Shown: positions 1 to 36,917, counted from the stretch's first letter. The stretch: 36,917 nt of DNA from a virus (IMGVR_UViG_3300025154_000257:1-36917), one strand, 5' to 3'. Notes: generated from the sequence alone by a model not told the origin. Program-made: numbers and translations.

Positions 1-151
1 GGCGTCGGCTACGGGCTACCGGGGCGCGGCGTCGGCTACGGGCGACCAAGGCGCGGCGTCGGCTACGGGCTACCGGGGCGCGGCGTCGGCTACGGGCGAC
101 CAAGGCGCGGCGTCGGCTACGGGCGACCGGGGCGCGGCGTCGGCTACGGGC
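1..151 (+). repeat. 27-bp coding minisatellite, about 5.6 copies
   Basis: Five complete 27-bp units (1-27, 28-54, 55-81, 82-108, 109-135) and a 16-bp partial unit (136-151) follow head to tail. All begin GGCGTCGGCTACGGGC and differ only in the next few bases, giving either TACCGGGGCGC, GACCAAGGCGC or GACCGGGGCGC. Units 1-4 alternate between the first two types, so the higher-order unit may be 54 bp. The array lies in the reading frame that ends at 352 and encodes a 9-residue repeat of ASATGYRGA/ASATGDQGA type. It may continue beyond the left edge of the window. Confidence 0.95.
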
Positions 152-352
152 AAAGAGTCTTGCGCCATATCTCTCGGGGTATATGCTAAGACTAAGGCCG
201 TTAAAGGCGCGTGGATAACTTTGGCCGAATGGAAAGAAATAAATTTCGAGTGGCATCGAGTACACGTCACGACAAAAAAAGTAGACGGGGTTAAAGTCAA
301 GGCTGACACGTGGTATAGTCTTGTCGATGGAAAGTTTGAAGAGACTAAATAA
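2..352 (+). CDS. 9-residue-repeat protein, DUF7666-like C-terminal part (5' end outside window)
   Basis: This open frame enters from the left edge and ends at TAA 350-352. About 50 residues of nonapeptide repeats (ASATGYRGA, ASATGDQGA) are followed by a compact tail of roughly 65 residues with the segments AISLGVYAKTKAVKGAW, ITLAEWK and VKADTWYSLVDGKF. From memory, this repeat-plus-tail layout (repeats, then a SxAxxxGxxxxAKG segment, then a LAEW segment) matches a widespread phage and bacterial protein family annotated DUF7666, whose function is unknown. The repeats resemble small-residue beta-helix repeats of YadA-head type, which is only an inference. The N-terminal domain that would confirm the family is not in the window. 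The next gene starts directly after the stop codon, so the two are probably cotranscribed. Confidence 0.7.
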   Translation, partial: ASATGYRGAASATGDQGAASATGYRGAASATGDQGAASATGDRGAASATGKESCAISLGVYAKTKAVKGAWITLAEWKEINFEWHRVHVTTKKVDGVKVKADTWYSLVDGKFEETK

Positions 353-532
353 ATGACTACAACCAACCCGCCTAAAACCGTTATCGCAATCATCATCCTG
401 GCGACTGTATTTGTCGCCTTGAGTTGTTTGGCGTTTTCCTGGGCGGTGATCGATACGGTGGAAACGATATTCAACTATCGCGTCGCCCGCACTCTTGAGC
501 GGTACAACGCGCGGTATGGGAGGATGAAGTGA
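353..532 (+). CDS. Small single-pass membrane protein, 59 aa
   Basis: ATG 353 follows the previous stop codon with no gap (TAAATG), and the frame runs to TGA 530-532. The first eleven residues are polar (MTTTNPPK start). A hydrophobic stretch at about residues 10-32 (VIAIIILATVFVALSCLAF) can span a membrane, and the C-terminal half is basic (RVARTLERYNARYGRMK). That pattern suggests an N-out/C-in or signal-anchor peptide. I do not recognise a family. Its stop overlaps the GTG start of the next gene (GTGA), so translation is probably coupled. Membrane location is a prediction from hydrophobicity only. Confidence 0.6.
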   Translation: MTTTNPPKTVIAIIILATVFVALSCLAFSWAVIDTVETIFNYRVARTLERYNARYGRMK

Positions 533-846
533 ACGGCCCAATGTTTGCAGTAGGCGAAACCGTTTTGTGTGTTGACGCGGCAGACATTCCGTCTCCGCCG
601 TGGAGCCCGTTAAAATGCGGGGAGCTTTACACTATAAGAAGCGTCGATGTAATACCTGAAATTGACGGAAACTATGATAAAAATATCCATAAAAAATCCG
701 CGTACCTTGTCAGATTATGGGGAGTTTCAAATCCGAGCCATCCGGTATTTGGCAAAGAATTTGCTTATGCGGAAACCCGCTTTGAAAAAGCTAAAGATTC
801 TTTTGGAGAAATAAACGTAGAAGAGGTAAAAGAATTTGCCGCATAG
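529..846 (+). CDS. Hypothetical phage protein, SH3-like fold possible
   Basis: The frame encodes 105 residues from GTG 529, which overlaps the preceding stop; an in-frame ATG at 541 is an alternative start. The first half (MFAVGETVLCVDAADIP, then LKCGELYTIRSVDVI) has the pattern of small phage proteins that begin 'F..GD.V.C.D......L..G..YTV..V', which are usually predicted as SH3-like barrels. The second half has a phage-like 'NP.....FAYAETRFEKA' segment. Function is unknown. It belongs to the left accessory group of short, tightly spaced rightward genes. Confidence 0.65.
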   Translation: MNGPMFAVGETVLCVDAADIPSPPWSPLKCGELYTIRSVDVIPEIDGNYDKNIHKKSAYLVRLWGVSNPSHPVFGKEFAYAETRFEKAKDSFGEINVEEVKEFAA

Positions 847-861
847 CCAATCCGTTATGTA

Positions 862-897
862 GTTATGCGGATCAGGGTAATAATTGTTAGGCGGACA
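862..897 (+). repeat. Copy 1 of a dispersed 36-nt motif with GTTAGGC core
   Basis: This 36-nt segment matches 4365-4400 at 29 of 36 positions by my own alignment. The longest shared blocks are TTGTTAGGC, TAATA and GACA. It lies in the 64-bp gap before the gene at 911. The second copy overlaps a good promoter -10 region, whereas this copy has a poorer -10 (TTATGC). It may be a regulatory site or a recombination scar. Confidence 0.5.
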
Positions 898-910
898 GAA
901 TTGAGGCGCA

Positions 911-1102
911 ATGGACTATCAATACTGCAACGGCAAGATGTGTCTGTCATACCGTGAGGCGCACGAGCGGATGAACACTACTCGGAAACGGCAGCACTTT
1001 GTCCACTCGAAGACCATCCCGAAGCGGGCATATAAGTGCGATGTCTGCGGGTACTACCATCTTACGCACCATGCAAAGCCGCATGATGAGAGGGATATAT
1101 AA
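911..1102 (+). CDS. Small zinc-ribbon-like protein, 63 aa
   Basis: The protein is basic and Cys/His-rich. Its C-terminal part carries CDVCGYYHLTHH (about residues 43-54), preceded by KRAYK. This is the usual end of a family of very small phage proteins of the form 'K.AY.C..CG.YHLT', which look like half of a zinc ribbon. The N-terminal part (KMCLSYREAHERMN) fits the same family. Function is unknown; nucleic-acid binding is a guess. The start ATG follows a GAGG element at a normal distance, and the nearest other gene is the homing-type HNH gene with its own promoter. Confidence 0.7.
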   Translation: MDYQYCNGKMCLSYREAHERMNTTRKRQHFVHSKTIPKRAYKCDVCGYYHLTHHAKPHDERDI

Positions 1103-1118
1103 TTAAAATCAAAGTATA

Positions 1119-1148
1119 TTGACACACTGCTGCTTTTCTGCGTATTAT
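1119..1148 (+). promoter_or_regulatory. Sigma70-type promoter for the HNH gene
   Basis: TTGACA (1119-1124), an 18-bp spacer and TATTAT (1143-1148) place transcription start near 1155. An in-frame ATG at 1147 lies inside the -10 box and cannot be the start, so the HNH start must be ATG 1183. Confidence 0.75.
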
Positions 1149-1182
1149 GCACACAAGCATTTTCCAAATGGGGGTAGCAGCG

Positions 1183-1605
1183 ATGATAGACGAACATAAA
1201 AAAACAAAAAAGGGATACTTGAGATTTGAAAAAGATCAATACGGGAAAGTAAGGATGCAACATTGTCTTATTTGGGAAAGAAATTATGGAGCAATCCCGG
1301 CGGGGATGCAAGTGCATCACAAGGATTTTGATAAAACAAATAACGCTATTGAAAACCTTGAACTGCTTACACCGCTTGAGCATAAGCGAATACACGAAGG
1401 TTGTCGGTTTGTTAACGGCCAATGGGAAAAGCCTTGCGCTGGTTGTGGAGAATACAAGCCTTGTACTCAAGAATATTGGTATTTTTCTCGCGGCTGGATG
1501 AACGGTAAATTGTGCAAACCTTGCTACTCCAATAAGGTTTCCATTGAAAGGTTTGCCCGAATAAAACGCGGATGGAAGCCAAAGCATAGAAAAGATACTA
1601 AATGA
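1183..1605 (+). CDS. HNH homing-type endonuclease with C-terminal zinc finger
   Basis: The 140-residue protein has an HNH_3-type nuclease core at about residues 27-72. It contains HCLIWE, the catalytic HH of MQVHHKDFD (H45/H46), NN-x-I-E-N-L at 53-59 and a LTPLEHKRIH ending. This is the classical layout of phage homing endonucleases, which nick or cut DNA at intron or intergenic sites. A C-terminal region has paired Cys motifs (CAGC at 85-88 and CKPC at 111-114) and a very basic tail. ATG 1183 is chosen because the upstream ATG lies within the promoter -10 box. The gene has its own promoter and stands between two unrelated genes, consistent with a free-standing mobile endonuclease. Confidence 0.88.
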   Translation: MIDEHKKTKKGYLRFEKDQYGKVRMQHCLIWERNYGAIPAGMQVHHKDFDKTNNAIENLELLTPLEHKRIHEGCRFVNGQWEKPCAGCGEYKPCTQEYWYFSRGWMNGKLCKPCYSNKVSIERFARIKRGWKPKHRKDTK

Positions 1606-1614
1606 CGATTCCCC

Positions 1615-1643
1615 TTGCACTATTCGACTTGTTGCATTATAAT
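1615..1643 (+). promoter_or_regulatory. Sigma70-type promoter for the recombination operon
   Basis: TTGCAC (1615-1620), a 17-bp spacer and a perfect TATAAT (1638-1643) put transcription start near 1650. That leaves a leader of about 43 nt before the strong GGAGGT site (1681-1686) and ATG 1693. Genes 1693-4393 have no other obvious promoter before 4344, so this one probably drives the whole recombination group. Confidence 0.75.
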
Positions 1644-1692
1644 GGGCTTAACGCCTGAGTATTCGGGCGAATCTGATATCGGAGGTTTGACA

Positions 1693-1962
1693 ATGGAGAC
1701 TAAACAGGTTTTGAAAGGCTTCGCCATCGTAGTGGTGGATCGCGGATTCGTCTACGCAGGCGACGTAGTTATGGACGATCAATTCGCCGTGATTACCAAC
1801 GCGAAGAATATCAGGCGATGGGGAACATCGAAAGGGCTGGGGGAGTTGGCGCTTGAAGGGCCAAAAAGCGAGACAGTGCTTGATGCGGTCGGGACTGTAA
1901 GAATACCCGCTCGCGCCGTTATAAGCGTGATAGACACCGAGGCCGTGAAGTGGACTGCCTAG
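1693..1962 (+). CDS. DUF6948-like phage protein, 89 aa
   Basis: ATG 1693 is chosen because GGAGGT lies seven bases upstream; the longer open frame from 1615 would start inside the promoter. The sequence IVVVDRGFVYAGDVVM, then NAKNIRRWG, LGELALEG and PARAVISVIDTEAVKW matches, from memory, the small phage family with a 'V.....GV..G......G..V.L.NA..LW.W.G...L..LA.EG' signature (DUF6948). No biochemical role is known. It is the first gene of the recombination operon and is followed by the hexanucleotide array. Confidence 0.7.
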   Translation: METKQVLKGFAIVVVDRGFVYAGDVVMDDQFAVITNAKNIRRWGTSKGLGELALEGPKSETVLDAVGTVRIPARAVISVIDTEAVKWTA

Positions 1963-1976
1963 AGGTGACTTTAGAC

Positions 1977-2106
1977 GGGTCCGGGTACGGGGACGGGTCC
2001 GGGTACGGGGACGGGTCCGGGTCCGGGTCCGGGTCCGGGTACGGGTCCGGGTACGGGTACGGGTACGGGGACGGGTACGGGTACGGGTACGGGTACGGGG
2101 ACGGGT
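1977..2106 (+). repeat. Hexanucleotide array GGGTAC/GGGTCC/GGGGAC, 21 copies
   Basis: Twenty-one uninterrupted hexamers and a final GGGT fill the gap between TAG 1960-1962 and the SD of the ERF gene. Only three unit types occur (GGGTAC, GGGTCC, GGGGAC), all with the fixed pattern GGGnnC, so a G-tract recurs every 6 nt. The strand could form G-quadruplexes. A frame from GTG 1965 to TGA 2111 crosses the array and would give a 48-residue peptide of DG, SG and YG dipeptides. Its start is poorly supported, although AGAGG lies directly before it. The array may be noncoding or may encode this peptide. Confidence 0.95.
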
Positions 2107-2123
2107 TTTGACGGAGGTACAAG

Positions 2124-2897
2124 ATGAGTGATGCAAGCGAACCGTTCGAAGCAAAGCCAGCTGACGAGAAGCCCGCCAAGAAAGTCAAGGCTGAAACCGC
2201 GCCGATGGTAGCCATGGCTCAAAGCCAAGAAGATCGCATACTCGAAAAGATTTTTGACGCCGGGAACATCGAGGTCATTGAGCGATACATGGCGCTCAAA
2301 GAAAAGACCGAGGCGCGGCTCGCCAAGAAAATGTTTAACGAGAGCTTTGCGCTCATGCAGAAAGATTTCAAGCCGGTAGAAAAAACTCACGCCGTAAAGG
2401 ACCGGGCCGGAAAGACTTTGTACTTTTACGCTCCGATAGAAGACCTTGTGAAAGCCAACGGGGAAGCCATAAGCAGTCATGGATTTTCATGGCGGTTTAC
2501 GTCCGAGGCTGTGAAAGATGGCGAGGTTCGGGCGCATTGCATAATCTCTGGGTACGGTCACGAAGAGGATTCGTACTTTGATGGATCGATAGACCCACCC
2601 AATTCTTTTTCAAGCGCGTCGAAACAGCGGGCCGGCGCCGCTACGTTCGCGCAACGTTACGCGTTCAAGGGCGGCTTCGGGATGACCGTTTACGGTGAGG
2701 ACGACGAGACGCCGGAGGATGTCAGAGCAAACGAAGACACTTTGCGCCCGATGCTCGAGGAGATGTCCGCGCAGGGTACGCAGAAGACGCTCATGGACGT
2801 GTACATCAAGCACTTCAAATCGCTGGCAAACGACAAGGCGGGTCAATCCGAATTGCTCGCGCAGAAGAACGCCATGATGAAGCTGGTGTCGCCATGA
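2124..2897 (+). CDS. erf: ERF-family single-strand annealing recombinase
   Basis: The 257-residue protein carries the ERF superfamily core at about residues 65-190. It includes MFNESFALMQKDFKPVEK, the YFYAPIEDLVKA segment, HGFSWRF, and the SSASKQRAGAATFAQRYA element just before the GGFGMTVYGEDDE motif. ERF proteins bind single-stranded DNA and anneal complementary strands in phage recombination and genome circularisation. GGAGG lies a normal distance before ATG 2124. The stop overlaps the start of the exonuclease (ATGA at 2894), so annealing protein and exonuclease are coupled as in other two-component phage recombination systems. The N-terminal 40 residues are Lys/Glu/Ala-rich and probably disordered. 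Confidence 0.93.
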   Translation: MSDASEPFEAKPADEKPAKKVKAETAPMVAMAQSQEDRILEKIFDAGNIEVIERYMALKEKTEARLAKKMFNESFALMQKDFKPVEKTHAVKDRAGKTLYFYAPIEDLVKANGEAISSHGFSWRFTSEAVKDGEVRAHCIISGYGHEEDSYFDGSIDPPNSFSSASKQRAGAATFAQRYAFKGGFGMTVYGEDDETPEDVRANEDTLRPMLEEMSAQGTQKTLMDVYIKHFKSLANDKAGQSELLAQKNAMMKLVSP

Positions 2898-3511
2898 TCC
2901 AGGGCACCGAAGAATGGAGGATGGCCCGACTCGGCAAGCCCTCGGCCTCGCGCATATCCGATATGCTGGCCGAGGGCAAGGCCGGAGCGATGGCTACGAC
3001 GCGGGAAGATTACCTATACGAACTCGCGTGCGAGCGGTTGACCGGCAAGCCGTACGAGATGTTCCACCGTGTCCCGTCATGGATCGAGGACGGGACCGAG
3101 AACGAGGCGCTGGCTCGCGGGACGTATGAGGTACGTACCGGGCAGATGGTGACAGAGCATCCAGGGAAAGACGACGGGCCGATACCTGGATTCTGGGCCT
3201 CGCCCGATGGATTGATCCTTCCCAACGGAGGAATGGAAGCCAAATGTCCGAAGACCAAGAAGCATATGAAGACCATGCTTACCGGGAAGATTGATACCGC
3301 CTACATCTACCAGATGACCGGGAACCTGATCAACTACGGGGCCGACTGGTGGGATTTTGTATCGTTCGACCCGGCGTTGCCGGACAACCTGTGCTACTGG
3401 TGCAAGCGGTTTACGCGGGCAGAGTTGCCGGTTCAGCTTGTCACCGATGGGGTAAAGAGATTCCTGGCCGAGATTGACGCGCTTGTCGGGAGACTGGAGG
3501 CAGTTGCATGA
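2894..3511 (+). CDS. YqaJ/lambda-type 5'-3' exonuclease
   Basis: The 205-residue protein begins with the family signature QGTEEWRMARLGKPSASRI. It has ENEALARGTYE around residues 60-75, the metal-binding ASPDGLI (about 100-106) and the E-x-K box in GGMEAKCPKTKKH (about 110-122). It ends with a QMTGNLINYGADWWDFVSFDP segment typical of the YqaJ fold. The enzyme should resect 5' strands at double-strand ends to give 3' tails for the ERF partner encoded directly upstream with a 4-bp overlap. All the catalytic acid and lysine positions I can recognise are intact. The next gene again overlaps by 4 bp. Confidence 0.93.
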   Translation: MIQGTEEWRMARLGKPSASRISDMLAEGKAGAMATTREDYLYELACERLTGKPYEMFHRVPSWIEDGTENEALARGTYEVRTGQMVTEHPGKDDGPIPGFWASPDGLILPNGGMEAKCPKTKKHMKTMLTGKIDTAYIYQMTGNLINYGADWWDFVSFDPALPDNLCYWCKRFTRAELPVQLVTDGVKRFLAEIDALVGRLEAVA

Positions 3512-3927
3512 AACTGGACTTGCCCAAAGCCGAGCGGATACGCACGGGAGACTCGGGTATCTTCTCTTGCAGAATCCCCGCGCAGTACGTGGAGGCGTAC
3601 AAGGCGATTATCTACAAAAGCCCTGAGCAAGTCCACGTCACAATCCAGCTGGTACGCAAGCTGAGGTCAACGGGGTATCTGTCGCAGAATCACCGGCTAA
3701 ACGGATTTATCCAGCAAGTCTGCATGTCAACCGGCAACGAGTTCGACATGATCAAAATGACGGTCAAGCTACGGGCGATAGACAAAGGATATCCGTTCGT
3801 AACTCTACCAACTGGCGACAGGTACCCGCAATCCGAAAGCAACGCCTCGGTGTCTGAGTGCGCTATCTTGATCCAAGAGATCGAGCAACTGGCGGCAGAA
3901 GAGTCAATCGTGTTGCAGGAGGAATAA
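3508..3927 (+). CDS. Recombination-associated protein, possibly NinB-like
   Basis: This is a 139-residue protein directly coupled to the exonuclease. It contains KLRSTGYLSQNHRLNGFIQ (about residues 49-68), reminiscent of the 'RS..QN...H..I' motif of NinB/Orf-type recombination mediators. It ends with a helical SVSECAILIQEIEQLAAEE segment, also common at the end of those proteins. The similarity is partial and I cannot verify the family; NinB proteins bind single-stranded DNA and help load recombinases. Position after erf and exonuclease supports a DNA-recombination role. Treat the family name as tentative. Confidence 0.5.
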   Translation: MKLDLPKAERIRTGDSGIFSCRIPAQYVEAYKAIIYKSPEQVHVTIQLVRKLRSTGYLSQNHRLNGFIQQVCMSTGNEFDMIKMTVKLRAIDKGYPFVTLPTGDRYPQSESNASVSECAILIQEIEQLAAEESIVLQEE

Positions 3928-3929
3928 CG

Positions 3930-4088
3930 ATGAGATTAAGATACGCTTATAACTTTGAGATTTGTTTTTTTGTAAAGCATTTACGCTTGGGCTATACATC
4001 TATTTATTATGATGGGTGGTTAAATTACTTTAACCTAGGAGTTATTTGTTTTTACTGGATAACGCCACCACTAAAAAGCGACAGATGA
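3930..4088 (+). CDS. Small aromatic-rich protein, 52 aa
   Basis: A perfect AGGAGG (3917-3922) precedes ATG 3930, and the frame ends at TGA 4086-4088, overlapping the next ATG. The peptide is very rich in Tyr, Phe and Trp (for example YAYNFEICFFV and NLGVICFYWI) and far more AT-rich than its neighbours, so it was probably acquired separately. Small aromatic proteins of this form (K.F.FW...GFY..R.....I...P.....) are common in phages but have no known function. Weak membrane association is possible. Confidence 0.6.
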   Translation: MRLRYAYNFEICFFVKHLRLGYTSIYYDGWLNYFNLGVICFYWITPPLKSDR

Positions 4089-4393
4089 CCGAACGCCAAC
4101 GCCTTGAACTCCACGAGGAACGGCTACGGATATACGCGCGAGACCGTGGAATCTGTCAGGCGTGCGGCGAGCCTGTCGGGGTCAATGAATTTCAGGTCGC
4201 GCATCGGATATCGAATTCAGTGGCGAATCGCAAGCGGTGTGGAGACGAGGTAATTGACCACCCGCTGAACAAGGCGACTACGCACTCCGGGCGCTGCAAT
4301 GATTTTGTCAATTGCGGGTTTAAGCCGGACAAGTGCTTGGAGATTGTCGAAGCGATTGAGGCATGTTATACTGATCGTGATAATACTTGTTAG
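4085..4393 (+). CDS. HNH endonuclease, 102 aa
   Basis: ATG 4085 overlaps the previous stop (ATGA). A zinc-binding CQAC pair (about residues 24-27) is followed by FQVAHRISNS with the HNH histidine, then LNKATTHSGRCND with the Asn/His positions. It has the usual size of a free-standing phage HNH nuclease and no DNA-binding extension. In phages such genes act as homing nucleases, or as packaging partners when they neighbour terminase. Here the neighbours are recombination genes, so a recombination or mobile role is more likely. The second conserved Cys pair is less clear (NCGFKPDKC). Confidence 0.78.
   Translation: MTERQRLELHEERLRIYARDRGICQACGEPVGVNEFQVAHRISNSVANRKRCGDEVIDHPLNKATTHSGRCNDFVNCGFKPDKCLEIVEAIEACYTDRDNTC
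4344..4372 (+). promoter_or_regulatory. Promoter with extended -10 before the 4456 gene
   Basis: TTGTCG (4344-4349), a 17-bp spacer and TATACT (4367-4372), preceded by TGT as an extended -10 element. Transcription would start near 4379, so the 4406-4430 hairpin would lie in the leader of the 4456 gene. The promoter overlaps the end of the HNH gene. Confidence 0.5.
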
Positions 4394-4400
4394 GCTGACA
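4365..4400 (+). repeat. Copy 2 of the dispersed 36-nt motif
   Basis: This segment matches 862-897 at 29 of 36 positions and shares the exact core TTGTTAGGC. Its left part overlaps the -10 box and the start region of the promoter at 4344-4372. Confidence 0.5.
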
Positions 4401-4405
4401 ACTAC

Positions 4406-4430
4406 GGTATAAGCGCTTTGCGCTTATACC
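4406..4430 (+). promoter_or_regulatory. Perfect 11-bp inverted repeat in leader
   Basis: GGTATAAGCGC (4406-4416) and GCGCTTATACC (4420-4430) are perfectly complementary with a TTT loop. No T-run follows on either strand, so it is not a standard intrinsic terminator. It could be an operator palindrome or a leader hairpin 25 bp before the AAAGGAG ribosome site. Confidence 0.7.
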
Positions 4431-4455
4431 GACACGTTGCAAAAGGAGAAAGAAG

Positions 4456-4719
4456 ATGGCATGGCTTGAGTGCATGACTGGAAATGATCGGTTGTCTATC
4501 CTTCAATGCGAAGAACTCGCGAAGGAAATCGGATACAACAAAATGGTTTTTGATTTGGTTGGGCCAAATGGAAAGTTGAAATGCAGATGGCTTGAAGCTC
4601 ATTTCGGGATGTTTATGATTATTGAACCGGAGCAAGAAAGCGACGGATTTATTATGTCTCGGCAGATTATGTTCGACCCGAATCTTTACTGCGAAAATGC
4701 AATGATAGAAGAAACCTAA
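4456..4719 (+). CDS. Hypothetical phage protein, 87 aa
   Basis: The start ATG follows AAAGGAG at a good distance. The protein begins MAWLECMTGNDRL and continues with LAKEIGYNKMVFDLVGP, GKLKCRWLEAHFGMFMI and a C-terminal NLYCENA. I recall similar short proteins in phage early regions, but none with a known role. Composition is soluble and mixed. It is the last rightward gene before the bidirectional terminator and probably forms its own short transcript from the promoter at 4344. Confidence 0.65.
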   Translation: MAWLECMTGNDRLSILQCEELAKEIGYNKMVFDLVGPNGKLKCRWLEAHFGMFMIIEPEQESDGFIMSRQIMFDPNLYCENAMIEET

Positions 4720-4745
4720 TAACTGCTTGAACCTGACTAAATAAA

Positions 4746-4773
4746 AAAGCCCGCTCCATTACGGGCGGGCTTT
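4746..4773. terminator. Bidirectional intrinsic terminator between the two arms
   Basis: AAAGCCCGC (4746-4754) pairs perfectly with GCGGGCTTT (4765-4773) around a 10-nt loop. The A-run on the left and TTT(GATTT) on the right give U-tracts in both directions. It lies where rightward early genes and leftward late genes converge, so it stops both. Confidence 0.9.
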
Positions 4774-4776
4774 GAT

Positions 4777-5286
4777 TTAAAATATTATGGTAAGCGCCAG
4801 TATTCCGCTTGACGCAATGGCTATCGCGCTAGCAATTACCGCGCCGGTTCTCCACGCGTCACGGGAGGTTTCCGCCTTCGTCCTCAATGACGTTTCCTCC
4901 GCCAGTTGCGCTATCATCGACTCCTGTACCGTCCTGTAAGCTAAGGAATAGTTCTCCAATGAAGTCGTCAAGAACATCAAATAAGCCGGTAATTCCTCGA
5001 AGCTGATCCCGAAGGCTTCGACCTGATCCAAGAATTGTTCCAAGCTCCCCGCGAAGTTTTGAAACGCTTCCTTGAACAGCAGCCATTGCGGTTTCAAGCT
5101 CTGTATTTGCTCGCTCAAGGTCGTCGAGTCTTGTGGCGTATTCGTCATAGATGCGCTGTAGTTCGAGTTGATGTCTGGATTCTGCCGATCTTGCGCCGAG
5201 GTAGTACGCACCGTAAACAACAACAGCAAGCCCAATAATGCAGCAAGCCACCACTGCGATGAATCGTCGTGGTTGCACACGGTCAA
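4777..5286 (-). CDS. Overlapping lysis-cassette frame A: N-terminal signal-like and C-terminal membrane segments
   Basis: The frame starts at TTG 5286 (overlapping the holin-like stop) or, more likely, GTG 5280. Residues 12-30 (WWLAALLGLLLLFTV, then RTTSAQ) look like a signal peptide or anchor. The middle is helical (QSLKPQWLLFKEAFQNFAGS, then EQFLDQVEAFG). The last 23 residues (AVIASAIAIASSGILALTIIF) form a clear membrane segment. It overlaps frame B for about 420 bp out of frame, which recalls embedded Rz/Rz1 spanin genes. However, no lipobox cysteine follows the N-terminal hydrophobic part, so it is not a standard outer-membrane spanin lipoprotein. An internal ATG at 5148 could produce a C-anchored form only. 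Confidence 0.5.
   Translation of the reverse strand: MTVCNHDDSSQWWLAALLGLLLLFTVRTTSAQDRQNPDINSNYSASMTNTPQDSTTLSEQIQSLKPQWLLFKEAFQNFAGSLEQFLDQVEAFGISFEELPAYLMFLTTSLENYSLAYRTVQESMIAQLAEETSLRTKAETSRDAWRTGAVIASAIAIASSGILALTIIF
4859..5278 (-). CDS. Overlapping lysis-cassette frame B: i-spanin-like coiled-coil membrane protein
   Basis: The chosen start is GTG 5278, four bases past the end of the holin-like gene, giving 139 residues. A single membrane segment lies at about residues 6-28 (FIAVVACCIIGLAVVVYGAYY). A long heptad-rich helix follows (LQRIYDEYATRLDDLERANTEL at 40-61, then AVQGSVSKLRGELG) and an acidic, Gly-rich end. This is the general architecture of inner-membrane spanins (Rz-type), which act after holin and endolysin to disrupt the outer membrane. 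The position directly after a holin-like gene supports this. The sequence alone cannot show whether frame A, frame B or both are translated. Confidence 0.6.
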   Translation of the reverse strand: MQPRRFIAVVACCIIGLAVVVYGAYYLGARSAESRHQLELQRIYDEYATRLDDLERANTELETAMAAVQGSVSKLRGELGTILGSGRSLRDQLRGITGLFDVLDDFIGELFLSLQDGTGVDDSATGGGNVIEDEGGNLP

Positions 5287-5471
5287 CCCTGCTTCGAGAA
5301 TTTGCCGGTCGCGATAAGCCCGGCGCCGAAGGCGATGACAAACTCAAAGCCCTGGACAGCGGCAAAGAAGCCGCCTAGTCCGCATCCAACGATGATGAAC
5401 CCTACAAACTTCGTCGCATCCCCGTCCCACTCCCCGTCGCTGAAAATAGCCTTGATGAATTTGCCCATCAT
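5283..5471 (-). CDS. Holin-like small membrane protein, 62 aa
   Basis: A short N-terminal charged segment (MMGKFIKAIFSDGEWDGD) is followed by two hydrophobic stretches, about residues 20-37 (TKFVGFIIVGCGLGGFFAA) and 40-56 (GFEFVIAFGAGLIATG), and a charged end KFSKQG. Two membrane helices and this size fit small phage holins that open the inner membrane for endolysin. Its stop codon overlaps the starts of the spanin-like frames, and it follows the putative hydrolase gene by a 4-bp overlap, as in a compact lysis cassette. The call rests on topology and position, not on a family signature. Confidence 0.65.
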   Translation of the reverse strand: MMGKFIKAIFSDGEWDGDATKFVGFIIVGCGLGGFFAAVQGFEFVIAFGAGLIATGKFSKQG

Positions 5472-5878
5472 GCCCTCCTGAATACGCGCTTCGATACGAT
5501 CTTCCCCGAGCGCACCGTCAAGCTCTCGCCGTAAGGATCAAACTCTACTTTGTCATGCTCGCCCTCTACGACAAAGTGGCCAAACGGCAACGGCTTTGCA
5601 TCACGCTCGAACCGGAGTATCACTTTTTCACCGAGCGCCTTTTGATAGTCTGCGCCCTCTTTGGTAATTGCCCAATTGACTCCAGTCAGCATCCTAAGCA
5701 ATGCCGCCGGATCGTTGACAAAGCAGTCGTCACCCATGATCTTGTCTTTGATCGCTTGCATGTATGCTTGATAAATGTCAATCGATCCCGCCTTGATCTC
5801 TTCGGCGATATAGACAATGGATAAAAAATAGCACCCCGTCGCGCCGATCCGCTCAAAGTCTTTTTGGGTTGCCCTCAT
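5468..5878 (-). CDS. Putative cysteine peptidase/amidase, candidate endolysin
   Basis: The 136-residue protein has a catalytic-type arrangement. Cys16 is in GATGCYFLS at the start of a helix, His101 in GHFVVEG and Asp114 in VEFDPYGES, which is the order Cys, His, Asp seen in papain-like, C39-like and NlpC/P60-like hydrolases. It also has CFVNDPAALL in the middle. The pattern resembles, from memory, the DUF261 family reported mainly in Borrelia and related spirochaete prophages. No other lysozyme- or amidase-like gene is in the window, and the gene lies directly before a holin-like gene, so it is the best endolysin candidate. It has no signal peptide. Substrate and activity are inferred. Confidence 0.6.
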   Translation of the reverse strand: MRATQKDFERIGATGCYFLSIVYIAEEIKAGSIDIYQAYMQAIKDKIMGDDCFVNDPAALLRMLTGVNWAITKEGADYQKALGEKVILRFERDAKPLPFGHFVVEGEHDKVEFDPYGESLTVRSGKIVSKRVFRRA

Positions 5879-6195
5879 AATACACCTTCAATCTTTGCAG
5901 ATCCGACAAGAAAAAAATCAAACTTGTTTTTGGCATTGGTCATGCTTTCAAGCGCGCGGTCAACGGTGCCATCGCAGATACCTTTTTTCGCCTCAAGTAT
6001 CGCAATGATACCTTGCATCATCGGGCCGTTTGACTCGATGAGCGCGTTGACAGCTGGTACAAGTTCTGCTATTGCTTTTGCTTCTGGTGATTGCACGGTT
6101 ACACGCCTTCTGATCGATGTAATCAATAGATTATAAATGCTTCCGACAACCAAAGTTACCACGGCACCAGCGCCGACGTACATCATTGCATTCAT
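5875..6195 (-). CDS. Small membrane-anchored hypothetical protein, 106 aa
   Basis: One N-terminal hydrophobic segment (about residues 5-26, YVGAGAVVTLVVGSIYNLL) is followed by RRR, predicting an anchor with a cytoplasmic body. The rest is helical with SPEAKAIAELVPAVNAL and an amphipathic segment. I do not recognise a family. It overlaps the hydrolase start and the tail-gene stop by 4 bp each, so it is cotranscribed with lysis genes and could be an accessory holin or antiholin. The function is unproven. Confidence 0.55.
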   Translation of the reverse strand: MNAMMYVGAGAVVTLVVGSIYNLLITSIRRRVTVQSPEAKAIAELVPAVNALIESNGPMMQGIIAILEAKKGICDGTVDRALESMTNAKNKFDFFLVGSAKIEGVL

Positions 6196-6944
6196 GCGAA
6201 CACCGCTATATTTAGAATATCCGGGTCTATTGCGGCAGGTGCATCCGTATTAACAAGAACTTTAAATGCATATTTTGTTTGCGGATAATCACTATCTATA
6301 TATATACCTCTTGCGGCGTTAGCAGTTACACCATTTAGAGTCATAAGCGTACTGTAGTATGTAACTGGCATTTCTACATTGAAGTTTACGGCATATCTAC
6401 CAGTAGAAATATATGATACATTGTTTATATTTCCAGAATATAGTATAGGGCATCGTTTCAAGCTCAATGTACTTGTCAAAATTGAAGATGTTGAAACTGT
6501 ATTAACCGTAAACGTATCGGCATCGGTTACGGTGACAATGTAGGTATTGTCTGAACCTCCACCAGTTACAAAGTCGATGTATTGCACATTGCCTGTTATC
6601 ATTCCATGCGCAGTAGCCACACATACGGTCAATGTAGTACCAACGATCCTTGTGTACGTACCAGAAAGGCTTGAGCTTGTGGTTGTTGTATTTGATGTAG
6701 CCCACGCACGGCAAGCATACACAGGAGCTGTGTTTTCCGCGTTGATGCCAGCCCTGAACGTTGCAGGTGTTATGAAAACATCGTTGGACGATCCAAGCAA
6801 TGATTCTGCCGATGTAGCGGTGAGCGCGTCGCCTACCATGCCAACGTCAACCTTCTTGCTTGCGCCAGCTATTTCAACTTCAAGCAAATCAACCGATGTC
6901 AGGCTTGATGCCGCCGTCAACTGTCCTATTGTCTTTGTAAGCAT
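6192..6944 (-). CDS. Tail fibre/receptor-binding-type protein
   Basis: The N-terminal part (KTIGQLTAASSLTSVDLLEVE) is followed by SAESLLGSSNDVFITPATFRAGI and the APVYACRAWA motif that marks the end of the shaft in many phage side-tail or head fibres. The C-terminal 160 residues are Thr/Ser/Gly-rich beta-type sequence, likely a receptor-binding or knob domain. It is the last structural gene before the lysis cassette, a normal place for a fibre gene. The exact receptor is unknown. Confidence 0.7.
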   Translation of the reverse strand: MLTKTIGQLTAASSLTSVDLLEVEIAGASKKVDVGMVGDALTATSAESLLGSSNDVFITPATFRAGINAENTAPVYACRAWATSNTTTTSSSLSGTYTRIVGTTLTVCVATAHGMITGNVQYIDFVTGGGSDNTYIVTVTDADTFTVNTVSTSSILTSTLSLKRCPILYSGNINNVSYISTGRYAVNFNVEMPVTYYSTLMTLNGVTANAARGIYIDSDYPQTKYAFKVLVNTDAPAAIDPDILNIAVFA

Positions 6945-8437
6945 TACGAACCAACCTTTCGGAGTTCATCGCTTGTAGTGTATCGATACTCGCCGTCAGT
7001 AGTGACGCGGTAGGATATCTCGCTTCCGTAAATCTTAACAGTAAAACTGATTGTGCCACGATCCAAGTTGTAAACCTTTCGTAGCACTTCGCACTTGCGC
7101 AGACCAAACCATGTAGAATTGGATCGGTTTATTTCTATCTCGGCGAAATCACCGACATCCATCGTGTAGTATTTCAATGGCACTTCGATGTCAACCTTGG
7201 CGCGGATCGTACCTGAGTACTCAAGTATCTGGTCGGAGAATCTCTGCGCGTCAACCACGTTGCCAAGCATCGTGTCAAAAGTCCTTTGGTTGTATGTCTT
7301 GTACTTATCAAATATGCTAGCTTCCTGCGATGTATCGTTGAGATACGTATAAGCGCTACCTGTCGTAGTCCAGTCGCGTTCGTACCCGATAAGTGTAGAC
7401 GTTATCACTTCTGACGGGTCATACGTTGCGCTCGGGTTGTTGATAATGTCGTGTTCTGGTATCTCGTAAGTGGCAGGATCGGCCTTGCGGATTATCTTGA
7501 AAGCGTACCTTCCTATAGGATCGGTAAGGAATATCCCGAAAGTTGACTCGCATATCTTTTGGATAACGTCGATTGCTTTTTCTTCCTTGGTCATCGCTAT
7601 GGTAACGTCAAGAGCTTTTGACTTGGCATCTTCCCACAAGTCCATGTCGTAATACAATCCGTTGTATGGTATCTCGTAGTTGTCTAATAGTATCTCTTCT
7701 ATCGCTTCAAGAGCGTTAAGGTCGGTGCAAGAGTACAGTATGTTCTTGGTAAGTTGTTTTCGCTTGTCCTTGAAGCTTACTGTCACCGAGCGCTCATCGA
7801 CGTTCAGCGTGTCAACAAACCCCGTGAACAGACGCTCGTACTCGGTGTATGGTTGGTCTTCAAAACCGACAAGTACCCGCGCCTGGTTTCCATATGCGTT
7901 GTTGTCTTCACCTAATTGATCAAGCCCGCCGTCTCCGTTGTTAAGTTCAGCAGACCCACCTTCAAACTGTAGTTTCCCCCAATATAGCGGATCGCGAGAC
8001 TTTGATATTGATGGTACACCTAGCAACCGTGATGCATAGTGCGTTCGCGCGCCGATAGGAGTAAACCCTTCGCGCGAGTAGCCGAACACTACGCCGACAG
8101 ACACAGTATGGATGTATGGCGAATCTCCGTTTTCAAGGTGAACGTACAGATTTGTCCCGTCAAAATAAAAACTTGCTTCGTTGTCTGAACATTCCAAAAG
8201 CGTTGATGCTTCGACCAACTGGATAGAGTCTGATAATACCGAACCTATTGCAGGGAATGACTGTGGCGTGAACCATGACAATAGCTCATCTTCAACGTTT
8301 TCGTATAGCGCGTCGGTGTTGACGACCCATACGCCTACGCCAGCGTTGACCCATTGCTCGTTTTCGACAGTAATATCCATAGCGAATATTACGCGGAGGT
8401 TATTGACTGATTTATCGGCGCGTTGCTGGAATGTCAT
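6944..8437 (-). CDS. Tail tip/baseplate hub-type protein
   Basis: This 497-residue protein lies downstream of tape measure, distal tail and a tip gene, the usual place of a tail-hub or tail-associated protein. It has an N-terminal beta-rich part, a block of WGKLQFEGGSAELNNGDGGLDQ type, a central SVTVSFKDKRKQLTKNIL segment and a C-terminal KVYNLDRGTISFTVKIYG segment. These recall beta-domain hub proteins such as gp27-like folds. I do not see a peptidoglycan hydrolase signature. ATG 8437 overlaps the upstream stop (ATGA). Confidence 0.6.
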   Translation of the reverse strand: MTFQQRADKSVNNLRVIFAMDITVENEQWVNAGVGVWVVNTDALYENVEDELLSWFTPQSFPAIGSVLSDSIQLVEASTLLECSDNEASFYFDGTNLYVHLENGDSPYIHTVSVGVVFGYSREGFTPIGARTHYASRLLGVPSISKSRDPLYWGKLQFEGGSAELNNGDGGLDQLGEDNNAYGNQARVLVGFEDQPYTEYERLFTGFVDTLNVDERSVTVSFKDKRKQLTKNILYSCTDLNALEAIEEILLDNYEIPYNGLYYDMDLWEDAKSKALDVTIAMTKEEKAIDVIQKICESTFGIFLTDPIGRYAFKIIRKADPATYEIPEHDIINNPSATYDPSEVITSTLIGYERDWTTTGSAYTYLNDTSQEASIFDKYKTYNQRTFDTMLGNVVDAQRFSDQILEYSGTIRAKVDIEVPLKYYTMDVGDFAEIEINRSNSTWFGLRKCEVLRKVYNLDRGTISFTVKIYGSEISYRVTTDGEYRYTTSDELRKVGS

Positions 8438-9315
8438 GCGTATAATATCCCATATCCACTACTACATATTGCATATTCGCCAACAATAACACTATTCCCG
8501 CCAGTAGAATGTTTGCAATATAATTGCACTAAATCTCCTTGTGCTATAGTTATGTTTTCAGTTTTTACTGATGCAGTTGATGTAGTTGCGGTTTGCTCTG
8601 TACCTACTGCCGATCCATTTATGTATATTCTTCCATATCCTGTAGGAGTTGATGATGATATCCTTATTTTAAAGTTAACAGTAAACACACCGCTTGATGG
8701 AGCTTTAATTTCTATAAGTTTTACATAAGAAGTATTTGTGGTTGATATTTCTTGCTGGTAATAACAATTATATATTATATAGCTTCCTGTTGAAGCAGTA
8801 TTTAGTGGATAAATATAACTAAAACCAGTTGCCCACCCACTACCAAGCATACTACTAAGCCCGGTAGCCCACCCAGTTCCCATAGATGTATTCAACGCAT
8901 TTGTCCAATTAATATTTATAAGATTAGATAAAAATATTTTATTCCATTGACTCGTTGCGCTGTTTTTGTACAGCGAACCGATCACCCTTGTGGTAGACCC
9001 TACGCTTGCGTACCATCCTTGAAGGTCATCGCGCCACGTTGGAGCGATAGGAGTAAATGAGGCTGTAGCAATCTGGCTTCCAGCAGTTCCGCTAGGTGCA
9101 AGCGCAATATACGCGGTAGTTGCGGTTTCAACGGATGCCCACAATAGGATGGTTTCGTCGCCAGCGAAGTTGAAGAATGCGCCGGCTATTTCGACTACGG
9201 AACCTGCGGCGATTGCTGACAGGGCGGAGGTGTCGAACTCGGTGAGGCTTACGGATTGAAAGCCGTGCAAACTGTTGAGGATGGTAATTGAACTAGGAAT
9301 CTGTGAACCTGCCAT
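8434..9315 (-). CDS. Tail tip/adhesin-type protein
   Basis: The 293-residue protein starts MAGSQIPSSITILNSLHGF and is rich in Ser, Thr, Ala, Gly and aromatic residues. A central duplicated MGTGWATGLSSMLGSGWATG segment is likely a short internal repeat of coding sequence. A C-terminal beta-sandwich-like half (TGSYIIYNCYYQ, then GVFTVNFKIRISSS) suggests carbohydrate- or surface-binding. It lies between the distal-tail-like gene and the hub gene. The ATG overlaps the upstream TAA by one base. No family is recognised with certainty. Confidence 0.55.
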   Translation of the reverse strand: MAGSQIPSSITILNSLHGFQSVSLTEFDTSALSAIAAGSVVEIAGAFFNFAGDETILLWASVETATTAYIALAPSGTAGSQIATASFTPIAPTWRDDLQGWYASVGSTTRVIGSLYKNSATSQWNKIFLSNLININWTNALNTSMGTGWATGLSSMLGSGWATGFSYIYPLNTASTGSYIIYNCYYQQEISTTNTSYVKLIEIKAPSSGVFTVNFKIRISSSTPTGYGRIYINGSAVGTEQTATTSTASVKTENITIAQGDLVQLYCKHSTGGNSVIVGEYAICSSGYGILYA

Positions 9316-10079
9316 TATAAGTCCTCCTCAAGAGTCAGTGAGTATGTATAAAATTGTTGCCTCGCGTGCGTGAAACCTATTTCGCCAGACACGCTACAAT
9401 AGCACGGCTCCACAAGCGAATATCCGCGCAGTGAATCAAAGTTGCAGAAGATGAACGATGTATGATTGCCTACTGTTTCATAGAATGTCTGTATTGCTGA
9501 TATAGCCGTGCTTTTAGTCCGTGGAAACGTAAGGTCAAACTTGCGCCACTGGCTACCGATGGATGCGTACTTCTGTCGGTTGCGTCCATATACCACAGTG
9601 TCATCTCGCATCAAGGTAACTTGAAAATCATTGAGCGATGAAGGCGATATGTCGATGTAATCACCGATCCACAAGCGGCCAATTTCAAGCGCTTCGGTAA
9701 GACCGGCGAATGTAAACTTCCAATAACGATTCGACAAAGGCGTTATGAATGATAGCATCATATCGGCATTGTACGTGATGGTTTGTACCGATGATTGATC
9801 GGAAGTTATCCATGTAAGCCCCGACGCTATTTGGTCGTTGCCTACCACGGTAGTAGTAACCGAACTTGCGATATTGTGCGATATTATTGCAAAGATGGAA
9901 CACGCCGCTGTAGCGCAAAGGTCGATTACAACCGTTTGAGTGGTAGTATCGTCAGAGTGCCATTTGGTTGTCAACCGTTGATCCTGTACGTTAGTAACGG
10001 GATATGACGTGTCTTCGGTGGATGCTACGATTGACGCGGAAGATAGTACGTCTATGAAGTTATTGTATGCCAGTCTCAA
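9315..10079 (-). CDS. Distal tail-type protein with discoidin-like N-terminus
   Basis: The start is TTG 10079, overlapping the tape-measure stop (TTTGA); a G-run about ten bases upstream may act as SD. The 254-residue protein opens with DTSYPVTNVQDQRLTTKWHS, a pattern seen in phage distal or minor tail proteins with an F5/8-type galactose-binding fold. Its last part (RRKFDL-like LTFPRTKSTAISAIQ segment and FTHARQQFYTYSLTLEEDL) fits the beta-strand end of such proteins. The location directly after the tape measure gene is diagnostic for a distal tail protein. Confidence 0.6.
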   Translation of the reverse strand: MRLAYNNFIDVLSSASIVASTEDTSYPVTNVQDQRLTTKWHSDDTTTQTVVIDLCATAACSIFAIISHNIASSVTTTVVGNDQIASGLTWITSDQSSVQTITYNADMMLSFITPLSNRYWKFTFAGLTEALEIGRLWIGDYIDISPSSLNDFQVTLMRDDTVVYGRNRQKYASIGSQWRKFDLTFPRTKSTAISAIQTFYETVGNHTSFIFCNFDSLRGYSLVEPCYCSVSGEIGFTHARQQFYTYSLTLEEDL

Positions 10080-12169
10080 ACTACTGCCCCCGCGCTGATA
10101 AGCACCGTCTGGTTTCTGGTAGCCTCAAATATCTTGTCAAGCAAAGGCCGAGAATCAAGGTTGACTACAAGGTGAGTAGTGCCGCCAAAGTCGCCCATGC
10201 GGTCAAGAGGGATTACGGCTTCGGGCTGTCCAGCTTCGGCGATCTGTGCAAGAGTTCCGCCTTCGGTAGGCATGACTATACCGCCTTCGGCAAGCTGTGC
10301 GGCTCCAGCCCTTACGGCACCAGCGGCGATGTATGCGGCGGCGGCTCCGGCTATTGCGGCGGGTACAGGTATGGCGGATGAGCCGAGAGAGAACCATGAA
10401 GCCGCTATACCGGCGGCGGCATATCCTGCCATCAACCCGCCAAGTGCTTCTAGCATAGAGGCTATTGCATACAACCCTGATTTACCAAACGTTGTCCATA
10501 AGTCTTCACCTTCAACAAGAGCGGCCCCTACATCTGACAAAGAAGAAAGCAATGTTTTAACGCTGTCCTGTACGGTATCTATTTTAAACTGCTTTATTTT
10601 TTCAGCAGATTCTCTTTCAAGTTTTTCTAAATTTTCAAGATACTTTGCATGTGCTACGATAGCATCGCCTCTGGCATCTGCTTCGCTTTTTGCAATCGCA
10701 TCCCATGTTTCTTGTGATACTTGAATTCTTTTTTCAAGAGCCTCTATTTGTTTTTGTTCGCCATCAAGACGAGCTTGCAATAGTTCGTTGTATAACGCTT
10801 TTTCTTCATCTATGGCGTCTTGCTGTTCTTTTGAAAGAACAACTTTAACTCCGCTTGCAGCTCTGGCTAAAGCTAGTTCATCCTCTATACGCTTTGACTC
10901 AGCCGCCGCCAGTTGTTCGGTAGCCTTGATTGACATTTGCTTGCCGTTGTAGTTTTGCACTAATACTTGCAGTTCTTGTTTTTGAAGTTCAAGCTGTTGC
11001 TTTGCCTGATATACTCCGGCCTGTGCCATGCCAGCCGCGTTTTTATTTTGTTCTATAAATTGCTCGTTAAGTCGTATTCTTTCTCGTTGCAATTTTAAAG
11101 CGGCTTCAATCTCTGCAAGCTCTGCCGCTCCAGATAAAGCATCTTTCATGGCCTTTGCTTGCGTCGCCGCTTTTTTTGATTCGATGGCAACCACCGCAAT
11201 GGCGGCACCAAGAGCTAACATGGCTAATATTATCGGATTTGCAGACAATGCCGCTAACGCTATTTTTAGTTGCGGTATAACCTGGACAAGTTTCAATACG
11301 CCAAGTATTACAGGGCCGATTGCTGCGGCAAGTAGACCATATTGTATGATAGCCATTTTTGAAGCGTCGTCCATTGCAGTAAACTTTTCAACCCACGCAC
11401 TTACGCTTGTAACAATTTCTTTCAGCTTAGGCAAAAGCAATTCACCTAGTCCACGTCCAAGCGCGGCTACGTTGTCACCAAGAGTAGACATCAATCCTGA
11501 AAATGTTTTCGATGCACGCTCCATGCCGCCAAAGAAAAGCCCGCCTTCACTTGTCGCAGTTTTAAAAGCGTCGGCTACCATCTCAGCAGATATCGCGCCT
11601 TGCTCCATTTCTTTTTTTAGCTCGCCCATTGTCTTTCCGGTTTTTTCTGAAATTATTTGTAGCGGATTAAATCCGGCATTTATAAGCTGAAGCAAATCCT
11701 GACCCATAAGGCGGCCTGTTGACTGAATCTGGCTGAATGCAAGCGTCATGCTTTTAAGTTTTTCAGCACTTCCGCCAGACGCATCTCCGAGCATTTTTAA
11801 ATTGTCCATAACCTTGTCTGCGCTTATGCCAAACGACAGCATTATCTTTGAAGCATTGGCAAGGTCTGGAAGCTGGAATGGAGTTTTGGCCGCAAAGTCT
11901 GCCAAGTCTGCAAGCATGGTTTTTGCTTTTTCGGCGCTACCAAGCATAGTTTCAAACGCGGCTTGGTTCATCTCCATGTCTGCGGCGGCTTTGACAGATG
12001 CCGCACCTATGGCGAGAATAGGAAGCGATACAAACTTGGCAAGATTTTCTCCAACTTTCTTGAAGTTGGAAGCCATGCCTTGAAATCGGGTTTGCGCCGC
12101 GTCAAGGGCTTGATTAAAATCTGTTATGTCTCCCCTGATCTTGACTACCATATTCCCTAAATCAGACAT
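10076..12169 (-). CDS. Tape measure protein
   Basis: This is the largest gene of the window, 697 residues from ATG 12169, which follows GGTGG and overlaps the chaperone stop by 8 bp; GTG 12178 is an alternative. The N-terminal 200 residues carry the tape-measure domain signature (VKIRGDITDFNQALDAAQTR, then AKTPFQLPDLANASKIMLSF, and GRLMGQDLLQLINAGFNPLQ). The middle has hydrophobic membrane-like segments (AIIQYGLLAAAIGPVILGVL) and long heptad-rich helices. The C-terminus ends in an Ala/Gly-rich stretch and AEGGIVMPTEGGTLAQIAEA. Tape measure proteins set tail length and aid DNA entry. A gene of about 2.1 kb predicts a fairly short siphovirus tail. Confidence 0.95.
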   Translation of the reverse strand: MSDLGNMVVKIRGDITDFNQALDAAQTRFQGMASNFKKVGENLAKFVSLPILAIGAASVKAAADMEMNQAAFETMLGSAEKAKTMLADLADFAAKTPFQLPDLANASKIMLSFGISADKVMDNLKMLGDASGGSAEKLKSMTLAFSQIQSTGRLMGQDLLQLINAGFNPLQIISEKTGKTMGELKKEMEQGAISAEMVADAFKTATSEGGLFFGGMERASKTFSGLMSTLGDNVAALGRGLGELLLPKLKEIVTSVSAWVEKFTAMDDASKMAIIQYGLLAAAIGPVILGVLKLVQVIPQLKIALAALSANPIILAMLALGAAIAVVAIESKKAATQAKAMKDALSGAAELAEIEAALKLQRERIRLNEQFIEQNKNAAGMAQAGVYQAKQQLELQKQELQVLVQNYNGKQMSIKATEQLAAAESKRIEDELALARAASGVKVVLSKEQQDAIDEEKALYNELLQARLDGEQKQIEALEKRIQVSQETWDAIAKSEADARGDAIVAHAKYLENLEKLERESAEKIKQFKIDTVQDSVKTLLSSLSDVGAALVEGEDLWTTFGKSGLYAIASMLEALGGLMAGYAAAGIAASWFSLGSSAIPVPAAIAGAAAAYIAAGAVRAGAAQLAEGGIVMPTEGGTLAQIAEAGQPEAVIPLDRMGDFGGTTHLVVNLDSRPLLDKIFEATRNQTVLISAGAVV

Positions 12170-12787
12170 TGTTCCCACCTATCTCGCCGTATTGTTTTCG
12201 GAGGTCGTCGCGTATTTGTTTAAGCTTTTCGTGGCTCATATCTTTTGCCGTTATTGGCTTTGATTCTTGTTTGCCAAACTTCAATTCATGACCTACGCTG
12301 TGGTAAAGTATTATCTGAGATAACGACATTCCCCAGAGTAAATATTCTTTTGTTGCCCATGGGTACATAAGCGCCATCGATGTAAACAAGCGGCCCAGGT
12401 TGACGCTATCATCACCTGAGCCGCCATCTAGTTTTTTGAATGCTTCCCTACATCCTCATAAACTTTTATCAAACCTTTTTGTATTTCGGTTGTAAGCGCG
12501 TTTACTTGATTTGCGTTTGTGTTATCAAGAAACCATTTTTCGTCCATTTCTGGATGGTCTGTAGAGCAAAACAACGCGCAAAGTTTTATGCCAAGGTTAA
12601 ACGCCCGCCTCATCTCGTCAGGGTCTGATTTGATTTTTGCCCCGTCAAGATGCATCAAGTCTTGCACCACCGCATCAAGATCAAAGGTTATACCGCAAGG
12701 GATAAACGATACATCTATCTCCTTGCCTCCGATCTTGATAAGGTTTGGTTCCGGCCTGAGAATGTCAAGGTCAATTACTTTGCTCAA
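12162..12787 (-). CDS. Tail assembly chaperone, frameshifted long form (gpGT-type)
   Basis: Ribosomes that slip -1 at 12431-12437 continue from the short chaperone into a second frame without stops to TGA 12162-12164, giving a predicted 208-residue product. The added part reads KLDGGSGDDSVNLGRL and then LFTSMALMYPWATKEYLLWG, and ends with SHEKLKQIRDDLRKQYGEIGG. The second frame has no well-supported start of its own; a TTG at 12387-12389 is the only one. The layout of two overlapping chaperone frames between the tail tube gene and the tape measure gene is conserved in long-tailed phages, where the long form binds the tape measure protein during tail assembly. Confidence 0.88.
12428..12787 (-). 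CDS. Tail assembly chaperone, short form (gpG-type)
   Basis: The 119-residue frame ends KHSKN at TAG 12428-12430. It begins MSKVIDLDILRPEPNLIKIGGKEI and has a helical RAFNLGIKLCALFCSTDHPEM middle, typical in size and fold class of tail-tube-proximal chaperones. It lies between the tail tube gene (12791-13402) and the tape measure gene. Most ribosomes should stop here; a minority should produce the frameshifted form. Confidence 0.88.
   Translation of the reverse strand: MSKVIDLDILRPEPNLIKIGGKEIDVSFIPCGITFDLDAVVQDLMHLDGAKIKSDPDEMRRAFNLGIKLCALFCSTDHPEMDEKWFLDNTNANQVNALTTEIQKGLIKVYEDVGKHSKN
12431..12437 (-). promoter_or_regulatory. Programmed -1 ribosomal frameshift site A AAA AAC
   Basis: On the minus strand the zero frame reads TCA AAA AAC TAG, so the heptamer A AAA AAC fits X XXY YYZ exactly and is followed at once by a stop codon. 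After a -1 slip the next codons are CTA GAT GGC GGC, in frame with the 12162 stop. A downstream stimulatory structure is not obvious by eye. Confidence 0.92.
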
Positions 12788-12790
12788 GGT

Positions 12791-13402
12791 TTAGTATCTC
12801 CACTTCTGGATCTGGAAGAGCTGATCGCCGGCAGTTCTCGTTCCGTCTGTGGTGCCCTCAATTTCGAAAGCAATCACATTGATCGGGTCGGAATCACCGT
12901 CGCCTTTTGCAGTGAACGAAATCCCCTGCATAAACGTCGCCTTGTGTACCAGAACATAGGTAAGAGCCGTCATCGAGGTAGCACCTGAGCCAACGAATAT
13001 TCTGGTGTTGGTAAGCAGGAACGCCTTCGGTGTCAGCGTGGTAGCGCCACCACCAGTAAGCGTCTTGAAGTCTGCCGTCGCTGAACCAGCCGCAGATGCA
13101 CCAGACGATACCATGCCACCCATCGCCGCGTACAATGCATCGTGGTCGTACTCGATGAGTTCACCAGAGATCGTAAAAGTTTCTTGCGCCACACCCTCAA
13201 TCGGGTCGGGAGCGTTGCCGGCCTGTACGTCGTACTTCGTTACGTTGTGCGCAAATGAGTTTATAATTCCCGCGCCCAGGTTCGTTGTCAGGCCGGTAAT
13301 TGCGCTCGACATAAGCACACAGCCGACCGTTCCGAAAGTAATCTTGTAGTTACCAAGCATAAGCTTGGAGTTTGTAACACTCGCGTTCTGATAGCTTGCC
13401 AT
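12791..13402 (-). CDS. Major tail (tube) protein
   Basis: The 203-residue protein is rich in Gly, Ala, Ser and Thr, with a strong AAGGAG site before ATG 13402. It begins MASYQNASVTNSKLMLGNYKI and contains VAQETFTISGELIEYDHDALY and a TPKAFLLTNTRIFVGSG segment. Composition, size and position between the tail terminator and the chaperone genes identify a siphovirus tail-tube subunit. No extra Ig domain is visible at the C-terminus (DQLFQIQKWRY). Confidence 0.85.
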   Translation of the reverse strand: MASYQNASVTNSKLMLGNYKITFGTVGCVLMSSAITGLTTNLGAGIINSFAHNVTKYDVQAGNAPDPIEGVAQETFTISGELIEYDHDALYAAMGGMVSSGASAAGSATADFKTLTGGGATTLTPKAFLLTNTRIFVGSGATSMTALTYVLVHKATFMQGISFTAKGDGDSDPINVIAFEIEGTTDGTRTAGDQLFQIQKWRY

Positions 13403-13414
13403 GTTAGTATCTCC

Positions 13415-13816
13415 TTAAGATACCGTTGAGATAGGATATACAATCCTAATATCAATCGGCGAATTATATATCCCGTCCTCTGGCTCGGGAATAAGCCCTC
13501 CGTCGTTCGATAGACTGGCCCGTGATATCTCAAATCCGTTTTGTTCCCCGTATACGCCCATTCCGGTCGATCCGGTAAACACGTCTAAAACAGCTCTGGC
13601 AAGGTCGCGTGATGCGCTTGCCGATGATGCTCTGCAATTTATAGAGTACGTAGCGCTTTCCATTCCGTTAGCCCGCGCAACGCCTAGTTCGTAGTAATTT
13701 ATGCAAGGGACGACTGTTCCGACGGGGCGCAGGCCGTGGTTTATTCTAGTTGACGTTATTGTCGTTACTGCCGTTGTATTGAGTAGCCAGTAGACTATTG
13801 TCTCGTATGGTGTCAT
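13415..13816 (-). CDS. Tail terminator-type protein (DUF3168-like)
   Basis: The 133-residue protein starts MTPYETIVYWLLNTTAVTTI and has RINHGLRPVGTVVPCINYYE, followed by an RDLARAVLDVF helix. These fit DUF3168/gpU-like tail terminators that cap the tail tube and join it to the head. Gene order (after the gp10-like protein, before the tube gene) agrees. ATG 13816 overlaps the previous stop (ATGA). Confidence 0.75.
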   Translation of the reverse strand: MTPYETIVYWLLNTTAVTTITSTRINHGLRPVGTVVPCINYYELGVARANGMESATYSINCRASSASASRDLARAVLDVFTGSTGMGVYGEQNGFEISRASLSNDGGLIPEPEDGIYNSPIDIRIVYPISTVS

Positions 13817-14289
13817 TCGCTGAACGCCTCGTTCGTTTGTGCAAAGGTTGCTTTGCTATTGAGATACTCTCCGAACTCACGCTTTGCGCCAACCTGTACG
13901 ATATACGGCGCTCGGCCTTTTGCCGTGTCAAGCGCAGGCCGCAAGAAAGGTTGCGCGTTTGTTTTCACCGTGCCGTATTCCATGTATGGAGCATAGTCAA
14001 CTGGCGTACCAACAAACGTTTCAAGCTTGTCTTTTGGCGACGCTATTATGTCGGTACCTACAGCGCCTTTGCCTGTAGGCTTTGTTCGTTGGCCGAATCC
14101 TGACGCGGTGGTGATCGACGAACGCAAGCGGCCCGTGTCAACCGGAGCAAGCAGTTTTGCCTGTCCTTCGACAAATAGCCCAATCTCAAACGATGACTTT
14201 TCTGCCAATCGTTCAGCGATCTTTTTAACTTCGTCGCCATTCCATTCAAATAGAACTCCATCTTTTTGGGATCGCCTCATGACAGCCAT
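13813..14289 (-). CDS. HK97 gp10-like head-tail joining protein
   Basis: The 158-residue protein has VEGQAKLLAPVDTGRLRSSI (about residues 40-59), VDYAPYMEYGT and AQPFLRPALDTAK, the three hallmark motifs of the HK97 gp10 family of neck or minor tail proteins. ATG 14289 or ATG 14280 may be the start; both overlap the upstream gene. It acts in head-tail joining, with no enzymatic role. Confidence 0.88.
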   Translation of the reverse strand: MAVMRRSQKDGVLFEWNGDEVKKIAERLAEKSSFEIGLFVEGQAKLLAPVDTGRLRSSITTASGFGQRTKPTGKGAVGTDIIASPKDKLETFVGTPVDYAPYMEYGTVKTNAQPFLRPALDTAKGRAPYIVQVGAKREFGEYLNSKATFAQTNEAFSE

Positions 14290-14609
14290 TTAAGACCTAC
14301 AATCAATAGCTTGCCACGATTAGCCACGTTGTCAGAGTGTCCGGTAATCTCGTACGTGTTCCCGTTGTACGTCAGTTCACGGTCAGCATCGATAAAGGTA
14401 TAAGCGCCTTGCTCCAACGCAAGTACATGCGTGGAGTATTTTGTCACCTTGTCCGATATCGTCGCATCGGTAGACGAAGGTTGCCAGATATTGCACCGTG
14501 CAAGCGTTGTCAAACTTGACGATCCAGACATTCCGCCTAGTCCGTCGTAGCTTTCGGTAATGCGTTTTATTTTAACCACGTTGCGAAGGTTTAACATGTT
14601 TAAAAGCAC
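14277..14609 (-). CDS. Head closure/head-tail adaptor protein
   Basis: The 110-residue protein is the right size and position for the SPP1 gp16/HK97 gp7-type stopper that closes the connector. It has the segments VKIKRITESYDGLGGMSGSS, LARCNIWQPSS and ELTYNGNTYEITGHSDNV, the latter being the usual 'v...g..y.i..i....' ending. The start is GTG 14609, overlapping the previous TAG; ATG 14597 is an alternative. Confidence 0.75.
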   Translation of the reverse strand: MLLNMLNLRNVVKIKRITESYDGLGGMSGSSSLTTLARCNIWQPSSTDATISDKVTKYSTHVLALEQGAYTFIDADRELTYNGNTYEITGHSDNVANRGKLLIVGLKWLS

Positions 14610-15184
14610 TAGCTTACCCTCACGCGAGTGTATGGCGACAATAAATCAATAAGCTCTTGCGGGTATCCGTAATGCTGTGGATTGAACGTTGCAGTGCCGT
14701 AGCTTACACTATACGGCCCAAGCGTTTCAGAGTTGACTCCGATAGTACGCGATCCTCTGTCGTCGTAATCGTACTTTAGCAGTTGCGCCGCAATGTACCT
14801 TAAGGCGTCAGGCCATTGTACTACCGTGACAAGTATTGATCGGCCAGACGGCTCGTTGATGATCGTGTCTGCGCTTGATACGGTCAGAGTGGTAGTAGTA
14901 ACTGATCCAACGACAAAGTATCCATCGTTGCGGAATGATCCATACACATAGATTTCATCTCCAGCCATGAAGCCTTCAACGTCCCAATCTGATCCTGCGG
15001 TTATCGTTCCGGCGGTCGCGTTGAAGGTAATAGTTCCGCCGATGTACATATCTGAGTCAAAGTAGTTATGCGTTATCTCGTTTATTCTATCTTGTACAAT
15101 AGGTATCAATCCGGACTCGGTAATCGTTCCGGCGCTCGCGGATATATCTGTATATAGCGTGACCTCGGTTGCCGTTACGATCAT
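14609..15184 (-). CDS. Head-tail connector (adaptor) with inserted beta domain
   Basis: The ends of this 191-residue protein look like gp6/gp15-type connector adaptors: an N-terminal MIVTATEVTLYTDI...ESGLIPIVQDRINEITHNYF helix set and a C-terminal VVQWPDALRYIAAQLLKYDY helix. Between them (about residues 45-115) lies a beta-rich segment with YIGGTITFNATAGTITAGSD and GDEIYVYGSFRNDGYFVVGS, an apparent inserted domain that may reach the outside of the neck. ATG 15184 follows AAGGAG. Gene order between coat and stopper supports the call. Confidence 0.75.
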   Translation of the reverse strand: MIVTATEVTLYTDISASAGTITESGLIPIVQDRINEITHNYFDSDMYIGGTITFNATAGTITAGSDWDVEGFMAGDEIYVYGSFRNDGYFVVGSVTTTTLTVSSADTIINEPSGRSILVTVVQWPDALRYIAAQLLKYDYDDRGSRTIGVNSETLGPYSVSYGTATFNPQHYGYPQELIDLLSPYTRVRVS

Positions 15185-15199
15185 GTTGTCTCCTTGAAA

Positions 15200-15225
15200 G
15201 GTAGCCGTCGATTAAGACGGCTACC
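15200..15225 (-). terminator. Perfect 10-bp hairpin after the coat/decoration genes
   Basis: GGTAGCCGTC (15200-15209) and GACGGCTACC (15216-15225) pair perfectly around 6 nt. Only a short TTTC follows in the direction of transcription, so it is probably a partial terminator or an RNA-stabilising 3' hairpin that lowers expression beyond the abundant coat proteins. Confidence 0.6.
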
Positions 15226-15231
15226 GATTAT

Positions 15232-15639
15232 TTACGCTGTATAACCACTCGGCAGTACTACCGCCTCGTAGTTGATCGCGCTCGCGCCTGTTGCCACCGT
15301 GATGATGACAGACTGCGCAGACTGAGTGAGGAAGCGGGCAGACTCAAAATCCTTGCCGCCAACATAAATAGCCGTGCCCGCGCTCGGAACAGTAACCGTG
15401 TATGCTCCAAGGCCGATGCTGGAATATGTCGAGCCTACGCCAATTGTCACATTGGTATAAGCCGACCCGGTGGAAGTGCGCATCCTTAGCAGAAGTTTGC
15501 TGAGGTCAAAGCACGTCCCCGCCGGAGCGGTAATCGTGCAAGTATCCCCCGACGCCGTAGTAGCACCGTAGTGCGCGCCAAGCGTTGCGTCTGCCCCTGA
15601 AATAAGCGCGGTGATTGCAGAGAATGCTGTACTAGCCAT
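15232..15639 (-). CDS. Small virion protein, possible head decoration
   Basis: This 135-residue, Thr/Ala/Gly/Ser-rich protein has an excellent GGAGGG site before ATG 15639. It lies five bases after the coat gene and before the hairpin. It has beta-type stretches (DTCTITAPAGTCFDLSKLLL, then YTNVTIGVGSTYSSIGLGAY, and SAQSVIITVATGASAINYEA). Size, abundance signals and place directly after the coat gene suggest a decoration or cement protein, but no family motif is recognised. Confidence 0.5.
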   Translation of the reverse strand: MASTAFSAITALISGADATLGAHYGATTASGDTCTITAPAGTCFDLSKLLLRMRTSTGSAYTNVTIGVGSTYSSIGLGAYTVTVPSAGTAIYVGGKDFESARFLTQSAQSVIITVATGASAINYEAVVLPSGYTA

Positions 15640-15643
15640 ATAC

Positions 15644-16504
15644 TCAACCCTCCGTTACGTCCATGCACAGAAGCGCATTTGGACGTACCACTTTGCAGCC
15701 GTAGAGGTACAAGCCCTTTACGCCTTCGTCGAAATAATCCTCGCGCTCAACGCGGGCTATCTTGGACAGTTGCCCGGCAAACGTTACCGCAGATCGGTCA
15801 AACGCGCAGATCACCGTGCCGCTCGAGGTCGGGCAGTTGTTGGACACGAGCACGTTGAAGCCGTACACTTGGCCGACATAGCCGTTGACAATAAGCCCAT
15901 TGTCAAATACCTTTGGAACACCTACGTTGGTGATGCCGTTGGCTCCGGTCATTGCGACAAGCAACGCCTGATGAGCAAACGGGGGAATGACCACAAAGCG
16001 GCCACCGTGCGGAACGTTCTTCTCGTCGAGCTTGCGCGCAAAGTACGCGTACATGGCGAGCGTTGAACCGGCAGATACCGTCGCGGCAGTGACATAGGTG
16101 CCAGCGCCAGAAGCGATCTTCGCGGCGATGTCCTGATCGATCTGATCGGCGATGGCATACGCGGCGCGGGTCATGGCCTCGCTCATAACCTTCGGGCTGT
16201 TCTGCGCCATGTCAACGTTGTCTATGGCAAAGCTGAAACTCTTGGCTTTGTCGATGTACAGCATCTTCTGGGCAGAGGTCAGAGCTTGCCACGAAAGCGC
16301 GGTAGACGTGCTTCCGGTCGTGGTGAATTTTGAGAAATCGGAAACGGTGATATCCCCGATTTCATTGATCTTCACGCTGTCGCCAAGGCTGGATATCTCG
16401 CCCTCATAGTCACGGTTGACCAGAGAGCCATATACCAACGCCTTGTACAGCGGACTGAGCAGGCTCTTCGCCCATACAGTCGGCGTAAAATTGTCGAGTC
16501 CCAT
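15644..16504 (-). CDS. Major capsid protein, P22 coat-like
   Basis: The 286-residue protein starts MGLDNFTPTVWAKSLLSPLY, followed by LVYGSLVNRDYEGEISSLGD. This is a well-known start of P22-coat-like (HK97-fold) major capsid proteins that lack a cleaved delta domain. It also has AMTRAAYAIADQIDQDIAAKI and a C-terminal KGLYLYGCKVVRPNALLCM segment. A strong AAGGAG precedes the ATG. The separate scaffold gene upstream is consistent with this coat type. Confidence 0.92.
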   Translation of the reverse strand: MGLDNFTPTVWAKSLLSPLYKALVYGSLVNRDYEGEISSLGDSVKINEIGDITVSDFSKFTTTGSTSTALSWQALTSAQKMLYIDKAKSFSFAIDNVDMAQNSPKVMSEAMTRAAYAIADQIDQDIAAKIASGAGTYVTAATVSAGSTLAMYAYFARKLDEKNVPHGGRFVVIPPFAHQALLVAMTGANGITNVGVPKVFDNGLIVNGYVGQVYGFNVLVSNNCPTSSGTVICAFDRSAVTFAGQLSKIARVEREDYFDEGVKGLYLYGCKVVRPNALLCMDVTEG

Positions 16505-16514
16505 TGTTTACTCC

Positions 16515-17051
16515 TTAAAGTTTGCCTTCTCTTGCAAGTCGATCCATGTCCTTGAATGACATGGTGCTAACATCGACCTGTTTGGTCGATTCATTCCCGG
16601 CCTCTGGTTTTGTAGTTCCCGCGAGCTTTTCAGTAACCCCTTTGCCAACCGCTTCGTTGAAACGTTTAAGGAAGGTGTCTGCATTTACTCGTATCTCGTC
16701 CTCGTTTGCGCCACCGATGTACTCTGCGAACTCAAGCGGTACTTTCTTTTCGCCCAACACTTGCATCTTCGAGAAGCGCAACGTTGCCTCGGCTACTTCT
16801 CTGGATTTCTGTTCAAGCTGGATTTCCTTTTGCTTGATCTCGTACTCGGCCTTTTCTTTTTCGCTCATCTTTTCCTTACGCATCTTTTCAAGCTCGGCTT
16901 CAAGTGCCATGGCTTTTCGCGCCGCCTCTTGGTACGCTTTGTCGCTACCAGCTTGCGCCTGTTTGATGTGATCCAGTTGTTCGGTAAGTGCTTTGACATC
17001 TACCTGTTCTGTCCCCATAGATACAGACTCGAGCTTCAATTCCTCGGCCAT
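16515..17051 (-). CDS. Scaffolding protein (DUF4355-like)
   Basis: This is a 178-residue, highly charged, mostly helical protein. A long coiled coil spans about residues 20-95, rich in KEKAEYEIKQKEIQLEQKSR, and ends with LAREGKL. Such proteins directly before the coat gene are internal scaffolds that guide capsid assembly. The motif 'F.K......A...G.' near the C-terminus fits DUF4355-like scaffolds. No protease gene is present, so the scaffold is probably not cleaved by a phage enzyme encoded here. Confidence 0.85.
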   Translation of the reverse strand: MAEELKLESVSMGTEQVDVKALTEQLDHIKQAQAGSDKAYQEAARKAMALEAELEKMRKEKMSEKEKAEYEIKQKEIQLEQKSREVAEATLRFSKMQVLGEKKVPLEFAEYIGGANEDEIRVNADTFLKRFNEAVGKGVTEKLAGTTKPEAGNESTKQVDVSTMSFKDMDRLAREGKL

Positions 17052-17060
17052 GTGTTTCTC

Positions 17061-17954
17061 CTATTTCCAGTAGTCTTTATCCTTCGCCCATTCGTCAAAG
17101 GTTGTTTTTTCATCGCGTCCCAAATCTTTCGCCGACAAGCCTTCAAGTTCGAAGCGTATGTCGCATCGGCAGTTTATTCGCTGTCCGGCTTCCATGCCTT
17201 CCCACCCCGGATACGGTGTCTCGCCTACAGCGCCACGGAACATGCCGTCGTCATCTCGCTCCACGCCATCCATTGCGATGTGGTCTTCGCGTGTACGGTC
17301 GTCAAAGGTCGATGTCCATACCACCTTGCCCTTGACACCTTGCTCAAGCGCCGCCTCATACCCTGCCGATGTCCCGCCTTCTTGCGCCGAGTGTAGCTCG
17401 GTTCGTAGTACCCGCATGATCTCGTAGTTTTTACCGTTGACAGCCGTCTTGATGTCTTTCATCATTTCTGGATATGACTGTCCAAGCGCCAAGCCTTTGT
17501 TGATCGCGTTGCGGAATTGTGGTACGGTGTTAAGCAGTATCGATTCTTTTGCGCTTGTGTAGAACGGATTGTCAAGGTTGCGCTCAACCGCTTCCTTGTT
17601 CAACGCGCCGAACTTCAACGATAGCGTAGTGTTGTTGTCTATCGCCCACGCGGTACGGAAGAACGCTTCTCCGTATTCCTCTGGCCGTAGCTTGTCTATT
17701 ACCTTGATCGCTTTACTTGTAGCGGGCTTCACGATTGCCTTGATGCTCGCTTCAAGGTTGTTCAGCCGGTTGTACTGGGTCATTTGCGCTTTGGTCAATA
17801 TACCATTAGTTGCATATTTCTCGTATATTTTTGACATTTCCACGCGGATGTCATTTAAGGCATCGCGCATGATCTTGGCTATCTGTTTTTCGTAGTTACG
17901 CTCGGCGCGGGTAAAGTATAAGGCTCGACGTGCTTCATCTTGCGCTAGGCTCAT
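17061..17954 (-). CDS. Head morphogenesis protein (Mu gpF/SPP1 gp7-like)
   Basis: The 297-residue protein has a helical N-terminal half and the C-terminal signature of the SPP1 gp7/Mu F family. The signature segments are RVLRTELHSAQEGGTSAGYE, WTSTFDDRTREDHIAMDG, YPGWEGMEAGQRINCRCDI, which end in a Cys pair. These proteins bind the portal side of the procapsid and help early DNA packaging or ejection. ATG 17954 follows AAGGTGG. The rightward moron promoter (-35 box) overlaps this ribosome site on the other strand. Confidence 0.9.
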   Translation of the reverse strand: MSLAQDEARRALYFTRAERNYEKQIAKIMRDALNDIRVEMSKIYEKYATNGILTKAQMTQYNRLNNLEASIKAIVKPATSKAIKVIDKLRPEEYGEAFFRTAWAIDNNTTLSLKFGALNKEAVERNLDNPFYTSAKESILLNTVPQFRNAINKGLALGQSYPEMMKDIKTAVNGKNYEIMRVLRTELHSAQEGGTSAGYEAALEQGVKGKVVWTSTFDDRTREDHIAMDGVERDDDGMFRGAVGETPYPGWEGMEAGQRINCRCDIRFELEGLSAKDLGRDEKTTFDEWAKDKDYWK

Positions 17955-17963
17955 TTTACCACC

Positions 17964-17992
17964 TTGACATATTGATTATGGAGCGATATACT
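17964..17992 (+). promoter_or_regulatory. Consensus sigma70 promoter of the moron at 18014
   Basis: TTGACA (17964-17969), 17 bp, TATACT (17987-17992) is nearly perfect. Transcription would start near 17999, leaving a short leader with GGAGG (18004-18008) before ATG 18014. It faces against the surrounding leftward late transcription. Confidence 0.88.
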
Positions 17993-18013
17993 AGTATTGC
18001 TATGGAGGCTCCG

Positions 18014-18577
18014 ATGAAATTAAAGACAGGACATTATTACAGGTGGACAGGGCCTAAAAAGCGCCAAGATGAATGGAATTCAAACGGAGAAATGGACTTT
18101 ATTCTTGACGGCAAGCCACATCTATGCACTTTTGGGAGTGGCGATTTGGGCAAGTTTGAAGATTCATCGTCACCTGATCATGACTGGTCGTGGCATGACG
18201 GATTCAATTTTATCAAAGACTGCGGAACAAACGGAGGTAACATGGACAAGAAAGAGGCAATGAAGCGACTCGACGCAATCGAGGAAGAGGCCCAGAAGCT
18301 ACGCGAGATTATCGAGAAAGGCGATAAGATCGTGTATGCCAAAGAAAAACTGTATGTTGCAATAAAAAATGGTGATCCATATATTCTGGCCGGGGATGGT
18401 AATGGTGATCATTTTAGATTTTATACTTTTAGCATTCCGTGCCCTTCAGAGCAAGGATGGTCATATGCCAATAAAACAGGTCAAGAATGCATAGACTCCC
18501 ACGTCAAAGAAGGCTTTGATATACACGCGTTCGACGACACCAAAGAAGCCATGCAGTTTTTCATAGATCATCTGTGA
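18014..18577 (+). CDS. Moron protein of unknown function, 187 aa
   Basis: This rightward gene lies inside the leftward head module, with its own promoter upstream and a hairpin downstream, a standard moron arrangement. GGAGG precedes ATG 18014; the longer open frame from 17930 starts before the promoter. Residues 1-70 form one unit (MKLKTGHYYRWTGPKKRQ, then MDFILDGKPHLCTF and HDWSWHDGFNF). At residue 77 a second in-frame ATG (18242) has its own perfect GGAGGT, and from there the protein reads as a complete small protein with a coiled-coil start (MDKKEAMKRLDAIEEEAQKL). The frame may therefore be a fusion of two genes or make two products. No known family. Confidence 0.8.
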   Translation: MKLKTGHYYRWTGPKKRQDEWNSNGEMDFILDGKPHLCTFGSGDLGKFEDSSSPDHDWSWHDGFNFIKDCGTNGGNMDKKEAMKRLDAIEEEAQKLREIIEKGDKIVYAKEKLYVAIKNGDPYILAGDGNGDHFRFYTFSIPCPSEQGWSYANKTGQECIDSHVKEGFDIHAFDDTKEAMQFFIDHL

Positions 18578-18581
18578 CGCG

Positions 18582-18605
18582 CTTTCCCCTCGCAAGAGGG
18601 GAAAG
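18582..18605 (+). terminator. Hairpin terminating the moron transcript
   Basis: CTTTCCCCTC (18582-18591) and GAGGGGAAAG (18596-18605) form a perfect 10-bp stem with a GCAA tetraloop, four bases after the moron stop. No long U-tract follows on the plus strand, so termination efficiency is uncertain. Confidence 0.7.
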
Positions 18606-18607
18606 GC

Positions 18608-20065
18608 TCATTCAAAGTACCCGTTGATAAAGCACGTACCGCGCGTGATCTGCCCTGTATTAAGCGGCCCGCATATTGGCTTCATGTATACCGCAAGATA
18701 CGTTCCAGGCTCTGTGATTATCGGCGAGTCAAGGTTTACGTCTATTGTTTTTGGAGATTGCGCTCCAATTTCGGCAGATGCCGGGAATGAAGTAAACCCA
18801 AGCGGTACTCGCCTGTACGCTCGAGTTCCTGCGGTAGCGCTGTCTGCGGGCATTGCCACCGCGGTACCGCCTACTCCAAGGCTCCATTGCTGGACAACTC
18901 CTACGGCTGATCCAACAACCCCGAGGTTTACCGTATCAATGGTAACTCCACGTATGATAAGATTTTTTCCCGGTATCGCCGACGTCTGAGCCGGGTTAAG
19001 GTAGTTGAAAACAAGCACGTCTGTCTCCGCCGAAGCGATCGATGCAAGAGCAAACTGGCCCCCAAGGGTAGAATATGCCGCAGTGCTTGACAACTGCGAA
19101 GCCGCGCTTATAGTAACCGGAGCGGTTGAAAGTATGTAAGATCCTGTTGAACCCGCCGCCGTACCATCTGGCACGTTGTAGCACGAGTTCCCCATGCCGA
19201 CTTGCACAGTAGGCCATGCCCGCATAACGTCCATATCTCCGCGCGTGACCGAAGTTGCAACAACCAAAAACTGCTGACCCAAAGCTGTAGCCGCGACGTT
19301 TACTATTCTAAATGAAAGCGGCTCGCTCATCGCAAGCATCGGAGCCCCTAGCGCCGCTCCCGTGTCTATTGTCCCGGTAAGTACGTCGTTTATCCAAAAC
19401 TCTGCAATGTCGTTATGTATTGCTACTAAAAAGTGATATATTGTTCCGGCGCTAATAGCGTATGGTACAGCAGGAGCCGATACAAGACCTATTACCGACT
19501 CGCTTGAATTTGAACACGTAACACCTTGCAATACTCCCGCCCCGTTAAGCCTAAAAAACACCCCGTCAGATGGTGAAGTATACGAAGCCGCTTGGAACAA
19601 TCCCCACTCACATACGTTGTTTGTTACCGGAGCATTCAGTACGCCACATTCAAAGTCAGCGTATAGCGTTCCGGAAAGATTAAGCGGAAACGTCATATAG
19701 CTCTGAACCACGCATGCTATTGACGACGCAACGGATGCCGCGTTGTTAAGTACCCATCGCCCGCCTGAAAGAGCGTTGGTCATGGTAGTGTTTACAACTT
19801 TGTATTTTGAAGTATTTACCACGGTATGCGAATACGTGTCACGCCACAGCATTGAGTCAAGCCCGACGCGCAAACGGAAATCATTTGACATATCAGCTAC
19901 AATTACTTTTCGCCCTGACCCAACGCCTTCGGGGTTTGTTTCTGCGGCCATAGCTACAATTCCAGCTTCGTCATAGTCGCGCGTAGGCTCAATCGCGGCA
20001 TATCCCGAGGCTGTTACTTTAAGCCCGTTTGTTTGCCCTGAATTATCAATAATCTGTATGGACAT
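18608..20065 (-). CDS. Virion surface/structural protein, 485 aa
   Basis: The protein is rich in Ala, Ser, Thr, Gly and Val with many beta-type segments and no enzymatic motif. It begins MSIQIIDNSGQTNGLKVTASG and has a run typical of concanavalin-like virion proteins around residues 75-260 (GGRWVLNNAASVASSIACVV, then LFQAASYTSPSDGVFFRLNG, and IYHFLVAIHNDIAEFWINDV). It lies between the collagen-like fibre gene and the head morphogenesis gene. A head fibre knob or portal-vertex protein is a reasonable guess. No family could be assigned from memory alone. Confidence 0.6.
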   Translation of the reverse strand: MSIQIIDNSGQTNGLKVTASGYAAIEPTRDYDEAGIVAMAAETNPEGVGSGRKVIVADMSNDFRLRVGLDSMLWRDTYSHTVVNTSKYKVVNTTMTNALSGGRWVLNNAASVASSIACVVQSYMTFPLNLSGTLYADFECGVLNAPVTNNVCEWGLFQAASYTSPSDGVFFRLNGAGVLQGVTCSNSSESVIGLVSAPAVPYAISAGTIYHFLVAIHNDIAEFWINDVLTGTIDTGAALGAPMLAMSEPLSFRIVNVAATALGQQFLVVATSVTRGDMDVMRAWPTVQVGMGNSCYNVPDGTAAGSTGSYILSTAPVTISAASQLSSTAAYSTLGGQFALASIASAETDVLVFNYLNPAQTSAIPGKNLIIRGVTIDTVNLGVVGSAVGVVQQWSLGVGGTAVAMPADSATAGTRAYRRVPLGFTSFPASAEIGAQSPKTIDVNLDSPIITEPGTYLAVYMKPICGPLNTGQITRGTCFINGYFE

Positions 20066-20066
20066 C

Positions 20067-21134
<1,068 letters not shown>

Positions 21135-21148
<14 letters not shown>

Positions 21149-22508
21149 TGTCTACCTCCTCGGGATTGTCATCGGGATTCGGTATATCCTCGATATCAGC
21201 CATAGCCGCGTCTTGCTCTTCCTTCTCGCGCTCTAGCTCAGCGTCGGTATCAGGGATTATATCATCGGGCATGTAGTCAACAATAGCGTACTGGCTGATT
21301 CCAGTATTTTTAAGATTAAGTGCGATCTGGCTAAACTCAAGCCCGTTATTCGGCTTGTTGCGCTTGTGCGATATCATGATCTCGTCGAAGGTTCCGGCAG
21401 TGCGGCCCATGATGCCGTACATATTGGTTATCAATCGTATGCGGTCGTATAGTCCAGTGTCGAACTCGGCCTCAGCGTTTGATACTACGTTTTCAAAGTC
21501 GAACATCAGACGGTCCACGGCGACACCAGAAATACCATCAGCGAAAGAGCCCGATCCTAAATCTGGCACGTGACTCTGTATGTGTATCTGATCGCGTATG
21601 AGTTTTGTCATAAATTCGATATAAGCAGTTGGTATGTCTTTGGTCAGGAAACTAACCGCGTCCTTATCAGGCAACTGCTCAAATATACGCTTGCGCTTAA
21701 GGTTGCGTTGATCTTCCGCACCGATGGACATCTTGACAAGCTTCAAGTACGAGTTTGCATATCGGTCAAACTCTACCATCGAATCGGATACCAGTACATC
21801 ATAGTCATCGATCAACGGAATAACCGGCTCGATAATGCCTTGTATCTCATCTCCTAGGTAGTAGGCTATGATCGGCAACTCGCCAAAGTAGTGAGCTTCG
21901 GTTCCGGTCAACACAAGCTTGGATGAATATTTGTTTCTGTCTCGTATCATGTCGTACATGGTCAGCTTGTTGTCATCGTAGACAACGACCTTGTACAGTT
22001 CAGGGTTAACCATGTAGAAACGAATCGCGAAATTCTTTACCGGCTCTATAGAAAAATCATTAAGAAGAATAAGCTCACGAGGATCAATAACAGCAAACTT
22101 TGTTTCTGGTTGTCCAAGGCGGTTTTCTCCTATGTATAGCATCTCGTACGATACGCCGAATATGCCCGTATTTCGCCCGTTAAGCGACGTTTTAATATGC
22201 TCGTTGTTCTCGTCAAAGGTAGCTTCAAGCTCGCCAAGGTACGCTTCGTTTTCTGACTTGTACGTTATGTACCGTGGTCTGTAAGCGTAACCTGTAAACG
22301 TGGTTATGATCTTGCGGCCATAGCTTACTGGAGTCTTGTTGTCTGGATTGTCAGGGATTGACCGCTTGGATAGTATCTTTGTATTCTTCCCTAAGTAATA
22401 ATCCCAAAGCATGTCAAGCTTGGGAACAGTTTCCTTTTCGTATGTTTCTATGTATTCGAGGATATCTTTAGGACTTAGCTCGTCCTTGTCTGTGCGAAGT
22501 TTCTGCAT
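21135..22508 (-). CDS. Portal protein (SPP1 gp6-like)
   Basis: The 457-residue protein has the layout of SPP1 gp6/phage_prot_Gp6 portals. The segments LWDYYLGKNTKILSKRSI and VSYGRKIITTFTGYAYRPR lie in the first 90 residues, ELPIIAYYLGDEIQGIIEPV in the middle, and VAVDRLMFDFENVVSNAEAE later, with an acidic C-terminal tail. It forms the dodecameric DNA channel at one capsid vertex. The gene follows terminase with a strong AAGGGG site, as in most siphoviruses. Confidence 0.93.
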
Positions 22509-22524
22509 GTTGTCCCCTTAGATT

Positions 22525-23823
22525 TTAGAAGCCCAGATTCCCAGCATCAGCGGATGATACTCTACCCAGTCTTGTAACATAGTAGCAAAGCAGCAAAGCG
22601 TCAGCGCTGTCTGGGCTTGCACCATACCGCTTTTTGTAGTCTTTTTTAGGCTCGATTTTTTTCTGGTCTTTGGGTGTATAAAAATATACACGTCCAGACA
22701 ATTCTTCCATTAAGGCAGGATCGTCTGGTATTTCAGCCTCATCTATCGGAAAGTTAAACCATTGCTCATCTGCGCATGTCGTGAACCTGTCATCGTCCCA
22801 AGCAGGATCGCCGTTTAGCACTGGGATTGCATTTGCGCCCATGTCCTTGAGCTTGTCAGTAACTCCGCCGCCTACGCCTGAATCGTCAACGTTGATCGGA
22901 ACGTTAGGATCGCGTCCAGCCATATCCCATACTTCTCTAGCGACACGTTGCGTATCTGCTTTGATAAGCTTTTTATGACCGATGACCTTCATGCCTTTAC
23001 GCTTGTATATAACCGTCTGGTCATCCCCAAAGCGGGCAACGTCAACGCCAAGCACAATCGGAGCATTGTCTGCAACTGTAAGCCGCCTGTCCATTGCGGC
23101 ACGGATAGCGCTGCGGGAAAAGATGGATTGCGGGTCTTGATTGCGTGGAGCACCGTTCCAGATATGCAAGGCCAGTTCAGGATCGCGGGCGAAATCGTAT
23201 TCCATCTCGGTTTGAAGCTCTTTTGTCCACCACGGATTGTCTTTGGCTCCCGGTTCAAGAGCGATCAGGATAGCATCTTTCCGGTTGGTGTTCCACAGCC
23301 TGCCGATGATAGGATCAACGTCCTTGTCGCGGTTCATTGAGAACCACAACTCGGAACCTTCCTTGCGGATAGTCGGCATCAGCACGTCAAGCGAGTGCTC
23401 TGTTATACTCTGCGCTTCCTCTATCCAGAATATATCAAACCCTTCTAGGGATTTTAATTGGTCAGCGCGTAAGTCTGAAATGCCCCTGAATATTATGTGC
23501 GAGCCATTAACGTTGTTTATCGCCTCTTTGGTTACAATCCAGCCCGGATACTTTAGCCGCTCGATGGTGTCTCGTAACAGCTTCCATACCGACTCTTCAA
23601 GGGTCAGCTGCACTTCTCGCAAACAGGCAATGTCTAACGGTTTTACGCTGGCCGCTTGAATCAACAGACTGGCAATACTCCAAGACTTTGCACCAGCGCC
23701 GCGCCCACCGTGGCAACCTTTTATCCTTGCTGGCTTTCGGAACGCTTCAAGCCGTGGGGCTACTCGTTCCCTGTCAGCTTTCTCTAGAAGCCGTAGAAGC
23801 TCCGCGTCTTGCAAGTAGCTCAT
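22525..23823 (-). CDS. terL: Terminase large subunit
   Basis: The 432-residue packaging motor has Walker A GGRGAGAKS at residues 39-47, Walker B with IFWIEEAQ near residue 130 and the coupling SMNRDKDVD segment. The nuclease domain has VLGVDVARFGDDQT (first Asp), INVDDSGVGGGV (second) and SPDSADALLL (third, near the C-terminus). It is of the Terminase_3/6-type RNase H fold. It cuts concatemers and pumps DNA through the portal using ATP. The start ATG 23823 lies inside the end of the small subunit gene with a 50-bp overlap. Confidence 0.96.
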   Translation of the reverse strand: MSYLQDAELLRLLEKADRERVAPRLEAFRKPARIKGCHGGRGAGAKSWSIASLLIQAASVKPLDIACLREVQLTLEESVWKLLRDTIERLKYPGWIVTKEAINNVNGSHIIFRGISDLRADQLKSLEGFDIFWIEEAQSITEHSLDVLMPTIRKEGSELWFSMNRDKDVDPIIGRLWNTNRKDAILIALEPGAKDNPWWTKELQTEMEYDFARDPELALHIWNGAPRNQDPQSIFSRSAIRAAMDRRLTVADNAPIVLGVDVARFGDDQTVIYKRKGMKVIGHKKLIKADTQRVAREVWDMAGRDPNVPINVDDSGVGGGVTDKLKDMGANAIPVLNGDPAWDDDRFTTCADEQWFNFPIDEAEIPDDPALMEELSGRVYFYTPKDQKKIEPKKDYKKRYGASPDSADALLLCYYVTRLGRVSSADAGNLGF

Positions 23824-24088
23824 CTATTTTCCTTAGCGTTTCCTCATGTGATTCTATGACTTCGCCTATATGCTCAATTTCCATTATTTCCTTAGGCTTT
23901 CCGTACCCATAAGCGATAAGGTTCTCGGCGGCTTTGTTTCGGTTGGCAAATGTTTCCACGTCGTTTTTATATGTAGCGATCCAAAAGTCAATAACCCCCG
24001 GAATCTCTGAGCATATTTTAACTTTCAACTCGCCGGGCATCGATGGACGCCCAGCCGGGTTTCCACTTTGTCCGGGCTTGAATGGCAT
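23774..24088 (-). CDS. Terminase small subunit-like protein (DUF5681-like)
   Basis: The 104-residue protein opens with the hallmark FKPGQSGNPAGRPS of DUF5681-type proteins, followed by IDFWIATYKNDVETFANRN and AAENLIAYGYGKPKE and a C-terminal coiled coil. Proteins with this start directly before terL commonly serve as the DNA-recognition subunit. It has AAGGAGC before ATG 24088. It overlaps terL by 50 bp. Confidence 0.8.
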   Translation of the reverse strand: MPFKPGQSGNPAGRPSMPGELKVKICSEIPGVIDFWIATYKNDVETFANRNKAAENLIAYGYGKPKEIMEIEHIGEVIESHEETLRKIDELLARRGASTASRES

Positions 24089-24108
24089 TGAAAGCTCCTT
24101 GCTATGAA

Positions 24109-24137
24109 TTGACTTTTATTAAAAAAACATGTATTAT
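24109..24137 (+). promoter_or_regulatory. Sigma70 promoter of the AT-rich moron
   Basis: TTGACT (24109-24114), 17 bp, TATTAT (24132-24137) predict transcription start near 24144, which is the first base of the ATG used below. Confidence 0.78.
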
Positions 24138-24143
24138 CGTTTT

Positions 24144-24458
24144 ATGAAAGCAAAAACATGTGGTTTGCCAATGAAATTATTCATACCTTTTGGGATATTA
24201 GAATTTTGGCTTCCGCTGATTTATTGCTTAATGACAGATACATTTAAAATTCTTTTTACAACAATCCCACTATCTTTTTTAATAATCAGTTATGGAATAA
24301 ATCATGAAAATGACATTATACCAATTAGCAAACCAAAATCAATACATTTTAACCGCAAAACCAATATTAAAATAGATCATGACTTAGAAGAGGCTTTTAA
24401 AGAACTAGACGAATATCTAGCTAAAAACAAGCAATGGGAAACCCCGCTACGGCCTTAA
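24144..24458 (+). CDS. AT-rich membrane moron, 104 aa
   Basis: This rightward gene stands between the terminase and glycosylation operons, which both run leftward. It is clearly more AT-rich than its neighbours, so it was probably acquired separately. After MKAKTCGLPMK two hydrophobic helices at about residues 12-30 (LFIPFGILEFWLPLIYCLM) and 34-50 (FKILFTTIPLSFLIISYG) form a hairpin in the membrane, and the last 50 residues form a soluble, charged helical tail. ATG 24144 coincides with the predicted transcription start and no SD is present, suggesting leaderless translation; ATG 24171 is an alternative. Membrane morons of this type often alter the host surface or block superinfection, but that role is a guess. 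Confidence 0.7.
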   Translation: MKAKTCGLPMKLFIPFGILEFWLPLIYCLMTDTFKILFTTIPLSFLIISYGINHENDIIPISKPKSIHFNRKTNIKIDHDLEEAFKELDEYLAKNKQWETPLRP

Positions 24459-24474
24459 ATTGGGCCGTAGCGGG
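24443..24474. terminator. Perfect 12-bp hairpin between moron and glycosylation operon
   Basis: CCCGCTACGGCC (24443-24454) and GGCCGTAGCGGG (24463-24474) are perfectly complementary around 8 nt. It overlaps the moron stop codon and lies 12 bp beyond the end of the leftward glycosylation operon, so it can terminate both. U-tracts are short on both sides. Confidence 0.8.
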
Positions 24475-24486
24475 CATATTTAGCGG

Positions 24487-25455
24487 CTATCTAGATACCG
24501 TATGCTTTTTGACTACCTCGTCAAAGTATTCTTCTGTGATGCCTATCGTCTGGCAGAAATCAGTCTTAGCCATAGGATCGCATATATGATCCTTCTCATC
24601 TATAAGCGCCCTAGCCTGTTCCCGCGTCAGCTTGCCTTCTCGAACGTATCGGCACGCAATATCGGCAACGCGTTGGAACCCAAATTTTGCGTGCTTGGTA
24701 AATAATTGTATGATATACGCTATCGAGTCAATCTGCGCAAACTGATCAATGCTACCCTGCCTCGGCCATTCGTTGAAGTCGTCAAGGTCTTTGAAACCGA
24801 TTGACCGTGCTTGCTCAAGGCTGTCGGTGATGGAATAGGGATAGATGGCCCCCATGTACACGATGTTCACATTGCCGTCACTGTTTGGATGGAATATGTC
24901 AAGCTCGGTACTAGTACCATACTCGAACGAGCTGTTTTCCCCAAAGAATACCAGTTTAATACCGTATGCTTTCGCTATCTCCACGGGGACAGCGTATATC
25001 TTTTCTTCGATCCATTTCAGTGGGTGCAGTTCGTTCTCAAAGTCTTTCAGCGTCTCGCGCTTGAACGTCTGCGGGCTACACCGGAAGGTTATAAGGTCAA
25101 GGTCGTATCGGTTGACCAGATTGTCAATGTTATGCTTCCCTGCCTTCGTATGCGTGAACTCGTCTGTCACGCTTACCAATAGCGGGTTCTTTACTCCATG
25201 GTTTTCTATCAGCCTTTTTACTATCGCGTGGGAATCTTTCCCACCACTTACCGCAATGACACAATCGTACTTTTCGTTGGTTCGGTTGTCCTTGATGTAT
25301 TGCGACAACCATTTCTGGCGTTCGGCGAATACGCCATCGGCAACCATCTTCTTCTTCGCCTCGTTGTTCACGCAAGCGCCACACACACCGTTGACCTCTA
25401 ACAAACCCGGTCGGGTTCCAAGCGGAAATCCGCAGACACTGCAAAGCCTTGTCAT
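24487..25455 (-). CDS. N-acetyl sugar amidotransferase (PseA/WbpG type)
   Basis: The 322-residue protein has a Cys4 zinc knuckle (C5, C8, C25, C28) and the PP-loop SGGKDS at residues 70-75 that binds ATP. Also present are LITFRCSPQTFKRETLKDFE, LVFFGENSSFEYG and SIAYIIQLFTKHAKFGFQRV, characteristic of the N-acetyl sugar amidotransferase family. Known relatives convert an acetamido group of a UDP- or CMP-linked sugar to an acetamidino group in pseudaminic/legionaminic acid or B-band LPS synthesis. They normally need a glutamine amidotransferase partner (HisH-like), and none is seen here. It is the last gene of the operon. Confidence 0.9.
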   Translation of the reverse strand: MTRLCSVCGFPLGTRPGLLEVNGVCGACVNNEAKKKMVADGVFAERQKWLSQYIKDNRTNEKYDCVIAVSGGKDSHAIVKRLIENHGVKNPLLVSVTDEFTHTKAGKHNIDNLVNRYDLDLITFRCSPQTFKRETLKDFENELHPLKWIEEKIYAVPVEIAKAYGIKLVFFGENSSFEYGTSTELDIFHPNSDGNVNIVYMGAIYPYSITDSLEQARSIGFKDLDDFNEWPRQGSIDQFAQIDSIAYIIQLFTKHAKFGFQRVADIACRYVREGKLTREQARALIDEKDHICDPMAKTDFCQTIGITEEYFDEVVKKHTVSR

Positions 25456-26075
25456 TATGCCTCCCTGGAAAGTAGGAAATAGTGCAAATTGTCCTGCGGG
25501 TACTTGTCCCGCGAGTACACAAATCCATATGAGACAAGTTTTAGATTGTACTTATCAATCATCTCTCCAGCAAAGTCTCGCTTCCACAATCTCCCGTGAT
25601 GACCGCGATAGGTTATTTCTACAGGTGTCGGGTTGAAGTACTCGGCAACCAGGATATACTTGCTTGACAGATCGTACATCTTCTCGTACACGGTCGGCAA
25701 GTCATCGGGGTTGATATGTATCAGCACGCCTTTTGTCAGCACAAGGTCGTACTTCTCTTCTGTCTCGAAGTCTTGGATTGAGCTTCTGAACGTGTACGGT
25801 TGATCCTTTTTTAGATCTTCAAACAGATTGGCAAGGTCAAGCAAGGCTTTCGCATTTACGTCTATTCCTGTCGCGACAATCGAAGGATCAATGTAATCAA
25901 TAGCCGCAAGGTTCAAGCCTTTGTTGCATCCAAGCTCGATCATCGTCTTTACATTTTTAGTTTTGGCAAGCGCATCGGCAAACAGACTTATGTTCGACTC
26001 GATCATCGCGTTTCCAGTGTTGCGGTCAGTGTAATCGTTTCCGAAGTTGCCAGCCCAAAAATCAGTTTCGTTCAT
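25455..26075 (-). CDS. SAM-dependent methyltransferase, Pse-associated type
   Basis: ATG 26075 is chosen because the protein then starts MNETDFWAGNFGNDYTDRN, the family's usual start, and overlaps the end of the preceding gene; longer frames add unrelated residues. The glycine-rich motif I is IELGCNKGLNLAAI (about 46-59), followed by ATGIDVN and KYDLVLTKGVLIHINPDDLP. The opening FWAGNFG and the CNKG-L motif match, from memory, methylases found in pseudaminic acid clusters. The likely role is methylation of a nonulosonic acid or related sugar. Length 206 residues is normal. Confidence 0.87.
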   Translation of the reverse strand: MNETDFWAGNFGNDYTDRNTGNAMIESNISLFADALAKTKNVKTMIELGCNKGLNLAAIDYIDPSIVATGIDVNAKALLDLANLFEDLKKDQPYTFRSSIQDFETEEKYDLVLTKGVLIHINPDDLPTVYEKMYDLSSKYILVAEYFNPTPVEITYRGHHGRLWKRDFAGEMIDKYNLKLVSYGFVYSRDKYPQDNLHYFLLSREA

Positions 26076-26331
26076 TTTTCGCCCTGTGGTTAACACAGCC
26101 ATAATCTTGCCCAGTGTACATAGTTGCCCTATAATTAGACCCATCACATAGTGACACACCCTTAGAATCAGGGTTTCGTTCGAATAACGTTATATTGTCA
26201 GAAGTGCATTTTTTAACCTCAAACGGCATGTCCATTTTTTGCGACTCAGTATCATGATCCCAAGGGTGTATAATTTCGTCGTATGAATCTTGTGGGTCAA
26301 CCCAATAAATACAGCTTTTACACGTTTTCAT
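26062..26331 (-). CDS. Cys-rich small protein, 89 aa
   Basis: The protein starts MKTCKSCIYWVDPQ and has a single further CTSD and a final LCDGSNYRATMYTGQDYGCVNH segment. This is a typical phage and bacterial small Cys-containing protein of the form 'K.C..C..W.........G.C.......DG......TG..FGCV.H', probably metal-binding. It lies between the NeuA-like remnant and the methyltransferase, overlapping both, and is probably an accessory gene inserted in the glycosylation operon. The function is unknown. Confidence 0.7.
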   Translation of the reverse strand: MKTCKSCIYWVDPQDSYDEIIHPWDHDTESQKMDMPFEVKKCTSDNITLFERNPDSKGVSLCDGSNYRATMYTGQDYGCVNHRAKNERN

Positions 26332-26459
26332 AGCCCAGCCTTAATCTTTGCCAATTCCAAATCCTCCGGCGTGTTTATGTCGCAAGCGTTAGCTAAAACA
26401 TATTCAGCCCATGGGAAGCGCTTCGAGCCTCCCCTGGCTTGTACATACGCGATATTCAC
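26328..26459 (-). pseudogene. NeuA/PseF-like cytidylyltransferase remnant (43 aa, internally deleted)
   Basis: From GTG 26459, preceded by AAGGA, the frame reads MNIAYVQARGGSKRFP and then directly ends ACDINTPEDLELAKIKAGL. The first part is the N-terminal nucleotide-binding signature of CMP-sugar cytidylyltransferases (IPARGGSKR). The second matches the C-terminal DIDTPEDLxxA motif of the same family, normally some 200 residues later. The central catalytic body is missing, so no activity is expected. The ribosome site and the coupled stop/start with the next gene (ATGA) are intact, so a 43-residue peptide may still be made. An original function in CMP activation of a nonulosonic acid is inferred. 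Confidence 0.75.
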
Positions 26460-26492
26460 AAGTCATCCTTACTTATATAATAATACATAGAA

Positions 26493-27098
26493 TCATAGTA
26501 CCTCCGCAAGTTCGCTCGGAGTAACCGCGAAACTTCCAGCGTCTGGATTGTCAATCCTTCGCTCATGCACGTAATGCTTTTCAATGATGCACGGAAGGTG
26601 CAATCTGTACAAGTCCCACCCCGATGTATGGTCGCTGATGTACTTTAGTTCATCATCGGTAAACGCATCTTCGTATTGCTCGACGGTTGCAGGATAGTTT
26701 GAGATGCACGCAAGGTTGACTTCGCCCGGAAGGTCAAGCCCGCTTTGTGAAGTCGAAACGTAAACCGGAACCGTTGAATATTCGGCGAGGTAGTACAGGT
26801 CTGGTCGATTGGCGATCTTTACAAACGGCACATCGAATCCCATAAGGAACCGCATTGAGTCAAGGTCAAACACGCTCGCGGTTGTCTCATAGGCGAATCG
26901 GTCGGCGTACTCGTATGCGTGCCGGAATACATCATGCTCAAGCGGTATGTTAGGCGGCGCGTCTTTGAACAGTTGCCACTTGAGATAAACCTGATGCCTA
27001 CCGCTGTCAACGTAGGCAATTTCTTTTATCATCTTTTCGACGATAGACTTGTCGTTTCTGCACGAATTACCAGACCCGCAATCTAGTATGAGAATCAT
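26493..27098 (-). CDS. Compact NeuB/PseI-like nonulosonic acid synthase
   Basis: ATG 27098 follows GCGAGG. The 201-residue protein has the NeuB-type barrel signatures in order: YLKWQLF, YEYADRFAYETTASVFDLDS, VPFVKIANRPDL, VYVSTS, LACISNYPATVEQYEDAF, ISDHTSGWDL and IEKHYVHERRIDNPDAGSFA. NeuB enzymes condense phosphoenolpyruvate with an amino sugar to make sialic, legionaminic or pseudaminic acid. Classical NeuB is about 340 residues with a C-terminal antifreeze-like domain, which is absent here. I recall similar short versions in other phage and environmental sequences, so it may be a functional compact form. Phosphate- and metal-binding positions were not checked one by one. Confidence 0.82.
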   Translation of the reverse strand: MILILDCGSGNSCRNDKSIVEKMIKEIAYVDSGRHQVYLKWQLFKDAPPNIPLEHDVFRHAYEYADRFAYETTASVFDLDSMRFLMGFDVPFVKIANRPDLYYLAEYSTVPVYVSTSQSGLDLPGEVNLACISNYPATVEQYEDAFTDDELKYISDHTSGWDLYRLHLPCIIEKHYVHERRIDNPDAGSFAVTPSELAEVL

Positions 27099-27358
27099 CG
27101 GCACCTCGCAAATACAGGATGCTTTGAAAGGTCGGTGTATCCATCGTGCGGTATGTCTGGGTTGTCTTTTTTGATATTCATCATCAGCATCAGACCGCGA
27201 CTGGCTTCCTCGGGAAGCATGTAACTGTGGAACCCACGGCTGAAACTATCATCTTTCGGTGGAACCCCGACAGCCCGCCCATCGTACCGCATCCGCTTGA
27301 GCCTCGGCACGGCATCCTTGTCATCGGTCAGAATGAACCCGCCCCTACCGATACGCAA
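27095..27358 (-). pseudogene. DegT/DnrJ-type aminotransferase, C-terminal fragment
   Basis: From TTG 27358 the frame reads MRIGRGGFILTDDKDAVPRL and then KRMRYDGR, GFHSYMLPEEASRGLMLM and DLSKHPVFARCR. This is the C-terminal third of a DegT-family PLP aminotransferase, beginning right after the active-site lysine region. The N-terminal part of the same family is in an overlapping upstream frame shifted by one base (27345-27449). The central part, including the PLP lysine, is missing, so transaminase activity is not expected. Its normal role in the cluster would be C4 amination (PseC-type). Confidence 0.75.
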
Positions 27359-27449
27359 ACGATATCAGCAAAGCGTTGCTACACGAATCGACCGCGACTG
27401 CATACGGCGCACCGGCGTACTCGGCTACACGGCGCTCAAGCTCGTCCAC
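27345..27449 (-). pseudogene. DegT-type aminotransferase, N-terminal fragment
   Basis: From GTG 27449 (or an upstream in-frame codon in the end of the dehydratase gene) the frame reads DELERRVAEYAGAPYAVAVD and then SCSNALLISFAYR before TAG 27345-27347. This is the classical N-terminal part of a DegT-family enzyme (E..VAEYAGA.YAVAV.S...AL). The stop follows at the point where the next frame (+1) resumes with the C-terminal IGRGGFILTDD. A deletion that is not a multiple of three explains the pair. Confidence 0.72.
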
Positions 27450-27453
27450 TGAA

Positions 27454-28263
27454 TCATATGGACTCACGTATAAGCTCCTTGATCTCATCGACGGTCAGCT
27501 TTCTTGCATCCTCGCTCGATTGTGTAAGCGACAGACTTTCGTGCAACTTCTCCCCAGGGAAAATCCCAATCTCGTCAATTACCGCGTCAGGGTCAAACGC
27601 CTTTGCAAGATCAACTATCCGCATCGCCGGGAGCGTCGGTATGTTCAGCGACTTCGGAGGCTTGTCCAATGTCTGCAAAACAAGTTTTACCGCCTCGTCA
27701 ATCGTGATGACAAACCGAGTCATTCGCATATCGGTAATCTTGAAACTATGGCCCTTTGCAACCCATTCATTGAACTTGTGAAGAACTGAACCGCGAGAGC
27801 CGAAGACGTTCCCGTACCTGACTACACGCTGATTACCGTTCAGCGTCAAAGCTTCGGCGGCCATCTTGGTGCATCCGTACAGATTCATCGGCTCGACGGC
27901 TTTATCCGATGAAACAAGTACCATCTTGCAATCGTACTCATTACAAGCGTCAACCACGTTTTTAGTCCCGTGTATATTTGTCTGTATAACTTCCCATGGA
28001 TGCTGTTCCCCGGCCCAAACGTGCTTCAAAGCCCCACCATGGATGCAATAATCAGCCCATGACACGGCCTCGAATACTCGGTTGCGGTCGCGCAAATCGC
28101 CAAGCATGTACGTTACTCTCGGGTTGTTTATCTCCGACTGCATTATCCATTGCTTGTATTCGTCGCGACTGAATACGATAACGTCAAGATCGGTATTTGC
28201 AAGCACGTACTTTGTTACGGCTTGCCCAAGGAATCCAGTGCCGCCAGTTATAAGTAGTGTCAC
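27454..28263 (-). CDS. PseB-like UDP-GlcNAc 4,6-dehydratase
   Basis: The 269-residue SDR enzyme has the NAD(P)-binding GGTGFLG at residues 7-13, SRDEYKQW, GDLRDRNRVFEAVSWADYCIH with the LK of HGGALKHVWAGEQHP, VVLVSSDKAVEP-type MVLVSSDKAVEPMNLYGCTK with Tyr-x3-Lys, RYGNVFGSRGSVL and IGIFPGEKLHESL. This set is diagnostic for the FlaA1/PseB/CapD short-form dehydratases that start pseudaminic acid synthesis from UDP-GlcNAc. It is slightly shorter than usual (about 330). GTG 28263 overlaps the Maf-like stop (GTGA) after GGTGG. Catalytic motifs are intact, so the enzyme should be active. Confidence 0.9.
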   Translation of the reverse strand: MTLLITGGTGFLGQAVTKYVLANTDLDVIVFSRDEYKQWIMQSEINNPRVTYMLGDLRDRNRVFEAVSWADYCIHGGALKHVWAGEQHPWEVIQTNIHGTKNVVDACNEYDCKMVLVSSDKAVEPMNLYGCTKMAAEALTLNGNQRVVRYGNVFGSRGSVLHKFNEWVAKGHSFKITDMRMTRFVITIDEAVKLVLQTLDKPPKSLNIPTLPAMRIVDLAKAFDPDAVIDEIGIFPGEKLHESLSLTQSSEDARKLTVDEIKELIRESI

Positions 28264-29510
28264 TTTGCCACCTTGTTGAACTCTATCGCTTTTCGTATCC
28301 GCTTCATGTTCGATTCAATGTCAACCGGATTGATTCTTGTAATCTTTCCATTTTGGCATTGCGGGCACTTGTCTCCGGTATGGTCAATATCATCGCTGGC
28401 GTTCATCTCTGCCCCACACGATTTGCACCCATACGAGCGGTTGCGCATCATCATGAACCCGGTCAAGTCGCGTTCGGGGTCTTTAACTTCTACAAACGAC
28501 GATCCTTTTTCGTAATCGATGGCAAAACATGAAATTGACGCAAGGTATCTGTCGTACGTTTTCTTGCGGGTTTCAGGATCGATTTTAGGTAGCTTTTTAC
28601 CAGAGATCAAATCATCAATTGAGATGTATGGCATCTCTGTTATCGCACCTTTGTCAGTTGTATATATCTGTTGCCCCGACAACCTACAAGCCGATATCAT
28701 GTTCTTTTTGTAATATAAATGTAATGGATCGGTATCAAGCCCGTTGTTTGTCTTGACATATTCACGCTCTGGCAAAATATGCTCTTCTGATTTCCATCCT
28801 TCGTCAGTTACGATCCAGTTGGTAAAGCGCTCTTTGCGCCCGTGATAAGCAAAGTCCATCCCGGATAAAAACACGTTGCCATACTGTAGCACCTGGGCAA
28901 CAAACAATTGCGCTGGCGGGGTGCAAGCAAACATAGTCAACTCGGTCTTTATCTTCGGGATGAATTTAACGCGTGTCGCCAGCGCATCTTCCAAAGTTCC
29001 GGGCCTATCGCTATACATGATCTTTTGCTCACTCATTCCGAAACTGTCAGGTTTGCCCATATTCTGCCGGTAGAACAGCATTTCATTGGGCCAGTTCTTG
29101 ACAAGGCTCGGCCACATCCCCGCGTGCAATACAAGCTTTGTTTTAGTTTTTTCCCATGGTACACCCTGCAAGCCTTCCCAGTTGCATATTGCGTCAAGTG
29201 CGACGATGTAGTCTGGTTCAATGTCATAGTGCATCAAGGTCAACGCCTGTGAGTAGTGGCAGACAATCGCGCCTTGCCACAGCCTCAGTTTTTCTATCGA
29301 GTCGTCAAGCGACGGCCCCGAACCTGTCAGAACTACCGGCTTCAATAGCTTTTTCGGCTCTTCGTTCAAGTCTTTGGCTTGGCCGATCTCAAACGCATCC
29401 ATGATCGTCTGCCAATTGGCCGCAGAGTTGTATATCTCCTGATAGCCCATGGTAACTGCGGTCGCCGCGTTGTACTTGTCCGATTGCGTCCTAAGCTCTG
29501 ATTCAGTCAT
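28260..29510 (-). CDS. DUF115/Maf-like glycosyltransferase with C-terminal zinc ribbon
   Basis: ATG 29510 follows GAGAGG and overlaps the upstream stop; a GTG at 29522 is less likely. The 416-residue protein has LTGSGPSLDDSIEKL (61-75), VCHYSQALTLMHYDIEPDYI and LALDA-type IVALDAICNWEGL, the core of DUF115/Maf proteins. Maf proteins transfer nonulosonic acids to flagellin Ser/Thr in Campylobacter, Helicobacter and others. The last 50 residues add CKSCG and CPQC pairs, a zinc ribbon I do not associate with Maf. Position at the head of a nonulosonate cluster strongly supports the glycosyltransferase call; the acceptor may be host flagellin, another surface protein or virion protein. Confidence 0.78.
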   Translation of the reverse strand: MTESELRTQSDKYNAATAVTMGYQEIYNSAANWQTIMDAFEIGQAKDLNEEPKKLLKPVVLTGSGPSLDDSIEKLRLWQGAIVCHYSQALTLMHYDIEPDYIVALDAICNWEGLQGVPWEKTKTKLVLHAGMWPSLVKNWPNEMLFYRQNMGKPDSFGMSEQKIMYSDRPGTLEDALATRVKFIPKIKTELTMFACTPPAQLFVAQVLQYGNVFLSGMDFAYHGRKERFTNWIVTDEGWKSEEHILPEREYVKTNNGLDTDPLHLYYKKNMISACRLSGQQIYTTDKGAITEMPYISIDDLISGKKLPKIDPETRKKTYDRYLASISCFAIDYEKGSSFVEVKDPERDLTGFMMMRNRSYGCKSCGAEMNASDDIDHTGDKCPQCQNGKITRINPVDIESNMKRIRKAIEFNKVAK

Positions 29511-29793
29511 TTGGCCTCTCACCTAGCAAAGCTTTACTTATCGTATTATATTCATCATCTGCATCGTCAATTTCTTTGTTTGATATGGCGTCAATTAAAT
29601 CGGCCTTGTATGATTTTTCGTCGAGCCTTTCAAGCTCTCTTACAGCTTCAACTCGATCAATAAAACAATTATCGAGCGATGCAACCGTATCGTTAACCAT
29701 GTACTGTACCGTCATAATCCACATTCCGCGAGTATATTCAAGGTCGGCAGCTATAACCCTTCTCGGGTCAACTGACATATCGCCGATAATCAA
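29503..29793 (-). CDS. Hypothetical protein, 96 aa
   Basis: The start is TTG 29793 (TTGA overlap with the upstream stop, GGAG seven bases upstream); ATG 29778 is an alternative. The protein is acidic and helical in the second half (AVRELERLDEKSYKADLID, then EIDDADDEYNTISK). No family is recognised. It is coupled at both ends (overlaps of 3 to 8 bp), so it belongs to the glycosylation operon transcript. Confidence 0.6.
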   Translation of the reverse strand: MIIGDMSVDPRRVIAADLEYTRGMWIMTVQYMVNDTVASLDNCFIDRVEAVRELERLDEKSYKADLIDAISNKEIDDADDEYNTISKALLGERPND

Positions 29794-29996
29794 TTGTCTT
29801 CTCCATTTGAATATTTGCGATACACACGGTCAATTATTTCATTTACCTCGTGACGGTCAAACGGCATAAAGTCGTATAACTCCAAATATGTTTCATTTTC
29901 AAATTCTTCGCGCTCGTCGTAATGATGTATTTTTCTTTTTCTTCGTGAAATTCTGAGCCTTATTGATTCGTCTGAAATGTAATCGTATATGCTCAT
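29790..29996 (-). CDS. Hypothetical first gene of the glycosylation operon, 68 aa
   Basis: This is a highly charged protein (SDESIRLRISRRKRKIHHY, then DEREEFENETYLELYDF). The predicted transcription start of the promoter at 30007-30036 lies only about four bases before ATG 29996. There is no room for an SD, so translation is probably leaderless. No family is recognised. The next gene overlaps its stop. Confidence 0.6.
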   Translation of the reverse strand: MSIYDYISDESIRLRISRRKRKIHHYDEREEFENETYLELYDFMPFDRHEVNEIIDRVYRKYSNGEDN

Positions 29997-30006
29997 GCGT
30001 GCCGGT

Positions 30007-30036
30007 ATTATACCATATTTTTATATACAATATCAA
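30007..30036 (-). promoter_or_regulatory. Strong extended -10 promoter of the glycosylation operon
   Basis: On the minus strand TTGATA (30036-30031), an 18-bp spacer and a perfect TATAAT (30012-30007) preceded by TGG give an extended -10 promoter. Transcription starts near 30000, and ATG 29996 follows almost at once. No other obvious promoter lies between here and 24487, so it probably drives the whole operon. Confidence 0.85.
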
Positions 30037-30039
30037 GCA

Positions 30040-30195
30040 TCATTTTTTTTCGTTAAAAATGGTTACTCTTGTCTTGTTTTTCCCAACGCGCATATCGGTA
30101 AATCCATATGGTACAGGATTATTCCACCCGTTTTTACGTGCTTGATTGACTGACTCGAATATTCCCGCCGTGTCTCTTCGCTGGCTACCCCGCTT
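30040..30195 (-). pseudogene. Possible C-terminal extension or small ORF in +1 frame after the radical SAM gene
   Basis: A frame with no ATG, GTG or TTG start before 30093 runs to TGA 30040-30042 and reads GSQRRDTAGIFESVNQARKN and then GWNNPVPYGFTDMRVGKNKT and RVTIFNEKK. The sequence looks protein-like and ends cleanly. The frame is +1 relative to the radical SAM gene, which stops at 30194, so a frameshift mutation, a +1 recoding event or a decayed separate gene could each explain it. The rest of this 200-bp gap holds only the operon promoter. Confidence 0.45.
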
Positions 30196-31642
30196 AAGTT
30201 TGGTCGCAAAACAAGCTCTTCTGTTTGCACTTGATCTGTGTCACTGAAAATGCCGGAATATCCCCACGGAGTATGTTACCCTCTATTACCGCCTCTTTTT
30301 TCCCATCTCCGCTCAATACCAGGAGCACCCCTTCCGTTATTATTTCTATTACAACTCCAGTCATCGTAACCGGAACCATTTTTCGCTGCTTACCGTGCGC
30401 TCGCTTTGTCGTGTATGTTATCTTGTTTTCTATGTCAATAGCATTCATCAAGGCTATCCTCCTCTTGTAGTCTCTTTTGCCGTTTTCCACGTTGTATGGC
30501 CTCACGATGTTTCCAGCCGGGATATATCCGCCTTCGATGACATGGGGGAATGCGTCAGCTATTTTCCATGCAGTTTTTCCGCTTGGGGCATTGTTGGAAA
30601 CAAACCCGACAACATCATCTCCCGATCGTCCGCGATATAGCAATGATTCATACGCCGCGCTGGAATAAGTCGTGCCTTGAAGGTAAGTCATCCACTTAAT
30701 TTTCCCCACTTGTGTTGGAGCCCGTTGCTTCCGCTCAACCATCAGAACGCGTTCTTCTTCCATCGGAGTGAATGGCATAGGGCAGAAATGAGACAATGAC
30801 AACATTATTGTTATCTTATTCTTGACAATTTTGGCGGCTCGTTCTATGGTCGCGGCCCATTCATCAAAATCATATCCATCGGTGAATGGATATGCGGTAA
30901 CAACAAACAGTTTCAGTCTATAATTGTCTCTGAATCTGTGCTCGCCCAGCTTTTCTATGATTGCGTCGGTTGACAGCGGCTTGTTGACTATGTATCGCTC
31001 TCGTTCTGTGAGCCCGTCGATTCCAGCCGTAGCGCTTCCTCGACTCTTGAAATCAACGTCGCTAAAAAAAGATTCGTTGTTTCGATATTCTTCGTATTGT
31101 CCGGAAAATGATTGATACTGGTATTTCCATCCATACTCACAGAAGTAGCATTTTCTAGGGCATCCTATCGCTCCCTCATATTCCCGCCCGTCGCCTATGC
31201 GCCGTGTGGCTTGCCCTATCGAATACATTTTCCCGACAGGATCGTCACGATACCATACATTAGGAATGGTTTGGTCGTGCGCGATTATTCTTTCTATGAG
31301 TCCCTCCGCGCGCCCGACACACGCGGCCCATATAAGCGGGGCCAATGGCCATACATTGATCACCCCAGGGCCACCTATAACAAGTTTATACGGGGGTCTT
31401 GCTCCCCCCAAAGTCACGATTAAATTATACACATCGTACCACGATACCAGTGAAGCAAGAACATATTCACAAGACTTATCCAGCGGATCAGTTATATATT
31501 TTATTTCAAATGACCGCATTGCATCGCGGATAATCTCGGAAAATCCAATGGTCATTTTAGGGACAGCTAAAAGCCCCCCAGTTCCACGCTGTGTGTGTCG
31601 GTCTTTCAGGGTGGTTAGAACCAATACTCCGACGGTCATCAT
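30194..31642 (-). CDS. Radical SAM protein with B12-binding-like N-terminus
   Basis: ATG 31642 overlaps the previous stop. The 482-residue protein has the radical SAM cluster motif C161-x3-C165-x2-C168 in AIGCPRKCYFCEYG. The N-terminal region (about 1-120) has LVIGGPGVINVWPLAPLIWA, which resembles the end of a B12-binding domain (V.GGP.......P..AL), and RAEGLIERII. The second half has a TIM-barrel-like course (LKLFVVTAYPFTDGYDFDEW, then ITIMLSLSHFCPMPFTP) with YIPAGNIVRPYNVENGKRD later. B12-dependent members methylate unreactive carbons or modify tRNA and nucleotides; the substrate here is unknown. Histidine for base-off B12 binding (DxHxxG) is not visible, so B12 use is uncertain. Confidence 0.75.
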   Translation of the reverse strand: MMTVGVLVLTTLKDRHTQRGTGGLLAVPKMTIGFSEIIRDAMRSFEIKYITDPLDKSCEYVLASLVSWYDVYNLIVTLGGARPPYKLVIGGPGVINVWPLAPLIWAACVGRAEGLIERIIAHDQTIPNVWYRDDPVGKMYSIGQATRRIGDGREYEGAIGCPRKCYFCEYGWKYQYQSFSGQYEEYRNNESFFSDVDFKSRGSATAGIDGLTERERYIVNKPLSTDAIIEKLGEHRFRDNYRLKLFVVTAYPFTDGYDFDEWAATIERAAKIVKNKITIMLSLSHFCPMPFTPMEEERVLMVERKQRAPTQVGKIKWMTYLQGTTYSSAAYESLLYRGRSGDDVVGFVSNNAPSGKTAWKIADAFPHVIEGGYIPAGNIVRPYNVENGKRDYKRRIALMNAIDIENKITYTTKRAHGKQRKMVPVTMTGVVIEIITEGVLLVLSGDGKKEAVIEGNILRGDIPAFSVTQIKCKQKSLFCDQT

Positions 31643-31899
31643 GCTGTCATATACTCCCCGCCATGCGCCCATATCCAGTCAGTGTACTCGTGGAATCCAG
31701 TGTCCGTGCGTCCGCGCAACGTCTCGATGCCTTTCTCTTTTAAATATCCAGCCGACGTCCGGCTGATGAACTCCATGAAGTCGATGTTGGACTCCCATGC
31801 CTCCGGCGTCGTGCCGCAGTGGTGGCAGTAGGCAAGATAGCGGGTATTCAGCGCGGGGTACTTTGCTTCCCACTCTTCGCGGGGGAACAGGCTGGTCAT
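31639..31899 (-). CDS. Hypothetical protein, 86 aa
   Basis: ATG 31899 follows GGGCGGGAG; the longer open frame lies in the preceding gene. The protein reads MTSLFPREEWEAKYPALNTR and has CHHCGTTPEAWESNIDFMEF, with a single Cys pair, and ends in an aromatic DWIWAHGGEYMTA. Short proteins of this type are known from phage early regions without a function. It is translationally coupled at both ends. Confidence 0.65.
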   Translation of the reverse strand: MTSLFPREEWEAKYPALNTRYLAYCHHCGTTPEAWESNIDFMEFISRTSAGYLKEKGIETLRGRTDTGFHEYTDWIWAHGGEYMTA

Positions 31900-32597
31900 C
31901 TCCCGCCCTCGATCCTCAACTCGGTTATCCATCGCTTGATCTGGTGAATGACGTGCGCGCGCCAGTTCTCCAGTTGCCACGCCTCGACGACGGCCTGCGG
32001 CCATACCCGCCCGTCCTGGGCCTTGACCTCTTTGAGCGACAGATACCCGGCATCGATCGCGGCCTGCGTCGGGAGGTCTGATAGCGTCAGGTACCCGCGA
32101 GCCCGGAGATACGGGAATACTTCCAGCTTCGGATGCAGCCCGAAGTGCTTTGCCGCGTCAGTTATGCTCATGTTTCGCTCTGAGCGCATAAGTGCGTTGA
32201 ACGACTCGACCTTCGGCGCGGCTATGGCAAGCTCGGCTGTTTTCGTCTCAATCTCTTTGGCTTGATCGGCGGCGAGCTGAAGCGCCTCGGCGTAGGTCTT
32301 TGGGATTGATGGTGCATTGTCTCGTTCCAGCTCCATCCATCGGTCAATTATTCTTGCTCGTATCTCGACGGAATAGCCGGAGACGAGGATCATGGTTTCT
32401 CGGTACGGGAGCTTATAGCAAAGTTGCCGCCGGTTCATCGAGTCGTAATAGATATCGCGAAAAGCCGCGATATCTCCCACAATCTCAAGCTGGTTGACGA
32501 TATCGGCCACAACCTTGTCATGGGCCTTCCCTGTCAACTCCGCTATTTCCCGCGAGTCCATTGCCAGTACGCCGTCGATCTTGATAAGTTCGTTCAT
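31896..32597 (-). CDS. Rha-family regulator with KilAC/antirepressor C-terminus
   Basis: ATG 32597 follows GGAGGG. The 233-residue protein has an N-terminal Rha domain with MDSREIAELTGKAHDKVVAD, then YYDSMNRRQLCYKLPYRETM and SGYSVEIRARIIDRWMELE. The C-terminal half has MSITDAAKHFGLHPKLEVFP with PYLRARGYL, typical of KilAC/ANT domains found in phage antirepressors. Such proteins bind DNA or repressor to switch gene expression. The gene is directly preceded by the structured element A, so its expression is probably controlled by attenuation. Confidence 0.88.
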   Translation of the reverse strand: MNELIKIDGVLAMDSREIAELTGKAHDKVVADIVNQLEIVGDIAAFRDIYYDSMNRRQLCYKLPYRETMILVSGYSVEIRARIIDRWMELERDNAPSIPKTYAEALQLAADQAKEIETKTAELAIAAPKVESFNALMRSERNMSITDAAKHFGLHPKLEVFPYLRARGYLTLSDLPTQAAIDAGYLSLKEVKAQDGRVWPQAVVEAWQLENWRAHVIHQIKRWITELRIEGGR

Positions 32598-32611
32598 GTC
32601 GCCCTCCAAAA

Positions 32612-32700
32612 TAAAAAGCCCCTTTCGCCGTGGTAGTCGGCTAGGGGGCTATGGACGCGGAATGATTCTCGGAGGACTACCACTCCGCCGACAATCATCT
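32612..32700 (-). ncRNA. Structured leader A: hairpin I plus terminator with complementary loops
   Basis: Read on the minus strand, hairpin I has an outer stem AATCAT/ATGATT-type and an inner stem CGGAG/CTCCG (32683-32687 with 32670-32674), with loop TGGTAGTC (32682-32675). The terminator hairpin has AGCCCC/GGGGCT (32650-32645 with 32622-32617), an inner GCCG/CGGC stem and loop ACTACCA (32637-32631), then TTTTTATTTT. Loop I TGGTAGT and the terminator loop ACTACCA are perfectly complementary over 7 nt, which would allow a kissing interaction. The SD and start of the Rha gene follow at once. Confidence 0.75.
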
Positions 32701-32874
32701 GACAACCTCGACTATATCACTTGTCCCGTCATCCGTCAAGCCGTCATCGTACTTGTCCCGATAGAACCTCGCGCACTTGGCGCAGGCATCGGCGTAGTAC
32801 TCGATGTCGAGATTGACGCAGCCAGAGCACTGATCGCCGTCAGCCCTGCCGTGAAAACTGGTCGTATGTTTCAT
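32695..32874 (-). CDS. Small Cys-rich protein, 59 aa
   Basis: ATG 32874 is used; the longer frame overlaps the previous gene. Two Cys pairs (CSGC and CAKC, about residues 16-19 and 31-34) form a likely zinc ribbon, followed by an acidic tail (DDGLTDDGTSDIVEVV). It ends within hairpin I of element A, so translation of its last codons and folding of the element may affect each other. No family is recognised. Confidence 0.65.
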   Translation of the reverse strand: MKHTTSFHGRADGDQCSGCVNLDIEYYADACAKCARFYRDKYDDGLTDDGTSDIVEVVR

Positions 32875-33088
32875 CGTTTGCCTCTTCTTGTAGCGCGGAT
32901 TCTTTTTCTCTAAGCCTGGCAACCAGCATCTGTATCTTATTGTTTTTTATTTCCACCCTGTCTTTAAGCTCCTCTATGTATCCAACCAAAGCCGCCAAGC
33001 TTTTAACGTTATGGCCATACCATTCATTTTTTCTATTAAGCCCGCGTCCAATGTTTTGTATATGCAAATTCAATATTCTTTTGTCCAT
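32840..33088 (-). CDS. Small coiled-coil protein, 82 aa
   Basis: GGAGGG precedes ATG 33088. The protein has SLAALVGYIEELKDRVEIKN and IQMLVARLREKESALQEEAN, forming a strong heptad pattern from about residue 30 to 70. No family is recognised. It overlaps both neighbours out of frame (35 bp and 19 bp), typical for packed early phage genes. Confidence 0.65.
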   Translation of the reverse strand: MDKRILNLHIQNIGRGLNRKNEWYGHNVKSLAALVGYIEELKDRVEIKNNKIQMLVARLREKESALQEEANDETYDQFSRQG

Positions 33089-33258
33089 ATCGCCCTCCCG
33101 CTAAAATGATATCCGTTTGCTCTTGATGTGCCCATTATCGTACAGCACATTATACACCCCACTGACCGTGCCTTGGCGCTAGGAGATACAAACAAATCAA
33201 AGTAGCTGGTCCATCCAGCGCGCTCAACTTTATACATTTTAGTTTGCAACGTTCCCAT
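33070..33258 (-). CDS. Hypothetical small protein, 62 aa
   Basis: ATG 33258 overlaps the upstream stop by one base (TAATG); ATG 33237 gives a more typical start (MYKVERAGW). The sequence TSYFDLFVSPSAKARSVGC and TKEY ending are compatible with a small soluble protein with several Cys. No family is recognised. Confidence 0.5.
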   Translation of the reverse strand: MGTLQTKMYKVERAGWTSYFDLFVSPSAKARSVGCIMCCTIMGTSRANGYHFSGRAIWTKEY

Positions 33259-33635
33259 TATCCTTGATCCTTGGTGTCAGCTTTTATTGTCATCCACTCG
33301 TGCAACTTCTCTACAGTTGCGGATATGTCAACATGGTTGCCGGCGTCAGCCTCGATAGCCAGTATACTAAAATCCTGCTTGGCTTCTTGATATGCATCGT
33401 ACGCCTCGGCCTGATACTTCTCGAGTTCGGCAATACCCGGAGCGGTTTTGTACTGGCGCGGATGCCTGAGCAAAACAACGCGGGCAAGACATGACACGTA
33501 CAGCTCGTCAAACGGCGAAAGGTAGGCGAGCAACGTGCTAACCATGTCAGGGTGTAGTTTGTCGCTGTAGCAGTTTTGCATGTACTCGATGAACCGGGCC
33601 GGAGTCATCCCGCTAGAACGTTGGGATTGTGTCAT
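33258..33635 (-). CDS. Replication-associated protein, possible helicase-loader type
   Basis: The 125-residue protein starts MTQSQRSSGMTPARFIEYM and has LARVVLLRHPRQYKTAPGIA and ELEKYQAEAYDAYQEAKQDF. The 'F..yK..P.iae....' pattern recalls small helicase-loader or inhibitor proteins of the G39P type that follow DUF4373-type initiators in phage genomes. The position directly after the initiator gene (23-bp overlap) supports this, but the motif evidence is weak. Confidence 0.45.
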   Translation of the reverse strand: MTQSQRSSGMTPARFIEYMQNCYSDKLHPDMVSTLLAYLSPFDELYVSCLARVVLLRHPRQYKTAPGIAELEKYQAEAYDAYQEAKQDFSILAIEADAGNHVDISATVEKLHEWMTIKADTKDQG

Positions 33636-34509
33636 CGATATCCATCCTCTCCGCGTCCGTCTTTATCTCGACTAGCACCCGGTCAAACAAGCTCGACAGA
33701 GCCGACGGGGTGAAAGGTTGCGAACGCCAGAACTTATCACCATTGGCGGTCATCTCGTAGAATTGTTTTATCACGCTGCCCGCAAGCTTAATCTGATCCC
33801 CGTCAGTATACCTAGGCGCGTGCTGCTTGCAATAGGCGATAATGCGCTTGATGGCCTGCGCCTCCTTTGGGTAGCAGGAGAACGCTCCCACCTTGAGGAT
33901 GAAAGAGTCAAAAATGGCCTTGTATAGCGGGTCTGTCTCCGGCTTGATTGCGACAGCTTTGATTACGGGTTTTACAGGCTCCGCGACGTTAGGCGCGGTA
34001 TATTCTCTTATATTCTCTTCTATACTTTCCTTTAATATAATATGTGCACTTTCCCCCGGAGTTAATCCGCATATATGCGGCGTTTCCTCCGGAGTAAATG
34101 GCGTTTCCTCCGGAGTAAACCACTTTGCAGTGTTTATATCAAGCTCTCTGTCTATCATGTTGTCTGATCGCTTCGAGTCTTTCACAACCTTAAGCCATCT
34201 TTTTTGTATGCCCGATGACGTTAATATCCGGAGTTTATCGAATATCCCCCGGTGGAAAAGCGATTTACTCACGGAGAAACAAACGATCTCATCAAGTGTT
34301 TTCTCGTCAATATGGTTGTCTGCCGCAAATAAAAGGCGAGTGTCATCGTCCCATTTCAACGAGTATCCTTCGTGGTAAATTGTCTTCAATAGCTCGACAA
34401 TGCACCCTATCCCGACAAGCCCAAACCTTGCTTTGACAAGTTGCATTTTGATATCCCATGTAGTGTCAAGCGGGAAATAATCAAGACCCTTTTTAGTTGG
34501 CCGGCCCAT
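33613..34509 (-). CDS. Replication initiation protein, DUF4373/Lin1244-type
   Basis: The 298-residue protein begins MGRPTKKGLDYFPLDTTWDI and continues with QLVKARFGLVGIGCIVELLK and TIYHEGYSLKW, the typical start of the DUF4373 family of phage replication initiators. This part is a winged-helix DNA-binding fold. The linker (about 130-170) contains a repeated FTPEETP motif (PFTPEETPFTPEETPHICG-type with LTPGESAH), whose DNA is a set of 21-bp repeats. The C-terminal half (IFDSFILKVGAFSCYPKEAQ) recalls DnaD-like domains. Origin recognition within its own gene is likely, as in lambda O. Confidence 0.85.
   Translation of the reverse strand: MGRPTKKGLDYFPLDTTWDIKMQLVKARFGLVGIGCIVELLKTIYHEGYSLKWDDDTRLLFAADNHIDEKTLDEIVCFSVSKSLFHRGIFDKLRILTSSGIQKRWLKVVKDSKRSDNMIDRELDINTAKWFTPEETPFTPEETPHICGLTPGESAHIILKESIEENIREYTAPNVAEPVKPVIKAVAIKPETDPLYKAIFDSFILKVGAFSCYPKEAQAIKRIIAYCKQHAPRYTDGDQIKLAGSVIKQFYEMTANGDKFWRSQPFTPSALSSLFDRVLVEIKTDAERMDIDDTIPTF
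33999..34122. other. Candidate replication origin inside the initiator gene
   Basis: An AT-rich stretch (33999-34047), including a tandem TATATTCTCT (33999-34008, 34009-34018) and TTTAATATAATATG, lies next to three iteron-like units: 34048-34068, 34081-34101 and 34102-34122. They share TTTCC(T/C)CCGGAGT(A/T)AA with the palindrome CTCCGGAG. A perfect 14-bp palindrome CCGCATATATGCGG (34067-34080) separates units 1 and 2. Iterons plus an unwinding region inside an initiator gene is the lambda-type origin layout. Part of the repeat is also explained by the coding repeat FTPEETP. Confidence 0.55.
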
Positions 34510-34510
34510 G

Positions 34511-35110
34511 CTACGCCTTACCCCAGTCTATCGCAACCGCTTCAAGCGTTCCTATCATGCCTTCGGCCTCGATATAATCGATGATCGGCATCTTGCGATT
34601 CCCGGCGGCTATGCGTGGATTTGAGTTTGTGCGATACCCATACTCTCGGTATAGCGCTCCCCATGCGACGGCATATTCCATGTCGTTGGCATGGGCATAC
34701 TCCCGGACGATCCTTGATATATTGTCGCGCGGCTTGACTTGTGGAGGCGGAAGTAGGGCTTGGCGCTGTTCTATCTTCGCTTCGATATCCCCCATCCGCG
34801 CGGAAAGATTGGCCATGACAGAGGCGACAATGCCGCCGATTACTTCCATGTCACGCGCGGTCAGGCTTGATCCTTGTGCCGGAATCAATGCGCGTTTGGC
34901 GTTCTCTCTAAACAGGCTCGCGGCGTTCTTGCCCATTCCGTGTTCGATTATGGCTACAGTTTCTTCGAGATCGTAATTAGCCGGGTTAGCCGGAGAGCTT
35001 GCCGACACTTTGTCGCCAATCGACGGCACCTTAGCTCCGGTAGCCTTGGCCCATCTTTGTACTGTTCGCTCGTCTTTCCCTACCGCTTCGGCAATTTCTT
35101 TTGTTGTCAC
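34511..35110 (-). CDS. HTH regulator, 199 aa
   Basis: GTG 35110 follows GGAGG. The N-terminal residues TTKEIAEAVGKDERTVQRWA with AKATGAKVPSI form a clear helix-turn-helix of the MerR/transposase-like 'wing' type. The C-terminal part has REYAHANDMEYAVAWGALYR and EYGYRTNSN with IDYIEAEGMIGTLEAVAI, a domain pattern seen at the end of phage antirepressor-like proteins. It is therefore a DNA-binding phage regulator. It is preceded by structured element B, which parallels the Rha gene and element A. Confidence 0.75.
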   Translation of the reverse strand: MTTKEIAEAVGKDERTVQRWAKATGAKVPSIGDKVSASSPANPANYDLEETVAIIEHGMGKNAASLFRENAKRALIPAQGSSLTARDMEVIGGIVASVMANLSARMGDIEAKIEQRQALLPPPQVKPRDNISRIVREYAHANDMEYAVAWGALYREYGYRTNSNPRIAAGNRKMPIIDYIEAEGMIGTLEAVAIDWGKA

Positions 35111-35123
35111 GGCTTTGCCTCCA

Positions 35124-35212
35124 ATAAAAAACCCCCATAGCCGGTGAGAGACGGCAAGGGGGCAAGGGTGACTAATTGACCGCGTAAGCTCTCACCCTCG
35201 CGTGGTCAATCC
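35124..35212 (-). ncRNA. Structured leader B: hairpin I plus terminator with complementary loops
   Basis: On the minus strand hairpin I has the perfect stem ATTGACC/GGTCAAT (35210-35204 with 35181-35175) and exposes GGTGAGAG (35196-35189) in its loop. The terminator hairpin has CCCCC/GGGGG (35162-35158 with 35136-35132), an inner GCCG/CGGC stem and loop TCTCTCAC, then TTTTTTATT. GGTGAGAG is perfectly complementary to CTCTCACC (35150-35143), 46 nt downstream. Layout, inner GCCG/CGGC stem and spacing match element A, but the loop sequences are unrelated. Confidence 0.75.
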
Positions 35213-35223
35213 ACGCAAATGGA

Positions 35224-35463
35224 TTATACCATGGTGTTATACCTCGGGTCAAGCCTGAGCTTTTCCCGTGCCGCGACGCAATCGATCCCGGCGACGGCGC
35301 ACCATAGCAACATCTCGCTCGATTCGAAAAGGAACCAGCTGGCGTCCTCCTTGTCGAGCCACTTGCCGGTTTTGTTGAGCGGCAGGATCAGGTCGTTCAG
35401 GGCCGCGCTGATGACTGCCCGGCCGAGATCGGCATAGCAAGCGGCTAGTGATGTATCTGGCAT
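35224..35463 (-). CDS. Hypothetical protein, 79 aa
   Basis: AAGGAC precedes ATG 35463. The protein is helical with GRAVISAALNDLILPLNKTG, KWLDKEDASWFLFESSEMLL and WCAVAGIDCVAAREKLRLDP. It resembles unnamed phage early proteins of the 'A..W..s.....sF...C...g.d...iR' type, but no function is known. It lies between the SSB gene and element B. Confidence 0.6.
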   Translation of the reverse strand: MPDTSLAACYADLGRAVISAALNDLILPLNKTGKWLDKEDASWFLFESSEMLLWCAVAGIDCVAAREKLRLDPRYNTMV

Positions 35464-35472
35464 GGCGTCCTT

Positions 35473-35880
35473 TCAGAACGGCGGATAGTCGTCGGAGAAT
35501 CCATCCTCGGCGACAGGCGGAGCGCTCTGCTGACCGGGCGATGCTTGCGCCCGCTCCCCCCCGCCGATCAACTGGACGGAATTCGCGTTGATCTTGACCT
35601 TCATCCGCTTCTGCCCGTCCTGCTCCCAGTGGTCCTGGGACATGGTGCCTTCGACGGCGACCTGTTTCCCTTTGACCAGATACTGGTTCAGGGACTCGCC
35701 CTGTTTGCCCCAGAGGTCAACGTCCCAGAAGCTGGCCTCGTCGATCCACTGGTCGCCCTTCTTTTTACGCGAACTTGTAGCCACCGAGAAGTGGCATATC
35801 GCTTGCCCGGAGCTAACGTATTTCAGTTCCGCGTCTCTGACAAGTCTCCCCACCAATACCGCTACTGATAGATCAGCCAT
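35473..35880 (-). CDS. ssb: Single-stranded DNA-binding protein
   Basis: The 135-residue protein has the OB-fold signature of SSB: VAVLVGRLVRDAELKYVSSG, FSVATSSRKKKGDQWIDEAS, WDVDLWGKQGESLNQYLVKG and QVAVEGTMSQDHWEQDGQKR. The end DDYPPF is the acidic C-terminal tip that recruits partner proteins. It serves phage replication and recombination, and matches the ERF/exonuclease and initiator modules. An SD (GAAGGGATGG-type) precedes the ATG. Confidence 0.95.
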   Translation of the reverse strand: MADLSVAVLVGRLVRDAELKYVSSGQAICHFSVATSSRKKKGDQWIDEASFWDVDLWGKQGESLNQYLVKGKQVAVEGTMSQDHWEQDGQKRMKVKINANSVQLIGGGERAQASPGQQSAPPVAEDGFSDDYPPF

Positions 35881-35881
35881 G

Positions 35882-36229
35882 TTATTCCATCCCTTCCCGG
35901 CTTTCGCCTTGATTGATTCTGCGCTCGAGGGCGGCGCGACGGTCTATACACTCGATTATCGCGTGACCGACGGCTACCATCTGGACAAGCTCTGCTCTTT
36001 GGCTCTCAGGGGTATCTTCTGCGAATGCCTCGAACATCTCTTCGATGATGATGTCGTACCACGTAAGTCGCTTCTCGTGAGCCTTGATATCGCATATCTT
36101 CCGGTACGTCTCAGCTTGCTCTTGTAGCCACGGCGATTCGCGGTCATCTCTGACAGGGTGATTCTGTATCCCCCACTTTGCATCTTGGCGCCTTCGCTCT
36201 TCGGCGATCTCCGCGAATATTTGTGTCAT
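35882..36229 (-). CDS. MazG-like nucleotide pyrophosphohydrolase-type protein
   Basis: ATG 36229 follows AGGAGG; the longer frame adds unrelated residues. The 115-residue protein has EIAEERRRQDAKWGIQNHPV, LTWYDIIIEEMFEAFAEDTP and ELVQMVAVGHAIIECIDRR. The ExxE-x(n)-ExxQ-type acidic helices fit the all-alpha NTP pyrophosphatase superfamily (MazG/dUTPase-like) that phages use to adjust nucleotide pools. I call it MazG-like on the EExxEA...ELVQ pattern; the substrate is unknown. Confidence 0.7.
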   Translation of the reverse strand: MTQIFAEIAEERRRQDAKWGIQNHPVRDDRESPWLQEQAETYRKICDIKAHEKRLTWYDIIIEEMFEAFAEDTPESQRAELVQMVAVGHAIIECIDRRAALERRINQGESREGME

Positions 36230-36248
36230 CTCTGGCCTCCTTGTATCT

Positions 36249-36518
36249 CTAAATTCTCGGATTGTCACTGGTGCCGCAAGGCTCCCATTGCCGGCATGCC
36301 CTGCAATGTCTACCAGTTGGCAAGTACGGCGTGTCAACGTAGCATCGCGTGTCATCCAGACAGGTTGATTTGCCGTGGATGCAGTTTCCGCAAACCTTCG
36401 GCGACTCCATGCATATTGTTGGTTTTCTTACAATATCTGCAACCTCGCGGCACTTCTCGACATACTGCTGGTACAACAGCGTAGTTTGTGCATAGAATCG
36501 GTCAATGTCCTGGTTCAT
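36249..36518 (-). CDS. Cys-rich hypothetical protein, 89 aa
   Basis: GGAGG precedes ATG 36518. A helical N-terminus (YAQTTLLYQQYVEKCREVAD) is followed by CGNC, DDTRCYVDT and HCRACRQWEPCG, three Cys pairs or singles that probably bind zinc. It is a common form of small phage early protein without known function. Confidence 0.65.
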   Translation of the reverse strand: MNQDIDRFYAQTTLLYQQYVEKCREVADIVRKPTICMESPKVCGNCIHGKSTCLDDTRCYVDTPYLPTGRHCRACRQWEPCGTSDNPRI

Positions 36519-36748
36519 CCCTCTACCTCCTTAATTTTTATGAGTACCGGATTGTACTTTTCATTTCGCCAACGTGATATTTCCGACGCAAACATGCGGC
36601 GCCCAACTGTATCAATTGAACATCGCTTTTGTCTAATATCACCAGTTTTTTGATTTACCAAATTTACAACAAGTCCGTCGGTATGTAATTCAAGTTCAAA
36701 TATCCACGGGTCAGCGAGCGCCGTGCGCTGCTTGATGCTATCCATCAT
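36515..36748 (-). CDS. Hypothetical protein, 77 aa
   Basis: ATG 36748 overlaps the upstream stop (ATGA) after GGAGG; the longer frame is in the preceding gene. The protein reads MMDSIKQRTALADPWIFELE and has LVNQKTGDIRQKRCSIDTVG, ending IKEVEG. No family is recognised. Its end (EVEG, then TGA) is identical in sequence to the end of the upstream gene. Confidence 0.6.
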   Translation of the reverse strand: MMDSIKQRTALADPWIFELELHTDGLVVNLVNQKTGDIRQKRCSIDTVGRRMFASEISRWRNEKYNPVLIKIKEVEG

Positions 36749-36917
36749 CCCTCTACCTCCCCGCCCATGATGGCGTTTTCTATGGCCGCGAACATAGGGC
36801 ACGGCTTTTGTTGCGGCATGGTAATCCAACTTTGACGATCACTGGCTGGGATTGTATACCTGCTACAGGCCTCCCGTATCAGGCACTTCTCGTGGCCGAT
36901 GCCGCATCCCGTCCTCC
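36745..36917 (-). CDS. Cys-rich zinc-binding-type protein (5' end outside window)
   Basis: The frame comes in from the right edge and ends at TGA 36745-36747. Visible residues are CGIGHEKCLIREACSRYTIP, ASDRQSWITM and KPCPMFAAIENAIMGGEVEG. The pattern 'C....C..R..C.RY......W.....C..F' is a small Cys-rich phage protein type that probably binds zinc. It is truncated at the window edge; its N-terminus is not visible. Confidence 0.7.
   Translation of the reverse strand, partial: RTGCGIGHEKCLIREACSRYTIPASDRQSWITMPQQKPCPMFAAIENAIMGGEVEG

Follow-up and report, generated by a model that had tools for sequence, protein, structure and literature searches.

Two leader elements with a covarying hairpin-to-terminator loop contact in an uncultured phage: putative transcription attenuators and similar elements in Vibrio and Pseudoalteromonas phages

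Two regulator genes on the minus strand of the window (the whole stretch of 36,917 nucleotides analysed here, viral contig IMGVR_UViG_3300025154_000257) are each preceded by a leader in which a hairpin is followed by an intrinsic terminator, the loops of both being mutually complementary. This locus raises the question of whether such complementarity reflects a conserved contact and, if so, what this contact does in front of the genes. The parts of both leaders, elements A and B, are as follows:

32739-32595, minus strand: element A, whole, made of promoter, hairpin I, spacer, intrinsic terminator (inner GCCG/CGGC stem), U-run, SD, and start codon
32734..32739, minus strand: element A promoter, -35 TTGACG, 17-bp spacing to TATAGT
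32711..32716, minus strand: element A promoter, -10 TATAGT
32661..32699, minus strand: element A hairpin I, with the stop codon of the upstream ORF in its 5' arm
32675..32683, minus strand: element A loop contact L, GTGGTAGTC, complement of 32630-32638
32617..32650, minus strand: element A intrinsic terminator hairpin, predicted -18 kcal/mol
32630..32638, minus strand: element A loop contact L', GACTACCAC, within the terminator loop
32608..32617, minus strand: element A U-run
32603..32607, minus strand: SD GGAGG of the Rha gene
31896..32597, minus strand: Rha/KilAC (ANT) regulator gene, downstream of A (Pfam PF09669, E 1.8e-14; PF03374, E 4.5e-11)
35252-35108, minus strand: element B, whole, parts in the same order as in A, including the inner GCCG/CGGC stem
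35247..35252, minus strand: element B promoter, -35 TTGACC, 18-bp spacing to TATAAT
35223..35228, minus strand: element B promoter, -10 TATAAT, overlapping the stop codon TAA of the upstream ORF (35224-35226)
35176..35209, minus strand: element B hairpin I
35189..35196, minus strand: element B loop contact L, GGTGAGAG, complement of 35143-35150
35131..35163, minus strand: element B intrinsic terminator hairpin, predicted -18 kcal/mol
35143..35150, minus strand: element B loop contact L', CTCTCACC, within the terminator loop
35126..35131, minus strand: element B U-run
35118..35122, minus strand: SD GGAGG of the HTH gene
34511..35110, minus strand: HTH protein gene (MTTKEIAEAVGKDERTVQRW...), downstream of B, with a weakly scoring N-terminal HTH

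The architecture common to A and B agrees in coordinates, hairpins, loops, U-runs, SD, and start codons with a preliminary description made from the sequence alone. Complementarity is perfect in both elements, with 8 bp in B and 9 bp in A, the latter one pair longer on each side than first described, and the probability of such matches arising by chance was 0.004 for A and 0.005 for B (dinucleotide shuffles, 70 nt upstream). The loops of A and B had been called unrelated, which is too strong, as they have a common core 5'-UGNNAG-3'/5'-CUNNCA-3' (UGGUAG in A, UGAGAG in B). A further feature, absent from that first reading, is a sigma70-like promoter of its own for each element, which weakens the suggested control by translation of the upstream gene. 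Such control is possible for transcripts reading through into A, since the upstream ORF ends inside hairpin I; with its stop codon (TGA, 32695-32697) in the 5' arm, ribosomes on these longer transcripts could touch the hairpin.

The plainest explanation, that these are ordinary terminators whose complementarity arose by chance or as a by-product, would fit single matches that each reach only p of about 0.005. Against it stand four leaders in viral contigs L002 (G001), L003 (G002), L004 (G003), and L029 (G006), retrieved solely through the homology of their HTH proteins, all of which repeat the layout of A and B. In L004 the element lies directly before the gene, with CTCTCAC as the hairpin-I partner and GTGAGAG as the terminator partner, and in L029, where a small ORF separates element and gene, CTACCAC and GTGGTAG hold these places; these are the contacts of B and A, respectively, with the partners swapped. 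The G003 and G006 leaders are 90% identical, and the two middle positions that differ in each loop are compensated in both pairs. Between the leaders of G001 and G002, the flanks and the base of the terminator are common, the apical contact X/X' differs (GAACAAC/GTTGTTC vs. AACCATGT/ACATGGTT), and the changed base of the second contact, L/L', is compensated (TTGACCG/CGGTCAA vs. TTGACAG/CTGTCAA). The combined Fisher p for these four leaders, found without use of complementarity and with A and B excluded, was 7.5e-6. Directly before the gene, no element was found in the further relatives L026, L030, L032, and L033. The contact is not a general feature of phage terminators, being absent from 113 terminators of other phage contigs (18 neighbour loci) and from lambda and HK022 when scanned with the element detector. 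A DNA operator of the HTH protein was rejected as well, the near-identical HTH proteins of G001 and G002 going with repeats that differ yet are still complementary. Covariation in these predicted pairings already contradicts the explanation by chance, to which we give hardly any weight, and supports the conserved loop contact that had been proposed on covariation-type evidence.

The window and nine related contigs contain 196 candidates that resemble terminators; a contact of at least 7 bp occurs in 10, of which nine are real leader elements: A, B, and seven others. They belong to five uncultured phages, with two elements in the window, two in G001, three in G002, and one each in G003 and G006. 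One G002 element (contact TGTGACAGCA/TGCTGTCACA) lies before a ParB-like/DNA methyltransferase gene, and elements of G001 and G002 with the contact TGATAGGCA/TGCCTATCA lie before a phrog_4652 gene, a GC-rich stretch intervening. In L003 this stretch is repetitive (GGCGAGGCGCGGCAGGGCGGGGCC...) and lies between the third element and the phrog_4652 gene (L003:6946-7066). A position before regulator genes, as first described, thus holds for A and B but not for relatives, which precede such mixed genes or tRNA/late regions; the element is therefore not a device for antirepressors only. Nearly all nine elements contain the contact core 5'-UGRNAG-3'/5'-CUNYCA-3' in either polarity, UGRNAG being found in hairpin I or in the terminator.

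Several other features were observed. L035 carries two different attenuators in one phage (L035:15607-15700 and L035:18943-19090) with the same core UGACAG/CUGUCA, and because of it they could cross-pair. Two phages brought in through the two regulator genes encode long degenerate Ala-rich repeat proteins (DAARDAAWDAA...) at L003:9132-10228, in tandem copies, and at L005:6143-6877. In addition, a KilAC-domain protein (L005:4479-5327) has an N-terminal HTH closer to the HTH protein of the window than to Rha, suggesting that the two genes preceded by A and B have swapped domains.

A BLAST search of a phage collection with a G002 element returned just short AT-rich matches, the pattern GCAATTTTGTAC..GGCCG found only unrelated coding matches in viral contigs besides the known ones, and a candidate in Salmonella phage SEW_9 was rejected as a weak chance match. 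A consensus scan pointed to Vibrio phage 1.085, and its stretch, used as a BLAST query, gave first Pseudoalteromonas phages HS2, Pq0, and BS5 and Vibrio phages 1.054 and 1.240; additional BLAST searches gave 1.275, NF, BT-1011, H2, 1.110, 1.242, and Seahorse. The resulting set holds 13 cultured phages, twelve found by BLAST and none of these twelve by complementarity, plus five metagenomic copies in which both contacts are kept. The order of parts is always promoter, hairpin I with loop L, spacer X, terminator 5' arm, X', L', terminator 3' arm, and U-run, which is also that of the HTH leaders of G001 and G002. The L/L' contact is TTGGTAG, GTGGTG, TGGAAG, TTTGGCGA (NF), or TTGAAAGA (BT-1011), with exact partners in 12 of the 13 phages; in Seahorse it is down to 5 Watson-Crick pairs. 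When own partners were compared with foreign ones, L/L' reached a trace of 40 against a permutation mean of 25 (1 of 720 permutations as high) and X/X' 85 against 55 (0 of 200,000), values that are not strict probabilities as the sequences are related. By column counts, 83% of cells were paired, compared with 33-55% with slid partners (MAFFT shifts two or three rows). The terminator stem covaries strongly, and so does an antiterminator-like helix, G(A/U)GGG/CCC(U/A)C, adjoining L'. The hairpin of 1.085 (UUGGUAG) was also considered as a tRNA D-arm and rejected, since Rfam gives it no tRNA score and it varies in homologues. Covarying homologues in other phages, set as a test beforehand, were thus found. 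Common descent of the window elements and the cultured set is a possibility only: layout and core motif are common to both, and the covariance model of the latter (R1) has no match in the window.

Recurrence of the core in the window, G001-G003, G006, and many cultured elements, and in either polarity, could alternatively mean that a protein of phage or host, or a ligand, binds the loop-loop helix and would read its shape and UGRNAG/CUNYCA rather than the sequence between. The contacts of NF and BT-1011 deviate from this core, no candidate protein common to all phages was identified, and we consider such a site improbable.

The cultured elements often lie where early and late regions meet, ahead of tRNAs or late genes: in 1.085, 1.110, H2, and Seahorse tRNA genes follow directly after the U-run, with late genes beyond them in 1.110 and Seahorse (terminase in the latter), and in BT-1011 an ORF after the U-run lies ahead of the small terminase gene. 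The Pq0 element is found among structural genes and is possibly a free RNA gene, because the next same-strand gene starts several hundred bases on. In lambda, the equivalent place at the early/late border is held by pR'-tR'. Among eight named phages and five uncultured contigs examined for the Pfam Q families PF06530 and PF03589, lambda alone scored above the cut-off, for PF03589; the element bearers among them thus lack a recognisable Q, a diverged Q being possible. This lack, together with early and late transcripts that begin with two hairpins, would also be expected if the folded hairpin pair were a cis-acting processive antiterminator binding RNA polymerase, as HK022 put does. However, the second hairpin is here itself an intrinsic terminator with a U-run, HK022 matches neither the element detector nor the covariance model, and the put-structure paper (PMC9378689) mentions no kissing pair or pseudoknot, all of which makes a put-like action quite improbable.

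An own promoter and a terminator directly before SD and gene are predicted from the sequence for A, B, and most relatives. We infer, with a probability of about 60%, that A and B are promoter-proximal transcription attenuators in which a co-transcriptional loop contact decides between terminator and read-through, a proposal of the preliminary description that gains support from the compensatory changes in homologues collected blind to complementarity. Polymerase would start some 5-20 nt upstream of hairpin I, by the predicted start sites and presumed kinetics, and make hairpin I and then the terminator. As L' and X' are transcribed before the terminator 3' arm, L/L' and X/X', which nest mutually and cross the terminator stem, could form first. 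Predicted folds of transcripts that end just after L' show the L/L' pairing for B, G002_1, and G002_3 and the X/X' pairing for G001, and hairpin I stays closed in the pre-terminator fold of A; in predicted full-length folds, the terminator forms. It is on account of these early forming contacts and the antiterminator-like helix that the elements are read as probable attenuators biasing read-through versus termination.

An early contact would delay closure of the terminator and let some polymerases through, and a factor holding L or L' would restore termination. For this direction the odds seem slightly better than even; the opposite sign, in which the contact favours or frees the terminator by taking L' from an antiterminator, appears almost as probable, if a little below. 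In the compact elements A, B, G003, and G006, the kissing contact may tolerate the closed terminator and hence be neutral or stabilising. Termination would yield a leader RNA of ~90-130 nt and read-through the downstream operon's mRNA, and candidate triggers would be a protein of the phage or trans pairing by terminated leaders that have accumulated. The bases of a loop could drift provided that those of its partner change with them, and several attenuators, in one phage or in different ones, could thereby be kept separate.

Because the terminated leader resembles IsrK, action in trans is the main rival of the attenuator reading. The main product would then be a trans-acting small RNA, whose loops would pair with a leader, either in its own phage or in a different one, and set immunity or antirepressor expression, with the cis contact as auto-inhibition only. 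Such a role would suit an RNA of ~90-130 nt with predicted promoter and terminator, the Rha/KilAC gene behind A, and loops that are the most variable part of near-identical leaders, as specificity determinants would be; in IsrK, an antirepressor operon has a terminated leader of this kind (PMC4825925). The mixed downstream genes (methyltransferase, phrog_4652, tRNAs) and the several different loop pairs within one phage speak against it, no separate target site was identified, and we take it as a minority possibility.

Returning to attenuation, we tentatively suggest, at a strength clearly below that for A and B themselves, a class of phage RNA switches occurring in unrelated phages and replacing N/Q-type proteins at several early and late promoters, in which a freely diversifying hairpin-loop-to-terminator contact sets read-through as well as operon and phage specificity, as a cis counterpart of RNA-based immunity. 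If confirmed, this would be a protein-free gating of early and late phage operons with modular, orthogonal base-pairing specificity, which could explain termination control in phages without recognisable N or Q and be a source of new attenuator parts. The cultured Vibrio and Pseudoalteromonas phages make the reading directly testable.

The preliminary description knew of no family with this layout, and Rfam 15, at gathering and lax thresholds, returned only tRNAs and chance matches such as sX13 (for the cultured elements, only the adjoining tRNAs). The open-licence papers searched held no description of such an element either, and a covarying hairpin-to-terminator loop contact in a transcription attenuator thus appears without prior description in these sources.

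Among known systems, c4 RNA and P4 CI RNA control an antirepressor or immunity operon through two short complementary contacts in one transcript, and they are akin to the present elements in logic, not in anatomy. Unlike in these RNAs, an intrinsic terminator contains one of the partners here, and the loop pairs are numerous. A candidate for the antirepressor gene expected downstream of c4 is found at A (Rha/KilAC) and not at the other elements, and c4 antisense RNA (Rfam RF01695; PMC2864571) gave no match to A or B even at a lax threshold. IsrK, from the orf45-anrP leader of Salmonella prophage Gifsy-1, is a short RNA of an antirepressor operon acting in trans (PMC4825925). It resembles our elements in its intrinsic terminator, its alternative structures, and a read-through that yields the antirepressor mRNA; it differs in that it is mainly known to affect translation, in trans, and the passages of the paper considered here describe no covarying loop-terminator kissing pair.

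HK022 put RNA, which acts on distant terminators (PMC9378689), likewise has two hairpins, placed at or close to where phage transcripts begin, and a cis action on termination, but put suppresses later terminators via the polymerase, whereas here the second hairpin is the terminator. In place of the two non-terminator hairpins of put, the second hairpin of the elements is followed by a U-run.

The lambda late leader is laid out as late promoter, early terminator, and late operon, and uses protein Q. Much of the cultured set holds the same place, unlike lambda with no Q family above the cut-off in the element-bearing phages tested. In ANTAR dual-hairpin antiterminators, similar hexaloops that are not mutually complementary are bound by a protein; like our elements, they combine two hairpins, the second tied to the terminator. 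Finally, one mark of an attenuator, namely promoter, intrinsic terminator, and gene in succession on the same strand, is predicted from the sequence for A, B, and most relatives.
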